From Zhongshania aliphaticivorans (GTDB lineage Bacteria > Pseudomonadota > Gammaproteobacteria > Pseudomonadales > Spongiibacteraceae), in the NCBI RefSeq assembly GCF_902705875.1, contig NZ_CACSIK010000001.1, forward strand, positions 357,558-421,557: a DNA stretch of 64,000 bases. Direction: 5' to 3'. Numbering within the stretch: position 1 is the stretch's first letter; each line of letters begins with the position of its first letter. Under the pieces are notes generated by a model. It was not told the DNA's origin and made no database searches. It saw only the letters and a list, made by a program, of their open reading frames with translations. A program made the position numbers and the translations under genes. Of this stretch, positions 1-64,000 are shown one piece after another.

Positions 1-411
1 CTTGATCAATATTTTAAAACTGAGGGATTGTCCCGCTAAAGGGTGATTCAGGTCTACGCCGACAGAAAATTTACCCACTTTTATAACTGTTGCGTTGCGC
101 ATACCTTTGTCGGTATTGAAACGCACTGCTTGGCCAAGTTTTAATTTTCCTTCGTGTTTGAGATATTTAGCAGGAATACGCTCGGTTTTGTTTGGTTCTA
201 TTTCACCGTAGGCATCTTTGGCCGCAAGTGTAACTTCAAATTCATCACCTACAGAATGGCCCGTCATCGCGTTTTCTAGTCCGCTTATAATGTTGTCGGC
301 GCCATGCATATACAAAGATGGGGTATCGTTGAAATTGTCTTCCAGTATGGTGCCCTCCTTATTTCGTAATTCATAATGGAATGAAACGACTTTATTACGG
401 CTGATTTCCAT
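1..411 (-). CDS. FKBP-type (SlyD-like) peptidyl-prolyl isomerase, 3' end cut by window
   Basis: The minus strand is open from an ATG at 411 to base 1, giving 137 codons with no stop, so the C-terminus lies outside the window. The N-terminal reading (MEISRNKVVSFHYEL) and the later SGLENAMTGHSVGDEF and YGEIEPNKTERIP segments match the SlyD-type FKBP fold with its inserted flap domain. Members catalyse cis-trans prolyl isomerisation and act as chaperones in the cytoplasm. The His-rich metal-binding tail of true SlyD would be beyond the edge, so I cannot tell SlyD from shorter FkpB-like proteins. Confidence 0.85.
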   Translation of the reverse strand, partial: MEISRNKVVSFHYELRNKEGTILEDNFNDTPSLYMHGADNIISGLENAMTGHSVGDEFEVTLAAKDAYGEIEPNKTERIPAKYLKHEGKLKLGQAVRFNTDKGMRNATVIKVGKFSVGVDLNHPLAGQSLSFKILIK

Positions 412-522
412 AAACCCCTCTCTTTGCACCCAGTTATCGCACAGTATTGTTAAGGCGCGTATAGTAATCGGGATTGCCGTACAGGGGTAGCGTGTCGCGG
501 TGAATATGATAGGAGAGTGGCT

Positions 523-705
523 ATGGGTGATGTACTGCCCTTCAAGCGAAAGTCAGTCAAGCCAAAGGCAAGTACTACCTTATGTCGAGAAGGCTTTCAT
601 AAGTGGCGGGTTGATAAGGCAAAACAATTTGATGTAAAGCAGGGGAAGTTGGTGACCGTGTTTGTATGTGAACGTTGCGGTGAAAAGAAAATCACCGCAC
701 AGTAG
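523..705 (+). CDS. Small zinc-ribbon-like protein
   Basis: A 60-residue protein. I chose the ATG at 523 because an AGGAG lies at 511-515, while the in-frame GTG at 517 would leave almost no spacing. It carries a Cys in LCREGFHKW and a C-terminal CERCG pair, so four metal ligands could be made from three Cys and one His. Basic residues dominate the N-terminus. Similar short proteins are found near parC in pseudomonads as I remember them, with no known role. A nucleic-acid-binding zinc ribbon is only an inference. Confidence 0.6.
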   Translation: MGDVLPFKRKSVKPKASTTLCREGFHKWRVDKAKQFDVKQGKLVTVFVCERCGEKKITAQ

Positions 706-711
706 TGACGG

Positions 712-969
712 TTAGTGATGTTCGCCGGTACTAGTGATTTCATCGCTAATGACAGCGAGCCAGTTTTGGGCTTCGTCTAGCCCTTCAACCGCTTTTACCA
801 CGCAGGCAATTCCTAGTAAGTGCTCTTTTAACAATTTGCGCATAGGAAGGTCGAGTTCTTGAGCTTGTTCTTGTAGAAACAAAAAGGCTTGTGCGCTAAT
901 GTCGTCAATGTGCATTTGCTGCGTATCTTGGCGATATTCTGATAGGCTTACTATTTTTTGCGCAGTCAT
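712..969 (-). CDS. Small hypothetical protein
   Basis: An 85-residue ORF facing the zinc-ribbon gene, with only 6 bp between the two stops. It starts at an ATG with a GGAGAG upstream on the minus strand. It is predicted to be mostly helical (SAQAFLFLQEQAQELDLPMRKLLKEHLLG), with no signal peptide and no membrane segment. I do not recognise the family. The good ribosome-binding site and ordinary codon use argue for a real gene. Confidence 0.55.
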   Translation of the reverse strand: MTAQKIVSLSEYRQDTQQMHIDDISAQAFLFLQEQAQELDLPMRKLLKEHLLGIACVVKAVEGLDEAQNWLAVISDEITSTGEHH

Positions 970-1115
970 GTCGGCTCTCCTCTTAACGTGAAATAAGTAT
1001 ACGGAGGGTTAGGGGAAGTGGGTCTTCGTAATTACCCTTAGAGCGCTAGGTGTTCCGTAGTAAATGATGAAGTGCTGTGGTTAAGTGATTATTGAAAAGG
1101 ATTGAATACTAAAAT

Positions 1116-3377
1116 ATGTCAGAAACTATTGTGATTGGCGCCGATGGTGTCGAGCAAATACCACTAAAGAGCTACACTGAAAAAGCGTATTTGGATTATT
1201 CCATGTACGTCATTTTAGACCGTGCCTTGCCGAATATTGCCGATGGACTTAAACCGGTACAGCGCCGGATTGTATACGCCATGAGTGAGCTCGGGCTTAA
1301 ATCAAATGCCAAGCATAAAAAGTCTGCACGCACGGTGGGAGATGTTATTGGTAAATTCCACCCCCATGGTGATAGCGCCGTTTATGAAGCAATGGTGTTA
1401 ATGTCACAGAGCTTCTCCTACCGTTATCCGCTGATTGACGGTCAGGGCAACTGGGGTTCACCGGATGACCCAAAATCCTTCGCTGCAATGCGTTATACCG
1501 AATCTAAACTGACTAAGTACGCAGAAGTATTGCTGAGTGAGCTTGGGCAGGGCACTGTTGATTGGGTCCCTAATTTTGATGGCCAAATGGATGAGCCGGC
1601 AACTTTGCCGGCTAGAGTGCCTAATATTCTTTTAAATGGTACAACTGGCATTGCGGTGGGTATGGCCACAGATATACCTCCTCACAACTTGAGAGAGGTG
1701 GTGAGCGCTTGTATCCATTTACTTGATGAACCAAATGCCAGTATTGCCGCATTATGTGAGCACGTAAAGGGGCCGGATTTCCCAACTGATGCGGAAATTA
1801 TTACCCCGGCAGAAGATTTGCGAAAAATGTATGAAAGTGGCCGTGGTTCTTTGCGAATGCGCGCGCTATGGCAAGATGAGGGCGAGGATATTGTGATTAC
1901 CTCCTTGCCGCATCAAGCTTCTGGCTCTAAGGTTTTGGAGCAAATTGCGCAGCAAATGCAGGCCAAAAAACTACCCATGGTGGTGGATTTACGTGATGAG
2001 TCTGATCACGAGAATCCAACGCGGCTCGTCGTTATTCCACGCTCTAACAGGGTAGATAAGCAGGCGGTAATGAACCACCTGTTTGCGACCACAGACCTAG
2101 AGCGTAGTTATCGGGTCAATATGAATGTGATCGGACTGGATGGCCGCCCACAAGTTAAAGGCTTGGATAAAATTCTAACGGAATGGTTGGAAATTCGTAC
2201 AGCCACCACTCGCCGCCGTTTAGAATTTCGATTAGACAAGGTGCTTAAGCGTCTGCATATTTTAGATGCTTTATTAATCGCTTTTTTGAACATTGATGAA
2301 GTAATAGCCATTATTCGTGAAGAAGATCAGCCTAAGCCTGTATTGATGTCGCGTTTTGGTATTACCGACACCCAAGCTGAGGCGGTGTTGGAGTTAAAGC
2401 TCCGCCATCTTGCTAAGCTTGAAGAAATGAAGATTCGCGGTGAGCAAGATGAGCTTGCTGCAGAGCGTGATAATTTAGAGTTGACCTTGGGGTCAACGCG
2501 TCGAATGAAAACATTGGTGCGCAAAGAGTTATTGGCCGCTGCAGAAGAGTTTGGTGATGATCGCCGCTCGCCCTTGGTGGCAAGAGAAGAGGCACGGGCA
2601 TTTTCTGAAGAAGATATTGTGGCGGCAGAGCCGGTAACCGTTATTTTGTCGGAAATGGGCTGGATTCGCTCAGGTAAAGGCCACGAAATAGACCCGCTTA
2701 GTTTGAGTTATAAAGCCGGCGATCGCTACAAATTATCGGCCCGAGGTAAAAGTAACCAGCCCGTTATTATTCTCGATAGTACCGGCCGTACCTACACGGT
2801 AGCGGCACATACCCTACCTTCTGCGCGGGGGCAAGGTGAGCCCTTAACGGGGCGGATTAACCCTCCGTCAGGCGTGGGCTTTATGGGAATGATGATGGGA
2901 AGCGATGAGGGCCATTATTTGCTGGCATCTGATGCTGGTTACGGATTTATCGCTAAACTGTCAGACTTGCAAAGTAAGAATAAGGCCGGTAAAGCAGCGT
3001 TAACTTTACCAAAAGGAGCGTTGGTGCTGCCTCCTGTCGCTATCGCTGATATGGCTTCGAGTCATGTTGTGGCGGTGACCACTGAAGGGCGGATGTTAAT
3101 CTTCCCAGTTGGTGACTTACCGTTAATGCCCCGTGGTAAAGGCAATAAAATGATAGGAATTCCATCAGCGAGAGTAGCTAATAGAGAAGAGTATGTAACC
3201 GCGGTGGCCATATTCTCTGAGCGCGATACGCTGAAGGTGATATCAGGTAAGCGGCACTTATCGCTGAAATTTTCTGAGTTAGAACACTATTTGGGCGAGC
3301 GTGGACGACGAGGGCATAAATTGCCGCGTGGTTTTCAAAAAGTCGATGCCCTGCAGACTATTGCTGCAGGTAAATAA
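1116..3377 (+). CDS. parC: DNA topoisomerase IV subunit A
   Basis: 753 residues, the usual ParC length. The breakage-reunion domain is at the N-terminus, with the catalytic tyrosine in AAMRYTES at residue 127. The quinolone-resistance region reads [10 protein letters not shown] (Ser87, Glu91), which is the sensitive-type arrangement. The C-terminal half holds the degenerate beta-pinwheel repeats of ParC rather than the GyrA box of gyrase. With ParE the enzyme decatenates daughter chromosomes. ParE is not in this window. The start is an ATG at 1116 with AAAAGGA about 15 bases upstream. Confidence 0.97.
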
Positions 3378-3405
3378 CTGTAAATAGTGCATAACGCTAG
3401 GGCTG

Positions 3406-3438
3406 AAAGAGTGTCGCCAAGACAGGCTGCACTCTTTT
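3406..3438. terminator. Probable bidirectional terminator between parC and the convergent gene
   Basis: An 8-bp perfect stem AAAGAGTG/CACTCTTT (3406-3413 with 3430-3437) lies between the convergent stops of parC and the next gene. Its A-rich and T-rich arms give a short U-run in both directions. The 16-base loop is long, so efficiency is uncertain. Confidence 0.5.
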
Positions 3439-3454
3439 CATAACTCGGTGATCA

Positions 3455-4657
3455 TTATTCAGTTTGTTGTTTGGCGGCTTCTTGTTTAAAGGATTCTAGG
3501 GTTAATTTTTTGAGTTGGGTTTGCTGCCTTTCCAAAAGGTCACTATAGGGTGATTTCATGGCACTGATATGATTTCCCCTAATATCAACCCAAGCATCTA
3601 TCCGCTCATTGTTGCGGCTGCTGTTATCTAGCCATGTTCCTTTGCCTTCAATGGTGGCGGTGTGTAATTGATCGACAGCAGCGCATTCTTTTGCGGCACA
3701 CTCCCAGTGATCACCTTCACCGTGAATATGCGCGATACCGGCTCTGGCTCGTAGTACTTTGTCTAGGCGTTGGAATAATTCAGCGCAACACAAGGCACGA
3801 AACAAGGGGTGGTCGGTGCCGTTAACATCAAAAAAGCGCAAGCTAATCGCGTTGTGTCGGTGTACCACAATATCGGCATGATACAGCTTGGCAATGGCTT
3901 CACCTCGCGCGTAGCTGGTTCGCAAGTGTTCTCGAAAACTATCCGGAGCCATTTGCGCTCGCAGCGCGTCGTATGCCTGCCAATGGCAATGCAAAATATA
4001 ATAATCTTTAAAACGGTTTTTACCGAGTTTACTCAGGCGAATTTGCGGATTATGAATTTCTTCCAGCAACTGCCCTAAGCTATCTTCTCCAGGATACAGA
4101 CTTTGATCGTTACGCAGCGGCTGCGCAAGACGTCGACGGGCGAGTTCCAGTAAGCCTTCAATGCGCCGCATGGGTACAGCAATAATGGCGTAGCTAAAGC
4201 AGGCTAACAAACAGGTGAGAATCAGTAGGGTTTTACCAAGATCGCGTATCTCATCACCAATAAGCTCACGGCTCAGCGATAGTTTTACCAAGCCTAGGCG
4301 GCCATCGGCAGCAACCGGTGCTTCATAGTTAAGGTTTTCTACACGCCAGTGTCCGGTTTCAGCCACGGTCTCATCACGGGCATTGGCGATACTGCCATAA
4401 ACAATGAGGGGACTATTGATATAGTCCTGTAAAATAGCCTGCAAACTGACTTTATCATTGCGTAAAAGAGCCTGTTGGCTTTGAGAGGCAAGTTGGTTGG
4501 TCCATTGCTGGCCAATTAAATGCGTCGTTTCTAAGAGAATTTGCTTACTAGCCGTCATGCTAGTTAATAGTAGAGTCATGCCGGCGACCGCGCATATTAG
4601 GGCGGTAATCAGGCCGAACTTCGCTGATAAAGGTAATTTAAGGAGCTGCTTGAGCAT
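3455..4657 (-). CDS. AhpA/YtjB (Smp)-like membrane protein
   Basis: 400 residues, much longer than the roughly 210-residue E. coli YtjB/Smp, to which the N-terminal half is similar. A first membrane helix lies at about residues 15-33 and a second at about 145-165 (LLILTCLLACFSYAIIA), enclosing a periplasmic sensor-like region. The rest is cytoplasmic and contains a segment that looks like a divergent cyclase-fold domain (AIAKLYHADIVVHRHNAISL). It is divergent from serB with 117 bp between starts, the same pairing as ytjB-serB in enterics. Function is unknown; a membrane signalling role is inferred. Confidence 0.7.
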   Translation of the reverse strand: MLKQLLKLPLSAKFGLITALICAVAGMTLLLTSMTASKQILLETTHLIGQQWTNQLASQSQQALLRNDKVSLQAILQDYINSPLIVYGSIANARDETVAETGHWRVENLNYEAPVAADGRLGLVKLSLSRELIGDEIRDLGKTLLILTCLLACFSYAIIAVPMRRIEGLLELARRRLAQPLRNDQSLYPGEDSLGQLLEEIHNPQIRLSKLGKNRFKDYYILHCHWQAYDALRAQMAPDSFREHLRTSYARGEAIAKLYHADIVVHRHNAISLRFFDVNGTDHPLFRALCCAELFQRLDKVLRARAGIAHIHGEGDHWECAAKECAAVDQLHTATIEGKGTWLDNSSRNNERIDAWVDIRGNHISAMKSPYSDLLERQQTQLKKLTLESFKQEAAKQQTE

Positions 4658-4774
4658 TATGTACTTTCCATTTGGAAGGCGGGGCTTCTTTATTTCGGGA
4701 GTATATCAAGGTTGTGGTGCTTGGGTGGAGTCACGTCTGCCGCTACAATATGCAGATTGCAGTAGGGGGGTGGT

Positions 4775-5989
4775 GTGAACGATATTATATTGATCAATAT
4801 TGCGGGCGATGATCGGCCCGGTGTGACAAGTACAATCACCAGTATACTGGCGGATCATCAGGTGAATATCTTGGATATTGGCCAAGCGGTGATACACGAT
4901 AATCTGACCTTAGGTTTGCTAGTGGAAGTGCCTGCGGGTGCAGAGGCGGCCAGTATTCTAAAGGATATTTTGTTTCGAACCCATGAAATGGGTATGCAGG
5001 TGCGTTTTTTACCTGTGAGTCCTGAAAGTTATAATCAGTGGGTGTCGGGGCAGGGTAAGCAGCGCCATATCGTGACGCTGTTAGCGCGTAAAATTACTGC
5101 GCGGCATATTGCCGGTGTCACTGATATTGTGTCGCGTTATTCACTCAATATCGATCGCATAGATCGTTTATCAGGGCGCGTGCCACTAGAGGGTGTGGCG
5201 CAACAATCAAAAGCCTCTGTAGAGTTGTCAGTGCGCGGTAATTTGCCGGATGCAACGGACTTTCGCCGTGAGCTTTTGCACTTGGCCAGTGAGATGGACA
5301 TAGATATCGCTTACCAAGAGGACAATATGTTTCGCCGCACCCGTCGTCTGGTGGCGTTTGATATGGACTCAACCCTGATAGAAGCTGAGGTGATTGATGA
5401 ACTTGCGATTGCCGCAGGCGTGGGCGAGCAAGTCGTAGAAATCACTGAGCGGGCAATGCGCGGCGAGATCGACTTTACCGAGAGTTTTAAGGCTAGGGTG
5501 GCATTGTTAAAAGGCTTGGATGAGTCGGTATTAGAAGGCATTGCGCAAAGCTTGCGGATCACCGAGGGCGCAGAAAACTTGGTGTCAACCTTAAAGCAGC
5601 TTGGCTATAAAACGGCCATATTGTCAGGCGGTTTCACCTACTTTGGCCAGTATCTACAGCGAAAGCTTGGCATTGATTATGTTCATGCAAATGAATTGGT
5701 TATTCGCAATGGCCAGGTGACCGGTGAAGTGGAAGGTATTGTCGTTGACGGTAAGCGCAAGGCGGAGTTACTGCGTGAGATTGCCCAAAGAGAAGGTCTG
5801 GATATGGAGCAGGTTATTGCGGTTGGCGATGGTGCTAACGATTTACCTATGCTCAGTATAGCAGGGCTAGGCATTGCTTTTAGGGCTAAGCCCATTGTTC
5901 GTGAAAATGCCAAGCAGTCAATCTCTACCTTAGGCTTAGACGGCATTCTGTATTTATTGGGAATTAGTGATCGTTTAACGGGGAAATAA
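4775..5989 (+). CDS. serB: Phosphoserine phosphatase
   Basis: 404 residues. Two ACT-like segments occupy about residues 1-170 and a HAD phosphatase domain follows. The nucleophile motif is FDMDST, then SGGFTYF and GDGANDLPML, the classic SerB signatures. It removes phosphate from L-phosphoserine in the last step of serine synthesis. The start is a GTG at 4775 behind an AGGGGGG run. The stop lies 5 bp from the stop of the convergent fimX-like gene, so antisense overlap of the 3' ends is likely. Confidence 0.95.
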   Translation: MNDIILINIAGDDRPGVTSTITSILADHQVNILDIGQAVIHDNLTLGLLVEVPAGAEAASILKDILFRTHEMGMQVRFLPVSPESYNQWVSGQGKQRHIVTLLARKITARHIAGVTDIVSRYSLNIDRIDRLSGRVPLEGVAQQSKASVELSVRGNLPDATDFRRELLHLASEMDIDIAYQEDNMFRRTRRLVAFDMDSTLIEAEVIDELAIAAGVGEQVVEITERAMRGEIDFTESFKARVALLKGLDESVLEGIAQSLRITEGAENLVSTLKQLGYKTAILSGGFTYFGQYLQRKLGIDYVHANELVIRNGQVTGEVEGIVVDGKRKAELLREIAQREGLDMEQVIAVGDGANDLPMLSIAGLGIAFRAKPIVRENAKQSISTLGLDGILYLLGISDRLTGK

Positions 5990-5994
5990 CCGTC

Positions 5995-8004
5995 TTAGCC
6001 AAAGGCGGCAAATTCATAATTCATCGTTGGCATGGGCTCATTAACGTAGCTGCCTTGAATGAAGTCAGGGTTTAGCTGCCATAACATGGCTAGCGTTGCT
6101 GCGCTTCCCACATTGGGAATGATGATCTGGCTATTGAGTTGTCGAGCTTGCTGAACCATGTCCTTTATATGCTGGTCTGTGGGAGCGTCACTGGCTCTAT
6201 AACCCGGTTTGACGACAGCAGGCTGTATGTGACTTAAGAATTTATTGCCCTTTTTGGCGCGACCGAAGTTTCTAACGGCAAGAGATGACCCCAGTTTTTG
6301 CAGTTGTGCTGAAAAATTTAACGCCGGCTTTAAGGCGTCAGCGATGCTTTCTTCACTGAACTGCAAAATAACCGAGGATGGCGGTAAGCCTGCGGCTTTA
6401 AAGGCGACACTTAACCATGCGCAAAACTCGGGGTCGTGAAACACGTTGCCACTGAGATTTATGATGAGCTTGATGTCTTGACCAGCAAGGCGCTCCTTGG
6501 CTAATTGTTTGGTAGCTTCTACCACAATCCAGTGATCAAGTTGTGTGTTTTCTGGGGTGCGCTCTACTGCCCGTAATATTTCTCCCGCGCTAATCTCGCC
6601 TTCTTCCCAGTTTTTGATATGCAGTGTTGCCTCGTAGTGGTCGCCATTTGCAGCGCCAAGGTTGACCAAGGGCTGAAACAATAAACTTAAGCGATTGTTT
6701 GCCATTGATTCAGTCAAAATATTGCCGGCTGAATTATTGCGATCGAGTTGCTGGCGATCGCGACGGCAGATCTCCGCATTATTACCGCCTTCTTCGCTCG
6801 TCTTGTCTACGCCGTGAAACACCGTGTCTAACAGAAAGGAAGCCTTGGGCGGAGTTAGGTGGTTAATCGGCAAAACCGCAATGCTAACGGTGCATTGGAG
6901 GGATTGCTTGTGTAGTTCGAATATTTCTGCCTCTATTGCTTTAACTAGTTCCAGTGTCATTTCAAGGGCTGTGTCACTGGCAACATGATGGGCGATAGCG
7001 GTGATCATGTCGTCCGCCACGCGTCCGTAGAATTGCGCTGGTAAATGGCTGCGTACTAAATTGGCGACGGCCTCAATGAGCAGTTCAACATTTAAGAGAC
7101 TGGTGTCTTTACGTAATTTATGAAAGTGGTCGACGGATATTAATATTAAGGACGAATTGCTGTTTCGCTCGTTGTCTACAAACTCTTGTAACTGAGCAAT
7201 AAAGTGATGCTTGCTGCTCATTCGCGTTGTATTGTCGATACCATTTATAACGTTGTTGTCACTGGGCTTATGCACGGTGATTTGGGTGCATTCTTCGCCG
7301 TCATAATGGGCGCTGTCAAAATGGATTTGTGTTTTCAGTTCAGTGTCATTAGCAAGTGAAAAACTGATTTCTAATTGTTGATGCTCGTTGCTCTTAAGTT
7401 GTTTTTTGAGCACATTTTTGAATCGGTCTTGATCCTTGTTGGCAATTAAGTCAACAACTGGAAAGCCATCAAGGTCGTCGTAACCCATCTGTTCACAAAA
7501 TGGTTTGTTGGCATAAATGAGCATGCCGTCGGTAATGTAGGCAACGGGATCTTGATGGTCGTGTAAGAGTAATTGGTTGCGCTCTTCGGCCTCTGCCAAG
7601 GCCATTTTGGTGGTGGCTAGTTCAAGACGTAGTTGCCGAGCCAATTGGGCTTTGAATGCAACACCGGCTACTTCAGCCATATTATATTTGTTGACTATGT
7701 CGACCACACAAGGGTCTGGCGGCACTAGGCTGTCGCCTTCGCCAAGATAAATAACGGGAATATCTTTGTGGTACTTTCGTAAGATGTGGCCACAGCGTTG
7801 GATTTCAAGCTGGGCTTGTTCGGCATCAAATACCAAAACATCCCAGTCGCTTTTGGCAATGGCCGCACTGAGTTTTTCACCGGTATCAATCCCAAGGGTG
7901 TGAGCAATTCGCCCACCGCGTCGGCAGTGAGAAGTCAGCTGTTCGGCATCACTGTCTGCAAGGCAGAACAGGAGAATGTTAATGGCCGTGTTTGGGCTGC
8001 TCAT
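5995..8004 (-). CDS. FimX-like degenerate GGDEF-EAL c-di-GMP receptor
   Basis: 669 residues: a receiver-like domain (1-120), a short coiled coil, a PAS domain (about 155-265), a GGDEF-fold domain (about 285-420) and an EAL-fold domain (about 435-665). Both catalytic motifs are lost. The GGDEF position reads VADDM, the EAL signature reads YEATL, the conserved ExxES position reads FSEES, the DDFG loop reads VRNFG, and the usual KID lysine region reads VVKPG. This is the pattern of P. aeruginosa FimX, which binds c-di-GMP through its EAL domain and controls type IV pilus assembly. Its position between serB and psd matches the fimX locus. Pilus control here is inferred from that homology. Confidence 0.85.
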   Translation of the reverse strand: MSSPNTAINILLFCLADSDAEQLTSHCRRGGRIAHTLGIDTGEKLSAAIAKSDWDVLVFDAEQAQLEIQRCGHILRKYHKDIPVIYLGEGDSLVPPDPCVVDIVNKYNMAEVAGVAFKAQLARQLRLELATTKMALAEAEERNQLLLHDHQDPVAYITDGMLIYANKPFCEQMGYDDLDGFPVVDLIANKDQDRFKNVLKKQLKSNEHQQLEISFSLANDTELKTQIHFDSAHYDGEECTQITVHKPSDNNVINGIDNTTRMSSKHHFIAQLQEFVDNERNSNSSLILISVDHFHKLRKDTSLLNVELLIEAVANLVRSHLPAQFYGRVADDMITAIAHHVASDTALEMTLELVKAIEAEIFELHKQSLQCTVSIAVLPINHLTPPKASFLLDTVFHGVDKTSEEGGNNAEICRRDRQQLDRNNSAGNILTESMANNRLSLLFQPLVNLGAANGDHYEATLHIKNWEEGEISAGEILRAVERTPENTQLDHWIVVEATKQLAKERLAGQDIKLIINLSGNVFHDPEFCAWLSVAFKAAGLPPSSVILQFSEESIADALKPALNFSAQLQKLGSSLAVRNFGRAKKGNKFLSHIQPAVVKPGYRASDAPTDQHIKDMVQQARQLNSQIIIPNVGSAATLAMLWQLNPDFIQGSYVNEPMPTMNYEFAAFG

Positions 8005-8047
8005 GGTAGCTTGTTAATCGGTTTAATATTGAATGACTCTAAGGTGT

Positions 8048-9835
8048 CTACAGTGCATCCCAAAGCTGATTGAAGTCGTCATTATTCACTTCGTCAGCAT
8101 CGGGTACATCCATTTTAATTGGGTTTCTGGCGATATCTTCAAAGCGGAAAAGTTTGAAAGCGTTTGATTGCTCCACCATTTCACCTAATTTAATACGCAT
8201 AGCATGTCCCGGTCGCAACAGCTCAACGGTATGGCCTTCTGAGATACCAACCACACCTGATAATAGCAGCAGCGGACCTTTAGCAATTGTACCGCCGGGT
8301 AATAGCATGGCTCGTTGATATTCATTCACCGGCAACCCTGCCTGTATTAAACGCGCGCTGTAAGGGGTGGCTGCAGATGCGAGGGCTTCAATACCTATTT
8401 GATGGCTATTGTCACTGCGTAGCCAGCGAACCACGCCAACACGCCAGCTGTCATAATCGTCGGTTTTGAGGCCAACCAATTCGCCGGTGCGAATGCGGAG
8501 TTTGGTGCTTTCGGGCCATTCAACTCGGCAACCCGTGCTACTGCTGTCTAAAATACGTGTGCGCAGGTATTCATACTTACTGTCAGGACTAACCGTGGTA
8601 GAGCTACTTTGTGGAAGGCTGTAGCTAATCGATTCCATTGCGCTATCGGACATGTAATTAACGGGCACAGAGGTCTCTTTGTCTCTGGTGTCTTTACCAT
8701 CAGCTCGGTTCCAAGAGCCCGCTTGTTTGATTCTACGCTCCTGAAAACGCTCAGCACTGTCTTCGTTATGATCATGTTCAAATTGAAAGTTTTGAAAATC
8801 AAGCTGATTAGCTACGTAGAAGTGGGTTGTGTTCATGCCAACGGTAACGAGTACGGGGTCATTACAGGGAGTGCGTTCAGCTGTGCGGGAGGTTGCCGAG
8901 TCCCAGGCAATACTCAGGTGGTCAATAATTGTTTTGTTAAGCGTGATGGTGTGGCTGGATTTGCGTGGTGTCACACTACGGGCTAGCCCACCGCTTTGTG
9001 ACAGTAGCGGCTTGGTGTTGATGCCAAGCCAGCCTACAGCGGGTGCGCGCTGCATTAGTTCGCGGTAGCTTGGTGAAGCATCTTCCGTTGGGTTAAATAG
9101 AAATACACAGCTTTCAAATTTATCGACTCGGAGCTCGATATAGGCCGCCCAATTATTAAGTTCACCGTAGACTTCTTCTATCTGTCGCTGCGGTAGTTGA
9201 TGGGTTTTACTGCAGCCAAGCATGAGTAGTCGTAAATAGGCCTGCTGGACGGTGCCATCTCCATAAACGCTATCTGACACCTTTGACTTGCGTGTCTTGT
9301 GTGCAAGAGCGGCTTGATAAATTTTATGAGCCGTTATCCAAAACCCAGAATGAGATGAGCGGTAGAGTTGGTAAGTGCGAAGCAGAATTCTACTGTGTTC
9401 GGTTAACGCACGATGCAGGCAGCTTGCCATGGCATCTTTGGAGCGAAGCAGTCGGTTTTCATTCTCTAGGTTTTGAAATGCCTGACAGTAACCGGTTGCC
9501 AGCTGAGTGTTAAGGGTGTTTGCGAGAAGGACGATTTTCTGGGTCTTCTCGGGTAACACAACTGGCTTATTTAAATAGTGCTGCGATAAACCTTTTACAA
9601 TGTGATGAACATGCGGGCGAATGAGCTCAAGAATTTCATAGCGATCCTTGGGCTTGCATTGAGTGTGGCTTAATTCAGATAAGGCTTGAAATAAAAGGCG
9701 GGTTGCTTCGCCAAGATTTGCAAGCGGCAAGCTCCCCAGCCAAGCTTTGACCGCATTGGTGTTTAGCGCGAACAGGCTGTGCTTGTCGCGAGTAATGTCA
9801 GGCGTTGCAATGGCAAGGCTTGAGTGATTGCTCAT
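8048..9835 (-). CDS. PilZ-like domain protein, partner of the FimX-like gene
   Basis: 595 residues from the ATG at 9835, which has AGGA four bases upstream. A TTG at 9925 in the same frame has no ribosome-binding site and would overlap epmB. The large N-terminal region is helical and unassigned. Residues about 430-530 look like a PilZ barrel: LRTRILDSSSTGCRV followed by GVVRWLRSD and QIGIEAL, with the second half of the c-di-GMP motif (D/NxSxxG) present. A homologue sits next to fimX in pseudomonads. It lies 43 bp upstream of the fimX-like gene on the same strand, so co-transcription and a shared c-di-GMP role are likely. Confidence 0.65.
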   Translation of the reverse strand: MSNHSSLAIATPDITRDKHSLFALNTNAVKAWLGSLPLANLGEATRLLFQALSELSHTQCKPKDRYEILELIRPHVHHIVKGLSQHYLNKPVVLPEKTQKIVLLANTLNTQLATGYCQAFQNLENENRLLRSKDAMASCLHRALTEHSRILLRTYQLYRSSHSGFWITAHKIYQAALAHKTRKSKVSDSVYGDGTVQQAYLRLLMLGCSKTHQLPQRQIEEVYGELNNWAAYIELRVDKFESCVFLFNPTEDASPSYRELMQRAPAVGWLGINTKPLLSQSGGLARSVTPRKSSHTITLNKTIIDHLSIAWDSATSRTAERTPCNDPVLVTVGMNTTHFYVANQLDFQNFQFEHDHNEDSAERFQERRIKQAGSWNRADGKDTRDKETSVPVNYMSDSAMESISYSLPQSSSTTVSPDSKYEYLRTRILDSSSTGCRVEWPESTKLRIRTGELVGLKTDDYDSWRVGVVRWLRSDNSHQIGIEALASAATPYSARLIQAGLPVNEYQRAMLLPGGTIAKGPLLLLSGVVGISEGHTVELLRPGHAMRIKLGEMVEQSNAFKLFRFEDIARNPIKMDVPDADEVNNDDFNQLWDAL

Positions 9836-9911
9836 AATATCCTGAACTTCACAGTTTTGATGTTGAGTTGCATTTGCTTTGTGATTTAAGTCTATGTTTT
9901 TACGCGTTAAT

Positions 9912-10925
9912 TCAAGATAGTGCAAGCGGTCGTTTGCTTGTCGCGCCAGGCTCTTCGATGACTAGGCGCGGAACCAAATAACCAGGTAATCTACTTAGTA
10001 TACCGTTCATAAGAAATTTTGCCTGTTCCTCGTCAATCTCAAAATGTGCGGCTCCTCGCACTTTATCAAGTAAATGCAAGTAATAGGGCATCACATTCAC
10101 CTCAAATAAACGCAGGCTTAATACAACCAATGTATCGACATTGTCGTTGATTCCTTTAAGTAAAACACTTTGATTTAACAGCGTGAAGCCTGCACTGTGT
10201 AGCGCTGCCAAGGCGGTCGTGGTGTGTTCATCTATTTCGTTAGCGTGGTTGCAATGAATCACAATGACTATGCGCAGCCTATTGTTTTTCAATACATCAA
10301 TAAGCGCTGGGGTTACTCTTGCGGGTAATACCAGCGGTAAGCGGGTATGAAGGCGCAGCGTGGTAACGTGGGGAATAGCGGCAATTTGCGTCAGCAATTT
10401 TTGTAGGTACTCATCTGGCGCCGACAAGGGATCGCCACCACTCAGTATTACCTCGCTAATGTCTGGGCGCTCACTAATATAATCTATGGCATTTTTCCAG
10501 TCGCGCTGACTTGGGTTGTTGGCGTCGTAGGGGAAATTGCGGCGAAAGCAGTAGCGGCAGTGTATGGCGCAGGCGGGACTGGTGATGAGCAACACTCGAC
10601 CGTGATATTTATGGATTAATCCTGGCACGGGGTTGGCGAGCGACTCCTCTAAGGGGTCGTTAACATAGCCAAGATGTTCATTAGATTCTGCGTGTAGTGG
10701 CATGACTTGTAATAGAAGAGGGTCATTCCAGTCTCCCTTGGCCATTTTTGCCACAAAGGCCTCTGTTACCCGCAACGGAAATTGTTGAATTGCATCTGAA
10801 GAAAACGGGTGGTCAATTGGATTGAGGTCAAGGCGATGTAAGAGCTGAATTGGGTCACGGATCATGCCGCTCATTTGCTGTTGCCAGCTTTCGCTCTGCC
10901 AAAATGTGTCTTTTAAGGGTATCAT
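9912..10925 (-). CDS. epmB: EF-P (R)-beta-lysylation protein, lysine 2,3-aminomutase-like
   Basis: 337 residues. The radical SAM motif is CAIHCRYC (CxxxCxxC) at about residue 118, followed by RRNF and the SGGDPL motif typical of lysine 2,3-aminomutases. EpmB converts L-alpha-lysine to (R)-beta-lysine for EF-P modification, using a [4Fe-4S] cluster, SAM and PLP. It is divergent from efp with 46 bp between starts, which ties it to its substrate pathway. Confidence 0.93.
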
Positions 10926-10971
10926 TGCTGCCTTTTTAAACTACGTATGTACACTGTCGCTGAGGAAAATC

Positions 10972-11541
10972 ATGGCCAATTATTCTACCAATGAGTTTCG
11001 TAACGGACTGAAGGTTATGCTCGACGGCGAGCCTTGTTCTATATTGGATAATGAATTTGTAAAACCGGGTAAAGGCCAAGCCTTTAATCGCGTTCGTTTA
11101 CGTAATCTTAACTCAGGTCGGGTTTGGGAGCGTACATTTAAGTCGGGCGAGTCCCTCGAAGGGGCTGATGTCATCGATCAAAGTATGGAGTATTTATACA
11201 ATGACGGTGAGTTTTACCACTTTATGGACCCTGAAACGTTTGAGCAATTTCAAGCGGACCTCAAGGCGGTTGGTGATGCTTCCAACTGGTTGAAAGAGCA
11301 AGATGTGTGTGTCGTAACGCTTTACAACGGCAACCCGCTGTCAGTCACGCCCCCTAATTTTGTTGAGTTAGAAATTGTTGAAACAGATCCCGGTGTAAAA
11401 GGGGATACTGCCCAAGGTGGTACTAAACCCGCTTACCTGAGCACGGGTGCCGTTGTGAAGGTGCCATTGTTTATTACCGAGGGTGAGGTCATCAAGGTTG
11501 ATACTCGGACTGGTGAATACCAAAACCGAGTTAAATCCTAA
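10972..11541 (+). CDS. efp: Elongation factor P
   Basis: 189 residues from the ATG at 10972, with GAGGA upstream. Earlier in-frame starts would run into epmB and add a Cys-rich leader not found in EF-P. The modified lysine is Lys34 in VKPGKGQAF, the E. coli position for beta-lysylation. EF-P relieves ribosome stalling at polyproline stretches. The stop TAA is followed at once by the epmA ATG, so substrate and ligase are probably translated from one mRNA. Confidence 0.97.
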
Positions 11542-12495
11542 ATGTCTGAGTGGCGACCTACGGCTGAATTTTCGGCTTTACGTCGCCGCGCTCAGTTACT
11601 CGCGGCGGTTCGTGCGGTCTTTGCCGAGCGCGGTGTCGTCGAGGTAGACACACCGTTGCTGGCCTCAGCGCCAGTAACCGACCCCAATATTGAAGCTATT
11701 TGCACCAACTCGCCCGAGGGAGAGGGGCAAATGTACCTGCAGACCTCGCCTGAATTTGCCATGAAACGCTTATTGGCGGCGGGGAGTGGCCCGATTTACC
11801 AAATTTGTAAGGCGTTCCGGCGCGGTGAGCGTGGGCGACGTCATAACCCCGAATTTACGATGCTAGAGTGGTATCGCCCAGGCCTATCGCTGCAAGCGCT
11901 AATGGAAGAGGTTGCAACGATTGTGGCCTTAGTGGTAGGCGCAGTTGATAGCAAATTTTATAGCTATCAGCAGGTATTTGAGCAGCATTGTGGTCTGAAT
12001 CCCCATCAAGCCTCGCTGGCAGAGTTGAAGCAGTGTGCCGCTGCACATTTAGAGGTCAACTTTGATACCGATGACCGTGATACTTGGTTACAGCTATTAA
12101 TGTCGTCGGTGGTTGAGCCGCAGTTAGACCGCGAGTCGCTCAGTTTTGTATACGACTTTCCGGCCTCGCAGGCCGCCTTGGCGAAAACCCGAATCGATGC
12201 AAATGGGGTGGCGCTAGCGGCGCGGTTTGAAGGATTTTACGCCGGCATGGAATTGGCAAATGGCTACGATGAATTGTGTGATGGCGCTGAGCTGGTCAGA
12301 AGAATCCGTGATGACCACAGCCGCCGTGCAGCCAATGATCAAGAATTACCGCCCATCGACCGCAATTTATTGAAAGCTATGTCATCGTTGCCAGAGTGTG
12401 TGGGGGTGGCAATGGGCTTTGACCGATTGGCAATGCTGGCTTGTAAGGCTGAGCGCATTGATGAGGTGATCGCATTTCCGCTTGAGCGGGCCTAG
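11542..12495 (+). CDS. epmA: EF-P--(R)-beta-lysine ligase
   Basis: 317 residues resembling the catalytic core of class II lysyl-tRNA synthetase without the anticodon-binding domain, which defines EpmA (GenX/PoxA). Motif 2 is seen in FRRGERGRRHNPEFTMLEWY and motif 3 in GVAMGFDRLAML. It ligates (R)-beta-lysine to Lys34 of EF-P. Its ATG directly follows the efp stop with no spacer. Confidence 0.95.
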   Translation: MSEWRPTAEFSALRRRAQLLAAVRAVFAERGVVEVDTPLLASAPVTDPNIEAICTNSPEGEGQMYLQTSPEFAMKRLLAAGSGPIYQICKAFRRGERGRRHNPEFTMLEWYRPGLSLQALMEEVATIVALVVGAVDSKFYSYQQVFEQHCGLNPHQASLAELKQCAAAHLEVNFDTDDRDTWLQLLMSSVVEPQLDRESLSFVYDFPASQAALAKTRIDANGVALAARFEGFYAGMELANGYDELCDGAELVRRIRDDHSRRAANDQELPPIDRNLLKAMSSLPECVGVAMGFDRLAMLACKAERIDEVIAFPLERA

Positions 12496-12521
12496 CGCGC
12501 TTGTCTTGGCGCGCAGCTCGG

Positions 12522-13397
12522 TCAGATTGGGGGTGAATCAGCGATAGTTTGAATATGGCCTAGGGTGTCGCCAAGACGTGTTGGCGTCGTCGCTTCAAAA
12601 GTGCTTAGCCATTCACTGCGATCCTTCGCAAATAACACAATCGCGGTTGAGCCCAGTTTGAATCGGCCCATTTCTGCGCCTTTTTCTAGCTGAATGTCTC
12701 TTGGCTCTTGACGATAATCCGTGGTTTTAATGCCTTTGGGCGGTGGTGCAATTTGGCCATCCCACACCGTTTCTATACCAGCCACAATCATTGCCCCCAC
12801 AAGAATAACTGCCATGGGGCCGGCTTCGGTATCAAAAAGACACACTGCGCGTTCATTTCTGGCAAATAGGCCCTGTACATTTTCGGCTGTGGCGGTATTA
12901 ACGGAGAATAGCGCGCCAGGAATGTAGCTCATGGTGCGCAGGGTGCCGGCCAGTGGCATGTGTACGCGGTGGTAATCTCTGGGCGAGAGGTAAATGGTTG
13001 CAAAGCTGCCCTCGTTAAATAAGGCGGCAGCCTCGCGATCACCCCCCAGTAAGCTCAGTAAGCTGTAGTCTTGCCCTTTTGCCTGAAAAATTCGGCCATC
13101 GGTGATATTGCCTATTTGACTGATGGCGCCGTCGGCAGGGCAAGCGATGGCATTGCTCTCCTCGCAGATGGGTCTCGCGCCTTCTTTTAATGCGCGGGTA
13201 AAAAAGGCATTAAAGTTGCGGTAATTGCGGGGGTCCGAATCAGCCGCCTCATCCATATCAACGTTGTATTGCTTAATAAAACGACTAATTAGCACGTCTT
13301 TAAGCCACGGAATATCAGTTTCTGCTAGTTTTCCAACAAGACGAGAAAGGGCGTGTTGGGGGAGTAGAAATTGCAGAATAATAAACGCTATTTTCAC
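12522..13397 (-). CDS. psd: Phosphatidylserine decarboxylase proenzyme
   Basis: 291 residues if translation starts at the GTG at 13397, which has AAAGGA six bases upstream and gives the usual N-terminus ending in [12 protein letters not shown]. The in-frame ATG at 13484 would overlap the neighbouring sulfurtransferase and add 29 atypical residues. The autocleavage site that creates the pyruvoyl group is LGST near the C-terminus, and DYHRVHMP carries conserved histidines. The membrane-associated enzyme makes phosphatidylethanolamine. Confidence 0.93.
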
Positions 13398-13449
13398 AAG
13401 GTATCCTTTGATTGACTCGACAAAAGTTATGTATCGACTAAGCGATTTA

Positions 13450-14295
13450 TTAAGGCTTTTGGGCGCTTGGCTGTGGATGATCACCGGTTTCTATCGGGGT
13501 GGTCTCACTATTTCCCCATTCACCCCATGAGCCGTGATACGCCTTTATGTGAGGGTAGCCGAGGATTTTCATCAACAGATAGCTCAGCCCAGAGCGATGA
13601 TGGGTTTGGCAGTGGGTGATAATAGTTTTATCTGCGGTAAGGCCTAGCTCATTAAGCCGCGACTGCAGTTTACTGGTGTCTTTAAGGCGCATTTGCTTGT
13701 CGCGGTTTATCAACTCCAGCCAGTCAAGATTAATGGCCCCAGGAATATGGCCGCCGCGTTGAGCGAATACTTTTTCGCCTCGGTACTCTTCTGGCGAACG
13801 GGCGTCCCAGATTGCAAGCTGACTGTTGTCTAATAAGTGAATAAAGTCTTCAATTTCTGCAATCGGCAGGCTATCAATGCTGATGTTTTGCTCTATTGGC
13901 GCGGGAAGGTTCGCCACTTTTTCAGTTGCGTAGCCATCGTGCAGCCAAGCGTGTAAGCCGCCATCAATATAAGAATAGTTTTGATGACCGATAACATCTA
14001 ATGTCCAAATTAAACGTCCAGCCCAGCCGCCGCCTTCATCATCATAGACAACAACATGCTTGTCAGGGGTGAGCCCTACTTTGGTAAAAAGGGCGTTCAG
14101 CGCCTCAATACTGGGAAGTTTACCCACCGCTGGTTTAACACCACTTTGCAATTCAGATGGCGCAATATGGACCGCGCCGGGGATGTGATGATCCGCATAA
14201 TTGGCAGCGCTGCAGGTATCCAAAATTAATAAATTTGGGTCGTGCAGCGCATCGGCGAGCTGCGATGTTTCAATTAATAGTGGCCAGTCTTTCAT
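13450..14295 (-). CDS. Tandem-rhodanese sulfurtransferase
   Basis: 281 residues with two rhodanese domains. The C-terminal domain has the active cysteine in [11 protein letters not shown], a loop unlike the CRKGVT of thiosulfate sulfurtransferase or the CGSGVT of mercaptopyruvate sulfurtransferase. Donor specificity is therefore open. It holds the rhdA position next to psd, with 52 bp between its stop and the psd GTG. In Pseudomonas this locus is followed by motAB, which are absent here. Confidence 0.88.
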
Positions 14296-14488
14296 GATAA
14301 ATAACTTACGTTTAACGTGAAGGTGGATTGTAGCAGTAGCAACGCCAATTCGGCGATGCCGAAAGGACGTACTTTTCTGCGCGTGTTAATACATAAGACC
14401 TTAAATAGCTTTGATTACTCACTATAAATTCAATTATTAAATAATTGAGAAGTGATTTTATTGTAGATCGCAGGTATGACGGTTTGTG

Positions 14489-15499
14489 TTAATCGGTATT
14501 AAGGCTTTGAATGATTTGGCGATAACTTGCCATGCGTTCAGGGCTGATTTTATTTTCCGCTTCGGCATCAAGCAGCGCGCACTGTGGCTCATGCTCATGC
14601 TTGCAGTCTCGAAATCGGCACAAACCCAAAAAAGGTCTAAATTCAATAAAGCCGGCCAACACCTTTTCTCGGTCCATATTCCAAAGCGCAAACTCGCGGA
14701 TTCCCGGTGAGTCAATCAAACTGCCGCCGTCGGGAAAGTGATAAAGGCGGGCCGTGGTGGTGGTGTGCTTGCCCTTGGCGGTACTTTCAGACAAAGCGCC
14801 AATGCGGGTATCGGTGCCGGGTAGCAGGCTGTTTACCAGCGATGACTTGCCCACCCCAGATTGGCCCACAAACACACTGATCTGCCCGCTTAAAGTTTGC
14901 TTTAATTGGTCCAAGCCATGCTCAGCGGCGGTTGAGGCGCGAGTCACCGAATAGCCAATTTCTTGGTAGCGAGCCAGCATACTGTCTAAGTAGGCTTGGT
15001 TGTCAGCGTTAATCAAGTCAGATTTATTGAGCAGCAATATAGGGCTAATGCCAATCGCTTCTGAAGCCACCAAATAGCGATCAATCAGATTGGCGTGAGC
15101 GCGAGGCTCGGGGGCAATGACAATCACAATATGGTCAATATTGGCGGCCACCGGCTTTAACTTGCCGTGATTGTCCGGCCGAGAAAGTAGCGAATGGCGA
15201 TCATTACGGGCAACAACCACCCCGGTGGGCTTGCCTTCTCGCCAAGTCACGCTATCGCCAGTCACTAAATTTTCAATGTGGGCGCGAACATGACAGCGCT
15301 GGCGAAGTCCTACATCGCTTTCAACCTCAACCTGCTGGCCAAAATGGCTCACTATCAAGCCGTTTTGTTCAGGGCCTAACTCGCCCTCGCTTAAAGCTTG
15401 GTTCAGCTGTGAATTACGCTTGTTTGCTCGCTCGTTACGTTCGGCTTGCACTTTTTCTATGCGCCAGCGCTGTTGTCGGCTGAGTTTACGTTTTGTCAT
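14489..15499 (-). CDS. rsgA: Small ribosomal subunit biogenesis GTPase RsgA
   Basis: 336 residues with the circularly permuted GTPase order: the NKSD motif (G4) comes before GQSGVGKSS (G1) and DSPGIRE (G3). An N-terminal OB fold precedes it and a C-terminal zinc site follows (C-x4-C-x-H-x5-C in [14 protein letters not shown]). It assists late 30S maturation. It is divergent from orn, an arrangement common in gammaproteobacteria. Confidence 0.95.
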
Positions 15500-15868
15500 T
15501 AAGGCTGATTCGACTTGAGTTGGTTATTGCAAGAGCGGCCCATAATACGCGTTTACAGGCAGTAAATAACTGAGGGCGCAGCAAGACTGAGCACTGAGTT
15601 ACTTGCTATTGAAAAAAGTCGATTTGTTGTTTGCAGCTCGTGGCAAAAAAGCAAATTATACTCCCTTAGGGTATTGGGCGTGCGATTGATTGGCGGGCAC
15701 ACAAGGCGCTACAAGCTGTAGCAGGCCGTTTAGATGCGTCATCTTACCCCATGTGCTGTTACAATCGACACTTTGTGTACGTGCAACTGATCAGAGTCAA
15801 ATGCTAACCACTACCGCGCTGGGCTAAAGCGGGCAATATTTATCAACATTCACAGCGGAGGTAACCCT
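15500..15868. other. Divergent intergenic region rsgA/orn
   Basis: 369 bases separate the divergent starts. It must hold both promoters. I see no ORF with a ribosome-binding site, no tRNA and no clear hairpin. The only firm signal is the GGAGGT ribosome-binding site of orn at its right end. Confidence 0.4.
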
Positions 15869-16414
15869 ATGGAAAAGTCACAAAATTTAATTTGGATTGA
15901 TCTAGAGATGACCGGTCTAGACACTCTTAACGACCATATTATAGAAATTGCGACTGTGGTGACTGATGCACATTTAAACGTGCTTGCAGAGGGGCCGGTG
16001 TTGGCAATTCATCAGTCCGAAGACGTATTAGCGGCAATGGATGAATGGAATACCCGTCAGCACGGCAAATCAGGTTTGACCAAGCGGGTACAGGACACCT
16101 GTATTACCGCAGACGAAGCCGAGCGTCTCACCTTGGCATTTTTAGACAAGCATGTTGAAAAAGGCGCATCACCCATGTGTGGCAATAGTATTTGCCAAGA
16201 TCGTCGGTTTATGGCCCGAGAAATGCCAACGCTTGAAGCTTTTTTCCATTACCGCAATTTAGACGTGAGTAGCCTAAAAGAACTAGCACGGCGCTGGCGG
16301 CCAGATTTAAGCGGCGGCTTGAATAAGTCGGCTTCGCACTTAGCGTTGGATGATATTTATGATTCCATTGCCGAACTTAGCTATTACCGCGAACATTTTT
16401 TACGCCTCTCTTAG
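15869..16414 (+). CDS. orn: Oligoribonuclease
   Basis: 181 residues, DEDDh family 3'-5' exonuclease. The first acidic pair is in IDLEMTGLD, and the last motif [11 protein letters not shown] supplies His and Asp. It degrades 2-5 nt RNAs and, in c-di-GMP-using bacteria, pGpG, which links it to the c-di-GMP proteins elsewhere in this window. A strong GGAGGT lies just upstream of the ATG. Confidence 0.97.
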
Positions 16415-16431
16415 TCATCTCTCTGCTTGTC

Positions 16432-16485
16432 GCGGTCATCTGTCGGGATGACCGCAGACGCGCTTAGCGGGTCTTTTATTTTACC
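16432..16485 (+). terminator. Double hairpin terminator after orn
   Basis: A perfect 9-bp stem (GCGGTCATC/GATGACCGC, 16432-16440 with 16447-16455, 6-base loop) is followed directly by a second stem AGAC-g-CGC/GCG-g-GTCT (16456-16474) that runs into TTTTATTTTA. The second hairpin with its U-run is the likely terminator. Confidence 0.65.
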
Positions 16486-16691
16486 TTTTCACCTTTGCCA
16501 AAGACGCAATCGTCTTCTATTGTTCAAGGGCTATCTGTATTAACCCGTATTGTTGTTTGGGCGTAAAACGGGTCTCGTAGCCACTTATGTTGTCGATGAA
16601 AACTTGTCGTGACATCGGTGTTTTGAATGCGCCATGAGCGGTTTGTTGGCTTAAGCGACAACACACTAGTTAACAATAAGAAGGTGACAAA

Positions 16692-18530
16692 ATGAAAAAA
16701 CTGACCGCACTGTGTGTGGCTTCCCTGCTTTGCTCCCCCCTGTCAGCACAAAGCTATTTTAGTGAACTGCTTATCTTTGGCGACAGCTTGTTAGACAGCG
16801 GCAACCTTGGTCGACGCTTTACCAACAGAACCGGTGACTACACTACCGACCCATACGCCAATATTGCGCCTCAGTACTTGGGTTTAGAGCTGGGTTTGGC
16901 AACAGACCCCGCTGCGAGCGGCGGCAGCAATTATGCCGTTGGCGGTTACGAAACAGCAGATATTTTAAATTCAATTAACGGGACTGGCCTAGCGCTGCCA
17001 GCCGGCGGCCCCGTGGCCAGACCCGCCTACTTAACAGAGAACAACACCATAAGCTCAAATGCGCTTATCTTAATTGACGGTGGTGGTAATGACTTTTTAA
17101 ACGGCACTGCCACAGATCAAGCAAGCATTATTACTTCTGCACAAACCTTAATGGCGGGGGTGTCGGCGCTAAGTGATGCCGGTGGCCGATACATCATGTT
17201 GAGCAATCTGCCAGATTTGGGCAATACACCTGCCGCCCAAGCACAGAATCTTGCTGTGCCAGGCTACGCGGCTACGGTATCCGCTGGCGCGGCGGGCTAT
17301 AACCAAGCCTTAATGACCTACGCAAATTTTAGCTCAGCCAATATTATTCCTGTCGATTTGGCGGGGGTGATTAACTACGTATCAGACAACGCAGAGACCT
17401 ATGGCTTTGCCAGTGGTGCCAATGTTGCGCTCGGCCCCTTGGCCACCTTTGATCAGCGATATATGTGTTTTGATGACAGCAATGGCGATTGTATAGAGCA
17501 TCCAATTTACGGCATTGATGGCATCAGTCCAGACCCAGATAAACTCTTATTCAATGACGGTGTTCACCCCACCGGCAAAGTGGGAGAAATTACCGGTGAC
17601 TATTTAATTGATGTTGTAGTTGCGCCGCAATTAGTTGGCCAGTTGGCTGGCATTGGTCTGGGTATTGCGCGTACTCAGCACGACAGCCTGAGCCACACCC
17701 TGAGAGAAAATCGCTGGCTAGAAAATACCGACCGCATGTTTATTAATGCCAGCGGAGCGAATGAAGATACCCAAAATGGCGGCGATCAAACCACTAACCA
17801 CCTCACCCTGGGTTATAACAAAGCGGTATCATCAGTGATGAGCTTAGGGGCCGCGCTGAGCATGGCAAACCATGAAACTGACGGTGGTGGCGCTGATTTT
17901 TCTGCAAGCAGTGTTGGTTTAAGCGCTTTGGCTAATTACCGCGATGGACACTGGCTGGCAGAGGGCAGTGTGGGGTTAAGCATTGTGGATTATGGCGATG
18001 TTGACCGCCACTTTGCGCTGGGTGACAGAGCATTGGTAGCCAGCGGTGATACAGAAGGGTACGGCTGGCATTTTGATGGACAGCTCGCTTATAACCTCTC
18101 GTCGTCAAACGCGCTTAGCATTGCGCCGGCTATTGGCGCTCGCTTATTAAGCACAAAAGTAGACGCTTACACCGAATCAGGCGGTGCCGTGTCTAATTAT
18201 AGCTGGGGCGAACAAAGCCGGCAGAGTCGCCAATTGCGAGCGGGTGTCTTGGCCAATATGGCAGTGAGTGAGGGAGTGAGCCTGTACGCCGAATTGTTTT
18301 CAGTGTCAGAGCTTGAAGATGGCGATGAAACCATCGAAGTCACCAATACCAATCTAGGCTATACCAGCTACCAAATGCCGAGTTACAGCGCAGATGATGA
18401 CAGCTTTGTAGACGTTAGCGTGGGTGCATCGGTGGCCATAGCCAACTCTCGCCTAGCCTTGAATATCAATTACAGCGACGAAGGTGAAGGGCGAGAAAGC
18501 GTCATGCTAAATTACGCCCTGCCGTTTTAG
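16692..18530 (+). CDS. GDSL-family autotransporter esterase (EstA-like)
   Basis: 612 residues. A signal peptide covers residues 1-20. The passenger is a GDSL hydrolase: block I IFGDSLLDSGN (nucleophile Ser32), block III GGGNDF, and the Asp/His pair in DGVHPTG. The C-terminal part, about residues 340-612, is an autotransporter beta-barrel with alternating strands and a terminal Phe (NYALPF). Such proteins display a lipase/esterase on the cell surface; P. aeruginosa EstA is the model. It is a single gene with its own ribosome-binding site (AAGAAGGTGAC). Confidence 0.9.
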   Translation: MKKLTALCVASLLCSPLSAQSYFSELLIFGDSLLDSGNLGRRFTNRTGDYTTDPYANIAPQYLGLELGLATDPAASGGSNYAVGGYETADILNSINGTGLALPAGGPVARPAYLTENNTISSNALILIDGGGNDFLNGTATDQASIITSAQTLMAGVSALSDAGGRYIMLSNLPDLGNTPAAQAQNLAVPGYAATVSAGAAGYNQALMTYANFSSANIIPVDLAGVINYVSDNAETYGFASGANVALGPLATFDQRYMCFDDSNGDCIEHPIYGIDGISPDPDKLLFNDGVHPTGKVGEITGDYLIDVVVAPQLVGQLAGIGLGIARTQHDSLSHTLRENRWLENTDRMFINASGANEDTQNGGDQTTNHLTLGYNKAVSSVMSLGAALSMANHETDGGGADFSASSVGLSALANYRDGHWLAEGSVGLSIVDYGDVDRHFALGDRALVASGDTEGYGWHFDGQLAYNLSSSNALSIAPAIGARLLSTKVDAYTESGGAVSNYSWGEQSRQSRQLRAGVLANMAVSEGVSLYAELFSVSELEDGDETIEVTNTNLGYTSYQMPSYSADDDSFVDVSVGASVAIANSRLALNINYSDEGEGRESVMLNYALPF

Positions 18531-18636
18531 GTTTGAGCACTAGCTTGCCCTCAAGGCGCTGTATTTTTAGCTGTGTCAGGCCAAGCCTTAATGCTTGTGG
18601 GGTGAATGCGATTTCATAGCCGCTGGCAGTTAAGCG

Positions 18637-19713
18637 CTAGGCTAAGTTTTCAGTGTTGGTGTTTTTGAGCTTGGTCAGCGCCCAATCAATATGTTCGCGG
18701 GCTATATCATCTGCCTTGGCGTATTGAGTGCTTAGGGCGTCTATGGCGTTTTTGCTGGCTGGCCCGTTGCCAATACCAACCGCTAAATTGCGTAACCAGC
18801 GCTGATAGCCAATGCGGCGGATGGGGGAGCCGGCGGTATTGTCTAAGAATTCGTTTTCTGTCCATAAAAATAAGGTGATTAAATCGCTATTGTCGAGCTG
18901 ATGGCGTGGCGAAAAATCAGTTTCTTGGGTGGTTTGGGCAAATTTATTCCAAGGGCAAACCAGTTGGCAGTCGTCGCAGCCAAAGACTCGGTTACCCATT
19001 AAGGGACGCAACTCTTCTGGAATACTACTTTTGAGCTCAATGGTTAAATACGAAATGCAGCGTCGGGCGTCGACTTGGTAAGGCGCAACAATCGCTCCAG
19101 TTGGGCAGTCGTCCAAGCAGGCACGGCAGCTGCCGCAATGTCCGGTTTCCTGCGGTGGGTCAATTGGCAGCGGTATGTCGGTGTATATTTCTCCCAAGAA
19201 AAACCACGATCCCGCTTTGCTGTTAATCAGCATGGTGTTTTTGCCAATCCAGCCAAGACCGGCTTGCTCGGCAAAGCCGCGCTCTAGCACCGGGGCGCTA
19301 TCGACAAAAGCGCGGTGGCTGCCTCCGGCAATGCCGCTTATTTTTTCGGCTAGACGGCTAAGGCGTTTGCGAATTAATTTATGATAATCGCGGCCAAGGG
19401 CGTAGCGAGAAATATAGGCTTTTTGGGGGGCGTTTAAGATGGTGTCGCAGTCTTCACTGTCGGGCAGGTAGTCTAGGCGAGCACTGATAACGCGGATGGT
19501 GCCGGGTAATAGTTGGTCTGGGGTGGCGCGCAATTCTTCGCGCTCAGCCATGTAACTCATGTCGCCGTGGTAGTCTTTGGCTAGCCAGTTGTGCAGGTGT
19601 TGAGCGTGGCTGGCGTTGGTTGCGGGGCTTATGCCAATGTGGGCAAAGCCTAGCTCCTGCCCCCATGTTTTTATTTGCTCCGCTAGCGTTGCGTAATTGC
19701 TGTTTTGTGTCAT
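18637..19713 (-). CDS. queG: Epoxyqueuosine reductase
   Basis: 358 residues. It has a cobalamin-binding N-terminal region and two [4Fe-4S] ferredoxin motifs, CGSCRACLDDCP and CDDCQLVCP, then a HEAT-like C-terminus. It reduces epoxyqueuosine to queuosine at the wobble base of tRNAs with GUN anticodons. It is divergent from nnr, the usual queG-nnr-tsaE arrangement. Confidence 0.95.
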   Translation of the reverse strand: MTQNSNYATLAEQIKTWGQELGFAHIGISPATNASHAQHLHNWLAKDYHGDMSYMAEREELRATPDQLLPGTIRVISARLDYLPDSEDCDTILNAPQKAYISRYALGRDYHKLIRKRLSRLAEKISGIAGGSHRAFVDSAPVLERGFAEQAGLGWIGKNTMLINSKAGSWFFLGEIYTDIPLPIDPPQETGHCGSCRACLDDCPTGAIVAPYQVDARRCISYLTIELKSSIPEELRPLMGNRVFGCDDCQLVCPWNKFAQTTQETDFSPRHQLDNSDLITLFLWTENEFLDNTAGSPIRRIGYQRWLRNLAVGIGNGPASKNAIDALSTQYAKADDIAREHIDWALTKLKNTNTENLA

Positions 19714-19953
19714 GTGATGTCTGAGTTTGCCCGCGCATGGTGGAGAGTAATCTGGTGTGCTCAGCCTTTACTACAAATAAAGTTTTAGAAAGATAGTGTG
19801 TCCGATTATTGGCCAAACATAAAATCACGGCAAAAGGGCGTCTATAATTGACCACAGCTATTAGTTGGCAATTACAAACAAGGCGCAGGCTAAGCAGGGC
19901 TCTGTTTTGCCGCTGTAGCGCAACCCTATTTTACACAGTCGAGATTGCAGTGT

Positions 19954-21504
19954 ATGTCATCCTCAGAAAGTATTGCACATGATTACTTGTATACCGCAGC
20001 CCAAGTGCGGGAGCTAGACCGGCTTGCGATTGCCAGTGGCATTGCAGGTTTTGAATTGATGAGCAGGGCAGCACGTGCTGCTTTTGCCGAAATACCACGG
20101 CGGTGGCCAGATAAATCCCTTATCGATGTGTTCTGCGGCGGTGGCAATAATGGTGGTGATGGCTATTTGATTGCGGCTTTGGCAGAAAATGCGGGAATGG
20201 CTGTGCGCGTATGGGCATTGTCAGATCCTTTGTCATTGCGCGGTGATGCCGCTTTGGCAAGGCAGAGCGCGAGTGATGCCGGTGTGGTAATTAAAAGGTG
20301 GGAGGGTGAACGACCTCGTTCCCAAGCGCTTGTGGTGGACGCCATGCTGGGCACAGGCCTGACAGGTTTGGTCCGTGAAAACTATGCGCAGGCAATCGCG
20401 GCTGTGAATACCAGTGAGGCACCGGTATTGGCGGTGGATTTACCGTCGGGCTTATGCAGCGACACGGGTCGGCAATTGGGTGCGGCGGTTCGCGCATCCG
20501 TCACCATCAGCTTTATAGGCAAAAAGCGCGGTTTGTTTACCTTGGATGGCATTGATTGCGCCGGTGACAAGGTTTTTGACACCCTTGCGGTGCCAAGTGC
20601 TGTTTACTTACAGCTAAGTGATGATACGGCTGAAAAAACCAAATTACTTAACCTAAACACGATGCTGGCAGAGTGGGGTGCTCGCCCACGAAATGGTCAT
20701 AAAGGACTGTTTGGCCATGTTTTGGTGGTTGGTGGTGATATTGGTATGGCGGGTGCGAATTTACTGGCGGCAACGGCGGCGGCCCGATCCGGTGCGGGTT
20801 TGGTGTCTTGCGTGACTAGACCCGAGCACAGTGCCCACTTTCTTGCCGCGCGACCAGAGTTGATGGTGCACGGTTTGGCGGGGGGGCAATTGGCCAAAGG
20901 CGGCATACTTGCTGGTTTATTAGACAAGGCCAGCGTGATAGTCATTGGCCCGGGGCTTGGCCAAAGCGAGTGGGCGCGGGTGTTGCTAAGGTCGGTGGTG
21001 AGCAGTAATAAACCGTTGCTTATTGATGCGGATGCTTTGAATTTATTGGCGGAAACACCGGAAATTCTGCGCTCGCATACGGCTCCGCGTATACTCACGC
21101 CCCACCCCGGTGAGGCGGCTAGGCTCCTAGAGTGCGACACCGTGCAAATACAGCGTGATCGGTTTGCGGCGGTATTGGCGCTGCGGGATAAATATCAGGC
21201 AACGGTGTTGTTAAAAGGTGCGGGTACGCTTATTGCCGATGCAGACACGACGGCGGCCTTGTATTTAAATAGTGGGGGCAACCCGGGCATGGCAAGCGGA
21301 GGAATGGGTGACGTGCTGTCGGGGGTGGTGGCGGCGTTTGTCGCGCAGGGTCATTTTCCTGCACACGCTACCTGTTTGGCAGCGGCGGTTCATGCCGCAG
21401 CAGGTGATGAGGCGGCGAGCAGCGGCGAGCGCGGTATGCTTGCTAGTGATGTTATTGATAATTTGCGGGGTGTGATCAATCGGTATGCAGCGGTATCTGG
21501 ATGA
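19954..21504 (+). CDS. nnr: Bifunctional NAD(P)H-hydrate epimerase/dehydratase
   Basis: 516 residues from the ATG at 19954; a TTG three codons earlier is less likely. The N-terminal YjeF domain has [12 protein letters not shown] (epimerase). The C-terminal ribokinase-like ADP-dependent dehydratase has GHVLVVGGD and [13 protein letters not shown]. It repairs hydrated NAD(P)H. Its last 20 bases overlap the start of tsaE. Confidence 0.95.
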
Positions 21505-21979
21505 TGAGGCCAAGACAGTGGCGGCTGGCGAGCTTATTGCTAAGGCAATGCGGGGTGGCGCCGTGGTCTATTTGGAGGGCCAGCTAGGTGCGGGTAAAAC
21601 CACATTTTGTCGCGGTGTGCTGCGCGCTTTTGGCTACAACGGTCCGGTAAAAAGCCCGACGTATACCTTGGTTGAACCCTATGAGAACTTAAGACGCGAG
21701 GGGGAACCGGAACAGGCCACAGCGGTCAGTGTGTATCACTTTGACCTTTATCGCCTTGGTGATCCTGAAGAATTGGAGTATATGGGTATTCGTGACTATT
21801 TTGATCATGGTGCGATTTGTTTGATTGAATGGCCGCAGCGCGGTAGCGGATTTTTGCCATCTGCTGACATAATGGTTAGCATTGAGCCGCAGGGGACGGG
21901 TCGTCTTCTTGCCGCGCGTGGTGTGACGTTGCGTGGGCAACAAATACTAGCGCAGTTGAGCGAATATGAAGCGAATTAG
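21485..21979 (+). CDS. tsaE: tRNA t6A biosynthesis ATPase TsaE
   Basis: 164 residues with the Walker A motif GQLGAGKTT and the HFDLYRL segment typical of TsaE. It works with TsaB, TsaC and TsaD to make N6-threonylcarbamoyl-adenosine at A37 of ANN-decoding tRNAs. It overlaps nnr by 20 bp and amiB by 14 bp, so the chain is probably translationally coupled. Confidence 0.95.
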
Positions 21980-23330
21980 CAGTGCATTATTGTGCAGTTT
22001 GGTATTTTGGTCGGCGGCTTTGCAGGCGGCTGAGATTCGCGATGTCAGATTTTGGCGGGCGCCCGACCATAGCCGTGTGGTGTTTGATCTAAGTGGTTCA
22101 GTCGAGCATGAGCTGATCACGCTTGATAAGCCTGATCGTCTGGTTATTGATATACAGAATACCAAACTTAGTTCTGACACTAGCAAACTTGAATTTGCCA
22201 ATAGCCCCATCTCCCGTTTACGCCACGCAGAAAAGCCCAATGGCACCCTGCGTATTGTGTTTGATTTAAACAATGCGGTGCAGGTGCGCAGTTTTTTACT
22301 GGCGGCTAGCGGTGATTTGCAAGATCGCTTGGTGGTGGATTTTTTAGATAGTGGTCAGGGTGCTGGTGCCAGCGCCAGCGCTAAACCCAGTGCGCCAAAG
22401 GTAGTAAAGAGTGTAGAGAATAGCTCCCATCGCAATGTGGTTATTGCCATTGATGCCGGACATGGTGGCGAAGACCCTGGCGCAATTGGACCGGGGCGTA
22501 TTAAAGAAAAAGATGTGGTGTATAAAATTGCCCAGCGTTTACAAGAACGCTTTGAGCGCAAAAAAGGCTACCAGGTTGTTATGATTCGCGATGGCGATTA
22601 TTACGTGGGCCTTGCCAAGCGCCGCGATTTGGCCAGAAAAGCGCAGGCAGATTTCTTTGTTTCAATTCACGCTGATGCCTTTACCAATCCCAGTGCCAAT
22701 GGCAGTTCGGTGTACGCCTTGTCTAAGCGAGGCGCAACCAGTGCCTCGGCGCGGATTTTAGCGCAACGTGAGAACAAGGCAGATTTGGTGGGCGGCGTTA
22801 GTTTGTCTGATAAGGATCAGGTGCTTGCCGGCGTGTTAACCGATTTATCCATGACCGCGACCCTGGATGCTAGCTTGAGCGTTGGCGGGCAGTTGCTTGG
22901 CGAGATGGGTAAGATTTCTCGGCTGCATAGTAAGCGGGTTGAGCAGGCAGGGTTTGCTGTGCTCAAGTCACCAGATATCCCTTCCTTGTTGGTGGAAACA
23001 GGGTTTATTTCTAATCCCCATGAGGCGAGTAAGTTAAAAAGCTCGAATTACCAGAGTCAAATGGCGCAGGCTATTTACGAGGGAATTGATCGCTACTTTA
23101 GAGAAAGTCCGCCGCCAGATACGTATTTTGCAGCGGTAAAACGAGGCGATATATCACCTGCAGGTGGTCGTGCACCCGTGGGCGCGCGTGAGTATGTTAT
23201 TGCTCGCGGTGATACCCTGTCAGGCATTGCTCACCGCTACAACGTACCGCTGAGTGATTTGCAGCGTCACAATCAATTGTCGGGTAGTAATATCCGCGTC
23301 GGTCAGAAAATAAAGATTCCCGCATCCTAA
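21966..23330 (+). CDS. amiB: N-acetylmuramoyl-L-alanine amidase with AMIN and LysM domains
   Basis: 454 residues: signal peptide (1-20), AMIN domain (about 21-120) for envelope targeting, Amidase_3 zinc catalytic domain (about 158-380) and one C-terminal LysM (about 405-452). Zinc-site motifs include [17 protein letters not shown] and VETGFISN. It cleaves the stem peptide from muramic acid during cell separation. The AMIN-Amidase_3-LysM order is AmiB/AmiC-like; I use amiB because of the mutL-linked locus. Its stop overlaps the mutL start (TAATG). Confidence 0.93.
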
Positions 23331-25204
23331 TGACAAAAATTCGTTTACTAGATCCGCGTTTGGCTAACCAAATTGCGGCGGGTGAAGTTGTTGAGCGCCC
23401 AGCCTCCGTTGTTAAAGAACTGCTTGAAAATAGCCTTGATGCCGGTGCGCGCCGGATTGAGTTAGAGATTGAAGACGGCGGGGTTAAATTAATTCGTGTT
23501 CGTGACGACGGTGAGGGTATTGATCGCGAAGATTTACCGCTTGCTTTAAGCCGTCATGCCACGAGTAAAATTAACGCCTTGGAAGATTTAGAGTCGGTGG
23601 CGAGCTTGGGGTTTCGCGGCGAAGCGCTAGCAAGTATCAGTTCGGTGTCTCGTTTGAGTTTGAGTACCGCGCGTGAGGGCAGTGATTCGGGCTGGTCGGC
23701 GCGCAGCGAGGGGCGAGATATGGAGGCGGTGCTGGCGCCAATTGCTCACCCTCGGGGAACAACGGTGGAGGTGCGTGATTTATTTTTTAATACCCCCGCT
23801 AGGCGAAAATTTTTACGCACTGAAAAAACTGAGTTTAATCATTTAGATGATGTGGTTAAGCGTCAGGCTTTGAGTCGTTACGATGTTGGATTTTCTTTGC
23901 GCCACAATGGCCGCGCTATTCACAGTCTCAAACCGGCAGATAATCAGTTAGAGCAAGAGCGTCGTTTGGCCGCTGTGTGTGGCCCCGCCTTTATGGAGCA
24001 GGCATTATTTATTGATCGCGAGGCGATGGGTTTGCGCTTGTGGGGTTGGGTGGCGCTGCCAAGCTTTTCTCGCAGTCAGGCAGATTTGCAACATTTTTAC
24101 GTGAATGGTCGTTATGTGCGCGACCGCCTAGTTGTTCATGCCGTACGTCAAGCCTACCGCGATGTGTTGTTTCACGGGCGCCACCCTGCTTTTGTGTTGT
24201 ATCTTGAATTGGCGCCCTCGTCGGTAGATGTCAATGTACACCCCACTAAACACGAGGTGCGTTTCCGCGATGGGCGCACCGTGCATGATTTTATTTTTCG
24301 TACCTTGCACAAGGTGTTGGCTGACGTCAGGCCAGACACTGTGCCGCAGAATGCGTCGATGCCGCAGCGCAGTAATGAGCCAATGATAGCAATGCCAGAA
24401 GCGCAGTCGGCAATGGCGCTGGCAGGTAGCGGTGCGGGTTCGAGTCAGGGCAATAGCGCACCACTGGATTATGCGCCTAGCTCAAATGGTGTGGAGGGGT
24501 TTCAATCCCAATATCGAGCGCCACAGCCGTCTTTTTCCAATGTGGCTGATCAGCAGGCGGGATATCAGCGTTTGCAGACGGCTTCCGATGTTGCTGGAGG
24601 TGAGGGTGGTGAGCGTGATGCCCCGCCCTTGGGTTATGCCTTAGCGCAGTTAAAAGGGGTGTATATTCTTGCCGAAAATCAGCAGGGATTGGTGTTGGTA
24701 GATATGCACGCAGCGCATGAGCGCATCACCTATGAGCGAATGAAAAATGCCCGCGATGGTGAAGGCATTCGCAGTCAGCCCTTATTGGTACCCATGAACT
24801 TGGCGGTTAGCGAGCGCGAGGCGGATTGCGCCGAGCAGCATACTGAGGTGTTCTCTGAGTTGGGTATGGGTATTGAGCGGGCGGCGGCAGAGTCGATTAT
24901 TGTTCGTGAATTACCCACTATTTTGGCTGAAACCTCGGTGGATCAATTGGTGAGAGATGTGCTGTCAGATTTGCTTGAGTTTGGCAGCAGTGACCGGATT
25001 CGCGCTCATATTAATGAAATTCTATCGACAATGGCCTGCCACGGCTCTGTGCGTGCTAACCGACGCCTTACCCTGCCCGAAATGAACAGCTTGCTGCGGG
25101 ACATGGAGGCAACTGAGCGCAGTGGCCAGTGTAACCACGGGCGGCCAACTTGGGTGCAAGTCGGTATGGCTGAGCTGGATAAGTGGTTTTTACGTGGCCG
25201 ATAA
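23330..25204 (+). CDS. mutL: DNA mismatch repair protein MutL
   Basis: 624 residues. The GHKL ATPase motifs are [18 protein letters not shown] and GFRGEAL. The linker, about residues 335-430, is Gln/Ser/Ala-rich. The C-terminal dimerisation domain contains [12 protein letters not shown], matching the D-x-H-A-x2-E-x4-E motif of MutL proteins with intrinsic nicking endonuclease activity, as reported for P. aeruginosa. E. coli MutL lacks it. This suggests a MutH-independent repair pathway. Confidence 0.96.
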
Positions 25205-26153
25205 TCTCGATTCTGTATTTCCCCCAGCTATTTTTTTGATGGGGCCAACAGCAGCGGGCAAGACTGATCTGGCGCTGGCCTTAAGTGAACGCTTACCCTG
25301 TGATTTAATTAGCGTGGATTCTGCCTTGGTTTATCGCGGTTTGGATATCGGCAGCGCCAAGCCGGACGCTCAAACCTTGGCGCGTTACCCTCATCAATTA
25401 ATTGATATTTGTGACCCTGCAGAGCCTTATTCTGCAGCGCAATTTAGACGAGACGCGCTGGCGGCGATGGCCAAGAGCGCGGCGGCAGGTCGTATCCCTC
25501 TGCTGGTCGGGGGCACGATGTTGTATTTTAAAGCGCTGATGGAAGGCTTGGCAGAAATGCCGGCAGCCGATGCTAAGACTCGCGCTGAGATCAGCGCCTT
25601 GGCGGCAGAGCAGGGATGGCCTGCAGTGCACGCTGCCTTGGCGGCGGTCGATCCGCAATCTGCAGAGCGTATTCATCCCAATCACTCTCAGCGTGTATCC
25701 CGTGCTCTTGAGGTCTATCGCCTAAGCGGCGTCACAATGACAGAGTGGCAGGCGCGGCAATCAACTCAGGTGCTGCCGTATAAAGTTTACCAATTTGCGA
25801 TTGCACCGCCTGATCGCTCGATATTACATGCACGAATAGAACAGCGGTTGAGGCAGATGTTTGCAGCCGGTTTTATTGATGAAGTTGCCGGTTTAAAAGC
25901 GCGGGCTGATCTTCATGCTGACTTGCCGTCTATCCGTGCTGTGGGCTATCGTCAGGTATGGGAATATTTAGAGGGTGAGTACGATGAAGCTGCCGCTTTT
26001 GAGCGTGCGTTGATTGCTACCCGCCAATTAGCCAAGCGTCAACTCACTTGGTTGCGGGGGTGGGAGGATTTAATTTGGTTAAATTCTGGCGAAACAACAG
26101 AATTTCAGCTAAATAAGGTCTTGGAGCACTTCGGCGCTGCCGTAAATCAATAA
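25194..26153 (+). CDS. miaA: tRNA dimethylallyltransferase
   Basis: 319 residues if started at the GTG at 25194, which overlaps the last 11 bases of mutL. The open frame extends upstream to 25122, but those residues do not resemble MiaA. The P-loop [11 protein letters not shown] is at about residue 17, followed by [18 protein letters not shown]. The enzyme isopentenylates A37 of tRNAs reading UNN codons. The miaA-hfq-hflX order is conserved in gammaproteobacteria. Confidence 0.94.
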
Positions 26154-26279
26154 CTTACGGTATACTCTTATTTACCCAGTCTGATTGTGAACTTATTCGC
26201 AGGTTCGTGATCCATATTGCTACTTTTATTGATAGGCTTTATCAACGCCCGATTTGGGCACATAACAGGAGGCTACACC

Positions 26280-26537
26280 ATGTCAAAAGGGCATAGCTTA
26301 CAAGACCCTTACTTGAATATTCTTCGTAAGGAGCGTATTCCAGTATCCATTTACTTGGTTAACGGGATTAAATTACAGGGACAAATTGAGTCATTCGACC
26401 AGTTTGTTGTTTTGTTGAAAAATACGGTTAGCCAAATGGTGTACAAGCACGCTATTTCTACCGTTGTTCCGTCTCGTGTTGTTCGTTTACCGATGGCGCA
26501 TCCGCCTGAAGACGACGAAGATCAAGAAGACGAATAA
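26280..26537 (+). CDS. hfq: RNA chaperone Hfq
   Basis: 85 residues from the ATG at 26280, preceded by AGGAGG. The in-frame start at 26217 would add a non-Hfq leader. The Sm1 motif ([15 protein letters not shown]) and Sm2 motif ([12 protein letters not shown]) are intact, and the tail is a short acidic stretch (EDDEDQEDE). Hfq hexamers pair small RNAs with mRNAs. The acidic C-terminus is typical and thought to help RNA release. Confidence 0.98.
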
Positions 26538-26567
26538 TAACGCACTTCTTTGAATTGAGGTTCGTCC

Positions 26568-27884
26568 TTGCTATTTGAAAGACCTAATTCCGGTGAGCGT
26601 GCAATTCTCGTCCATCTGGATTTTCACAGTGAGGACGAGCGCGAAGATTCCAACGAATTTGTGCAATTGGTGACCTCCGCAGGGGGTGACCCTGTTGCCT
26701 TCATCACGGGTTCGCGGCAGCGTCCTGACGCTCGCTTATTTGTTGGTACGGGTAAACTCGAAGAGATTCGTCAAGCATTGCTCGCTAATGAAGGCGAGCT
26801 AGTGCTGTTTAATCACGCCCTTTCCCCGAGTCAAGAACGTAATATTGAGCGCGAGCTTCAATGTCGCGTGCTCGATCGCACGGGCTTAATTCTAGATATC
26901 TTTGCTCAGCGTGCAAATACCCATGAGGGTAAGTTGCAGGTTGAACTCGCTCAGCTCCAGCATATGTCTACCCGCCTTGTACGAGGCTGGACCCACCTTG
27001 AGCGTCAAAAAGGTGGGATTGGCTTGCGTGGGCCGGGTGAAAGCCAGCTAGAGACTGACCGACGTTTACTGCGTGCGCGTATCACCTCTATTCAGGCGCG
27101 ACTTCAAAAAGTGCGCAAGCAGCGTGAGCAGGCGCGACGGGCGCGGCGACGCGCAGAGATACCGGCTTTGTCCTTGGTGGGTTATACCAATGCCGGTAAG
27201 TCTACGCTGTTTAATGTACTGACTACCTCTGAGGTGTATGCCGCGGATCAGCTGTTTGCAACATTAGATCCCACGGTTAGACGAATTCAAGTTGGGGATG
27301 TTGGTCCCGTTATTTTGGCTGATACGGTTGGTTTTATCCGTCACCTCCCCCATAAACTGGTAGAGGCCTTTCGGGCAACGCTTGAAGAGGCCGTGATGGC
27401 CGATTTGTTGGTGCACGTGGTGGACTGTGCCGATCCTGAACGGCATGACAATATCAAACAAGTACTAGGTGTGCTGGCTGAAATTGGCGCTGCAGATATA
27501 CCTTTGCTTGAGGTGTACAACAAAACGGATTTAATTGATGTTGAGCCGCGTATTGAGCGCAATGAGCAGGGCGTGCCGACTAGAGTCTGGTTGTCTGCTC
27601 GAGATGCCAGTGGCTTGGCGCTGTTTTACCAAGCCTTAAGTGAGATTTTGGGCAGTGAGGTTTGCGAAACTTCAATTACCCTAAGTGCAGGACAGGGCCG
27701 ATTACGCGCTTTGTTATACGGCCTTGGGGCGGTATTGAAGGAAGAGTTAAACGATGATGGTTCACAATGTTTACAGCTGCGTTTACTAGAATCAGATTGG
27801 CAGCGTTTTTTGTCAAATGAATCGGTGAGCGAAGCATCATTACACTCAACGCGTCCGGTTAGCACGCAGGAAGAATTCTGCTAG
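26568..27884 (+). CDS. hflX: Ribosome-rescue GTPase HflX
   Basis: 438 residues starting at a TTG (26568) after TTGAGG; the N-terminus LFERPNSGERAILVH aligns with other HflX starts. The HflX-specific glycine-rich domain is followed by a GTPase domain with GYTNAGKSTLFN (G1), DTVGFIRHLP (G3) and NKTD (G4). HflX splits stalled 70S ribosomes, especially under heat stress. It lies 30 bp after hfq in the same operon. Confidence 0.96.
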   Translation: MLFERPNSGERAILVHLDFHSEDEREDSNEFVQLVTSAGGDPVAFITGSRQRPDARLFVGTGKLEEIRQALLANEGELVLFNHALSPSQERNIERELQCRVLDRTGLILDIFAQRANTHEGKLQVELAQLQHMSTRLVRGWTHLERQKGGIGLRGPGESQLETDRRLLRARITSIQARLQKVRKQREQARRARRRAEIPALSLVGYTNAGKSTLFNVLTTSEVYAADQLFATLDPTVRRIQVGDVGPVILADTVGFIRHLPHKLVEAFRATLEEAVMADLLVHVVDCADPERHDNIKQVLGVLAEIGAADIPLLEVYNKTDLIDVEPRIERNEQGVPTRVWLSARDASGLALFYQALSEILGSEVCETSITLSAGQGRLRALLYGLGAVLKEELNDDGSQCLQLRLLESDWQRFLSNESVSEASLHSTRPVSTQEEFC

Positions 27885-27989
27885 ACTGCCCGCCGGACAA
27901 TACGTCGTTGGATCGCTGCTTCTATGCGATGGCTAAAGATGGTCGTGATAATTTAAAAGCGAAACAATACGATAATATAGGAGAGGGCT

Positions 27990-29129
27990 ATGGCCTGGAA
28001 TGAGCCGGGTGGCGGCAAAGACAATGATCCTTGGGGTGGTAAAAACCAGGGGCCGCCAGATTTGGATGAAGCACTTAAAAAGCTTCAAGAAAAGCTCAAC
28101 AGTATTTTCGGTGGGGGTAAAAAGCCAGGCGGAAATAATGGTGGTGATATAAAAATTGGTGCAAGTACGCTGGTTATTATTGGTGTTCTCGCGATTGCAG
28201 TGTGGGGTCTGTTTGGATTCTATCAGGTTGATCAGCAAGAGCGCGCAGTGGTATTGCGGCTGGGTGTTTACCATGAAACAGTGATGCCGGGTTTGCGCTG
28301 GAGCCCGCCACTGATGGATGAAGTTAACAAAATCAACGTTACTAAGGTGCGTGGCGTAGCTAGCCGCGGCCAGATGTTAACTGAAGACGAAAACATTGTT
28401 GATATCGCCTTGTCGGTGCAATACACCGTTGCTGATCCTGCTAACTTTTTACTTAAAGTTAAAAGCCCTGAGTTGAGCTTGGAGCATGCCTTAGAAAGTG
28501 CGTTGCGCCATGTTGTTGGTAGCTCAAAGATGGATCAAGTTATTACCGAAGGTCGGGAGCAAATCGCCGTTGATACCCAGCAGCGTTTGCAGGCATATCT
28601 GGATACTTATCAAAGCGGTATCTTGGTTGCTAAGGTGAATATAGAAGATGCGCAAGCGCCGTCTCAAGTTCAGGATGCGTTTGATGACGTAACCCGAGCA
28701 AAAGAAGATCGCGAGCGTTTAAAGAATGAAGCCGAAGCCTACGCCAACGGTATTATTCCTGAAGCGCGCGGTGCTGCTCAGCGTCAATTAGAAGAAGCGC
28801 AAGCATACAAAGAGCAGGTGGTTGCACGAGCAGAAGGTGAAGCGCAACGTTTTGCTAACCTTTATGCTGAGTATCGCAAAGCACCAGCCGTTACCCGCGA
28901 GCGTCTTTATATTGATACTTTGGAAACTGTGTATTCCGATGCAACCAAGGTGATGGTCGATGTCGACGGCGGTAATAATATGATGTACCTGCCGTTGGAT
29001 AAGTTGATTGATAAATCGACTGCGACTCGTTCAGGTTCTCAGGAAGAAATAGATATTCGCACCTTAACCGACAAAGTGGTTGAGCAATTGCGTCGCGATA
29101 CGCAGACCACCCGTAGGGAGGGCCGTTAA
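27990..29129 (+). CDS. hflK: FtsH protease modulator HflK
   Basis: 379 residues. The N-terminus is Gly/Asn/Asp-rich (MAWNEPGGGKDNDPWGG), then comes one membrane helix at about residues 54-74 and a periplasmic SPFH/prohibitin domain with an extended coiled coil. It forms the HflKC cage around FtsH in the inner membrane. A clear AGGAGAGG lies upstream of the ATG. hflC starts one base after its stop. Confidence 0.96.
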   Translation: MAWNEPGGGKDNDPWGGKNQGPPDLDEALKKLQEKLNSIFGGGKKPGGNNGGDIKIGASTLVIIGVLAIAVWGLFGFYQVDQQERAVVLRLGVYHETVMPGLRWSPPLMDEVNKINVTKVRGVASRGQMLTEDENIVDIALSVQYTVADPANFLLKVKSPELSLEHALESALRHVVGSSKMDQVITEGREQIAVDTQQRLQAYLDTYQSGILVAKVNIEDAQAPSQVQDAFDDVTRAKEDRERLKNEAEAYANGIIPEARGAAQRQLEEAQAYKEQVVARAEGEAQRFANLYAEYRKAPAVTRERLYIDTLETVYSDATKVMVDVDGGNNMMYLPLDKLIDKSTATRSGSQEEIDIRTLTDKVVEQLRRDTQTTRREGR

Positions 29130-29130
29130 G

Positions 29131-30006
29131 ATGGGAAATCGTTCATTTACCTTAGTCATTGTATTATTGGGTGCACTTGTACTTGCGTTTAACTCCCTTT
29201 ATATCGTGAAAGAAACAGAGCGCGCTGTCCTGCTGAAATTTGGTGAGATTGTCGATCCTGATATTAGCGTTGGGCTACATGTTAAAACGCCATTTGTGCA
29301 TATGGTGCGTAAATTTGAGCGTCGTATTTTGACCTTGGATGCACCAACACAGCGTTTTTTAACCATTGAGAAAAAGCCTCTGGATGTGGATTTTTACGCA
29401 AAGTGGCGAGTTATTGATACCCAGAAGTTCTACACCGCAACCAATGGTGAAGAAGTGCGTGCCGAAGGCTTGTTGGCGCAGCGTATTAATACCGGTTTAC
29501 GTAATAAATTTGGTGAACGCACCTTCCACGAAGTTGTGTCGGGTGAGCGCGATTTATTAATGACCGATTTAACACGCGACCTCAACAGCATTACGACCAG
29601 CGAATTTGGTATTCAGTTGGTTGATGTGCGGGTTAAGCGTATCGATTTACCGTCGCAGGTAAGTCAGTCTGTGTTTGATCGTATGAAGTCTGAGCGTGAG
29701 CGCGAAGCCCGTGAGCACCGTTCGACAGGTCGTGAGTTGGCAGAAAAAATTCGTGCAACGGCAGATCGTCAGCGTACGGTTATTGGTGCAAATGCTTACC
29801 GTGACGCAGAGGTCTTGCGCGGTGAGGGGGATGCGCTCGCTGCGCGAACCTATGCATCTGCATACAGTGCTGATCCTGAGTTTTATTCCTTTGTTCGCAG
29901 CTTAGAGGCATACCGTACGTCATTTAACAACAAAGGTGACTTGCTGGTGGTTGACAGTGAGGGGGAGTTTTTCCGCTACTTAAAACAGGGTGCGGATAAG
30001 CGATAA
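29131..30006 (+). CDS. hflC: FtsH protease modulator HflC
   Basis: 291 residues from the ATG at 29131, directly after the hflK stop. A start at 29080 in the same frame would overlap hflK and lacks HflC-like sequence. It has one N-terminal membrane helix (LVIVLLGALVLAFNSLYIV) and the SPFH domain (ERAVLLKFGEI). It alternates with HflK in the cage that limits FtsH access to membrane substrates. Confidence 0.96.
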   Translation: MGNRSFTLVIVLLGALVLAFNSLYIVKETERAVLLKFGEIVDPDISVGLHVKTPFVHMVRKFERRILTLDAPTQRFLTIEKKPLDVDFYAKWRVIDTQKFYTATNGEEVRAEGLLAQRINTGLRNKFGERTFHEVVSGERDLLMTDLTRDLNSITTSEFGIQLVDVRVKRIDLPSQVSQSVFDRMKSEREREAREHRSTGRELAEKIRATADRQRTVIGANAYRDAEVLRGEGDALAARTYASAYSADPEFYSFVRSLEAYRTSFNNKGDLLVVDSEGEFFRYLKQGADKR

Positions 30007-30014
30007 GTTGTCCT

Positions 30015-30041
30015 CATACTCCTCGCTATGCGGGGAGTATG
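30015..30041 (+). other. Strong 12-bp hairpin just after hflC
   Basis: CATACTCC-T-CGC/GCG-G-GGAGTATG around a TAT loop; 11 Watson-Crick pairs and one T-G pair, 9 bases after the hflC stop. There is no U-run after it, so it is not a classical terminator. It may protect the hflKC mRNA 3' end or act together with the next structure. Confidence 0.55.
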
Positions 30042-30054
30042 ATATCATTCACAC

Positions 30055-30103
30055 ATCCGGGCTGATCCGAGACCGAAACGTCTTTGGGCAGCGCGGATTT
30101 TTT
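30055..30103 (+). terminator. Terminator/attenuator between hflC and the DUF2065 gene
   Basis: Arms ATCCGgGCTG and CAGCgCGGAT (30055-30064 with 30089-30098) pair at nine of ten positions. An inner AGAC/GTCT stem lies in the loop, and the outer arm runs into TTTTTT (30098-30103). It sits upstream of the ribosome-binding site of the DUF2065 gene and would reduce read-through from hflKC into DUF2065-hisZ-purA. Confidence 0.6.
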
Positions 30104-30125
30104 ATGTTTGTGGCAGGCAAAGTGC

Positions 30126-30311
30126 ATGTGGCAGGAACTGTCAGTGGCTCTCAGTCTGGTACTTATTATAGAAGGTTTATTGCCATTTCTGAGCCCAGAT
30201 CGCTGGCGGGTGTTGGCATACCGGATGGCAGATATGAACAGTCGACACGTTCGTATTGCCGGTTTAATAAGTATGTTATCGGGCCTCATTTTGTTGAGTT
30301 TGCTGCGATAA
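30126..30311 (+). CDS. DUF2065 (YjeT-like) small membrane protein
   Basis: 61 residues from the ATG at 30126, with GGCAGG upstream. It has two hydrophobic helices (LSVALSLVLIIEGLLPFL and IAGLISMLSGLILLSLL) joined by a basic loop. Members are found between hflC and purA in many gammaproteobacteria (YjeT). The function is unknown; inner-membrane location follows from the helices. Confidence 0.85.
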   Translation: MWQELSVALSLVLIIEGLLPFLSPDRWRVLAYRMADMNSRHVRIAGLISMLSGLILLSLLR

Positions 30312-30346
30312 AGTCTGATAGCTGATCAAGAGAGCAAAAATCACGT

Positions 30347-31516
30347 ATGACTTCGGTAGATCGTTGGTTACTTCCGGACGGTGTTGAAGAGCTTTTGCCC
30401 GCGCAAGCGGCTCAAGTGGAAGCATTGCGTCGGCAACTTTTAGACCTTTATAAGCGCTGGGGCTATGAGCTGGTGATTCCGCCTATGTTGGAATACACCG
30501 AATCGTTACTGGTGGGCTTGGGTAGTGATATTGATTTGTTAACCTTTAGGGTGACTGATCAGTTAACGGGTCGAATGATGGGGCTGCGGGCGGATATTAC
30601 CCCTCAGGCTGCACGAATAGATGCCCATAGTCTGGGTCGTGAAGGCCCTGTCCGCTTATGTTATGCCGGTAGTGTTTTACACAGCAAGCCGAAAAAGCCT
30701 TTGGCGTCGCGCTCACCTATTCAATTGGGTGCGGAACTCTACGGTGATAATAGTCCAGCCAGTGACTTAGAAATTATTTGTTTGATGCTAGAAACCCTAC
30801 GTGTGGCGGGTCTTAATGGCATCACACTCGATACCGGCCACGTGGGAGTTTACCGCGCGGTTATAAAGGCGGCAGGGTTAAATGCCGAGCAAGAATCAAC
30901 GTATTTCGATATTCTGCAGCGTAAAGCCAAAACCGAGCTCTTAGAATTTGTTGCGGCATTATCTGTGGAAGACAAAGTCGCTGTGCATCTTTTAGCGCTT
31001 AATGAGCTACACGGTGATGCAGATGTGCTGGTAAAGGGACGGGAGGCTTTTGCTGACATTCCCGAGGCTATTAACGCCATTGCCAGTCTGGAACAATTAA
31101 CTGACGCATTGGCGCAGCGTATTCCTGATTTACAGTTTTATTTTGACCTTGCTGAATTGCGAGGCTACCACTACCACACAGGTGTGGTGTTTTCGGCGCT
31201 GGTACGTGAACACGGTCAGGCGCTGGCATCCGGTGGTCGCTACGATGATATTGGCGAGGTTTTTGGCCGAGCGCGTCCGGCTACGGGTTTCAGTATAGAT
31301 TTAAAAGCCCTATTGGGTTTGCTACCGCCAGTGACAGAAGCGGCGGCGATATTTGCGCCTTATGACCCAGGTTCAGCGCAGTGGCAGTTTGTTCAGTCAT
31401 TGCGTGAGTCTGGTGAGAAGGTGATTTGCGGCTTACCGGGGCAAGACGCCGATGCGGCATGTGACCGGGTAATTCGTAAAGAGAAAGAACAGTGGTGTGT
31501 AGTATCGCTGAATTAA
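30347..31516 (+). CDS. hisZ: ATP phosphoribosyltransferase regulatory subunit
   Basis: 389 residues resembling the catalytic domain of histidyl-tRNA synthetase but without a complete synthetase active site or anticodon domain. Motif 1/2-like segments include PPMLEYTESLL and GLRADITPQAAR. HisZ partners the short form of HisG in the first step of histidine synthesis. HisG is not in the window. The gene precedes purA, as in pseudomonads. Confidence 0.93.
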   Translation: MTSVDRWLLPDGVEELLPAQAAQVEALRRQLLDLYKRWGYELVIPPMLEYTESLLVGLGSDIDLLTFRVTDQLTGRMMGLRADITPQAARIDAHSLGREGPVRLCYAGSVLHSKPKKPLASRSPIQLGAELYGDNSPASDLEIICLMLETLRVAGLNGITLDTGHVGVYRAVIKAAGLNAEQESTYFDILQRKAKTELLEFVAALSVEDKVAVHLLALNELHGDADVLVKGREAFADIPEAINAIASLEQLTDALAQRIPDLQFYFDLAELRGYHYHTGVVFSALVREHGQALASGGRYDDIGEVFGRARPATGFSIDLKALLGLLPPVTEAAAIFAPYDPGSAQWQFVQSLRESGEKVICGLPGQDADAACDRVIRKEKEQWCVVSLN

Positions 31517-31548
31517 TTCGGCTCGGTGGTTGTGAGTCAGTGTATTAA

Positions 31549-32862
<1,314 letters not shown>

Positions 32863-32890
32863 TTATTCTGGATAGCGTGTCGTTGAAATT

Positions 32891-32920
32891 AAATACCGCT
32901 CTCGTTAGCGGTATTTTTTT
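32891..32920 (+). terminator. Rho-independent terminator after purA
   Basis: Perfect 10-bp stem AAATACCGCT/AGCGGTATTT with a CTCGTT loop, running into seven consecutive T. It lies 28 bases after the purA stop. Confidence 0.9.
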
Positions 32921-33146
32921 GCCTGCGGATTTGTTGAGGCGTTGCTAATTCAAGCGCAATGGCTGAAGTCTGCATTTTGTGTGGAATATCGTCGGGTATT
33001 TCCAGTAAATCCAAGTTGGTTTATCTGTTGCAACTGTAACAATTCTGAAACATAGCGTTCATATAGCTGTCACCAAGTCACCCTACCATACCCTTCATAA
33101 ATTCAATCCTAGAAAATCCTTAGAGTTGGTTTCGGAGATAGTCCTT

Positions 33147-34838
33147 ATGAAAAAGCTTTTTGCACTGACAGCAATGTCATCAGCGTTACTATTAGCAGCA
33201 TGTGGCGGTGGTGATATTAACCTAAGCCCAACTACTGTTGATAATAGCCAAGATAATAGCGTAGATAACAGCAATAGTGGCGGCGGTGTTTCAAATCCAT
33301 GTGCTTCTTACGTGGAAAATGGCTCAACTTTCCAGGGCCAAGTTGTTGGAGCTGATTGTTTCTACGCTGCTAGCTTTGTTAGTTCAACTAACCCAATTAC
33401 TGCAGATGAAGTGACTTTTGCCGCTATCTCAGGTGTGCACGAATTTGCTGACAGCCTTTTCATTGGTGAAGACGTAGATGCCCAAGACGCATTGGCGGGT
33501 ACACGTATTCCTCAGGAAGGTGAAGGCACTAAAATGAACATCGAAGCTGGTGTGACTATGGTGTTTAAACGCCCTGATAGTTATATCCGTATAGCGCGTG
33601 GCTCACAAATATTTGCAAACGGTACATCTGGTGCACCAATCATCTTTACAGCTGATGAAGACATCGATGGCACTGCAACTGAAGATGATCGCGGTCTTTG
33701 GGGTGGTTTCCAAATGAACGGTAATGGCATGAGTAACAAGTGTCATGACGGTACAGCAACGGGTTCAGGTAATGGCGCAGTTAGCGACTTCGACGCAACA
33801 GCCAATAACGTTCATAACTGTAACCAAGTTTCAGAAGGTCAGCCTGGCAGTTACGGCGGCAATAACAACGCTGAAAGCTCAGGTGTTATGGAATACGTAG
33901 TTGTTAAATACGCTGGATTTGAAGTTGTCGATGGCAGCGAGCTAAATGGTTTCACCTTTAACGGTGTAGGTAGCGGTACTACTTTAAGCTACTTACAGGC
34001 TTACACAACTAAAGATGATGGTTTTGAATTCTTTGGTGGTGCGGTAAATGCTGATCATTTAGTTGCGGTAAACGTGGGTGACGATTCAATCGATTACTCT
34101 GAAGGTTATAACGGCATGATTCAGTATGCTGTTGTTGTTCATACTTCTGGCTCTAACCGTTGTATCGAAGCAGATAACACTGGTGAAGGTCGTGGTGACG
34201 GTATTACACCAACTACGAATATGATCATTTCAAACATGACATGTATTACTACTGGTGTTGACTCTAACAATGGAACAAACGCTACTTCTAAGGGTGATTC
34301 TGAAGGCGTATTGTTCCGTGAAGGTGCATTTTTCCAAATGTACAACTCTGTCGTAACGTCTAACGCAGTTGACATGGAAAGTAATGAGTGTTTTGAGCTA
34401 GATAACACCGAAGGTCCAGAAACAATTGAAGCGGCCAAAACCGAAGTGAGCAAAGCAAGCAGTAATGTAATTGCCTGTGGGGAAGCACTTAAAACAAGTA
34501 ATGCAACGGATAGTTTTGATCTTGAAAGCTGGTTATCAGGTGGCGGTGAAAATGCAGATACTCCGGTAAATGGCAATGAGAATAACGTTGTTCTAACTGG
34601 TGCGGATGTTCCTTCTACAAGCTTGATTGTTGGCGGTGTGGGTACACGTGGTTACCTAGTTGAAGAAAGCCTGACTGATGCAGCAGGTACAGTGATCTTT
34701 GACCAAGCTACACAGTTGACTGATGTTTCAGCAATCGATGCTTACTTTGAAAATCCTACTTACATTGGCGGTGCGAATGCTGGTGATGATTGGTTGTCTG
34801 GTTGGACTGTAGGCCTAAGCGCTCCACTAGTTCCCTAA
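33147..34838 (+). CDS. Large secreted lipoprotein, probable partner of a TonB-dependent receptor
   Basis: 563 residues from the ATG at 33147. An earlier in-frame GTG-type start would place seven residues before the signal peptide. The lipobox is LAAC with the lipidated Cys19, then an Asn/Ser/Gly-rich linker. The body is rich in Gly, Asn and Thr with short beta-strand-like repeats (YVVVKYAGFEVVDG, NGFTFNGVGSGTTLSYLQ), suggesting a right-handed beta-helix. Four Cys near residues 202-232 and others later could form disulfides. It is followed by a TonB-dependent receptor gene on the same strand. I do not know a named function; capture or presentation of a nutrient at the surface is inferred. Confidence 0.75.
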   Translation: MKKLFALTAMSSALLLAACGGGDINLSPTTVDNSQDNSVDNSNSGGGVSNPCASYVENGSTFQGQVVGADCFYAASFVSSTNPITADEVTFAAISGVHEFADSLFIGEDVDAQDALAGTRIPQEGEGTKMNIEAGVTMVFKRPDSYIRIARGSQIFANGTSGAPIIFTADEDIDGTATEDDRGLWGGFQMNGNGMSNKCHDGTATGSGNGAVSDFDATANNVHNCNQVSEGQPGSYGGNNNAESSGVMEYVVVKYAGFEVVDGSELNGFTFNGVGSGTTLSYLQAYTTKDDGFEFFGGAVNADHLVAVNVGDDSIDYSEGYNGMIQYAVVVHTSGSNRCIEADNTGEGRGDGITPTTNMIISNMTCITTGVDSNNGTNATSKGDSEGVLFREGAFFQMYNSVVTSNAVDMESNECFELDNTEGPETIEAAKTEVSKASSNVIACGEALKTSNATDSFDLESWLSGGGENADTPVNGNENNVVLTGADVPSTSLIVGGVGTRGYLVEESLTDAAGTVIFDQATQLTDVSAIDAYFENPTYIGGANAGDDWLSGWTVGLSAPLVP

Positions 34839-34864
34839 GTAACTTCACTATCCCCCGAAAGGGC

Positions 34865-34939
34865 GCGGGCCTAACTAAATTAGATAAGGCCCGCAAGAAT
34901 AGAAAGCGCTAGAACGCCCTCCATTCGAGAGGGCATTTT
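34865..34939 (+). terminator. Two-hairpin leader between lipoprotein and receptor genes
   Basis: The first hairpin is GCGGGCCT/AGGCCCGC (34865-34872 with 34887-34894, 14-base loop). The second is GCCCTC/GAGGGC (34916-34921 with 34929-34934) followed by ATTTTCC, which looks like a modest intrinsic terminator. Only 11 bases separate its end from the AGGA (34951-34954) of the receptor gene, so receptor mRNA has to pass through it. Confidence 0.6.
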
Positions 34940-34962
34940 CCTGAGCACTTAGGATCATGATT

Positions 34963-37602
34963 ATGCTAACTAAACAATTTGCGCGGAAGCAGCTTTCTTT
35001 AGCTGTAGCATTGGCGACCACTGGGATGGTGTCGAATGCTATAGCTCAAGAGGCAGTGCCGGAGCAAAGTGAGCAGTTCTCGCCATCTTCGTTGGAAGAG
35101 GTTGTAGTAGTTGGACGCCTACAAAGCGTTGCAGCCTCTCTTGATGATGAGCGGTTAGAATTACCTTACTCTGCAGATTTTCTTGGCTTTGAAGCCATTT
35201 CTAGAGCTGGTGATAGCACCATCGGCGCGGCTTTACGTCGTGTTACTGGTGTGACACTGGTTGATAATAAGTTTATATACATACGTGGTTTAGGTGAGCG
35301 TTACAGTAACGTTACTGTTAACGGGGCGGCAGTGCCTTCACCAGACTTAGCACGTAGTGTTATTCCTCTTGATTTATTTCCTTCTAGTATCGTTGAATCG
35401 CTAAAAGTTCAAAAATCATGGGGGCCAGAGTTGCCTGCTAATTTTGGCGGCGGTGCTATTGATATTCGTACCCGTAGTGTACCTTCTGGGCCTGTTGCCT
35501 CGGTTAGTATCGGTAAGGGAATGAATACCGAGAGTAAAGATGGTTTAGCCCATTTAGATAATTCAGGTTCAATGCCGCAGGCGATTAAAGATGCAATTGG
35601 CCGCTATAAAGGTGACTTAACCTCAAGTAATATTTATGACATTGAAGTTGCTGAAGGTAACGCCATTACTCGTGACGAAGCCGAGCAAATCCAACGTAAC
35701 TTAATACTGTCTTTAAACCGCAAAGTGGCTATGAGTCAAGATAGTTTGGATCGTGACCGTGATCTAAAAGTCGATCTTGGCAATGCTTGGGATGTAAGCG
35801 ATGCTTTAGTGCTGGGCGCATCAGTTAGTGCGGCTTACGATGATGAGTATCGTAATAAGGATCAAACTAAGCGCAGTATTGGTAGCCCCGAGACGAGTTT
35901 TTCAGAATCTCAGCGTACGGTTTATGAAGAGCGTAAGACTATTGCTGTGGTGCTGGGGGCAGAATATGCCGATGATAACTCTGTTCAGCTAAGTCATTAC
36001 CTTATTAAAAATCATCAAGACGAAGCGCGTTATACAGAAGGTTATAGTAATAACAACCAGGTGTCTGATGATCGCCCTGATGTTGATTATGTAACTCGCA
36101 AGGAAGAGCGTGAGCTTGAATTGACGCAGATATCAGGTAGTCATCGTCTTGGTGAGTTCTCGCCTCTTTCTGCGTTAGAGATGCTGAGTCTAGATTGGTT
36201 TTACTCGGATGCACAAGCAACGACGGAAGTACCAAGTGGTGCTAGTTTTGTTGGTACAATTGATCGTACGACTGACCCAGAAACCCCCTTTATTTCTCAA
36301 TCTGCGTCTTCAGGACAGTTTGCCTTTTTGTCTTTAGAAGATAACGTAGAAAGCTGGGGTGGGCGAGCGGAGCTTCCCATTGATATTGATGGTCGTGAGC
36401 TTGTCGTCTCTGGTGGTTGGTGGAACTCAGAAAAGTCCCGTGAATACTTAGGCTACACAGTCAATGTTGGTACGAATGCAACTGTGGGAACGCCGCAGTC
36501 TGTATTCTCAGATGACCGAATTAATGACTTAAATAATACCTTTGATATTACTCTTGGTACCGGTTTTGGTAACGAAAGTTACGTTGCTGGTCAAAAGATT
36601 GGCGCATTTTTTGGTGGTCTTGATTTCCGGATGACTGAAGAATGGCGAGTCACGGTAGGTGCACGCTGGGAAGAATATCAACAAGCGGTACTGCCGGTTA
36701 ACTTGCTTGATTTTACAGGTGTATTTAATCAGCAGCTGGCTCAGCAATTGCAAGACCCTGATCAAACATTTGCTATTCAGAATGACGATATTTACTCAAG
36801 CTTTGCGCTTACTTATTCAGGCTATAACTTTTTAGCATCTGAAGAGTTTCAAGTTCGCTTTAGTGTGAGTGAAACTGTTGTGCGTCCTGATCTTCGTGAA
36901 TTGGCAGATGTCGCTTATATTGACCCTGAGTTAAGTGTGCGTGTATTTGGTAATCCGGCTTTGGAATCTACACAGATACGCAACTTTGATTTGCGCGGTG
37001 AATTCTATTATGAGGGCGGCGATAACTTCACAGTTTCGTTGTTCTATAAAGATTTAGAGTTGCCGATTGAACAGGTTGAAGGCGCAGGTTCAGATGATGA
37101 CACGGTACTAACATACCTAAATGGCGATAGCGGTGAGATATACGGTATTGAATTTGAAGGTTTAAAAACCTTGCCAGCAGGTTTGTTCTTGTCCGGTAAT
37201 GTGACGGTGAGTGATTCTGAAATAACCATCACAACTAATAATGAAGTCACCAATACTGAACGTCGTTTGACGGGGCATTCTAAATACGTGGTTAATGCTT
37301 CTCTAGGCTACGATTCGCCAGATGAAAAGCATAGTGCTTCTCTACTATACAATGTGTCTAGTGAACGTATCTTTTTTGCCGGTACGTCGGGTAACGATGA
37401 TGCATTTGAACAGCCATTTGGTTCTTTGGATGTGATTTATAATTATTACCCTACTGAAACTTTGTCGTTGAAAGTGAAGGTCTCGAATCTATTAGATTCT
37501 AGTCGTGAATTTGAACAGCAGAACAGTAGTGGAACTAATGTAAAAATTCTTGAGCAAGACGTGGGCAGAAGTATTGGCCTTAACTTAAGCTGGAAGTATT
37601 AA
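34963..37602 (+). CDS. TonB-dependent outer-membrane receptor
   Basis: 879 residues from the ATG at 34963, chosen because AGGA lies eight bases upstream; an ATG two codons earlier has spacing of only two. Signal peptide at about 1-28, TonB-box-like LEEVVVVGR at about residue 46, plug domain (GAALRRVTGVTLVDN, YIRGLGERYSNVTVNG), then the 22-strand barrel ending in the aromatic C-terminus SWKY. The plug is of the kind found in large nutrient receptors with unknown ligand. The paired upstream lipoprotein suggests a surface-exposed lid or binding partner. Confidence 0.88.
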   Translation: MLTKQFARKQLSLAVALATTGMVSNAIAQEAVPEQSEQFSPSSLEEVVVVGRLQSVAASLDDERLELPYSADFLGFEAISRAGDSTIGAALRRVTGVTLVDNKFIYIRGLGERYSNVTVNGAAVPSPDLARSVIPLDLFPSSIVESLKVQKSWGPELPANFGGGAIDIRTRSVPSGPVASVSIGKGMNTESKDGLAHLDNSGSMPQAIKDAIGRYKGDLTSSNIYDIEVAEGNAITRDEAEQIQRNLILSLNRKVAMSQDSLDRDRDLKVDLGNAWDVSDALVLGASVSAAYDDEYRNKDQTKRSIGSPETSFSESQRTVYEERKTIAVVLGAEYADDNSVQLSHYLIKNHQDEARYTEGYSNNNQVSDDRPDVDYVTRKEERELELTQISGSHRLGEFSPLSALEMLSLDWFYSDAQATTEVPSGASFVGTIDRTTDPETPFISQSASSGQFAFLSLEDNVESWGGRAELPIDIDGRELVVSGGWWNSEKSREYLGYTVNVGTNATVGTPQSVFSDDRINDLNNTFDITLGTGFGNESYVAGQKIGAFFGGLDFRMTEEWRVTVGARWEEYQQAVLPVNLLDFTGVFNQQLAQQLQDPDQTFAIQNDDIYSSFALTYSGYNFLASEEFQVRFSVSETVVRPDLRELADVAYIDPELSVRVFGNPALESTQIRNFDLRGEFYYEGGDNFTVSLFYKDLELPIEQVEGAGSDDDTVLTYLNGDSGEIYGIEFEGLKTLPAGLFLSGNVTVSDSEITITTNNEVTNTERRLTGHSKYVVNASLGYDSPDEKHSASLLYNVSSERIFFAGTSGNDDAFEQPFGSLDVIYNYYPTETLSLKVKVSNLLDSSREFEQQNSSGTNVKILEQDVGRSIGLNLSWKY

Positions 37603-37644
37603 TGGATTAGTTTTATAGGTAATAAGTAAAAGGATTTACTGAAT

Positions 37645-37668
37645 AGGGCGCCGTGAGGCGCCTTTTTT
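37645..37668. terminator. Terminator after the receptor gene
   Basis: Stem GGCGCC/GGCGCC (37647-37652 with 37657-37662) around a GTGA tetraloop, followed by six T. It lies 5 bp from the stop of the convergent TPR gene, so it may also affect that transcript. Confidence 0.85.
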
Positions 37669-37673
37669 ATTGC

Positions 37674-38801
37674 TTAATTTGATTGTAATTTCAATCTACT
37701 TGCCTTGTCAGAAAACTGTTGTGCGCGTACTAACTTTCCTTGTCTAAAATAAATTAAAGAGGCAAACCGATAGAAACGGTATTCCTTTTTGTCTAAGCGA
37801 ATTGCTTGTTGTATGAGATCAAGTGCTTTGTCAAAGTCGCCAGTTTCGTATTCGGCCTTAGCGCGGCTATATAGCCAGAAGGGGTTCTTTTTACGGAAGC
37901 GTTCGGTAATTTTTTCTAGTGTTCGCGCTTTATCTTTTTGCCCTTGCTCTCTATATAGACGGCTTAAACTACTCATTGCCACCTGGTCGCTAGGGTTTAG
38001 CGTTAGCGCCTGACGATAAGCGGTTTCGGCGTCGACGTTACGCTCTTTACGTCGTAAAAGGGTGCCAAGGTTTCCCCAAATATGGCTGGCTCTCGGATCG
38101 AAATAAAGCGCCCGCTGAAAATAGAGAAGCGCTTTGTCGTTATTGCCTGTATTCATAAATTCGGCACCACGATTGTTATAAAACTGTGCTGCCGCTTCTT
38201 GCTCTGAAACAAGGTGCTGTGGATAGTGATATTCGTAATTGTCGACACTTAGATCGACAACTTCTTTATCGTCATTGCCAAAATCAACAACGGCATTGAT
38301 ATGTTTGTAAAACACCATGCTATTGTCGGTGATCATGTCCCAGCTAGGGGGTATCGTTACTTCGTTGTAGTAAACGTTGAGGTTTGCCTCACGAGCTAAT
38401 GCAATAAATAACGAAGTAAGAGACAGGCAGTTACCTGTGCGTTGTAAAAAGGTATCGGCAGCGTTGAGGGTAATACCGGGATCGTATTTTAGGCCTAGCT
38501 GAGAGGGCCTTACCATACTATCTAATAAATAAGTTAGCCGTGACCGTGGGGATAAGGCGGCAGGAACATGTTCGTGCACAAATTGACGCATTTGCTCATT
38601 TAGTTCAAGAATGTTTTCTTCAGGATAAAGACTGATGTCAATAGGGTTCTTGTTTTGCTCGGTGCTTAACAATGCCTCAATTTGACTGCTTTTTGGTGGG
38701 GCAATATTAATAGATGCTGTGCTGATTGTGTCCACACTGCTGCAGGCAGCTAAGCTGCTTAAAATGGCTACGGCAATGATGTTTTTTGAGAATACTGGCA
38801 T
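37674..38801 (-). CDS. TPR lipoprotein with transglutaminase-like N-terminal region
   Basis: 375 residues. Signal peptide with lipobox LAAC, lipidated Cys20. Residues about 90-200 resemble the transglutaminase-like superfamily: FLQRTGNCLSLTSLFIALAREANL has the Cys-containing helix, and a His (MVFYKHINAVVDFG) follows. Residues about 205-370 hold four to five TPR motifs (NNKALLYFQRALYFDPRASHIW, NVDAETAYRQALTLNPSDQ). It is presumably a periplasm-facing lipoprotein. Whether it is a protease, a crosslinker or only a binding scaffold cannot be told. It is convergent with the receptor gene. Confidence 0.75.
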   Translation of the reverse strand: MPVFSKNIIAVAILSSLAACSSVDTISTASINIAPPKSSQIEALLSTEQNKNPIDISLYPEENILELNEQMRQFVHEHVPAALSPRSRLTYLLDSMVRPSQLGLKYDPGITLNAADTFLQRTGNCLSLTSLFIALAREANLNVYYNEVTIPPSWDMITDNSMVFYKHINAVVDFGNDDKEVVDLSVDNYEYHYPQHLVSEQEAAAQFYNNRGAEFMNTGNNDKALLYFQRALYFDPRASHIWGNLGTLLRRKERNVDAETAYRQALTLNPSDQVAMSSLSRLYREQGQKDKARTLEKITERFRKKNPFWLYSRAKAEYETGDFDKALDLIQQAIRLDKKEYRFYRFASLIYFRQGKLVRAQQFSDKASRLKLQSN

Positions 38802-38840
38802 TTTTTATTACTGCTTATTTATTAAAGACAATAGTACAAC

Positions 38841-38871
38841 GACCTTATAGGTTGCGCTGTTCCTATAGGTC
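38841..38871. promoter_or_regulatory. Inverted repeat upstream of the TPR lipoprotein gene
   Basis: GACC-t-TATAGG (38841-38851) pairs with CCTATAGGTC (38862-38871) over a 10-base spacer: ten pairs with one bulged T. It lies 40-70 bp upstream of the minus-strand start at 38801. It could be an operator or a 5' leader hairpin. There is no U-run. The rest of 38802-39146 shows no gene. Confidence 0.4.
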
Positions 38872-39146
38872 TAACTATAGACTGAATATGCTGGGTAATC
38901 TTGTTTGGAAAACAATAAATTTGCCTAATTGATGTAGAAAATGTATCAGCATAGAAACTATCTTGGGTTTGGTAATTAACTTGCCTTATTTGCAGTGTGT
39001 TTGCTTGGGTATGTCAAATATTAGTTGATTTGTGTCAAAGAGCAGCTATAGCTGAGGTGTTACGATAACTGTAGAAAGTAACGGCTGCGATTGTCAGTTA
39101 TGTCTAATATTTAAATGATAAATTTTCAGTGTGAGAGGGTCGTGTT

Positions 39147-39584
39147 ATGGAAAGTCTGCCACATCAGTATTCAGTCTCCGTCAATGCAGAAAAAGAAAAT
39201 GAACTAGAGACCACTGCGCCACATTTGCCCACCTTATTGGTGGCACCTCCGAGTCAATTTGATGGTCCCGGTGATAAATGGTCACCTGAAGAGTTGTTAT
39301 TGGCCGCAGTGGCTAATTGTTATGTCTTATCCTTTCGGACTGTTGCTGGTATAGCAAAGTTGGACTGGTTACATATTGAGTGCACGACAGACGGCGTTCT
39401 CAATAAGGTTGAGAGAAATATGCTGTTTACAGATATTGTGACGAAGGTGACATTGATAGTGGCAGAAGAAAGTCTGCGCCCTAAGGCCGAAAAGTTACTT
39501 AAGAAGGCAGAGCAAGTTTGCCTTGTGAGTAACTCCCTGCTATCCACAAAACACCTTGAAATAGAGGTTGTGGTTGGTGGTTAG
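39147..39584 (+). CDS. OsmC/Ohr family protein
   Basis: 145 residues. The two redox cysteines expected in this family are in VANCYVLSF (about residue 59) and EQVCLVSNSL (about residue 125). The pattern GDKWSPEELLLAAVANCY is the standard OsmC signature. Members reduce organic hydroperoxides or have unassigned thiol chemistry. The gene stands alone with GAGAGGG upstream of the ATG. Confidence 0.88.
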   Translation: MESLPHQYSVSVNAEKENELETTAPHLPTLLVAPPSQFDGPGDKWSPEELLLAAVANCYVLSFRTVAGIAKLDWLHIECTTDGVLNKVERNMLFTDIVTKVTLIVAEESLRPKAEKLLKKAEQVCLVSNSLLSTKHLEIEVVVGG

Positions 39585-39689
39585 GCTTATTTTACTCCAA
39601 GTTAGGTCTGGTGCTTATTTGTCCTTGCTGGAAGTGAGAAAAGGCCCACGGCGTATTTTGTCTAGTTAACGCCGTAGGCTATTTACCCC

Positions 39690-40667
39690 TTATTTATGTT
39701 TGGCTAAAGCGGCGTGGTACTCTTCAATTAATGTAGAAACCAGTTCAGCCGTAGTGGGAATATTGTCGATAGCCCCAACACCTTGGCCGGCAGACCAAAT
39801 TTGTTTCCATGCGCCACCGGCTTTTTCTCCCGCTTTATTATCTGCGTCTACTTCTAACTCCTGACCAAAATCGATATCCGTTTTGGGAGCGAGATTATTG
39901 GGATCTAGCCCGGCTTGCTCAATACTGGGTTTAAGGAAGTTGGCATAAACACCAGATATATTGGGTGTATAGATAATATCGCTAGACTGGGAGCTAGCAA
40001 TCATCGATTTGTAATCTTCTTGAACAAGGCTTTCTTGAGTGTTTATGAAGCGAGTCCCCATATAGGCAAGGTCAGCGCCCATAACTTGCGCTGCAGCGAT
40101 GTCACTGCCTTTTGAAATTGCGCCGGCGAGAAGCAAGGTTTTGTCGAAAAAGGCTCTTATTTCGGCTACTAAAGCGAAGGGGTTGGTGGTGCCTGCATGG
40201 CCACCGGCGCCGGCACATACAGCAATCAGACCATCAACGCCGGCATCGGCTGCTTTACGTGCGTGACGGGCGTTAATAACGTCGTGAAATACCACGCCAC
40301 CGTAACCATGAACAGCATCAATGACAGATTTAACAGCGCCTAAAGATGTAATGATGATCGGAACTTTATGCTTTACGCACAGTGCTAAGTCAGCTTCTAA
40401 ACGCGGGTTGGTTTTATGTACTATTAAGTTAACCGCAAACGGTGCAGCCTTTTTACCGGTACTGGCTTCAAATTCACTCAATGCACTGTTGATGGTATTT
40501 AACCAGTCTTCAAAGCCATCGCTAGTACGCTGATTAAGTGCTGGGAATGTCCCTACCATGCCAGCTTTGCAGGTTTCTATGACAAGTTCAGGGCCTGAAG
40601 CTAGAAACATGGGGGCGGCAACGGCGGGCAATTGCAATTTATTTTCTAATAGCTCGGGTAGTGCCAT
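39690..40667 (-). CDS. Nitronate monooxygenase-like flavoprotein
   Basis: 325 residues, TIM-barrel FMN enzyme of the nitronate monooxygenase/2-nitropropane dioxygenase type. Signatures are AAPMFLASGPELV near the N-terminus, the phosphate/active-site region CAGAGGHAGTTNP and GADLAYMGTRF. It oxidises nitronates or related acids with O2 using FMN. Related proteins include enoyl reductases (FabK), but FabK lacks the GGHxG context seen here. It is divergent from an AraC-type regulator, which may control it. Confidence 0.85.
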   Translation of the reverse strand: MALPELLENKLQLPAVAAPMFLASGPELVIETCKAGMVGTFPALNQRTSDGFEDWLNTINSALSEFEASTGKKAAPFAVNLIVHKTNPRLEADLALCVKHKVPIIITSLGAVKSVIDAVHGYGGVVFHDVINARHARKAADAGVDGLIAVCAGAGGHAGTTNPFALVAEIRAFFDKTLLLAGAISKGSDIAAAQVMGADLAYMGTRFINTQESLVQEDYKSMIASSQSSDIIYTPNISGVYANFLKPSIEQAGLDPNNLAPKTDIDFGQELEVDADNKAGEKAGGAWKQIWSAGQGVGAIDNIPTTAELVSTLIEEYHAALAKHK

Positions 40668-40744
40668 GGCTGTGCTTCTCTTTATAGTGGGTTTGATTGC
40701 TTATTACTTTAAGTATTTGGCCTTGCTTATTAAAGTGTCGACAT

Positions 40745-40770
40745 TGACATTATTTGTGCTGATAATGACA
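40745..40770. promoter_or_regulatory. Near-palindromic candidate operator between the monooxygenase and its divergent regulator
   Basis: TGACATTAT-N8-ATAATGACA: eight of nine positions are symmetric. It lies 75 bp upstream of the monooxygenase start and 28 bp upstream of the regulator start. A TTGACA hexamer overlaps its left arm. An operator role is inferred from position and symmetry only. Confidence 0.4.
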
Positions 40771-40797
40771 AATACCAGAAGTTGCTAAGAGTTTGTA

Positions 40798-41784
40798 ATG
40801 CCTAAGGTATACACCATAGCCTATGAAAATTGTTACGCCGGCAGCCTAGCAAATCCTCAAGATTTGTTTACGGTGGCCAACTCCCACTGGCGTGAACAGT
40901 ATCAGCGCTCAGAGGGAGGGTTTGAATGGGAAGTGCTTTCTGAGCATGGTGATCCGGTAAAGACTGCCTCTGGTCTACGAGTTGCGGTAGATGGTGCTTT
41001 AAAAGACGTGGAACCTGGAAGTATCGTTATTGTTCCTGCAATGAATTATCCGGGGGGCAAAGCGTTTAGTGCCAAATTACTCGCTTTGCGAGGAGTAATT
41101 GATTGGCTGCGTCGCCAATATGCTAACGGGTGTATCATCAGCGCCCATTGCACAAGTAGCTTTGTGGTTGCTGAAACAGGTTTGTTGGACGGGTTAAGCG
41201 CCACGACAAGTTGGTGGCTAGCCACCCAGTTTAGTCAGCGTTATCCGTCAATTTCTCTCAGTGCGGGTCAGCTGGTTGTTGAAAATGAGCGCTTAATTAC
41301 GGGTGGTGCTAATGGCGCCGAAGTGCTTTCTGGTTTATTGCTGGTGGATCGTTTTATGGGTAAAGCGATGGCCTCGCTCTGTGCCAAGACACTATTAGTT
41401 GATACTAATATGACCCAACAAACCCCCTACCTTATTTTGCCGCAGCAGCCTGATCACAATGATGCTTTGGTGTTGTCTGTGCAAGATAGGCTTGAGAAAA
41501 ATTTAGCGGAACCCTTTTCTTTAGAAGCATTAGCCCAACAATGTCATGTAAGCACTAGAACCTTAATGCGCCGATTTAAAGCGGCAGTGGGAGATACCCC
41601 AAATAGCTACCTGCAAAGTTTGCGTATTGAGGCAGCAAAAAAATTATTGGAGAGCACCGGCTTGTCTGCGGAGCTAGTGATGCAGCGAGTTGGCTATGTT
41701 GACGCAAGTTCTTTTAATCGTTTGTTTCTCAGAAAAACGGGGTTAACACCAAGGGCATATCGGCAAAAGTTTGCCTACTTATAA
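40798..41784 (+). CDS. GlxA-type transcriptional regulator (DJ-1/PfpI domain + AraC HTH)
   Basis: 328 residues. An N-terminal class-I glutamine amidotransferase-like domain (about 1-190, with Cys in IISAHCTSSF) is followed by two AraC helix-turn-helix motifs: LEALAQQCHVSTRTLMRRFKA and AELVMQRVGYVDASSFNRLF. Members such as GbdR and ArgR of pseudomonads respond to nitrogen compounds. The ligand here is unknown. Adjacency suggests it regulates the divergent flavoprotein. Confidence 0.88.
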   Translation: MPKVYTIAYENCYAGSLANPQDLFTVANSHWREQYQRSEGGFEWEVLSEHGDPVKTASGLRVAVDGALKDVEPGSIVIVPAMNYPGGKAFSAKLLALRGVIDWLRRQYANGCIISAHCTSSFVVAETGLLDGLSATTSWWLATQFSQRYPSISLSAGQLVVENERLITGGANGAEVLSGLLLVDRFMGKAMASLCAKTLLVDTNMTQQTPYLILPQQPDHNDALVLSVQDRLEKNLAEPFSLEALAQQCHVSTRTLMRRFKAAVGDTPNSYLQSLRIEAAKKLLESTGLSAELVMQRVGYVDASSFNRLFLRKTGLTPRAYRQKFAYL

Positions 41785-41871
41785 CAAGCTTGAAGTAGCT
41801 AGGTAAGTTATAGATTGGCTAGGGTTAGTCCTTTGAGTATTCAAGTGAACAGCGCCAATTGGATTGTAGTG

Positions 41872-42729
41872 TTAACAATTGCTCTGGCTGATAACACGAA
41901 TAAGTACATCCCCCGTAATAGTAATGTCATGTAGCTGGGCGGCGCGGTCACGGCCTTCTTTGCTGGCGCGATATAAATGAGGAGTCATCACCAGTAATTG
42001 CTCACATTGCATGGCATTAATGACTGGGCTTGTAAATTGCACTTTTTGGCTCACGCTTAGCTGCCAGTTATCGTCAAGTGCTGGGCTTATATCTGCTGGC
42101 GGGCTGCGGCGTACATCGTCGTAAATAGCACTGCGTAATTCAATCAGGTGCTCAGTTCCTGGATCGGCCATGACAATATGGCCGCCAGGTTTTAGTACCC
42201 GCTTAAATTCGCTGTAAACCGGAAAGCCAAAAGTACATAACACAATATCTTGGCTTTGGTCTGGTAGCGGAATTTGGCGGTTGCTGGCGACCAAGCCATT
42301 GAGTTTAGGATTGCGGATTTTACAACTGCGTACTGCCCATTTTGAAATATCTAAGCCGGTTGCTTGAAGCTGGATATCTTTTGTTAGTAAGGCATCGCAT
42401 ACGGAATTAAGGTAATACCCCTCACCGCAGCCGGCATCTAAAATCGCGAGTTGATCTTGGTCGCCACAAAGAGCGTTTACCGTGTTGGCCAGTGCTTCGG
42501 CAATGGGGTTATAAACACCACTGTTTAAAAAATCCCGGCGTGCTGCAATCATTTCCTTGCTATCACCTGGGTCTTTAGATTTTTTGTTTTGCACAGGTAG
42601 AAGATTGACATGGCCTTGCTTGGCAATATCAAAACAATGGTTGTTCTCACATCGCCACGTATTTCCAGTTTGTAGTAATACCTTCTGGTCGAGGGGGCAT
42701 ACTAGTTGAGTGAGAGGCAGTAAGGGCAT
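41872..42729 (-). CDS. rlmA: 23S rRNA (guanine-N1) methyltransferase, RlmA type
   Basis: 285 residues from the ATG at 42729, which aligns with the RlmA N-terminus; the in-frame ATG at 42768 adds 13 unlikely residues. The SAM-binding motif is ILDAGCGEGYYL. QGHVNLLPVQNKKSKDPGDS is the RlmA family block. The N-terminal zinc finger is altered: where E. coli RlmA has CPLC, this protein has CPLD, so one Cys ligand is replaced by Asp. The other ligands (CENNH) remain. Expected to methylate G745 of 23S rRNA. Confidence 0.88.
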   Translation of the reverse strand: MPLLPLTQLVCPLDQKVLLQTGNTWRCENNHCFDIAKQGHVNLLPVQNKKSKDPGDSKEMIAARRDFLNSGVYNPIAEALANTVNALCGDQDQLAILDAGCGEGYYLNSVCDALLTKDIQLQATGLDISKWAVRSCKIRNPKLNGLVASNRQIPLPDQSQDIVLCTFGFPVYSEFKRVLKPGGHIVMADPGTEHLIELRSAIYDDVRRSPPADISPALDDNWQLSVSQKVQFTSPVINAMQCEQLLVMTPHLYRASKEGRDRAAQLHDITITGDVLIRVISQSNC

Positions 42730-42902
42730 GGGGATTCCGTGTGTTTTATGTATTATACAGAGGGGCAATTTGCCGAAATTGATTGTCTAGGATTATATCT
42801 GTGGGGATATGAGTCTAGCCTAGGGTAATCTAATTTGGCTAAGGAGCAAAACAAAATTGAATTTGTAAGACTGTTGTAACGACCCGCTGGCAATCTTCAC
42901 TG

Positions 42903-43255
42903 GGAATCAACAATTCCAAGGGATGGAGAAGGAGCTCGGCGGTTTTCTATTCTGGGCTGGGGAATCGAGATAAAGCAGAATCGTTTGCTGTATTAAACGG
43001 ACTTTCTACGCTGGAGATGGCGCAGGGAGGGAAATGGTTAGATGGGCAAAGTCTTTTTGGGCCAGACAGTTCCTTGACAACGGATCAGGCTACCGATATC
43101 TGGACACGCTTATCGCAAAGGTTTGCGGAAGAGGCTTCAGGACTGCTGTTTGATTTGTAGAGGGAGCAAGGTTTGAAGGCATTTTTAATACAATTGAGTT
43201 TTCGGCTCTCTAAGCAAACCCGGATATAGTAAATGTTCTGACGGAAGTTTTTAGT
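42903..43255 (+). pseudogene. Decayed polymorphic-toxin C-terminal domain
   Basis: Frame 1 is open from 42903 to a TAG at 43158-43160 and reads SAVFYSGLGNRDKAESF, then TLEMAQGGKWLDG, then IWTRLSQRFAEEASG. After a single-base shift near 43140-43157 the reading continues as GIFNTIEFSAL, an in-frame TAA (43211-43213), then ANPDIVNVLTEVFS. The pattern (GGK-x-LD, W-x2-x-S-x2-FA-x2-ASG, FN-x-IE-x2-AL-x2-NP) is the one I remember from C-terminal toxin domains of RHS and filamentous-haemagglutinin proteins. There is no start or N-terminal delivery part. Two lesions make it inactive as it stands. Confidence 0.65.
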
Positions 43256-43507
43256 GTGTTTACAAAAATAAGTCCTCAGAAAGTGCGTCACACCTCTGGG
43301 TATATAGTGCAAGTTATAGATAGATTCCACGTCGAGTATATTCATGGAAATAATAGGGCCGTTGCCGAAGTGGAATTCGCACCAATAGTCGGTTTATACA
43401 GAAATAGCTTAATTATACTAAGTGGTCTTTAGGGCGATAGGGACGTTATTCTAAAGAAAATTGTATCGGGCTTGGACGAAATGGGAGCGGCAGTTGAGAT
43501 ATGCTAG
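43256..43507 (+). pseudogene. Immunity-like gene interrupted by one stop
   Basis: A GTG at 43256 opens a frame reading FTKISPQKVRHTSGYIVQV, then DRFHVEYIHGNNRA, up to a TAG at 43430-43432. The same frame goes on as GDRDVILKKIVSGLDEMG and ends in VEIC at a TAG (43505-43507). One point change would restore an 84-codon gene directly after the toxin remnant. The toxin-then-small-gene order, and the short compact product, suggest an immunity protein. This is an inference; no family name is claimed. Confidence 0.55.
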
Positions 43508-43742
43508 AACGAAATACTCACCGTCTATCTATCAGCATTTGGTTCACAGCTGTTCAGCTTCTTAAGCTTTGCGCTATTGCCCAATTGGCGTAAGGCCTAA
43601 AATATCTGAGTAACTACTAATCCCATCAGGCACTACTATATTTGAAGGCTTTGCGGTGGCGCATTGGGTGGGGTTTGGAGAGCTAATGGGGTGGGGGAAG
43701 TTAAATTTACATCTCGGGTATTGATACAAGTTGGATAAAGTA

Positions 43743-44045
43743 ATGCTAAATATTTATTTGGATGAATTGCATGCGCTATTAGAGTCAGTTGGCGAGAAAA
43801 AATGGGGAGAAAAATTTAAATATGTCTCAAGCGAGAGCGTTCTGGATAATCGTAGGCAATACCTAGAAAAAATTATTGGTCTCTATGGTGGGGCTGGCTC
43901 TCTCAATGATTTGATGATCTCGGAATTGAACGGCCATACTATCGGATGCGGTTCTGAGTCAGCCTTGAATAAGGACATGAATTATTTACGAAGTAAGATT
44001 TATAACTTGGCGAAGAAGGAGCTTCGTGAGTTAGTTGATTTATGA
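43743..44045 (+). CDS. Orphan immunity-like protein
   Basis: 100 residues from the ATG at 43743, with GGATAAAG upstream; a TTG at 43731 is a possible alternative. The product has the pattern LDELHALLESVGEKKWGEKF and IIGLYGGAGSLNDLMI, which resembles small DUF-type immunity proteins found after toxin genes (DUF6966-like by memory). A short open stretch just before it (43646-43738, ending GEVKFTSRVLIQVG) may be the last piece of its toxin, but is too short to be sure. The frame is intact. Confidence 0.55.
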   Translation: MLNIYLDELHALLESVGEKKWGEKFKYVSSESVLDNRRQYLEKIIGLYGGAGSLNDLMISELNGHTIGCGSESALNKDMNYLRSKIYNLAKKELRELVDL

Positions 44046-44186
44046 TGATTTAATGAAATAATTTCAGGCGTTTGCAGTCGATTGGCGTGGATTTGTTTGC
44101 ATTCACGTGATAATCAGCGAGGCGTTAGCGTATACACTTTTGCGCCTGGAAATGTAACTTGCACGTCGCTATAGGGAAGTTGTGAT

Positions 44187-45316
44187 GAAGTTACGGGAAG
44201 AACAATCCACTGGTCGGTACTGACCCCAGCGGTTATGATTTTTTGAACGAAGTATTTGACGATTTCCTCGGTCTTGACCACGTTAATCCACAATTGGCAC
44301 AGATGGTCGTTGGTGTTGCCTCAATCTACTGTGGAGCTGCTTACGCTGCTTGTGTTGGGGCTGGAACAGCTGCAATTGCCAGTGGAAATGGGGCGTCAAC
44401 TGCAGATGCCCTGCAAGCTGGAGTGATTGCAGGTGTTTCGGCGGCTGCATTCTAGGCCGTAGCTCAAGGGTATTCTGGAGCGGATTGGGCAACGACTGGT
44501 GGCAGTATCGGTATTGGCGGAGGTGCCTATCTCAATGCTGGAGGTTTTGCTGCACTCATGGCAACTCAGGGAGCCGTTGGGGCGTCATGTCTGTACTGCA
44601 AGGCGGCAAGTTTGGACACGGCTTTGCTTCAGCAGGGTTTTCGAAACTCGCATCTCCGTTCTTGCCGACAACCGGCATTGGGTTCGAAGGATTAGACATC
44701 GGTCAGGTGACTGCTGCTGCAATTATCGGTGGTACAGCCAGCGAACTAAGCGGTGGGAAGTTCGCTAATGGGGCAGTGACTGCTGCATTCGTAAACTTGT
44801 TTAATCAGCAGCGGGCGGGGTATTTGGAAAGAGGTAGGAAAATGGATCGGGAGGAGTATGATTCGCTTTACAGGCTAGGTAAAAGAATTAGCGCTTGGTT
44901 TGGCGGTAGATACTCCGACATGAGTCGGCCTAACGCGGCGAATTACTTCCGGGATGGAAGTCGCCCCCCATGCATGACTGGCGAATGTTCTATGAACATA
45001 GCAAGCGTACCTGCCGATAGTCCGAATAGGCTTGCATATGATCTTGCTGTCGATAAAAGTCTCGCGAATATCGGGAAGGCAACATTGTCTGCTTTGGGCC
45101 CCGTTGGTGCTATTAGTTCTAGCTGGGTTATCTATAACTCTGTAATGGCAAATCCAACAATGGTTGAGGTTGAGGTTGAGGTTGAGGTTGAGGTTGAGGT
45201 TGGGGTTGGCTTCCTTTGACGGAATGTTACCCGGAGTCCCCGCAGGGGGGGCAGCATCTGCCGGTTGGTTTTTTGGAACATTCACAGGAATCGAACCGGC
45301 AGAATGGTTAAGGTAA
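44187..45316 (+). pseudogene. RHS-repeat core end plus toxin tip, broken by stop and frameshifts
   Basis: The frame begins in YGKNNPLVGTDPSGYDF, the conserved end of the RHS core. A TAG at 44453-44455 interrupts it (AAAF-stop-AVAQGYSG), and a one-base shift near 44582 is needed to go on into GVMSVLQGGKFGHGF and the Gly/Ala-rich segment. The tip starts at about NQQRAGYL (44810). A third shift near a hexamer repeat moves the reading from the frame ending at 45219 to the frame that encodes GMLPGVPAGGAASAGWFFG and stops at 45314-45316. That stop overlaps the next ATG (TAATG). No N-terminal RHS part is present, so this is an orphan tip. Confidence 0.8.
45162..45209 (+). repeat. GGTTGA hexanucleotide repeat
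   Basis: Six perfect copies of GGTTGA (45162-45197) followed by two GGTTGG copies. It encodes alternating Val-Glu in the current frame, close to the tip C-terminus. Hexamers change length without changing frame, so the repeat itself does not phase-switch; the nearby frameshift must be a separate event. Confidence 0.9.
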
Positions 45317-45540
45317 TGGAAAACAAGTCATCTAAGATCGAGCTAGCTCTACCTTTTATTATTACTGTTTTTATGGGGGGCACGGGAATCCGGTTGTGGT
45401 TCCAAGAATGCATCTCGACTAATAACGGAACGGTATGTTTTGGCGAGTGGCACAAGCCAGCAGGAATATTGTTAGTTTCTATATCTATCGTTTGTGCCTA
45501 TTGGATTTATCGAGGTATATTCAAAAAGCCAAATGAATAA
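45316..45540 (+). CDS. Two-helix membrane protein, probable immunity partner of the RHS tip
   Basis: 74 residues from the ATG at 45316, which shares its A with the TAA of the restored toxin frame. Two membrane helices lie at about residues 9-27 and 49-67, with Cys32 and Cys41 in the loop between them. A start 17 codons earlier (TTG at 45265) would lie inside the toxin end and is rejected. Start-stop overlap with a hydrophobic toxin tip is the usual layout for a membrane-acting toxin and its immunity protein. Confidence 0.6.
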   Translation: MENKSSKIELALPFIITVFMGGTGIRLWFQECISTNNGTVCFGEWHKPAGILLVSISIVCAYWIYRGIFKKPNE

Positions 45541-45636
45541 AAAAGGTAAACATATATGACCCCTATACTTCCAGGAGAGACTGCAAAGTGAGCAAGAATT
45601 TCTGAAGAGGTCGGAGCGATATAGGTAGATGTTGAT

Positions 45637-45780
45637 ATGAATAAGATGTCGTTTAAAATCAAAAGCCTACGTACTCTGGTCTTGTTGATACTTGCTAGCC
45701 TTACGGGATGTATGCAGCTTGGTAGTAAACCTTTTTCAATTCCTGAAAATGCATCCTTCTGTATATCAGATGGCGTGTAG
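45637..45780 (+). pseudogene. Truncated lipoprotein gene
   Basis: 47 codons: a basic start (MNKMSFKIKS), hydrophobic stretch, lipobox LTGC (Cys at about residue 25), then SIPENASFCISDGV and a TAG that belongs to the incoming IS end. The stop and loss of the rest are explained by insertion at about 45776. Its position in the array suggests another immunity gene, but that is a guess. Confidence 0.55.
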
Positions 45781-45942
45781 TGGCACACTAAATTTGGCCA
45801 CCTAATTAGAGGTGATAAACTCACCGTCATTAACTAGGTGCCATTTATGTCTAAAAGAATCAGACCCACATACTCCCCAGAATTTAGACTCGAAGTAGCC
45901 CAGGAAGTTGTCGATAAAGGGCGCGGTATTCGAGATATTTGA
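45776..45942 (+). mobile_element. Left end of an IS3-family element with the start of its orfA
   Basis: TGTAGTGGCACACTAAATTT begins an IS3-type terminal repeat (CACTAAATTTGGCCACC). After 71 bases an ATG at 45847 opens 31 codons reading MSKRIRPTYSPEFRLEVAQE, the typical N-terminus of IS3-family OrfA. It ends in GIRDI-stop where the family would continue with the helix-turn-helix. The right end, orfB and a second inverted repeat are absent, so this is a deletion remnant. Confidence 0.75.
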
Positions 45943-45962
45943 AAAGAAGAGTGAAATATTCA

Positions 45963-46526
45963 ATGAGTGACGAAAAAGAAAGGTTAGGAAGTTTCCCATT
46001 TGTCCTTGGGGGGATGTCTTTTATTCCTATGGTTGGAGTGGTATTTGGTATTGTTTCAATTGGTTGGGGGCTGTTTTCAAAAAGAAAGGGCGGGAAAAAA
46101 TTAGCCCTCATAGGGCTGGGAGGCATTTTATTTACAGTGCTATTGTATTTTGGACTATTTCTTTTTGGTTTAGTGATGCGGGGGGAGGGTGGTAGCTTCT
46201 TGAAGAAGATATTTCCAAGCATGGCATTAAATTCTTTGGTTCATGCTGTCGAGGTGTATAAAGACCAGCATGGTGAATATCCAGAGTCATTGGAAGCTCT
46301 TATGCAGTTAGCGCCTGAGAATTCGAGTTTTACTGTGTTGGTATCTAAGGGCGGTGTATTAGGCGGGAGTTCACAGTATTATTATGAAGTAGTAGACGCC
46401 GATCATTACTACTTATTGGATATGGGAAAGGATGGCAAACCGTTTACGTTTGATGATATTTTTCCAAATGAGCAGTTATCGCGACAAGGCAGAACTGGTT
46501 TGATGAAAAAAAATAACTTGAATTAA
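45963..46526 (+). CDS. Membrane protein with GspG-like C-terminal domain, probable immunity protein
   Basis: 187 residues from the ATG at 45963. Two membrane helices (FVLGGMSFIPMVGVVFG and LALIGLGGILFTVLLYFG) precede a soluble domain resembling the C-terminal part of the major pseudopilin GspG (LVHAVEVYKDQHGEYPESLEAL, YYEVVDADHYYLLDMGKDGKPFTFDD, broken here by other residues). No prepilin peptidase site is seen at the N-terminus, so it is not a pseudopilin. Similar proteins occur after RHS toxin ends. Its own toxin is missing; the IS remnant lies just upstream. Confidence 0.6.
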   Translation: MSDEKERLGSFPFVLGGMSFIPMVGVVFGIVSIGWGLFSKRKGGKKLALIGLGGILFTVLLYFGLFLFGLVMRGEGGSFLKKIFPSMALNSLVHAVEVYKDQHGEYPESLEALMQLAPENSSFTVLVSKGGVLGGSSQYYYEVVDADHYYLLDMGKDGKPFTFDDIFPNEQLSRQGRTGLMKKNNLN

Positions 46527-46576
46527 GGGTTAAAAATATTAATTTCCAGTTTAGTAGTAATGGTTTCATACAATAG

Positions 46577-47032
46577 GGAAGATTATACGGCGACGAATTT
46601 TTCGGGAAAGTTATTGCGGGCTTTGCGGGCGTGATTTGAGTATGACCGATTGCGACTTTCCCAGTAGGTAATGATAGTGAAATTACGGGGGTGTACGATC
46701 TGCTAAGTTACTTCACTAGAATGGGCTGCTGTGAATGTTAGCGCAGGTTTGACTGTTGGGTCTTTAGTCTGGGGTCCGATTGGTGTTGTTTCAGGTGTCA
46801 GGAGTTCTATTATAATCGGAGTGTTGGTGATTATACAGCCAATGAAAGTGGTTTTAATTTTGATCTTTTCAATTTTTCCTCGGCTTTTGACCCTGAGCAT
46901 AAGGGGAAGTTTGGTTTTAATGTTTAGGCAGTTGCTAGTTATGAGTTTGGCGGGTCTATTGAATGGTCGTCTTTTAGAAGCTTTTTTAGGCTAGATACAC
47001 TTGGTTTAGATTATACCGCGTCTGGGTTCTAA
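46577..47032 (+). pseudogene. Second decayed polymorphic-toxin C-terminal region
   Basis: Pieces in two frames join into one reading: LYGDEFFGKVIAGFAGVI, two stops, PVGNDSEITGVYDLLSYF, then NVSAGLTVGSLVWGP in another frame (46731-46795), then YNRSVGDYTANESGFNF, an in-frame TAG (46925-46927), and SYEFGGSIEWSSF to a TAA at 47030-47032. The long, coherent Gly/Phe/Ser-rich readings on both sides of each lesion are hard to explain by chance. Resembles RHS-associated toxin tips. It is followed 69 bp later by a small membrane-protein gene. Confidence 0.6.
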
Positions 47033-47101
47033 TTTTTTTGTAAAGGAAAGTTTGTTTTATGTCCTAGGGGCTGGGATAGAATTTTGATAAAGGTTTTTTC
47101 G

Positions 47102-47551
47102 ATGATTTCAAAACGATATGCGTTTACGGCTATGAGTAGTGGGTTATACTTATTTAAGTGGTTGATACTGTTATTCGAAGATGTTGATGAATTAATGGGG
47201 CGGAAAAAATACAATATTAAAGTAATTACAAGGATTATAGCGTTTTCGTTATTTGTATATATTTCACTTCTAGTATCAAGCTTTTGGTTTTTTTTCAACG
47301 AAAGTGAATTTTTTTCTTCTATTGAAATTGCTAAAATTTTGCTTTATATGAGCTTGCTATTATTTTTTTCTCTTGCATTATTGTTGGTTGTTATTTACAG
47401 GGATGTATTGGTAATTCAAAGCAAGAAAATTAATATTACTGGTATACTTTTAATTGTTGGCTTAACCTTTTTCTTTTATAGCTCATTTCCTTATGTTCAA
47501 GAGGAAATTAACGATCTTAAATACCCAAGAGATGAAATCAGTAAAAGATAA
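47102..47551 (+). CDS. Multi-pass membrane protein, probable immunity protein
   Basis: 149 residues from the ATG at 47102, with AAAGG nine bases upstream. Three to four hydrophobic helices are visible (VITRIIAFSLFVYISLLVS, ILLYMSLLLFFSLALLLVV, ITGILLIVGLTFFFYSSF). The sequence is strikingly AT-rich compared with neighbours, a sign of foreign origin. It follows a toxin remnant on the same strand and is the last member of the array. Immunity function is inferred from context. Confidence 0.55.
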   Translation: MISKRYAFTAMSSGLYLFKWLILLFEDVDELMGRKKYNIKVITRIIAFSLFVYISLLVSSFWFFFNESEFFSSIEIAKILLYMSLLLFFSLALLLVVIYRDVLVIQSKKINITGILLIVGLTFFFYSSFPYVQEEINDLKYPRDEISKR

Positions 47552-47594
47552 AAGTAGTTTATAGGTGGTTTAGTATGGGTTTAGGTGATAGAAA

Positions 47595-49064
47595 TTAATC
47601 ACTCGCCACCGCTCGACTCTGACACCAGTGCCTTAGCGCATTAATATCTTCGCTCATGGTAATGGATAAGGGCACGGTATTACTGATCTCATGCAGGATG
47701 TGCGCTGTCGTTAATTGCTCATTGCGGGCATTGGCGGAATAGCGTGCCGCTACAATGGCTTGTTCTATTTCTGCACCAGTGAAGCCGTCGCTGGCACTGC
47801 TGAGCTCGGCGCAGCGGAAGTTTTTGAGTTCATAGTTGCGCTTTTTAAGGTGAATAGAAAAAATATCTTGGCGGACGTTTTCTGAGGGCAGGTCAACAAA
47901 GAAGATTTCATCGAGCCGGCCTTTGCGTATCAGTTCAGGTGGTAGGCGTTGAATGTCGTTGGCGGTAGCGACGATAAAGACGGCGTGTTTATGCTCTGCC
48001 ATCCAGGTTAATAAAGTCGCTAAAATACGTCGCGAGGTGCCTCCGTCGTGGGCATCGCTGCCTATTCCTTTTTCAATTTCATCTATCCACAATACACAGG
48101 GCGACATGGTTTCTGCCAGCGCTAATGCCTCGCGGACATTGCGTTCTGATTCGCCAAAGAATTTATTGTAGAGCGCGCCCATGTCCATTTTTAATAGTGG
48201 CAAACCCCATAAACCGGCCACGGCTTTAGCGGCTAGACTTTTACCACCGCCCTGCACACCCACAAGCATAATGCCTTTGGGTGAATCTTCGCCGTGATGG
48301 TTAAAGGCTTGTTCGCGCTTGCTTAACCAGCTTTTAAGTTTGGACAGGCCGCCGACTTGGCCGAAGTTGGTGGTGTCGTATTCAAAACTCAATACGCCAT
48401 CCATGTCTAGTAATTCAAATTTGGCTTTGTTGACGGCGCTGATGTCCGAGTGGGTGATGGCACCGTCTTGAAAGATGGCGCCACGAGCTAGTTTGCGTGC
48501 GTCTTCTATCGGTAGGCCACGAAGATTGTTCACCAGTTTATTAAGGGCGTCTCGATCCGTTTTAACTTTACGGCCTTTAGCGTTGCTGAAATCTTGCGCT
48601 TCTTTATAAACAGCGGCGCGAAGCTTGTGATCTTGTGGCATGGACAAGCTAAAGCGTGCGCTGTGACGTTTGAATTCACTAGGGATGTCTATGGCGTGGC
48701 TGATGAGTATTAAGCATTGGCCGGTGTCCTCGGCATTTTGAGCGATATCTTTTATAAGTCGTACAATGCGGGGCTCATCGCCAAGAAAAGGGTGGAGGTC
48801 GCAAAGGGCGTAAATACCCGCCAGACTGCCACTGCGAATATGTTTAAGCGCAGCCTCGGGTTCGGCGGTGAGGGGATTGTTGGCGTCTTGCTCATAATCG
48901 CTGCGGCGTAGACCGTCAGTGATTGACCAGGCAAAGACCGGCAGTCCCAATTGAATGCCGAGCTTAGCTAATAGTGTTAAAGCCCGTTTTTCTTCCCATG
49001 TTTCTATGATGATAATTGGAATTCGCGATTCAATAATTAGACGTAGATCGTGACTGTCATTCAT
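47595..49064 (-). CDS. Ycf46-like AAA ATPase
   Basis: 489 residues. The N-terminal half is a degenerate P-loop-like region (LRLIIESRIPIIIIETWEE). The C-terminal AAA module has Walker A GVQGGGKS at about residue 267, Walker B LWIDEIE at about 324, sensor-1 ATAND, the Arg finger in RKGRLDE and an alpha-helical lid (SDGFTGAEIEQAI). The layout is that of Ycf46 proteins of chloroplasts and cyanobacteria, found in scattered proteobacteria. Ycf46 has been linked to photosynthesis/CO2 regulation in cyanobacteria; the role here is unknown. Confidence 0.85.
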   Translation of the reverse strand: MNDSHDLRLIIESRIPIIIIETWEEKRALTLLAKLGIQLGLPVFAWSITDGLRRSDYEQDANNPLTAEPEAALKHIRSGSLAGIYALCDLHPFLGDEPRIVRLIKDIAQNAEDTGQCLILISHAIDIPSEFKRHSARFSLSMPQDHKLRAAVYKEAQDFSNAKGRKVKTDRDALNKLVNNLRGLPIEDARKLARGAIFQDGAITHSDISAVNKAKFELLDMDGVLSFEYDTTNFGQVGGLSKLKSWLSKREQAFNHHGEDSPKGIMLVGVQGGGKSLAAKAVAGLWGLPLLKMDMGALYNKFFGESERNVREALALAETMSPCVLWIDEIEKGIGSDAHDGGTSRRILATLLTWMAEHKHAVFIVATANDIQRLPPELIRKGRLDEIFFVDLPSENVRQDIFSIHLKKRNYELKNFRCAELSSASDGFTGAEIEQAIVAARYSANARNEQLTTAHILHEISNTVPLSITMSEDINALRHWCQSRAVASD

Positions 49065-49192
49065 AGGCGGTAAACTTCTGTCCCTGAGCTTGGCGGGTTA
49101 AGACTTTGTTGAGCTTATTCAGCCTTGCTCACGGCCGCAAGTTGGTTTTTAACTTTTAGCCGTTTAAATGGGGTTGCCGGTGTTTTGCAGGC

Positions 49193-50620
49193 TTATGTTT
49201 TGTTGTTAAGGCATGCTGCTTTTAGCTCTTCGAAAGACGCTTGTAAGCATGCCGAGTATAGCTCTGGATCGGGTAGCATTTTTCGACAAGCTGTAAATGA
49301 AATTGAAATGGTACCCACTTTATCCATCACCGAGCTATACACAATCTGGAATAAGCCAACATTGGGGAGTAGTGGTCCAAAGTTCATTCCGTCAACCATT
49401 TTAGCGCCACAGAAATACAGTTGCTGAGTGGGGCCTGGCACGTTGGTAACAATGGTATTAAAGATGACGGCGGCTTCGGTGAGACCAGTGGCCGATGCGG
49501 CTCGCAGGGCGAGGGAGAGCATTCCACCGGGCAGTACATTGGTGACATCAACCGCCATGCGTGGGCCAAGTGCGTCGGCATAGGCTTTGCTGCTCATTGA
49601 GGCATCGTGAATGGCTTTCAGGCGTTCTTTGGGATCGTTAATATCTGAGTGTAGCGACACCGTCATAAAACCGACCATATTGCCGCCACTGCTTTGTTCA
49701 TTGTTGCTGCGTACGTCAATAGGACAGCCGCTGACAAGGGTTTTTTCAGGTAAGGCGTTTTTAGCTGCAAGATATTTTCGCAGGCCTCCAGATACGATGC
49801 AAAGCATGGCATCGTTGATGGTGGCCCCAGCCACTGTGTTTTTTATGGCGCGTATATCTTCAAAAGGAAATGGTACTGCATCGCATACTCGATAAGGTGA
49901 AATCTTGCCTTGGAAGATGGTTTTTTGCTTGTCTTCAAGCGTGGAAAAATCCTGTTCCTTTTTACCGCGCTGTATCCGTCGCCAGCTGGGAATGGCGCTG
50001 CCAATCAAGCTAAAGAATTGCCCAGGTTTTTTTAAGTTATTGGCTAGGGCTTTGCTTAACATATGGCCGTTGTTATATTTCTGCACGATTTTGGTGGGAG
50101 TGTCGTCGACAACGCTGACATTGGGGCTAAGGTCGTGGAGCAGTGGGATAAAACGTGCGCCCGTGGCTCCGTCCATTGCAGCGTGGTGGACTTTGCTCAT
50201 AACCGCAAAGCAGCCTTTGGGTAAATCACGAACGCTATCTAAACCTTCGATAACATACATTTCCCAGAGCGGTTTGTTCGTGTCTAGTGGGCGGGCATGA
50301 ATTCGTGAGGCAAGAATACACAGTTGCCGCCAATCTCCGGGTTTGGGTAGTGCTATATGATGAACGTGGGTTTCAATATCTGCATGTTCGACATCTTCCC
50401 AGTAGGGTTGGTCTAGGTTAAGGGGAACTCTGCGAAGCCGGCGGTTGAAAATGGGGGAGAGGTGCGAACGGTTTTCCAGTAACTGCAAAATTTGTTTAAA
50501 GCGCACTAATCCATTGGGTGCGGTGGATTGGTCATAAATACTGAGTATGCCGATATGTTGGGGAATGCCCATACTCTCGGTATGAATGAACATGGCGTCT
50601 TGGCCTGATAGCTGCTGCAT
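49193..50620 (-). CDS. Wax ester synthase/diacylglycerol acyltransferase (WS/DGAT)
   Basis: 475 residues. The catalytic motif HHxxxDG is present as VHHAAMDGATG at about residue 143. PLWEMYVIEGL before it and NVPGP near the C-terminus are the other family blocks. These enzymes esterify acyl-CoA to fatty alcohols or diacylglycerol and make storage lipid granules in marine and soil bacteria. The gene stands alone on the minus strand with AAGGATAAAAT upstream of the ATG. Confidence 0.93.
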   Translation of the reverse strand: MQQLSGQDAMFIHTESMGIPQHIGILSIYDQSTAPNGLVRFKQILQLLENRSHLSPIFNRRLRRVPLNLDQPYWEDVEHADIETHVHHIALPKPGDWRQLCILASRIHARPLDTNKPLWEMYVIEGLDSVRDLPKGCFAVMSKVHHAAMDGATGARFIPLLHDLSPNVSVVDDTPTKIVQKYNNGHMLSKALANNLKKPGQFFSLIGSAIPSWRRIQRGKKEQDFSTLEDKQKTIFQGKISPYRVCDAVPFPFEDIRAIKNTVAGATINDAMLCIVSGGLRKYLAAKNALPEKTLVSGCPIDVRSNNEQSSGGNMVGFMTVSLHSDINDPKERLKAIHDASMSSKAYADALGPRMAVDVTNVLPGGMLSLALRAASATGLTEAAVIFNTIVTNVPGPTQQLYFCGAKMVDGMNFGPLLPNVGLFQIVYSSVMDKVGTISISFTACRKMLPDPELYSACLQASFEELKAACLNNKT

Positions 50621-50713
50621 ATTTTATCCTTATTATGTAATAGTGGCTAAGGTTATAAGAGTCGCTAAGGGCTGGCAATCATCAATAACGTAAAGTGTTA
50701 GCCTAGGTGTTAA

Positions 50714-52507
50714 TTAGATACTATTTATTGCGCGCTCTCTTTGTTGTAATGACCACAGATGGGCGTATTGGCCATTTAGCTTAAGTAGCTCGGTGTGGGT
50801 ACCGTGTTCTACAATTTCGCCCTGTTCCAGTACCAAGATGTGGTCCGCGTCGACAATTGTCGACAAGCGATGGGCAATCACGAGCATAGTATGCTCTTGG
50901 GCAATATCGCGAATAGCTTCTAATATCAGTCGTTCCGAGGCGCTGTCTAGCGAGGACGTTGCTTCGTCAAAAATCATAATGGGGGATTGTTTAAGCAAGG
51001 CTCTAGCGATGGCGACGCGTTGTTTTTCACCGCCTGATAATTTTAAACCTCTTTCGCCCACCAGCGTATCTACGCCATTGGGTAGGCGGTCGATAAACTC
51101 ACTGAGATGCGCCATGCGTATGGCGCTGAGAACGTCCTCGTCGCTGGCGTCAATTCTGCCGTAGCGAATGTTTTCCAGAATAGATTGATTAAATAAGACC
51201 GTGTCCTGTGGCACGATGCCTAATGCGCAGCGCAGTGAAGATTGATTAACGGTCTTAATATCTTGCCCGTCAATGAGAATCTGTCCCTCACTGGCATCGT
51301 AGAACCGAAAAAGTAGCTTTAGCAAGGTGGATTTACCGGCGCCACTGCTGCCCACAATGGCCACTTTCTGTTTTGCGGCCACCGTGAAGTTGATGTTGTT
51401 TAAGATAGGGCGCTCGCTTTGGTAGCGAAAGCTGAGGTTTTTAACTTCAATTTTTCCTTTATCAAGTAATAATTGTGGTGCGTTTTCAATATCGGTAATG
51501 GTGGCTTTTTGTCGAAGTAGGGCAAACATGGCTTCAATATTGGCCATAGAGCCTTTCATTTCTCGATAGACAAAACCGAGAAAATTGAGAGGGACAAAGA
51601 TCTGCATCATAAACGCGTTGATAAGAACAAAGTCACCAAGCGTCATGCTTTTAGCTACCACTTCACTCGCCGCTAACACCATTGCTGCCGTCATGGCGGT
51701 GGCAATAATCAGGGCTTGGCCTGCGTTAAGGGCAAAAAGGCTGAGGCGATTTTGACGACGGGCGAGCTCCCAGCTTTCGAGTTCATTATCGTAGCGATTG
51801 GCTTCGTAGTATTCGTTGCCGAAGTATTTAACGGTTTCAAAATTGAGCAAGCTGTCTACCGCACGACTGCTGCTGCGAGATTCTGCTTCGTTGGCGCGGC
51901 GAATAAAGCCGGTTCGCCACTCTGTAGCGAACACTGAAAAGCCAACGTAGCAAATCACCGCAACAAACACGATCACGGCAAACCAGATACTGTATTGCCA
52001 ACCTAAAATACTGATGACTAAGCCGATCTCAATAAACGTTGGCACAATGTTGAATACCATAAACCGCAACAGAAAATTGATGCCGTTTGTACCGCGCTCA
52101 ATGTCACGCGATAAGCCCCCGGTGCGACGGTTTAGGTGAAATTCTAAGTCAAGTGCGTGGAGGTGTTTAAAAACAGTTAGGCCAATCTGACGCATGGCGC
52201 GCTCGGTGACACGGCCAAAAATGGTATCGCGAAGTTCACCAAATAAGACGTTGGCAAAACGTACAATGCCATAAGCAATGAGGAGTGCAATAGGTAAAAT
52301 GAGCAGGGCGGATTGATCGTTTCCATCGAGTTGGTCGACAATATTTTTTAATATAAAAGGCAGCCCTACACTGGCGATTTTGGCAGCGATCAGGCATAGC
52401 AATGCCATGCCAATGCGAGAGCGAAAGGCCATTAAATAAGGGAGTAATTCGCGTAGCGTAGACCAATTTACATCTTGGTTTTGTGAATAGCTGGTGCCGT
52501 GGCGCAT
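50714..52507 (-). CDS. Atm1/HMT1-type ABC transporter (fused permease-ATPase)
   Basis: 597 residues: six membrane helices (about 25-320), then the nucleotide-binding domain with Walker A GSSGAGKSTLLK, the LSGGEKQR signature and Walker B IMIFDEATSSLD. The permease segment HLHALDLEFHLNRRTGGLSRDIERG is the hallmark of the Atm1/ABCB7 group, which exports glutathione-linked metal or sulfur compounds. Acts as a homodimer in the inner membrane. It lies next to three small membrane genes on the same strand. Confidence 0.92.
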   Translation of the reverse strand: MRHGTSYSQNQDVNWSTLRELLPYLMAFRSRIGMALLCLIAAKIASVGLPFILKNIVDQLDGNDQSALLILPIALLIAYGIVRFANVLFGELRDTIFGRVTERAMRQIGLTVFKHLHALDLEFHLNRRTGGLSRDIERGTNGINFLLRFMVFNIVPTFIEIGLVISILGWQYSIWFAVIVFVAVICYVGFSVFATEWRTGFIRRANEAESRSSSRAVDSLLNFETVKYFGNEYYEANRYDNELESWELARRQNRLSLFALNAGQALIIATAMTAAMVLAASEVVAKSMTLGDFVLINAFMMQIFVPLNFLGFVYREMKGSMANIEAMFALLRQKATITDIENAPQLLLDKGKIEVKNLSFRYQSERPILNNINFTVAAKQKVAIVGSSGAGKSTLLKLLFRFYDASEGQILIDGQDIKTVNQSSLRCALGIVPQDTVLFNQSILENIRYGRIDASDEDVLSAIRMAHLSEFIDRLPNGVDTLVGERGLKLSGGEKQRVAIARALLKQSPIMIFDEATSSLDSASERLILEAIRDIAQEHTMLVIAHRLSTIVDADHILVLEQGEIVEHGTHTELLKLNGQYAHLWSLQQRERAINSI

Positions 52508-52564
52508 AGAGAGGGGTCACTTATTTTGATGTGCAGTTACAAAAGTCACTGCGGGGAAATCGGG

Positions 52565-52897
52565 TTAATGAACCGTGTCGTTTGGAAAGCGGTGTGGTTC
52601 TAACTCGATGCTTTCAATACGGTTGCCCAAGGTGATTACGCAGCCCTTATATCTTTCGTGTCCCGTTGCCGTGAACTCAAAAATATACCGCCGCCAGAGG
52701 CTGATGGCGCCGCTTTTATTACGTTTAAGCCACACTGCGCGCAGCGCAACATGATCGTCGAGTAGTAACAGTTGTTGGAGCTTTAAATGTTGGCGGGTGG
52801 CGCGTAAGGCAATTTCTCTGGTGCCTTGGGCTCGCCAGAGATAGGCGAGAATCGCGCAAAAGCCAAATAGAGCGGTGACATCGGCTAGGTCGAGCAT
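52565..52897 (-). CDS. DUF3301-like small membrane protein
   Basis: 110 residues from the ATG at 52897; an in-frame start at 52954 would overlap the upstream gene and precede an unlikely leader. One N-terminal membrane helix (LADVTALFGFCAILAYLW) is followed by a soluble domain with the DUF3301 pattern (AVWLKRNKSGAISLWRRYIFEFTATG, read in parts). Function unknown. It is common in gammaproteobacteria. Confidence 0.75.
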   Translation of the reverse strand: MLDLADVTALFGFCAILAYLWRAQGTREIALRATRQHLKLQQLLLLDDHVALRAVWLKRNKSGAISLWRRYIFEFTATGHERYKGCVITLGNRIESIELEPHRFPNDTVH

Positions 52898-52937
52898 GAG
52901 AGGGATTCCGGTCGCGGAAAAGTGATAACGAGGGTGT

Positions 52938-53249
52938 TTAGAAAATCCATGCAATTAATAACCACAGCACGATAAAGAAGCCTAAAAATCCGCTGAGTAT
53001 GAATTGCAGCTCACCAAGCAGACCGTCGCCAGCAGCCACAGCAAAAATAACTAAGGTAATAACGGTGACAAAAAATGCGGCCACAGCGGCATCTTTCAAG
53101 CCAAGCCCAGGGCTAAAATACTGCTCAATAAATGAGGAGGCTAAGGGTAGGAATAGCCAAAACGCGATACCTAGTAAGACCATGAGTAGCGCAGAAATCA
53201 GCACGATTTTCTTGGCTTGATGACTGTCGCGCTTATTTGGCGTATTCAT
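52938..53249 (-). CDS. Three-helix membrane protein of unknown function
   Basis: 103 residues. The N-terminus is basic and soluble; then three helices: IVLISALLMVLLGIAFWLFL, AVAAFFVTVITLVIFAVAA and FILSGFLGFFIVLWLLIAW. No known motif is visible. It lies between a PH-domain gene and the DUF3301 gene on the same strand, so an envelope operon is plausible. Confidence 0.65.
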   Translation of the reverse strand: MNTPNKRDSHQAKKIVLISALLMVLLGIAFWLFLPLASSFIEQYFSPGLGLKDAAVAAFFVTVITLVIFAVAAGDGLLGELQFILSGFLGFFIVLWLLIAWIF

Positions 53250-53262
53250 TACGGCAGTGTTC

Positions 53263-53643
53263 TCACGCAGGATCGGACTGGCGAGCTTTTACCAAGTCGC
53301 GAAATATTTCGGGTTTGGGCATGCCGTGGGCTTGGATTTCAGGACTGTCGCCCGCGGTGTAAACCGACAATGTGCCCACCCCAAATAAACGGTTAAAAAA
53401 TGATTGTTTGATTTTTACGGTGCGAATCCCAGAGACATTAAGTTCGGTGCGCTCTTTGCTCAAGAGCCCCTGCTCCAGAATAATCTCGTTCTCATTAATC
53501 TCTAAGCGTGTTGATTTACATTTTAAATACCAGAAAAGCAGGATCAAAATGCCAATGGCGGCAGGAATTAGGATGACGGCAAGTATGAATCCCAATGGGT
53601 TGTTGCGAAACATTGCGGGGTGTTCGGCGTAGTTACTTGTCAC
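53263..53643 (-). CDS. Bacterial PH-domain (DUF304-type) membrane protein
   Basis: 126 residues. One membrane helix at about residues 16-39 is followed by a PH-like domain (STRLEINENEIILEQGLLSKERTELNV in parts, SGIRTVKIKQSFFNRLFGVGTLSVYTAG). The pattern GLLSKERTEL...QSFFNRLFGVGTL is the classic bPH2/YdbS-YdbT motif. The role is unknown. It is 13 bp from the next gene, so co-transcription is likely. Confidence 0.8.
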   Translation of the reverse strand: MTSNYAEHPAMFRNNPLGFILAVILIPAAIGILILLFWYLKCKSTRLEINENEIILEQGLLSKERTELNVSGIRTVKIKQSFFNRLFGVGTLSVYTAGDSPEIQAHGMPKPEIFRDLVKARQSDPA

Positions 53644-53713
53644 CGTATTGCTCTCTTATCAATAAAGGAATGGCCTTATTCTACACGGATTCCGAGCTTG
53701 TGCATGCCGAGCT

Positions 53714-54166
53714 TTAGCCGGAGGGGATTACCGCCGCGCCGTAACCTGAATCAAATTCTGCAGGCATTCGCCGGGGTTTGCCATTACTCATGCGGATGCA
53801 AACCAATTGCCAGTGTCCTCGCAACAGTGTTTTGCCATCGGATAGGCGCAATAACTGAAAGTGTCGCTCCATGGTGAGCTTGTGATCGTTGTTGGTAAGC
53901 CATGTACCCATGATGCATTCTTCATCGGTATAGGCAGAAAGAATGTAGTCGTAATTTGCGCGCCGGATTACCATTGCGGCATCTAGACTGCGGTATTCAT
54001 CTAGACCTAGGCCGAGTGTCAATGAATGCTGCCAGCCAGCTTGCTGGCACCAGGCTACATAAACCGCATTGTTAACATGACCAATAAAGTCAATGTGCTC
54101 AGCCATAACGTTGAACTTCATGGTAAATGGCTGAGAGTGATCCCACTTCAATCTGGGTTCTTGCAT
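53714..54166 (-). CDS. Hotdog-fold acyl-CoA thioesterase
   Basis: 150 residues, 4-hydroxybenzoyl-CoA thioesterase type. The active-site motif HIDFIGHVNNAVYVAW (D-x2-G-H-V-N-N) is intact. Substrate is unknown; members act on acyl-CoA or acyl-ACP. The neighbouring WS/DGAT suggests a link to acyl-CoA metabolism, but that is only context. Confidence 0.88.
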   Translation of the reverse strand: MQEPRLKWDHSQPFTMKFNVMAEHIDFIGHVNNAVYVAWCQQAGWQHSLTLGLGLDEYRSLDAAMVIRRANYDYILSAYTDEECIMGTWLTNNDHKLTMERHFQLLRLSDGKTLLRGHWQLVCIRMSNGKPRRMPAEFDSGYGAAVIPSG

Positions 54167-54460
54167 ATTCTAACCTTCTAAATCAGACCTTATTCACGGT
54201 TATTGTGTCATTCACGATTTATACTGCTCCAGTTTCATGTGTCGAACACTAAAAAATGTGATGTGGTTCTCGTTTTGTTGTTGGCTTTAGCGGCTCCTCG
54301 GTTTTCCCTTACTTAAACTATGTCTCATTTTTGTTCTACTGTCCCCAGCACGCATAGCAGCATTATATCAATGGGTGAGTTGCTAGTGGCGACGTCGCCG
54401 TACGTGTGATTTGGGTGGAAGTTTCAGCGGAATTTAGCGCTAAATAACGGAGTAATTAGT

Positions 54461-55840
54461 ATGTATAAAATGTTGTTAAATAAGGGCCTTTTGGCCTTAA
54501 CTCTCAGTGCTGGTTTGGTACTGACGGGTTGCGGTGGCAGTAGCAGTAGTGGCGGTAGTTCTGGCTCGGGAGATGATGGTAGCAGTGATCCAATGACCTC
54601 TAGCTATTCAGAAGTAGAAGGGCCGCTAGATGCTGTACAACAACCACTTTCAGAACAAGTTTTGGCACCCATCGTCGCGGGTGCGGCAGGTACGCCATTA
54701 GAGGGGCCGGTTAGCTGTGTTACCTCATTTGTTGTTACTGATGTATTAGATATTTTGGATTCGCTGCTGGTTAATCTTGATCCAACAACATTGCAGAGTG
54801 ATCCTACCGCACTATTTACCGATTCTGCTGCGAATTTCCAAGCAACAATAACGGAGTTGGCATCGGATTTACCTATCGCGCTGGCGTCTTTGGCTGGTGA
54901 AGAGTGTACAGGTAGCAGTGACGACGGTGGTGATGGTGGTGACGGTGGTGATTCCTCTGATCCATTGGATGCCTTAGCAGGTACGCCCTTGGCACCGTTG
55001 GCTGAAGCGTTGGCACCGGTTTTAGAGTTGGCTAATGGTGGTGGAAGCGGTGAGGCACCAACTCCATCAGTGTTATTGGCACAATTGAGTGCTGCCTTTA
55101 GTGAAGGTTTGGCGACAATTATTGCTCAAGACCCTTCTGGTGAAATTGCTGGCGCGCCAGTATTGGGCGGTTTGTTAACAACACTTGATCAAGCACTTGT
55201 TGATTTAACTGCAACAGCTGTTGCGGTTGAAGATCAAGAGGTTGACGCGGCATCTACTGCATTGAGCATGACCTTAGAAAACTTGCTGAATGGTTTGTTG
55301 ATTGACGTTATTCCTGTTGGATTTATCGAAGATCAATCTGGTCAAGGCCCGGTTGTGAGCTCGCAAATCGAAGCAGCAACAGCGGCATTGGCAGGTCTTT
55401 TAGGTGGCGGTTTTGGTGATTTCCCTGGTGAAGGTTTTGAAAATCCAGCGGATGCGCTATTCGACCCCTTAAGCGATACTTTCTTGGCCGGTATACAAGA
55501 AGCGCTAACAGGCGGATTAAATGGTGGCGATGGCGGTTCTAACGCTGGTGGTTTTGATGCCTTGCTAGAAGTGTTGGCACCATTACAAGAGCTTCTCTCA
55601 GGTGATGGTCAATCTGGTGATGATGGCTTAACGGGTACGCCGCTAGATATTTTGCTAACCCCGCTTGTTAATGCTTTAGATGGCGGTGAAAGCGCTTGCC
55701 CACTAGACGCGACACCTCTTGCAGCACTTTGTGATGTAGCTACAGGTCTGTCTGATGCGCTAGCATTAAATGGCGACGCTGATTTGGCTGCCGTGTTATC
55801 AGGTTTAGTTGATACCCTGCTTGGTGGTTTACTGCCTTAA
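54461..55840 (+). CDS. Low-complexity secreted lipoprotein
   Basis: 459 residues, ATG at 54461 with GGAG upstream. Signal peptide and lipobox LTGC (Cys24), then a Ser/Gly linker. The rest is rich in Leu, Ala, Gly and Asp, with a recurring GTPL/TPL motif (AGTPLEGPV, AGTPLAPLAEAL, LTGTPLDILLTPLV, DATPLAALC) and Gly-Asp-rich spacers. Three further Cys pairs may form disulfides. I do not recognise the family. Outer-membrane anchoring is likely. Confidence 0.7.
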   Translation: MYKMLLNKGLLALTLSAGLVLTGCGGSSSSGGSSGSGDDGSSDPMTSSYSEVEGPLDAVQQPLSEQVLAPIVAGAAGTPLEGPVSCVTSFVVTDVLDILDSLLVNLDPTTLQSDPTALFTDSAANFQATITELASDLPIALASLAGEECTGSSDDGGDGGDGGDSSDPLDALAGTPLAPLAEALAPVLELANGGGSGEAPTPSVLLAQLSAAFSEGLATIIAQDPSGEIAGAPVLGGLLTTLDQALVDLTATAVAVEDQEVDAASTALSMTLENLLNGLLIDVIPVGFIEDQSGQGPVVSSQIEAATAALAGLLGGGFGDFPGEGFENPADALFDPLSDTFLAGIQEALTGGLNGGDGGSNAGGFDALLEVLAPLQELLSGDGQSGDDGLTGTPLDILLTPLVNALDGGESACPLDATPLAALCDVATGLSDALALNGDADLAAVLSGLVDTLLGGLLP

Positions 55841-55865
55841 TCTTTACTCAGTAAAAGATGTGTTT

Positions 55866-55891
55866 AAGCGGCCTTCGGGCCGCTTTTTTTT
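55866..55891 (+). terminator. Rho-independent terminator
   Basis: Perfect stem AAGCGGCC/GGCCGCTT with a TTCG tetraloop (55866-55885) and an eight-T run, 25 bases after the lipoprotein stop. Confidence 0.93.
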
Positions 55892-56124
55892 GGCCTAAAT
55901 TTGTTCTTGAGCTGAATTCTCATAGAGGGCCTTATTGATAAAGTGTTACACGATTTGCATCCTTTGCGCAGTAATACCATAATCGGTTCGGCTTTTTAGA
56001 CTCGGATGTCAAAATGCTTAAAGAAAAAATGCCTGAACACGGAGGTTTGTACGAGAGCAATTACTCGCTTTCTAAAGGGTGACCTTTTATGTGTAGAATC
56101 GAGCCGATTAAGTAGAGATGTAGA

Positions 56125-57075
56125 ATGCGTGATCACTACAGAATAACCATTACAAACTACAGCGGTGCTAAGCATTATACTGTCACTCAGCTAATGCGAC
56201 GCTATATTGTCGGTGTTGGCATTTTTCTTGGAACCTGTTTTTTGGGTGGTTTCTTAGCCATTTTATTTCTGAGTACTCGTTTGGGTATGCTTAACGCAGA
56301 AGTTGCAGAATTGCAGCAATTTCAGACAGCGATCAAAGAAGAAAATAGTGCGTTATTGCTAGAGCAACGTCAGCTTAAACAGTCTGTAGAGGACAAGGTG
56401 GCGACATTATCAGTGATGACTGATGAATTGGGATCAATTGAAGCGATGATTGGTTTGTCTCCTGATCCCAATATTGCGCTGTATGAGCGCTTAGACACCG
56501 CGAGCCAAACAGCCTCAGAAAAGCGTTTCATGCTAAGCGCTATTCCTAGTGGTTACCCCCTTTCTGATGTGTATGTCACTAGCCGATACGGAATGAGAAA
56601 TCACCCCGTGTTGGGGAAGATGGCGCTACACGGTGGGGCGGATTTACGTGCTGCTGTGGGTACGCCGGTATACGCAACTGCCGATGGGGTGGTTGAGCAG
56701 GCAGGCTTGAGTAACTCCGGTTTTGGCCGCATGGTAAAGCTAAGTCATAATTTTGGTTTTGTAACAATATTTGGCCATTTAAGTAAAACGGCAATTGTCA
56801 GTGGTGATTATGTGCGCCAAGGCGACTTGATAGGTTATTCCGGTAATACCGGCTTATCTAGTGCGCCACATTTGCATTATGAGGTGCGGCATTTACATCG
56901 ACGTTTGGCCCCCGGCCCTTTTATGGAGTGGTCCTGGGAAAACTACGATGTGCTTTTTACACGTGAGGAGAAAATTAAATGGGATTCCCTGGCAAAAACA
57001 CTAAGAAAGCAGCTGGTAGTACCAGAACGACGGTGGTCGCAGCTGGCGCCAAACTTACCGGCGACATCGAGCTGA
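56125..57075 (+). CDS. M23-family peptidoglycan endopeptidase
   Basis: 316 residues. A cytoplasmic start, one membrane helix (about 32-54), a coiled coil (about 58-105), then the M23/LytM domain. Zinc ligands: His and Asp in LHGGADL, and HLHYEV near the end of the domain. It cleaves peptidoglycan cross-bridges. Its last 97 bases overlap the bactofilin gene, and M23-bactofilin pairs are known in cell-shape control, with the peptidase as client of the bactofilin scaffold. Confidence 0.9.
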   Translation: MRDHYRITITNYSGAKHYTVTQLMRRYIVGVGIFLGTCFLGGFLAILFLSTRLGMLNAEVAELQQFQTAIKEENSALLLEQRQLKQSVEDKVATLSVMTDELGSIEAMIGLSPDPNIALYERLDTASQTASEKRFMLSAIPSGYPLSDVYVTSRYGMRNHPVLGKMALHGGADLRAAVGTPVYATADGVVEQAGLSNSGFGRMVKLSHNFGFVTIFGHLSKTAIVSGDYVRQGDLIGYSGNTGLSSAPHLHYEVRHLHRRLAPGPFMEWSWENYDVLFTREEKIKWDSLAKTLRKQLVVPERRWSQLAPNLPATSS

Positions 57076-57419
57076 ATCATGACTTCCATCTTGATGGTGT
57101 GATGACGGGCAATTTAGCCTCTAAGCATGACCTTATTGTGAGTACTAGCGGGCACTTTACCGGCGATGTAAAGGCCAAGCGGGTGTTAGTCAGTGGCGTG
57201 TTGGACGGTAAAATTGATGCGGACCGCTTGGAAATTGTTGCCACTGGACAAGTTAGTGGTGAAATCAAAGTGCGAGAACTAGTGATTGAATCTGGCGGGC
57301 AATTCGTCGGGGCGAGTCAGGTGAGGCAGCATGACACCCCTCGTTTAACCTTTGTTAATGAGTCGCCTTCAGAGGAGGATGCCGAAGCGGCAGAGTCTTT
57401 AGAAAATCAGAGTGCATAA
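56979..57419 (+). CDS. Bactofilin
   Basis: 146 residues with the right-handed beta-helix repeat (LTGDIELNHDFHLDGVMTGNL, in short pieces; FTGDVKAKRVLVSGVLDGKI, VSGEIKVRELVIESGG). Disordered termini flank the core, as in other bactofilins. It polymerises at the membrane without nucleotide. The ATG at 56979 has GAGGAGAA upstream and starts inside the M23 gene, in another frame, so the two are translationally coupled. Confidence 0.92.
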   Translation: MGFPGKNTKKAAGSTRTTVVAAGAKLTGDIELNHDFHLDGVMTGNLASKHDLIVSTSGHFTGDVKAKRVLVSGVLDGKIDADRLEIVATGQVSGEIKVRELVIESGGQFVGASQVRQHDTPRLTFVNESPSEEDAEAAESLENQSA

Positions 57420-57747
57420 TACCTATTGGGCTCTACTAGCTTTGTGCTGGGTTTGACAGGCTATCTCTTGCCTATCCGCTGGTGACTAAATACCTTTAAC
57501 TTATTCTTTCTATAGCCTAGCTGTGAGAAGCTGGCGCCTCATAAAGTGCACCCCTTAAGATCATGATGGCCTAGGCCTTGTATTTATTGGCGTCTAGGCA
57601 TAAAAACCTACTAAAATAGACTAAGTGTTGTGCTATCAAACGTATTTACTAGCTTGCGACTGAAGGTGATATCTTCAGTGGAGGCCTAACACCCATAGCT
57701 GTGGCTGTGATTTGCCAAAATTATTCCCAAATAACGTGAAGGATAAA
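57420..57747. other. Intergenic region bactofilin/RIO kinase
   Basis: About 328 bases. No supported gene, tRNA or clear terminator was seen. An in-frame TTG at 57712 opens the kinase frame, but the ATG at 57748 has the better ribosome-binding site. A promoter for the kinase gene must lie here but is not obvious. Confidence 0.35.
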
Positions 57748-58605
57748 ATGAAAACCCCTAAACGCATACAGCCTCTGATCAATGACGGTATTGTAGATGA
57801 AGTCCTTAGGCCGTTGATGAGTGGTAAAGAAGCCGCTGTTTATATTGTGCGCTGCGGTGATGAAATTCGTTGTGCTAAAGTCTATAAAGAAGCCGCTCAG
57901 CGTAGTTTTAAGCAGGCTGTGTTGTATCAAGAAGGTCGAAAAGTACGCAACAGTCGTCGAGCTCGGGCAATGGAAAAAGGCTCAAAGTTTGGTCGTAAAC
58001 AGCAGGAAGATGCTTGGCATAATGCAGAGGTCGATGCCTTGTACCGGCTAGCAAGAGCCGGTGTGCGTGTGCCGCAACCCTTCGGCTGCTTTGATGGTGT
58101 GTTATTGATGGAATTGGTCACCGACGAAGAAGGTGACGTGGCTCCGCGTTTGAATGATGTATCCATGTCTGCAGAGCAGGCCGTTGAGGATCATGCGGTG
58201 GTAATGGAATACGTCAAGTTGATGTTAGTTGCCGGTTTGGTGCACGGCGATTTATCGGAGTTCAATGTTTTAGTGGATGAATATGGCCCCGTCATAATTG
58301 ATTTGCCGCAAGCAGTCGACGCCGCAGGTAATAATAACGCACAGAGTATGCTGCAGCGTGACATTAATAATATGACGGAGTATTACGGTCAGTTTGCCCC
58401 CGAGCTATTAAGTACTCGTTATGCAGATGAAATGTGGGCGCTGTATGAAGACGGTGATTTAAACGAAGATACTGTACTAAGTGGCGAATTTGCCGATAGT
58501 GGTCAGAGCGCTGATGTCGATTCTGTATTGCTGGAGATTAAGGCTGTAATGGCGGAAGAGGCTGAGCGTCGGGAGCGTATCCGAGAAGCCAATGAAGAAG
58601 ATTGA
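57748..58605 (+). CDS. RIO1-type atypical protein kinase
   Basis: 285 residues from the ATG at 57748 (AAGGA five bases upstream). The ATP-binding region is MSGKEAAVYIVRCGDEIRCAKVYK in parts, with the catalytic Lys in CAKVYK. The catalytic loop is HGDLSEFNVL and the metal-binding Asp is in IIDLPQAVD. These are the RIO1 motifs. RIO kinases act in 40S maturation in eukaryotes and archaea; the bacterial members are uncharacterised in detail. The C-terminal tail is acidic. Confidence 0.9.
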   Translation: MKTPKRIQPLINDGIVDEVLRPLMSGKEAAVYIVRCGDEIRCAKVYKEAAQRSFKQAVLYQEGRKVRNSRRARAMEKGSKFGRKQQEDAWHNAEVDALYRLARAGVRVPQPFGCFDGVLLMELVTDEEGDVAPRLNDVSMSAEQAVEDHAVVMEYVKLMLVAGLVHGDLSEFNVLVDEYGPVIIDLPQAVDAAGNNNAQSMLQRDINNMTEYYGQFAPELLSTRYADEMWALYEDGDLNEDTVLSGEFADSGQSADVDSVLLEIKAVMAEEAERRERIREANEED

Positions 58606-58700
58606 AATTCTTTGGCGAAAATCAGCCGTTCATGCAATTTTTTTTGTAGTAGTGGAGATCTAAAGAATAGATTTTAGCGTAAAGCTGAATTGATAGTTTT

Positions 58701-58730
58701 TATCAGAAGCTGACTGCGCTGCTTCTGATA
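58701..58730. promoter_or_regulatory. Perfect 10-bp inverted repeat
   Basis: TATCAGAAGC/GCTTCTGATA with a 10-base spacer, about 95 bases after the kinase stop and 360 before the CheB-CheR gene. Neither strand has a U-run beside it, so a terminator is unlikely. It may be an operator or a structured RNA piece. The remaining bases of 58606-59087 show no gene. Confidence 0.4.
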
Positions 58731-58981
58731 GAAGGAAGGTTATTATTGATAGCTTTTCTTTATTTCCTGCTTAGCTGCTCTTGGAGAGCCGCTAGCCTTT
58801 AAAACCATAATTCCCCCAGCATTGGCGTCTCGGTAATTACCTATACGATAGCGTTAGTTTCGTATCCAAAATATTAATAAAAGAATTTATAATGAATTGC
58901 TGTTATCTGGTTCACGTTTTTGACGTGTGAAAACGGCTAATTGAAGAACTTCAATTCAAGCATTTATCTTTCTTTTACGCA

Positions 58982-59010
58982 TTGACACTCTGCAGGTCAA
59001 AAAGGATATT
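58982..59010 (+). promoter_or_regulatory. Candidate sigma70 promoter of the CheB-CheR hybrid
   Basis: A perfect TTGACA (58982-58987), a 17-base spacer and GATATT (59005-59010, four of six consensus bases). It is 78 bases upstream of the ATG at 59088. Confidence 0.35.
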
Positions 59011-59087
59011 GCTTATTGGGACGAGTGTGTGGATATGGCTAGGAAACATCAAGGTCAAATAAGTAGTGAAAATATGGGAAAGGGGCA

Positions 59088-62000
59088 ATGTCAGACAATA
59101 CGGTGGATGTAAATAAAACAGATGTGCCGAGCGGAGGCGATGATCCGATCATTGTAGTTGGTATTGGGGCTAGTGCAGGCGGGCTTGATGCACTCCAAAT
59201 TATGATTGCCCACCTCCCTACTGATACGGGCATGAGTTTTATCGTTGCCCAGCACCTGTCGCCGTCTCACCGCAGTATGATGGTTGACCTATTGGTGAAA
59301 GATGCCCCGATACCCGTATGCACCGCATTAGATGAAGACGCGCTTCGGGCCAATACATTGTACATTTGTCCGCCAAACCACAATATTGAAATATCACGCG
59401 ATAATAAGATTGTTTTAACGAGTTATGTTGAGGCCCGTCATACACCCAGGCCGTCAATTGATATGCTGTTTGAGTCAATCGCCACCCACAAGGGCGGCAA
59501 TGCCATTGGCATTGTGCTGTCAGGTACGGGCAGTGATGGGAGTCGCGGTATTCGTGCGATTAAAGCTGAAAATGGCTTTGGCATTGTTCAAGACCCAAAT
59601 ACCGCAAAATTTGATGGGATGCCAAATTCGGCCATCAATTCCGGTAATGTTGATCTCATCGTATCGCCGGATCAAATAGGGGCGGAGCTAAAAAGCATCG
59701 CCATGTTCCCTAGAGATAGAACAATCGATGACGAAAAAGTCATGCCTAGGGAAACCTACAGCGGGATAATTCGATTACTTAAGTTACATTCCAAGGTGGA
59801 TTTTAGTCTTTACAAAGAAAATACCATTTTACGTCGTATAGAGCGGCGAATGATTTCCCTAAAGATTCCTAAAGCAGACGATTATTTAAAGCACCTGGAA
59901 ATGTACCCTGAGGAAATCAGCTTTTTATTTTCAGATATGTTGATTGGCGTAACGTCCTTCTTTCGCGATGCGAGAGCATATGAAATATTAAAGAGGGAGT
60001 TAAGGGAGCATCTCGCAGAGAAAAAAGATAAGGTCATTAGAATTTGGTCTGCTGGGTGCTCAACCGGCGAGGAACCGTATACTTTAGCTATTATTCTCAG
60101 CGATATATTGGGAAGCAAAGTAAATGATTATAAAATTCAGATATTTGCCACAGATATTGATGAGCATGCAATAAGTCTGGCTCGTGACGCGGTTTATCCT
60201 GAAAGCGCACTTCAGTTTCTTCCAAAGGAAATAAAGAATAAGTACTTTACGGTTAGAAATGAAATGTTTGAGCTGATAAAGCCCGTAAAGTCTTTAGTGA
60301 TTTTTTCCTTGCATGATATTAACCGAGATCCGCCATTTCTCCGTTTAGACTTAATATCCTGCCGCAATCTAATGATCTATTTTACCACTGAGTTACAGCG
60401 ACTATTATTGCCAACCTTTCACTATGCCCTCAATCCTGGTGGTTTATTGATGCTGGGTTTGTCTGAATCTATCGGTGTGTTTCAAGAGCAGTATCGGGTC
60501 GTTTCTAAAAGTGCAAAAATCTATGAATCTGTGCTGGTACGTAAATCATTGCCCCCAGAGCGTACATTGCGAAATAGAAATGTTCCTGACTATGTAGACT
60601 CATCATCAGAGCCAGTTAAAGAAGCTATTTTGCCCGCAAAGAAATTAGATTCTGAATATTCTAATTTAATTGTTCAGGCATTAAAGGAGTTGGTGTTACC
60701 AAACGCATTATTGATTAATACCAATCAAGATATCGTATTCAGCGAGGGTAGTAATGACTTGTTGGTTCGTCCCGAAGGAGTGCCGACGAATAATGTTGTT
60801 AAAAACTTTCATCCAAAGTTAGTGGTTGAGCTTAGGTCGGCATTGCATGAGATTAGCGCCGGAAAAGATTTTTATGATACGGGCTACCAGAATGTAAAAC
60901 TCAAGGGTGAGAGTGTTTGGGTAAGATTGATCTTAGCTAAAATAGTAAGAAATTCACCGCTAGGTGATCTCATTGTTATTTTTGGTGATATTGAGCGCCC
61001 GTTTGGTTTAACGGCCTTACAAGATTTTGAAGGTAATATCAGCTCCGAGGTAGTTAAAGAACAAGAGCGCTTATTAAGTCGTACCCGTGATCAGCTGCAG
61101 AATGTTATTGAGGAATTAGAAACCTCAAATGAAGAAATGCAAGCTGTTAATGAAGAGATGCAAAGTTCAAATGAAGAATTGCAAAGCTCAAACGAAGAGC
61201 TGGAAACAACCAACGAAGAGTTGCAGTCTACCAATGAAGAATTGCAAACGGCGTATGCAGAACTGCGCATGGCTTATGAGGACAAGGAGCAGCAGCAAGC
61301 CGAGTTAATATCACTGCGATCTGAGCTGATACAAGCTAATACCCTATTACAGGAGGCTGAAAAAATAGGGAAGACGGGCTCATTAATGTGGGACCTTGAG
61401 ACGCGTAAATTAACCTGGAGTAAGGGTAGTTATTCATTGTTTGGCCTTAACGATAATGAATTTCAGCCTTCTTATGAAGCGTTTATTGGTTTGGTTCACC
61501 CTGATGATCGTAATAGATTAGATAATCAAATGAAGGATATGCTTAATCAACGAGTTAAGCTCCCTATTGTCTTTAAAGCAGCAAATTCTGAGTCAGAAAC
61601 AATTATCTCCTTAGATGCTGTTGTGTCATTCAATGAGCTTAAGCAGGCTACACGGGTGATGGGGACAATGACGGATATTACCGAACGCACCCTCTATGAG
61701 CGAAATACCAGCGCTTATAAAGACAAAATTAATTACATTCTCACCAGTAGTTTGAATTGCGCGTATATATATAATTTTGAAAATCAGCATGTTGAATATG
61801 TTAATCCAACTTTGACGCAACATTTTGGCTTTGCATTGGCTGACCTTGAAGACTTCTCTGGCAATAACTTTATGAAGTTATTCAAGCAAGAAGAGCATGA
61901 AAAAATAAAAAGTCATTTTAATAAAGTTAAAAATGGTACGCCTGGCGCGACCTATCCCAATAATTATTCCTTTATTAAAAAAGATCCGCATTCCTTTGTG

Positions 62001-62090
62001 CCGGTGTATGCAAACCATACCGTTTACGATTTGAATGAATCTACTGGTCTAGCAAGTAGAATGTTAGTCACATTCTTTGCGGCGGAATAG
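59088..62090 (+). CDS. CheB-CheR-PAS hybrid chemotaxis-like signalling protein
   Basis: 1000 residues. CheB methylesterase (about 20-205) with Ser in GIGASAGG, His in QHLSPSH and Asp in GTGSDGSRG. CheR methyltransferase (about 220-490) with GVTSFFRD and the SAM motif [19 protein letters not shown]-like region follows, then a long coiled coil of NEE(L/M)Q heptads (about 675-740) and two PAS domains (about 765-890 and 895-1000). There is no receiver and no histidine kinase at the C-terminus. A GGDEF-EAL gene follows 6 bp later, suggesting that methylation-type sensing is coupled to c-di-GMP. Confidence 0.92.
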
Positions 62091-62096
62091 CGAGCT

Positions 62097-64000
62097 ATGA
62101 CGAGGGGAACCGATGTCGGTCAAATTTTTCCTATGGCTACTGTAGGGACAGTCTGTTCGCCTGAGGTCTATAGCAATCTCTATCCAACCCCTTTTCTTAT
62201 TTTGAATGAAAAATGTCAGGTTCTTTATGCCAATGACGTGGCCAAGGCCGACATTGATGATCGTATTTGTCATGATTTGACGAGTATCAGGCGAGTTAGC
62301 TTTCTGCGTTATTTAAAAAATGGCACGGCAGATTTTGTTAATTGGACACATGAAGATAATAGTCGGCCTCTTGAACTCAGGATCGTTTTCAAAAATGAGC
62401 TTATGCGTTGTTTTGCCTATAAAAAACTCGTTGAGGATGACGGCTTTAAAACGATCCATCTCGCTTTGTTTGTTGTCGATGCAAAACACATACTTGATGC
62501 CAAGTTTAATGCCCATAGGCTAGCTTATAGTCACACACAGCAGGCGATTTATATATCGGATGAGTCGGGCAAGGTAACGGATGCCAACGCTGCTTTTTGT
62601 AGAATATATAAATACGCTGAGCGGGATGTAATCGGTCTAGATGAAGATGTATTGTTTGGCGGGGATAGTAGTCATAAGCGTTCCAAAGAGATTCTTCCTC
62701 ATCTTTTGGAGTGGGGCTCGTGGAATGGGCGGATTGTTAGTCTTTGCAGTGACGGTGGTACTTTTCAGTCTTCTTTGAGTGCGGTCTTGGTAAAAAAAGA
62801 CCAAGAGAATGAGTACTATATTCTTAATATTGTTGAGGATATTCAACGCCAGGTTAAGCTAGAGGAAAAGTTAACCCAGAATGCAGAAATTGACCCTTTA
62901 ACAGGCTTGTATAATCGACTTGCCTTTAACAATCATTTTGACAGTGAATTTAAGCAATGTCAGCGAAGTGGCGAAGGCTTGTCATTGATTTTTATCGATC
63001 TTGATAAATTTAAAGCCTTAAATGATAAGTATGGTCACGATTATGGTGATGAACTGCTTGTGCATGTTGGTCAGAGGCTAAAGAAAAATTTAAAAAGTGC
63101 TGATTTTATTGCTCGACTTGGAGGGGATGAGTTCGTCATTATTATGCGGGGAATATTTTCTACCGAGACTCTTTCTATCATTGGCGAAAAGTTGATCGCG
63201 ACGTTGTCAGCACCCTTTAAACTAAAGGAAATCAGTTATCAGTGCACCTCTAGTATTGGTATAGCGCGTTACCCTGAGGATGCCGTGGTGGCGGAACGGT
63301 TAGTTCAGGCTGCCGATAATGCAATGTATCAATCAAAGAATGCAGGCCGAAATAGGTGCTGCTTTTTTGATGAGCAAGTTTACAAGTTGGCTAGCCTAAA
63401 AGAGGAGCGAATCAAGGAGATCGCCAAGGCTTTAACCGCTCGTGATATAAAAACCTATTTCCAACCCGTACACAACTTGCTTACTGGCGATATCATTGCA
63501 TTTGAGGCCCTTTCTAGGTGGGAGCGTGAGGGAGGGGATGTTCAGTTACCGGTTGAATACCTGCCGCTTATTGAAAATGATAAGCTAATGATCGAGCTAG
63601 GTCGGGGTGTGGCCAGACAGGTTTATCAATTTTGCCAGATATTAACTCGAATGAAGAAGCCCGCGGCTGTCTCTATGAATTTATCAGCCATACAGCTCCG
63701 TGCTGAAGAGTTTATCTCTGATGTAGAGATGTTATTTGGTAATAAGGGCGCTGAATTTTGCAGTAGAGTCTCTATTGAGATAACTGAACCCCTTATTCTT
63801 GATACTGACACGGTGATTAGTCAGAATATTACTCGACTTACTACATTGGGAATAAAGTTAACTCTTGATAGCTTTGGTAAAGATAATTCTTCAATCTATG
63901 CACTCAAGCAGTATGATTTTTCTACTGTTAAGATTGATCGAATTTTTTTACAATCACTTGGCGATGATAATTCTCAGGACGCGAAAATTCTCACGGGTTT
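62097..64000 (+). CDS. PAS-GGDEF-EAL protein, 3' end cut by window
   Basis: Open from the ATG at 62097 to the edge (634 codons). An N-terminal unassigned region (1-135) and a PAS domain (about 140-265) precede the GGDEF domain, whose motif RLGGDEF (342-346) is intact; the I-site position reads KSAD instead of RxxD. The EAL domain begins at about 440 with FEALSR (Glu470). In the catalytic loop the usual DDFGTG reads LDSFGKDN, so one of the two Asp residues is Ser. The substrate lysine is kept (VKID). Cyclase activity is likely, phosphodiesterase activity doubtful. It follows the CheB-CheR gene by 6 bp. Confidence 0.92.
   Translation, partial: MTRGTDVGQIFPMATVGTVCSPEVYSNLYPTPFLILNEKCQVLYANDVAKADIDDRICHDLTSIRRVSFLRYLKNGTADFVNWTHEDNSRPLELRIVFKNELMRCFAYKKLVEDDGFKTIHLALFVVDAKHILDAKFNAHRLAYSHTQQAIYISDESGKVTDANAAFCRIYKYAERDVIGLDEDVLFGGDSSHKRSKEILPHLLEWGSWNGRIVSLCSDGGTFQSSLSAVLVKKDQENEYYILNIVEDIQRQVKLEEKLTQNAEIDPLTGLYNRLAFNNHFDSEFKQCQRSGEGLSLIFIDLDKFKALNDKYGHDYGDELLVHVGQRLKKNLKSADFIARLGGDEFVIIMRGIFSTETLSIIGEKLIATLSAPFKLKEISYQCTSSIGIARYPEDAVVAERLVQAADNAMYQSKNAGRNRCCFFDEQVYKLASLKEERIKEIAKALTARDIKTYFQPVHNLLTGDIIAFEALSRWEREGGDVQLPVEYLPLIENDKLMIELGRGVARQVYQFCQILTRMKKPAAVSMNLSAIQLRAEEFISDVEMLFGNKGAEFCSRVSIEITEPLILDTDTVISQNITRLTTLGIKLTLDSFGKDNSSIYALKQYDFSTVKIDRIFLQSLGDDNSQDAKILTG

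Follow-up and report, generated by a model that had tools for sequence, protein, structure and literature searches.

What stands between rlmA and the adjacent AAA ATPase gene of Zhongshania aliphaticivorans, and why are some of its small genes intact while longer frames beside them are broken? The window analysed here is a 64,000-nucleotide stretch of this genome, and a preliminary description of it had proposed three broken toxin ends, each followed by a small immunity-like gene. We judge it probable (about 0.85) that the insertion between the two flanking genes consists of orphan polymorphic-toxin modules, each a C-terminal tip plus an immunity gene, in a decayed array. On the best reading it belongs to an already known kind, decayed orphan RHS/CDI tip-immunity modules that have no main gene. 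Such modules would have come from RHS or CDI loci by C-terminal displacement or tip transfer, and would now be without a delivery gene and mostly eroding. Some of the small genes may be kept for neutralising the toxins of neighbours, although it is at least as likely that erosion has not yet reached them.

The insertion and its broken toxin ends

Because rlmA and the AAA ATPase gene are only 51-106 bp apart in 7 of the 12 congeners fetched, the 4.87 kb separating them here (42730..47594, 4865 bp, no strand assigned) is read as an insertion. As the preliminary description had it, the tips and the small genes behind them all lie on the same (+) strand. Rfam gave no match for the stretch.

The first tip (42936..43252, + strand) is, judging by homology, the wreck of an ADP-ribosyl-cyclase (CD38-like) domain, which belongs to a class of NAD-destroying toxins, with a member of its own immunity family behind it. 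Its first part runs until about 43157 and its last part continues in a different frame that an internal stop interrupts. A profile built from ten intact ADP-ribosyl-cyclase tips, with the window sequence left out, had a single match in the six-frame translation of the window, namely tip 1 (E 1.6e-23), and the remainder of the domain, including the stop, lies directly downstream in the next frame. A Dyella toxin aligned with the window across both frames (E 8e-18), so that homology extends across the domain, as expected of an ADP-ribosyl cyclase toxin. A five-row tip-1 profile matched PDB entry 9ro8, an 'ADP-ribosylcyclase toxin' (E 3.4e-12), as well as CD38 chains (E 0.018-0.1). When one tip-1 relative was used in a single-sequence search, the top PDB match was an engineered TPR protein (E 1.6e-7), with 9ro8 ranked behind it (E 2.6e-6); no stretch of the TPR match passed alone, and it was taken as spurious. 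Relatives of tip 1 were found at 12 loci in named genomes. The domain forms the toxin end of full-length carriers, among them FHA-repeat proteins of Alteromonas and Dyella (2 of 5 carriers scanned) and, by eye, an RHS core at locus L057.

Directly behind tip 1 lies its immunity gene (43256..43504, + strand), broken by a stop at 43430-43432. A profile built from five intact genes of this family had one match in the six-frame window, from 43256 onward (E 1e-5). Members of the family follow the tip directly in 5 of the 12 tip-1 loci, Dyella included, and in genome G328, while the profile found none in the other seven. Intact toxin-immunity pairs in matching order, which the preliminary description had suggested looking for, thus exist elsewhere for tip 1, the only tip here for which homology shows a cognate immunity gene directly behind it. 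No Pfam model matches the family, and the analysis therefore suggests, for ADP-ribosyl-cyclase toxins, an immunity family outside Pfam.

Tip 2 (44189..45316, + strand) reads as the wreck of an orphan RHS tip. It begins, as a toxin C-terminal region does, at the carrier's junction motif ('NNPL..TDPSGY', at 44204), which occurs once in the six frames of the window, so that tips 1 and 3 lack it. By eye, it is disabled by one in-frame stop (44453) and two frame changes. Among 292 other genomes of the order, 21 have a match to the stretch after the junction, and 11 of the 17 fetched loci matching tip 2, putative RHS loci, carry the same motif. The pre-toxin region, at about 44587-44836, shares homology with the toxin ends of full-length carrier proteins, and in congener G016 an intact RHS-repeat gene is followed by an orphan tip with the tip-2 junction sequence. 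Tip 2's own toxin part would lie behind the pre-toxin region; no homologue of it was found in 223 other genomes.

The claimed third tip (46577..47032, + strand) is pieced together from two frames and contains stops. It had no homologue in 223 other genomes, in plasmids or in Pfam, and hence shows no homology to toxin ends of full-length carriers; as a toxin end it is unproven. The three broken toxin ends originally proposed are thus backed by homology for tips 1 and 2 and not for tip 3.

There is no main gene in the window, as had been noted, and a search of the whole assembly for RHS repeats gave no match, so that by this measure the tips do not lie downstream of a full-length carrier gene. 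The T6SS component VipB likewise had no match in this genome, and in none of 18 genomes of the genus did it exceed the cut-off. RHS repeats are present in 5 of the 18 (G001, G003, G007, G008 and G016), this genome not among them, and attackers therefore plausibly exist.

The small genes

Four of the six small genes in the insertion are intact (43743-44045, 45316-45540, 45963-46526 and 47102-47551), and three of the four have relatives. The idea that small genes stayed intact while toxins broke holds for these four and fails for the gene after tip 1. As for surviving immunity genes, the survivors are real, but the only immunity gene backed by both homology and position is dead, and none of the four is linked to a toxin through an intact pair. 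Among 500 shuffles, open frames as long as 195 and 155 aa were reached on the + strand in 0.2% and 0.4% of cases, respectively; the lengths of the 104- and 91-aa frames are in themselves ordinary (17% and 38%). Scans of the small genes against Pfam, NCBIfam and PHROG gave nothing beyond a DUF6966 and a weak T2SSG match.

The first intact gene (43743..44045, + strand) is the one with the Pfam match to DUF6966 (PF22294). Its relatives sit in an integron cassette array and elsewhere, and inspection by eye recognised no toxin tip near them; a search of the available literature found no paper naming the domain.

Behind tip 2 lies an intact 74-codon gene for a membrane-protein-like product (45316..45540, + strand), whose ATG shares one base with the final tip-2 stop (TAATG). 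This overlap is what makes it a candidate tip-2 immunity gene. A 50-bp match led to an intact relative, 48% identical, in congener G001, where it sits in a defence-like cluster with no tip or RHS junction within 16 kb; no plasmid matched the gene. The differences between the two copies fall mostly at third codon positions (38, 34 and 60%), a bias not seen in shifted frames of the alignment. Over 73 codons dN is 0.47 and dS is saturated. In this genome a small membrane-protein gene is joined to an RHS tip, and a congener keeps its relative, tip-less, among defence-like genes.

Further along, the start of a lipoprotein-like gene (45637..45780, + strand; by eye) resembles, below threshold (E 0.14), a putative immunity lipoprotein family. 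It is cut by the left-end remnant of an insertion sequence (45774..45936, + strand), of IS3 type by eye, with an HTH_Tnp_1 match (E 0.011) that falls short of the cut-off; congeners hold related copies with both reading frames. The intact 187-codon gene that comes next (45963..46526, + strand) encodes a product with a hydrophobic first half, as judged by eye, and a weakly T2SSG-like second half, and has one full-length homologue, 40% identical. Its comparison with G158 (182 codons) gave a dN of 0.66 and again a saturated dS, and dN/dS therefore yields no value for either of the two genes compared. For the T2SSG-like and DUF6966 proteins, structure models reached mean pLDDT values of 55.9 and 54.8, too poor for a fold search. 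The last intact gene, also membrane-protein-like (47102..47551, + strand), begins 70 bp after the claimed tip 3 and has, by eye, an AAAGG ribosome site; a homologue search found none.

Relic or retained immunity

Two accounts of the intact genes carry most of the weight. The somewhat favoured one, held at a little under even odds, is that the whole stretch is decaying after disuse and that the intact genes are short unhit targets or recent arrivals. This fits the broken tip-1 immunity and lipoprotein-like genes, the IS fragment inside the stretch, the lack of RHS or VipB matches in the genome, the 5.6-31% chance that any single small gene escapes disablement at the pooled rate, and the weak codon-position bias of the four intact genes (p 0.076-0.64). 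Against it, joint escape of all four has a probability of 0.0004 at the pooled rate or 0.017 at the tip-2 rate, figures that apply to genes chosen because they are intact. A tentative alternative, to which we give about one chance in three, is that dispensable toxins decay while intact small genes are selected as protection against toxins of siblings or neighbours. Besides the intactness of four of the six genes, it can draw on the distribution of disablements, 10 of 12 of which fall in tips (p = 0.018), on the 74-codon gene being intact in a second species with third-position-biased differences, on the RHS repeats elsewhere in the genus, and on published precedents (PMC5361080, PMC7400221, PMC8125069, PMC3150448), bee-gut bacteria among them (PMC8125069). 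However, the excess of disablements in tips is modest and depends on tip 3, itself unproven: without it p = 0.13. Moreover, the sole demonstrated immunity gene is dead, the lipoprotein-like second gene is cut, no surviving gene has a toxin partner in an intact pair, and constraint between species reflects the past of both lineages rather than the time since the tips broke.

Other origins are much less probable. Arrival of the same-strand small genes, DUF6966 included, as integron gene cassettes is suggested by a Klebsiella plasmid array with an integron integrase, attC-like sites and a DUF6966 relative. Yet gene cassettes do not take the form of toxin tips with junctions, and a strict scan, of such low sensitivity that it found one site in the control array and so counts as weak evidence, detected no attC-like site in the stretch; we rejected this origin as improbable. 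Sequencing or assembly error making intact tips appear broken is the least credible account: the species is represented by one genome, but the assembly has 7 contigs and a completeness of 100, the flanking genes are open, more than one stop and frame change is present in the tips, and a neighbour has been cut by an IS remnant.

That the small genes shield against siblings' toxins is a hypothesis. In its strongest form, which we regard as unlikely, three or four immunity genes (for two membrane proteins, the T2SSG-like protein and the DUF6966 protein) would form a passive shield in a bacterium without a delivery gene of its own, selected against congeners' toxins, while toxin halves and outdated immunity genes rot. 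If so, the 74-codon gene would be a genus-shared shield gene whose G001 copy already sits in a defence cluster, and the islet could be read like a fossil record of earlier enemies nearby. On the preferred reading of decayed orphan modules, the decay of both halves of interbacterial weapons, toxin and immunity, can be traced at one site, with relatives that have no insertion. The site could test whether immunity genes outlive toxins, for which one genome is too few.

Comparison with known systems

C-terminal displacement and orphan RHS or cdiA-CT modules of tip plus immunity gene are described in PMC3150448 and PMC8125069, the former including a functional orphan CdiI. As in those modules, tip 2 starts at a junction motif, the small genes lie on the same strand and an IS remnant stands between; unlike them, the tips here are decayed and adjoin no main gene, and the genome has no RHS repeat. 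The solved domains of the ADP-ribosyl cyclase toxins Tac1 and ARCtox (PMC12356396 and PMC12605009) are homologues of tip 1. According to PMC12356396, Imm74 stands beside CdiA- and T7SS-linked toxins of this kind and another family beside T6SS-linked ones. In contrast to Tac1 and ARCtox, tip 1 is broken, and its immunity family, having no Pfam match, has none to Imm74. Immunity gene arrays in Vibrio cholerae and a defence islet in Salmonella are likewise described in PMC5361080 and PMC7400221, respectively. Here, unlike in those arrays, wrecks of the toxins persist, and the single immunity gene that is proven is itself broken; as there, small genes may outlast their effectors.

The rlmA-AAA ATPase site

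The rlmA and AAA ATPase genes, both on the minus strand, are held apart by positions 42730-47594, a stretch that we read, with a probability of about 0.85, as orphan RHS/CDI tip-immunity modules forming an array that has decayed. The site was compared across the 12 regions from congeners (other genomes of the genus) having a full AAA match. The matched ends of rlmA and AAA lie only 51-106 bp apart in seven of these regions (G002, G005, G008, G010, G015, G016, and G017), and the stretch is therefore an insertion when set against the nearest congeners. G001 has 2.2 kb between the two genes, and gaps of 1.0 kb occur in G007, G012, and G013, with different genes inside as judged by eye, so the site may have taken up DNA repeatedly. 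The gap content, also by eye, was an OmpA-like/cupredoxin-like protein in G001 and a glycosyltransferase-like protein in the other three. No rlmA was found next to AAA in G004. G003, G006, G009, G011, and G014 (weak ATPase match only) stood outside the comparison, as did G018 and G019, two same-family genera with AAA alone. In a DNA-level search of the 18 genomes of the genus, with up to 16 candidates scored per genome, the stretch recurred in its IS part and otherwise in just two short matches, one of 50 bp in G001 and one of 45 bp in G010, the latter on a hexamer repeat.

Broken toxin ends and the genes behind them

The preliminary description proposed at least three broken toxin ends. The first (tip 1), here placed at 42936-43252 and recognised as an ADP-ribosyl-cyclase (CD38-like) domain, was borne out by a profile of ten intact tips built with the window left out: its sole match in the window's six frames was tip 1 (E 1.6e-23), with the end of the domain just downstream in the next frame. 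Both parts are also covered, in the same order, by an alignment with a Dyella toxin, at 49% identity in the first and 57% in the second, which contains a stop. The open piece, 42936-43157, had toxin-end matches in 3/273 other genomes and one plasmid protein match (Hymenobacter, E 0.007). A profile of five rows that included the window piece itself matched the solved "ADP-ribosylcyclase toxin" 9ro8 (E 3.4e-12), 9ouf (E 1.1e-11; its molecule is named ribonuclease, and PMC12356396 contains this code), the uncharacterised 5bnf (E 0.00026), and, weakly, CD38 (E 0.018 to 0.1). Among named genomes, 98 stretches fitted the search pattern, and 12 of them encode a relative; two of the 12 probably belong to genomes already represented (L104 with G403, L099 with G364). 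Carriers include FHA-repeat proteins in Alteromonas and Dyella (Pfam match in 2/5 scanned) and, by eye, an RHS core (L057).

Directly behind the tip, the open frame belongs to one family at 4/12 loci (L096, L097, L098, and L099, the last with its toxin frame interrupted in the record), and so does the one in Dyella (L103), the query having been the small frame of G328; the immunity profile found no member at the remaining 7/12. In the window, a profile of five intact members had a single match, from 43256 on (E 1e-5); the Dyella immunity protein also aligns there (E 5e-7), across an in-frame stop at 43430-43432. The module formed by tip 1 and this small gene (imm1, 43256-43504) is therefore real, with both halves dead.

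The second end, an orphan RHS tip at 44189-45316 (tip 2), likewise withstood scrutiny. The window has a single copy of the junction "NNPL..TDPSGY", at 44204, and 11/17 fetched loci matching tip 2 share it. A 210-residue piece (44587-45216) was matched over approximately its first 70-109 residues in 21/292 other genomes of the order, none a congener, where the open frames concerned reach 3510 residues; the remainder, 44842-45216, had no match in 223 other genomes. Tip-2 pieces searched separately were likewise matched, and a Janthinobacterium plasmid protein annotated as an RHS repeat protein also matches. Reading tip 2 by eye reveals one in-frame stop, and the frame changes twice. Tandem GAGGTT hexamers lie at 45160-45212, near the last frame change.

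The last frame of tip 2 ends in TAATG, whose ATG starts a 74-codon membrane-protein-like gene (45316-45540); a toxin and immunity gene that are coupled would be expected to overlap in this way, and from it we infer the pairing. An intact relative of 75 codons contains the 50-bp G001 match; the two proteins share 48% identity over 63 residues (E 3e-22 at that locus), and the relative stands in a row of defence-like genes, by Pfam GmrSD-type restriction, DUF559 nuclease-like, and HEPN (L137 4379-9081). Neither an RHS junction nor a match to the window tip pieces was found in the surrounding 16 kb. The test that revealed this relative gave no second one in 127 loci outside the window's own genome. 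The two copies differ by 38, 34, and 60% by codon position; dN/dS exceeds 1 in shifted frames of the alignment, and dS is saturated in the true frame. The family has therefore been constrained and is able to live without a tip. This fits a stored immunity gene and, equally, a non-immunity gene.

The third proposed end, 46577-47032, consists of pieces across two frames, with stops, and had no homologue in 223 other genomes, plasmids, or Pfam. With free frame choice, such a patchwork can arise by chance, so the putative third tip is not taken as established. The next gene, 47102-47551, is open, with a frame length that 0.4% of shuffles attain; searches of 389 other genomes and of plasmids gave no relative.

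Intact small genes and an IS remnant

Two further plus-strand genes are intact. The DUF6966 gene (43743-44045, Pfam E 1.5e-10) has relatives in 1/213 other genomes (G211) and two plasmids, one of them from Klebsiella, where the relative is a gene cassette (L095 5968-6297) in an array that has attC-like sites and follows an integron integrase. The G211 relative is one of nine small genes that follow each other on one strand after a large gene, ATPase-like by eye (L093 6287-10832); the run is not an obvious integron. For the 187-codon gene (45963-46526), G158 has a full-length relative at 40% identity; its neighbours, named by eye, are a group II intron-type reverse transcriptase ahead of it and an IS110-like transposase beyond it (L092 698-2825). 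Resemblance to T2SSG is weak and below the Pfam cut-off (E 0.022, and 0.00075 for the G158 relative); seven further weak partial matches lie in frames of 405-439 residues. Between these genes a plus-strand lipoprotein-like start (45637-45780) is cut by an IS3-type remnant, whose congener relatives carry both reading frames.

The intact genes might still protect the cell, or might simply not yet have been broken. Disablements counted by eye numbered 10 in 1895 nt of tips versus 2 in 1920 nt of small genes (p = 0.018), the latter being the imm1 stop and the lipoprotein cut; without the third tip the counts are 5 versus 2 (p = 0.13). Setting the four intact genes against all wrecks gives p = 0.0027, but these genes were picked after the fact. 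Codon-position bias is strong in tip 2 and weak in the four genes (p 0.076 to 0.64), and so does not favour strong constraint on them, though they are short. Continued protection is the less likely of the two; simple escape from breakage so far has close to an even chance.

Delivery and known systems

RHS repeats had no match in the genome itself (3.98 Mb, 7 contigs) and were found in 5/18 genomes of the genus, this one counted; VipB, the T6SS sheath protein, was over the cut-off in 0/18, with one sub-threshold match (G010). G016 has an intact gene with RHS repeats, to which Pfam adds SpvB and TcdB mid-region matches. Behind it come a small gene, an orphan tip that shares the junction sequence of tip 2, and another small gene. 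This is the ordinary arrangement from which such a relic would come. Elsewhere in the genus, L120, L121, and L122 (from G008, G007, and G003) encode RHS proteins of approximately 1750 aa, with RHS repeats and a Tle1-like lipase domain in L120 and L122 (Pfam scan). By eye, the gene is the last of a Tad-pilus-like run and has a prepilin-like start; in L122 the lipase tip occurs once more, and a small gene follows it. Among the papers listed, titles name Tad pili in contact killing but no link to RHS.

A whole tip 1 would have consumed NAD(P), an activity demonstrated in related toxins (PMC12605009; PMC12356396), and its immunity protein would have blocked it. According to PMC12356396, Imm74 proteins adjoin CdiA- and T7SS-linked ARC toxins and another family adjoins T6SS-linked ones; the imm1 family differs in having no Imm74 match, nor any Pfam match among five intact members scanned. 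Since the literature records both orphan modules and immunity genes that have been retained (PMC3150448; PMC8125069; PMC5361080; PMC7400221), the kind of system is already known.
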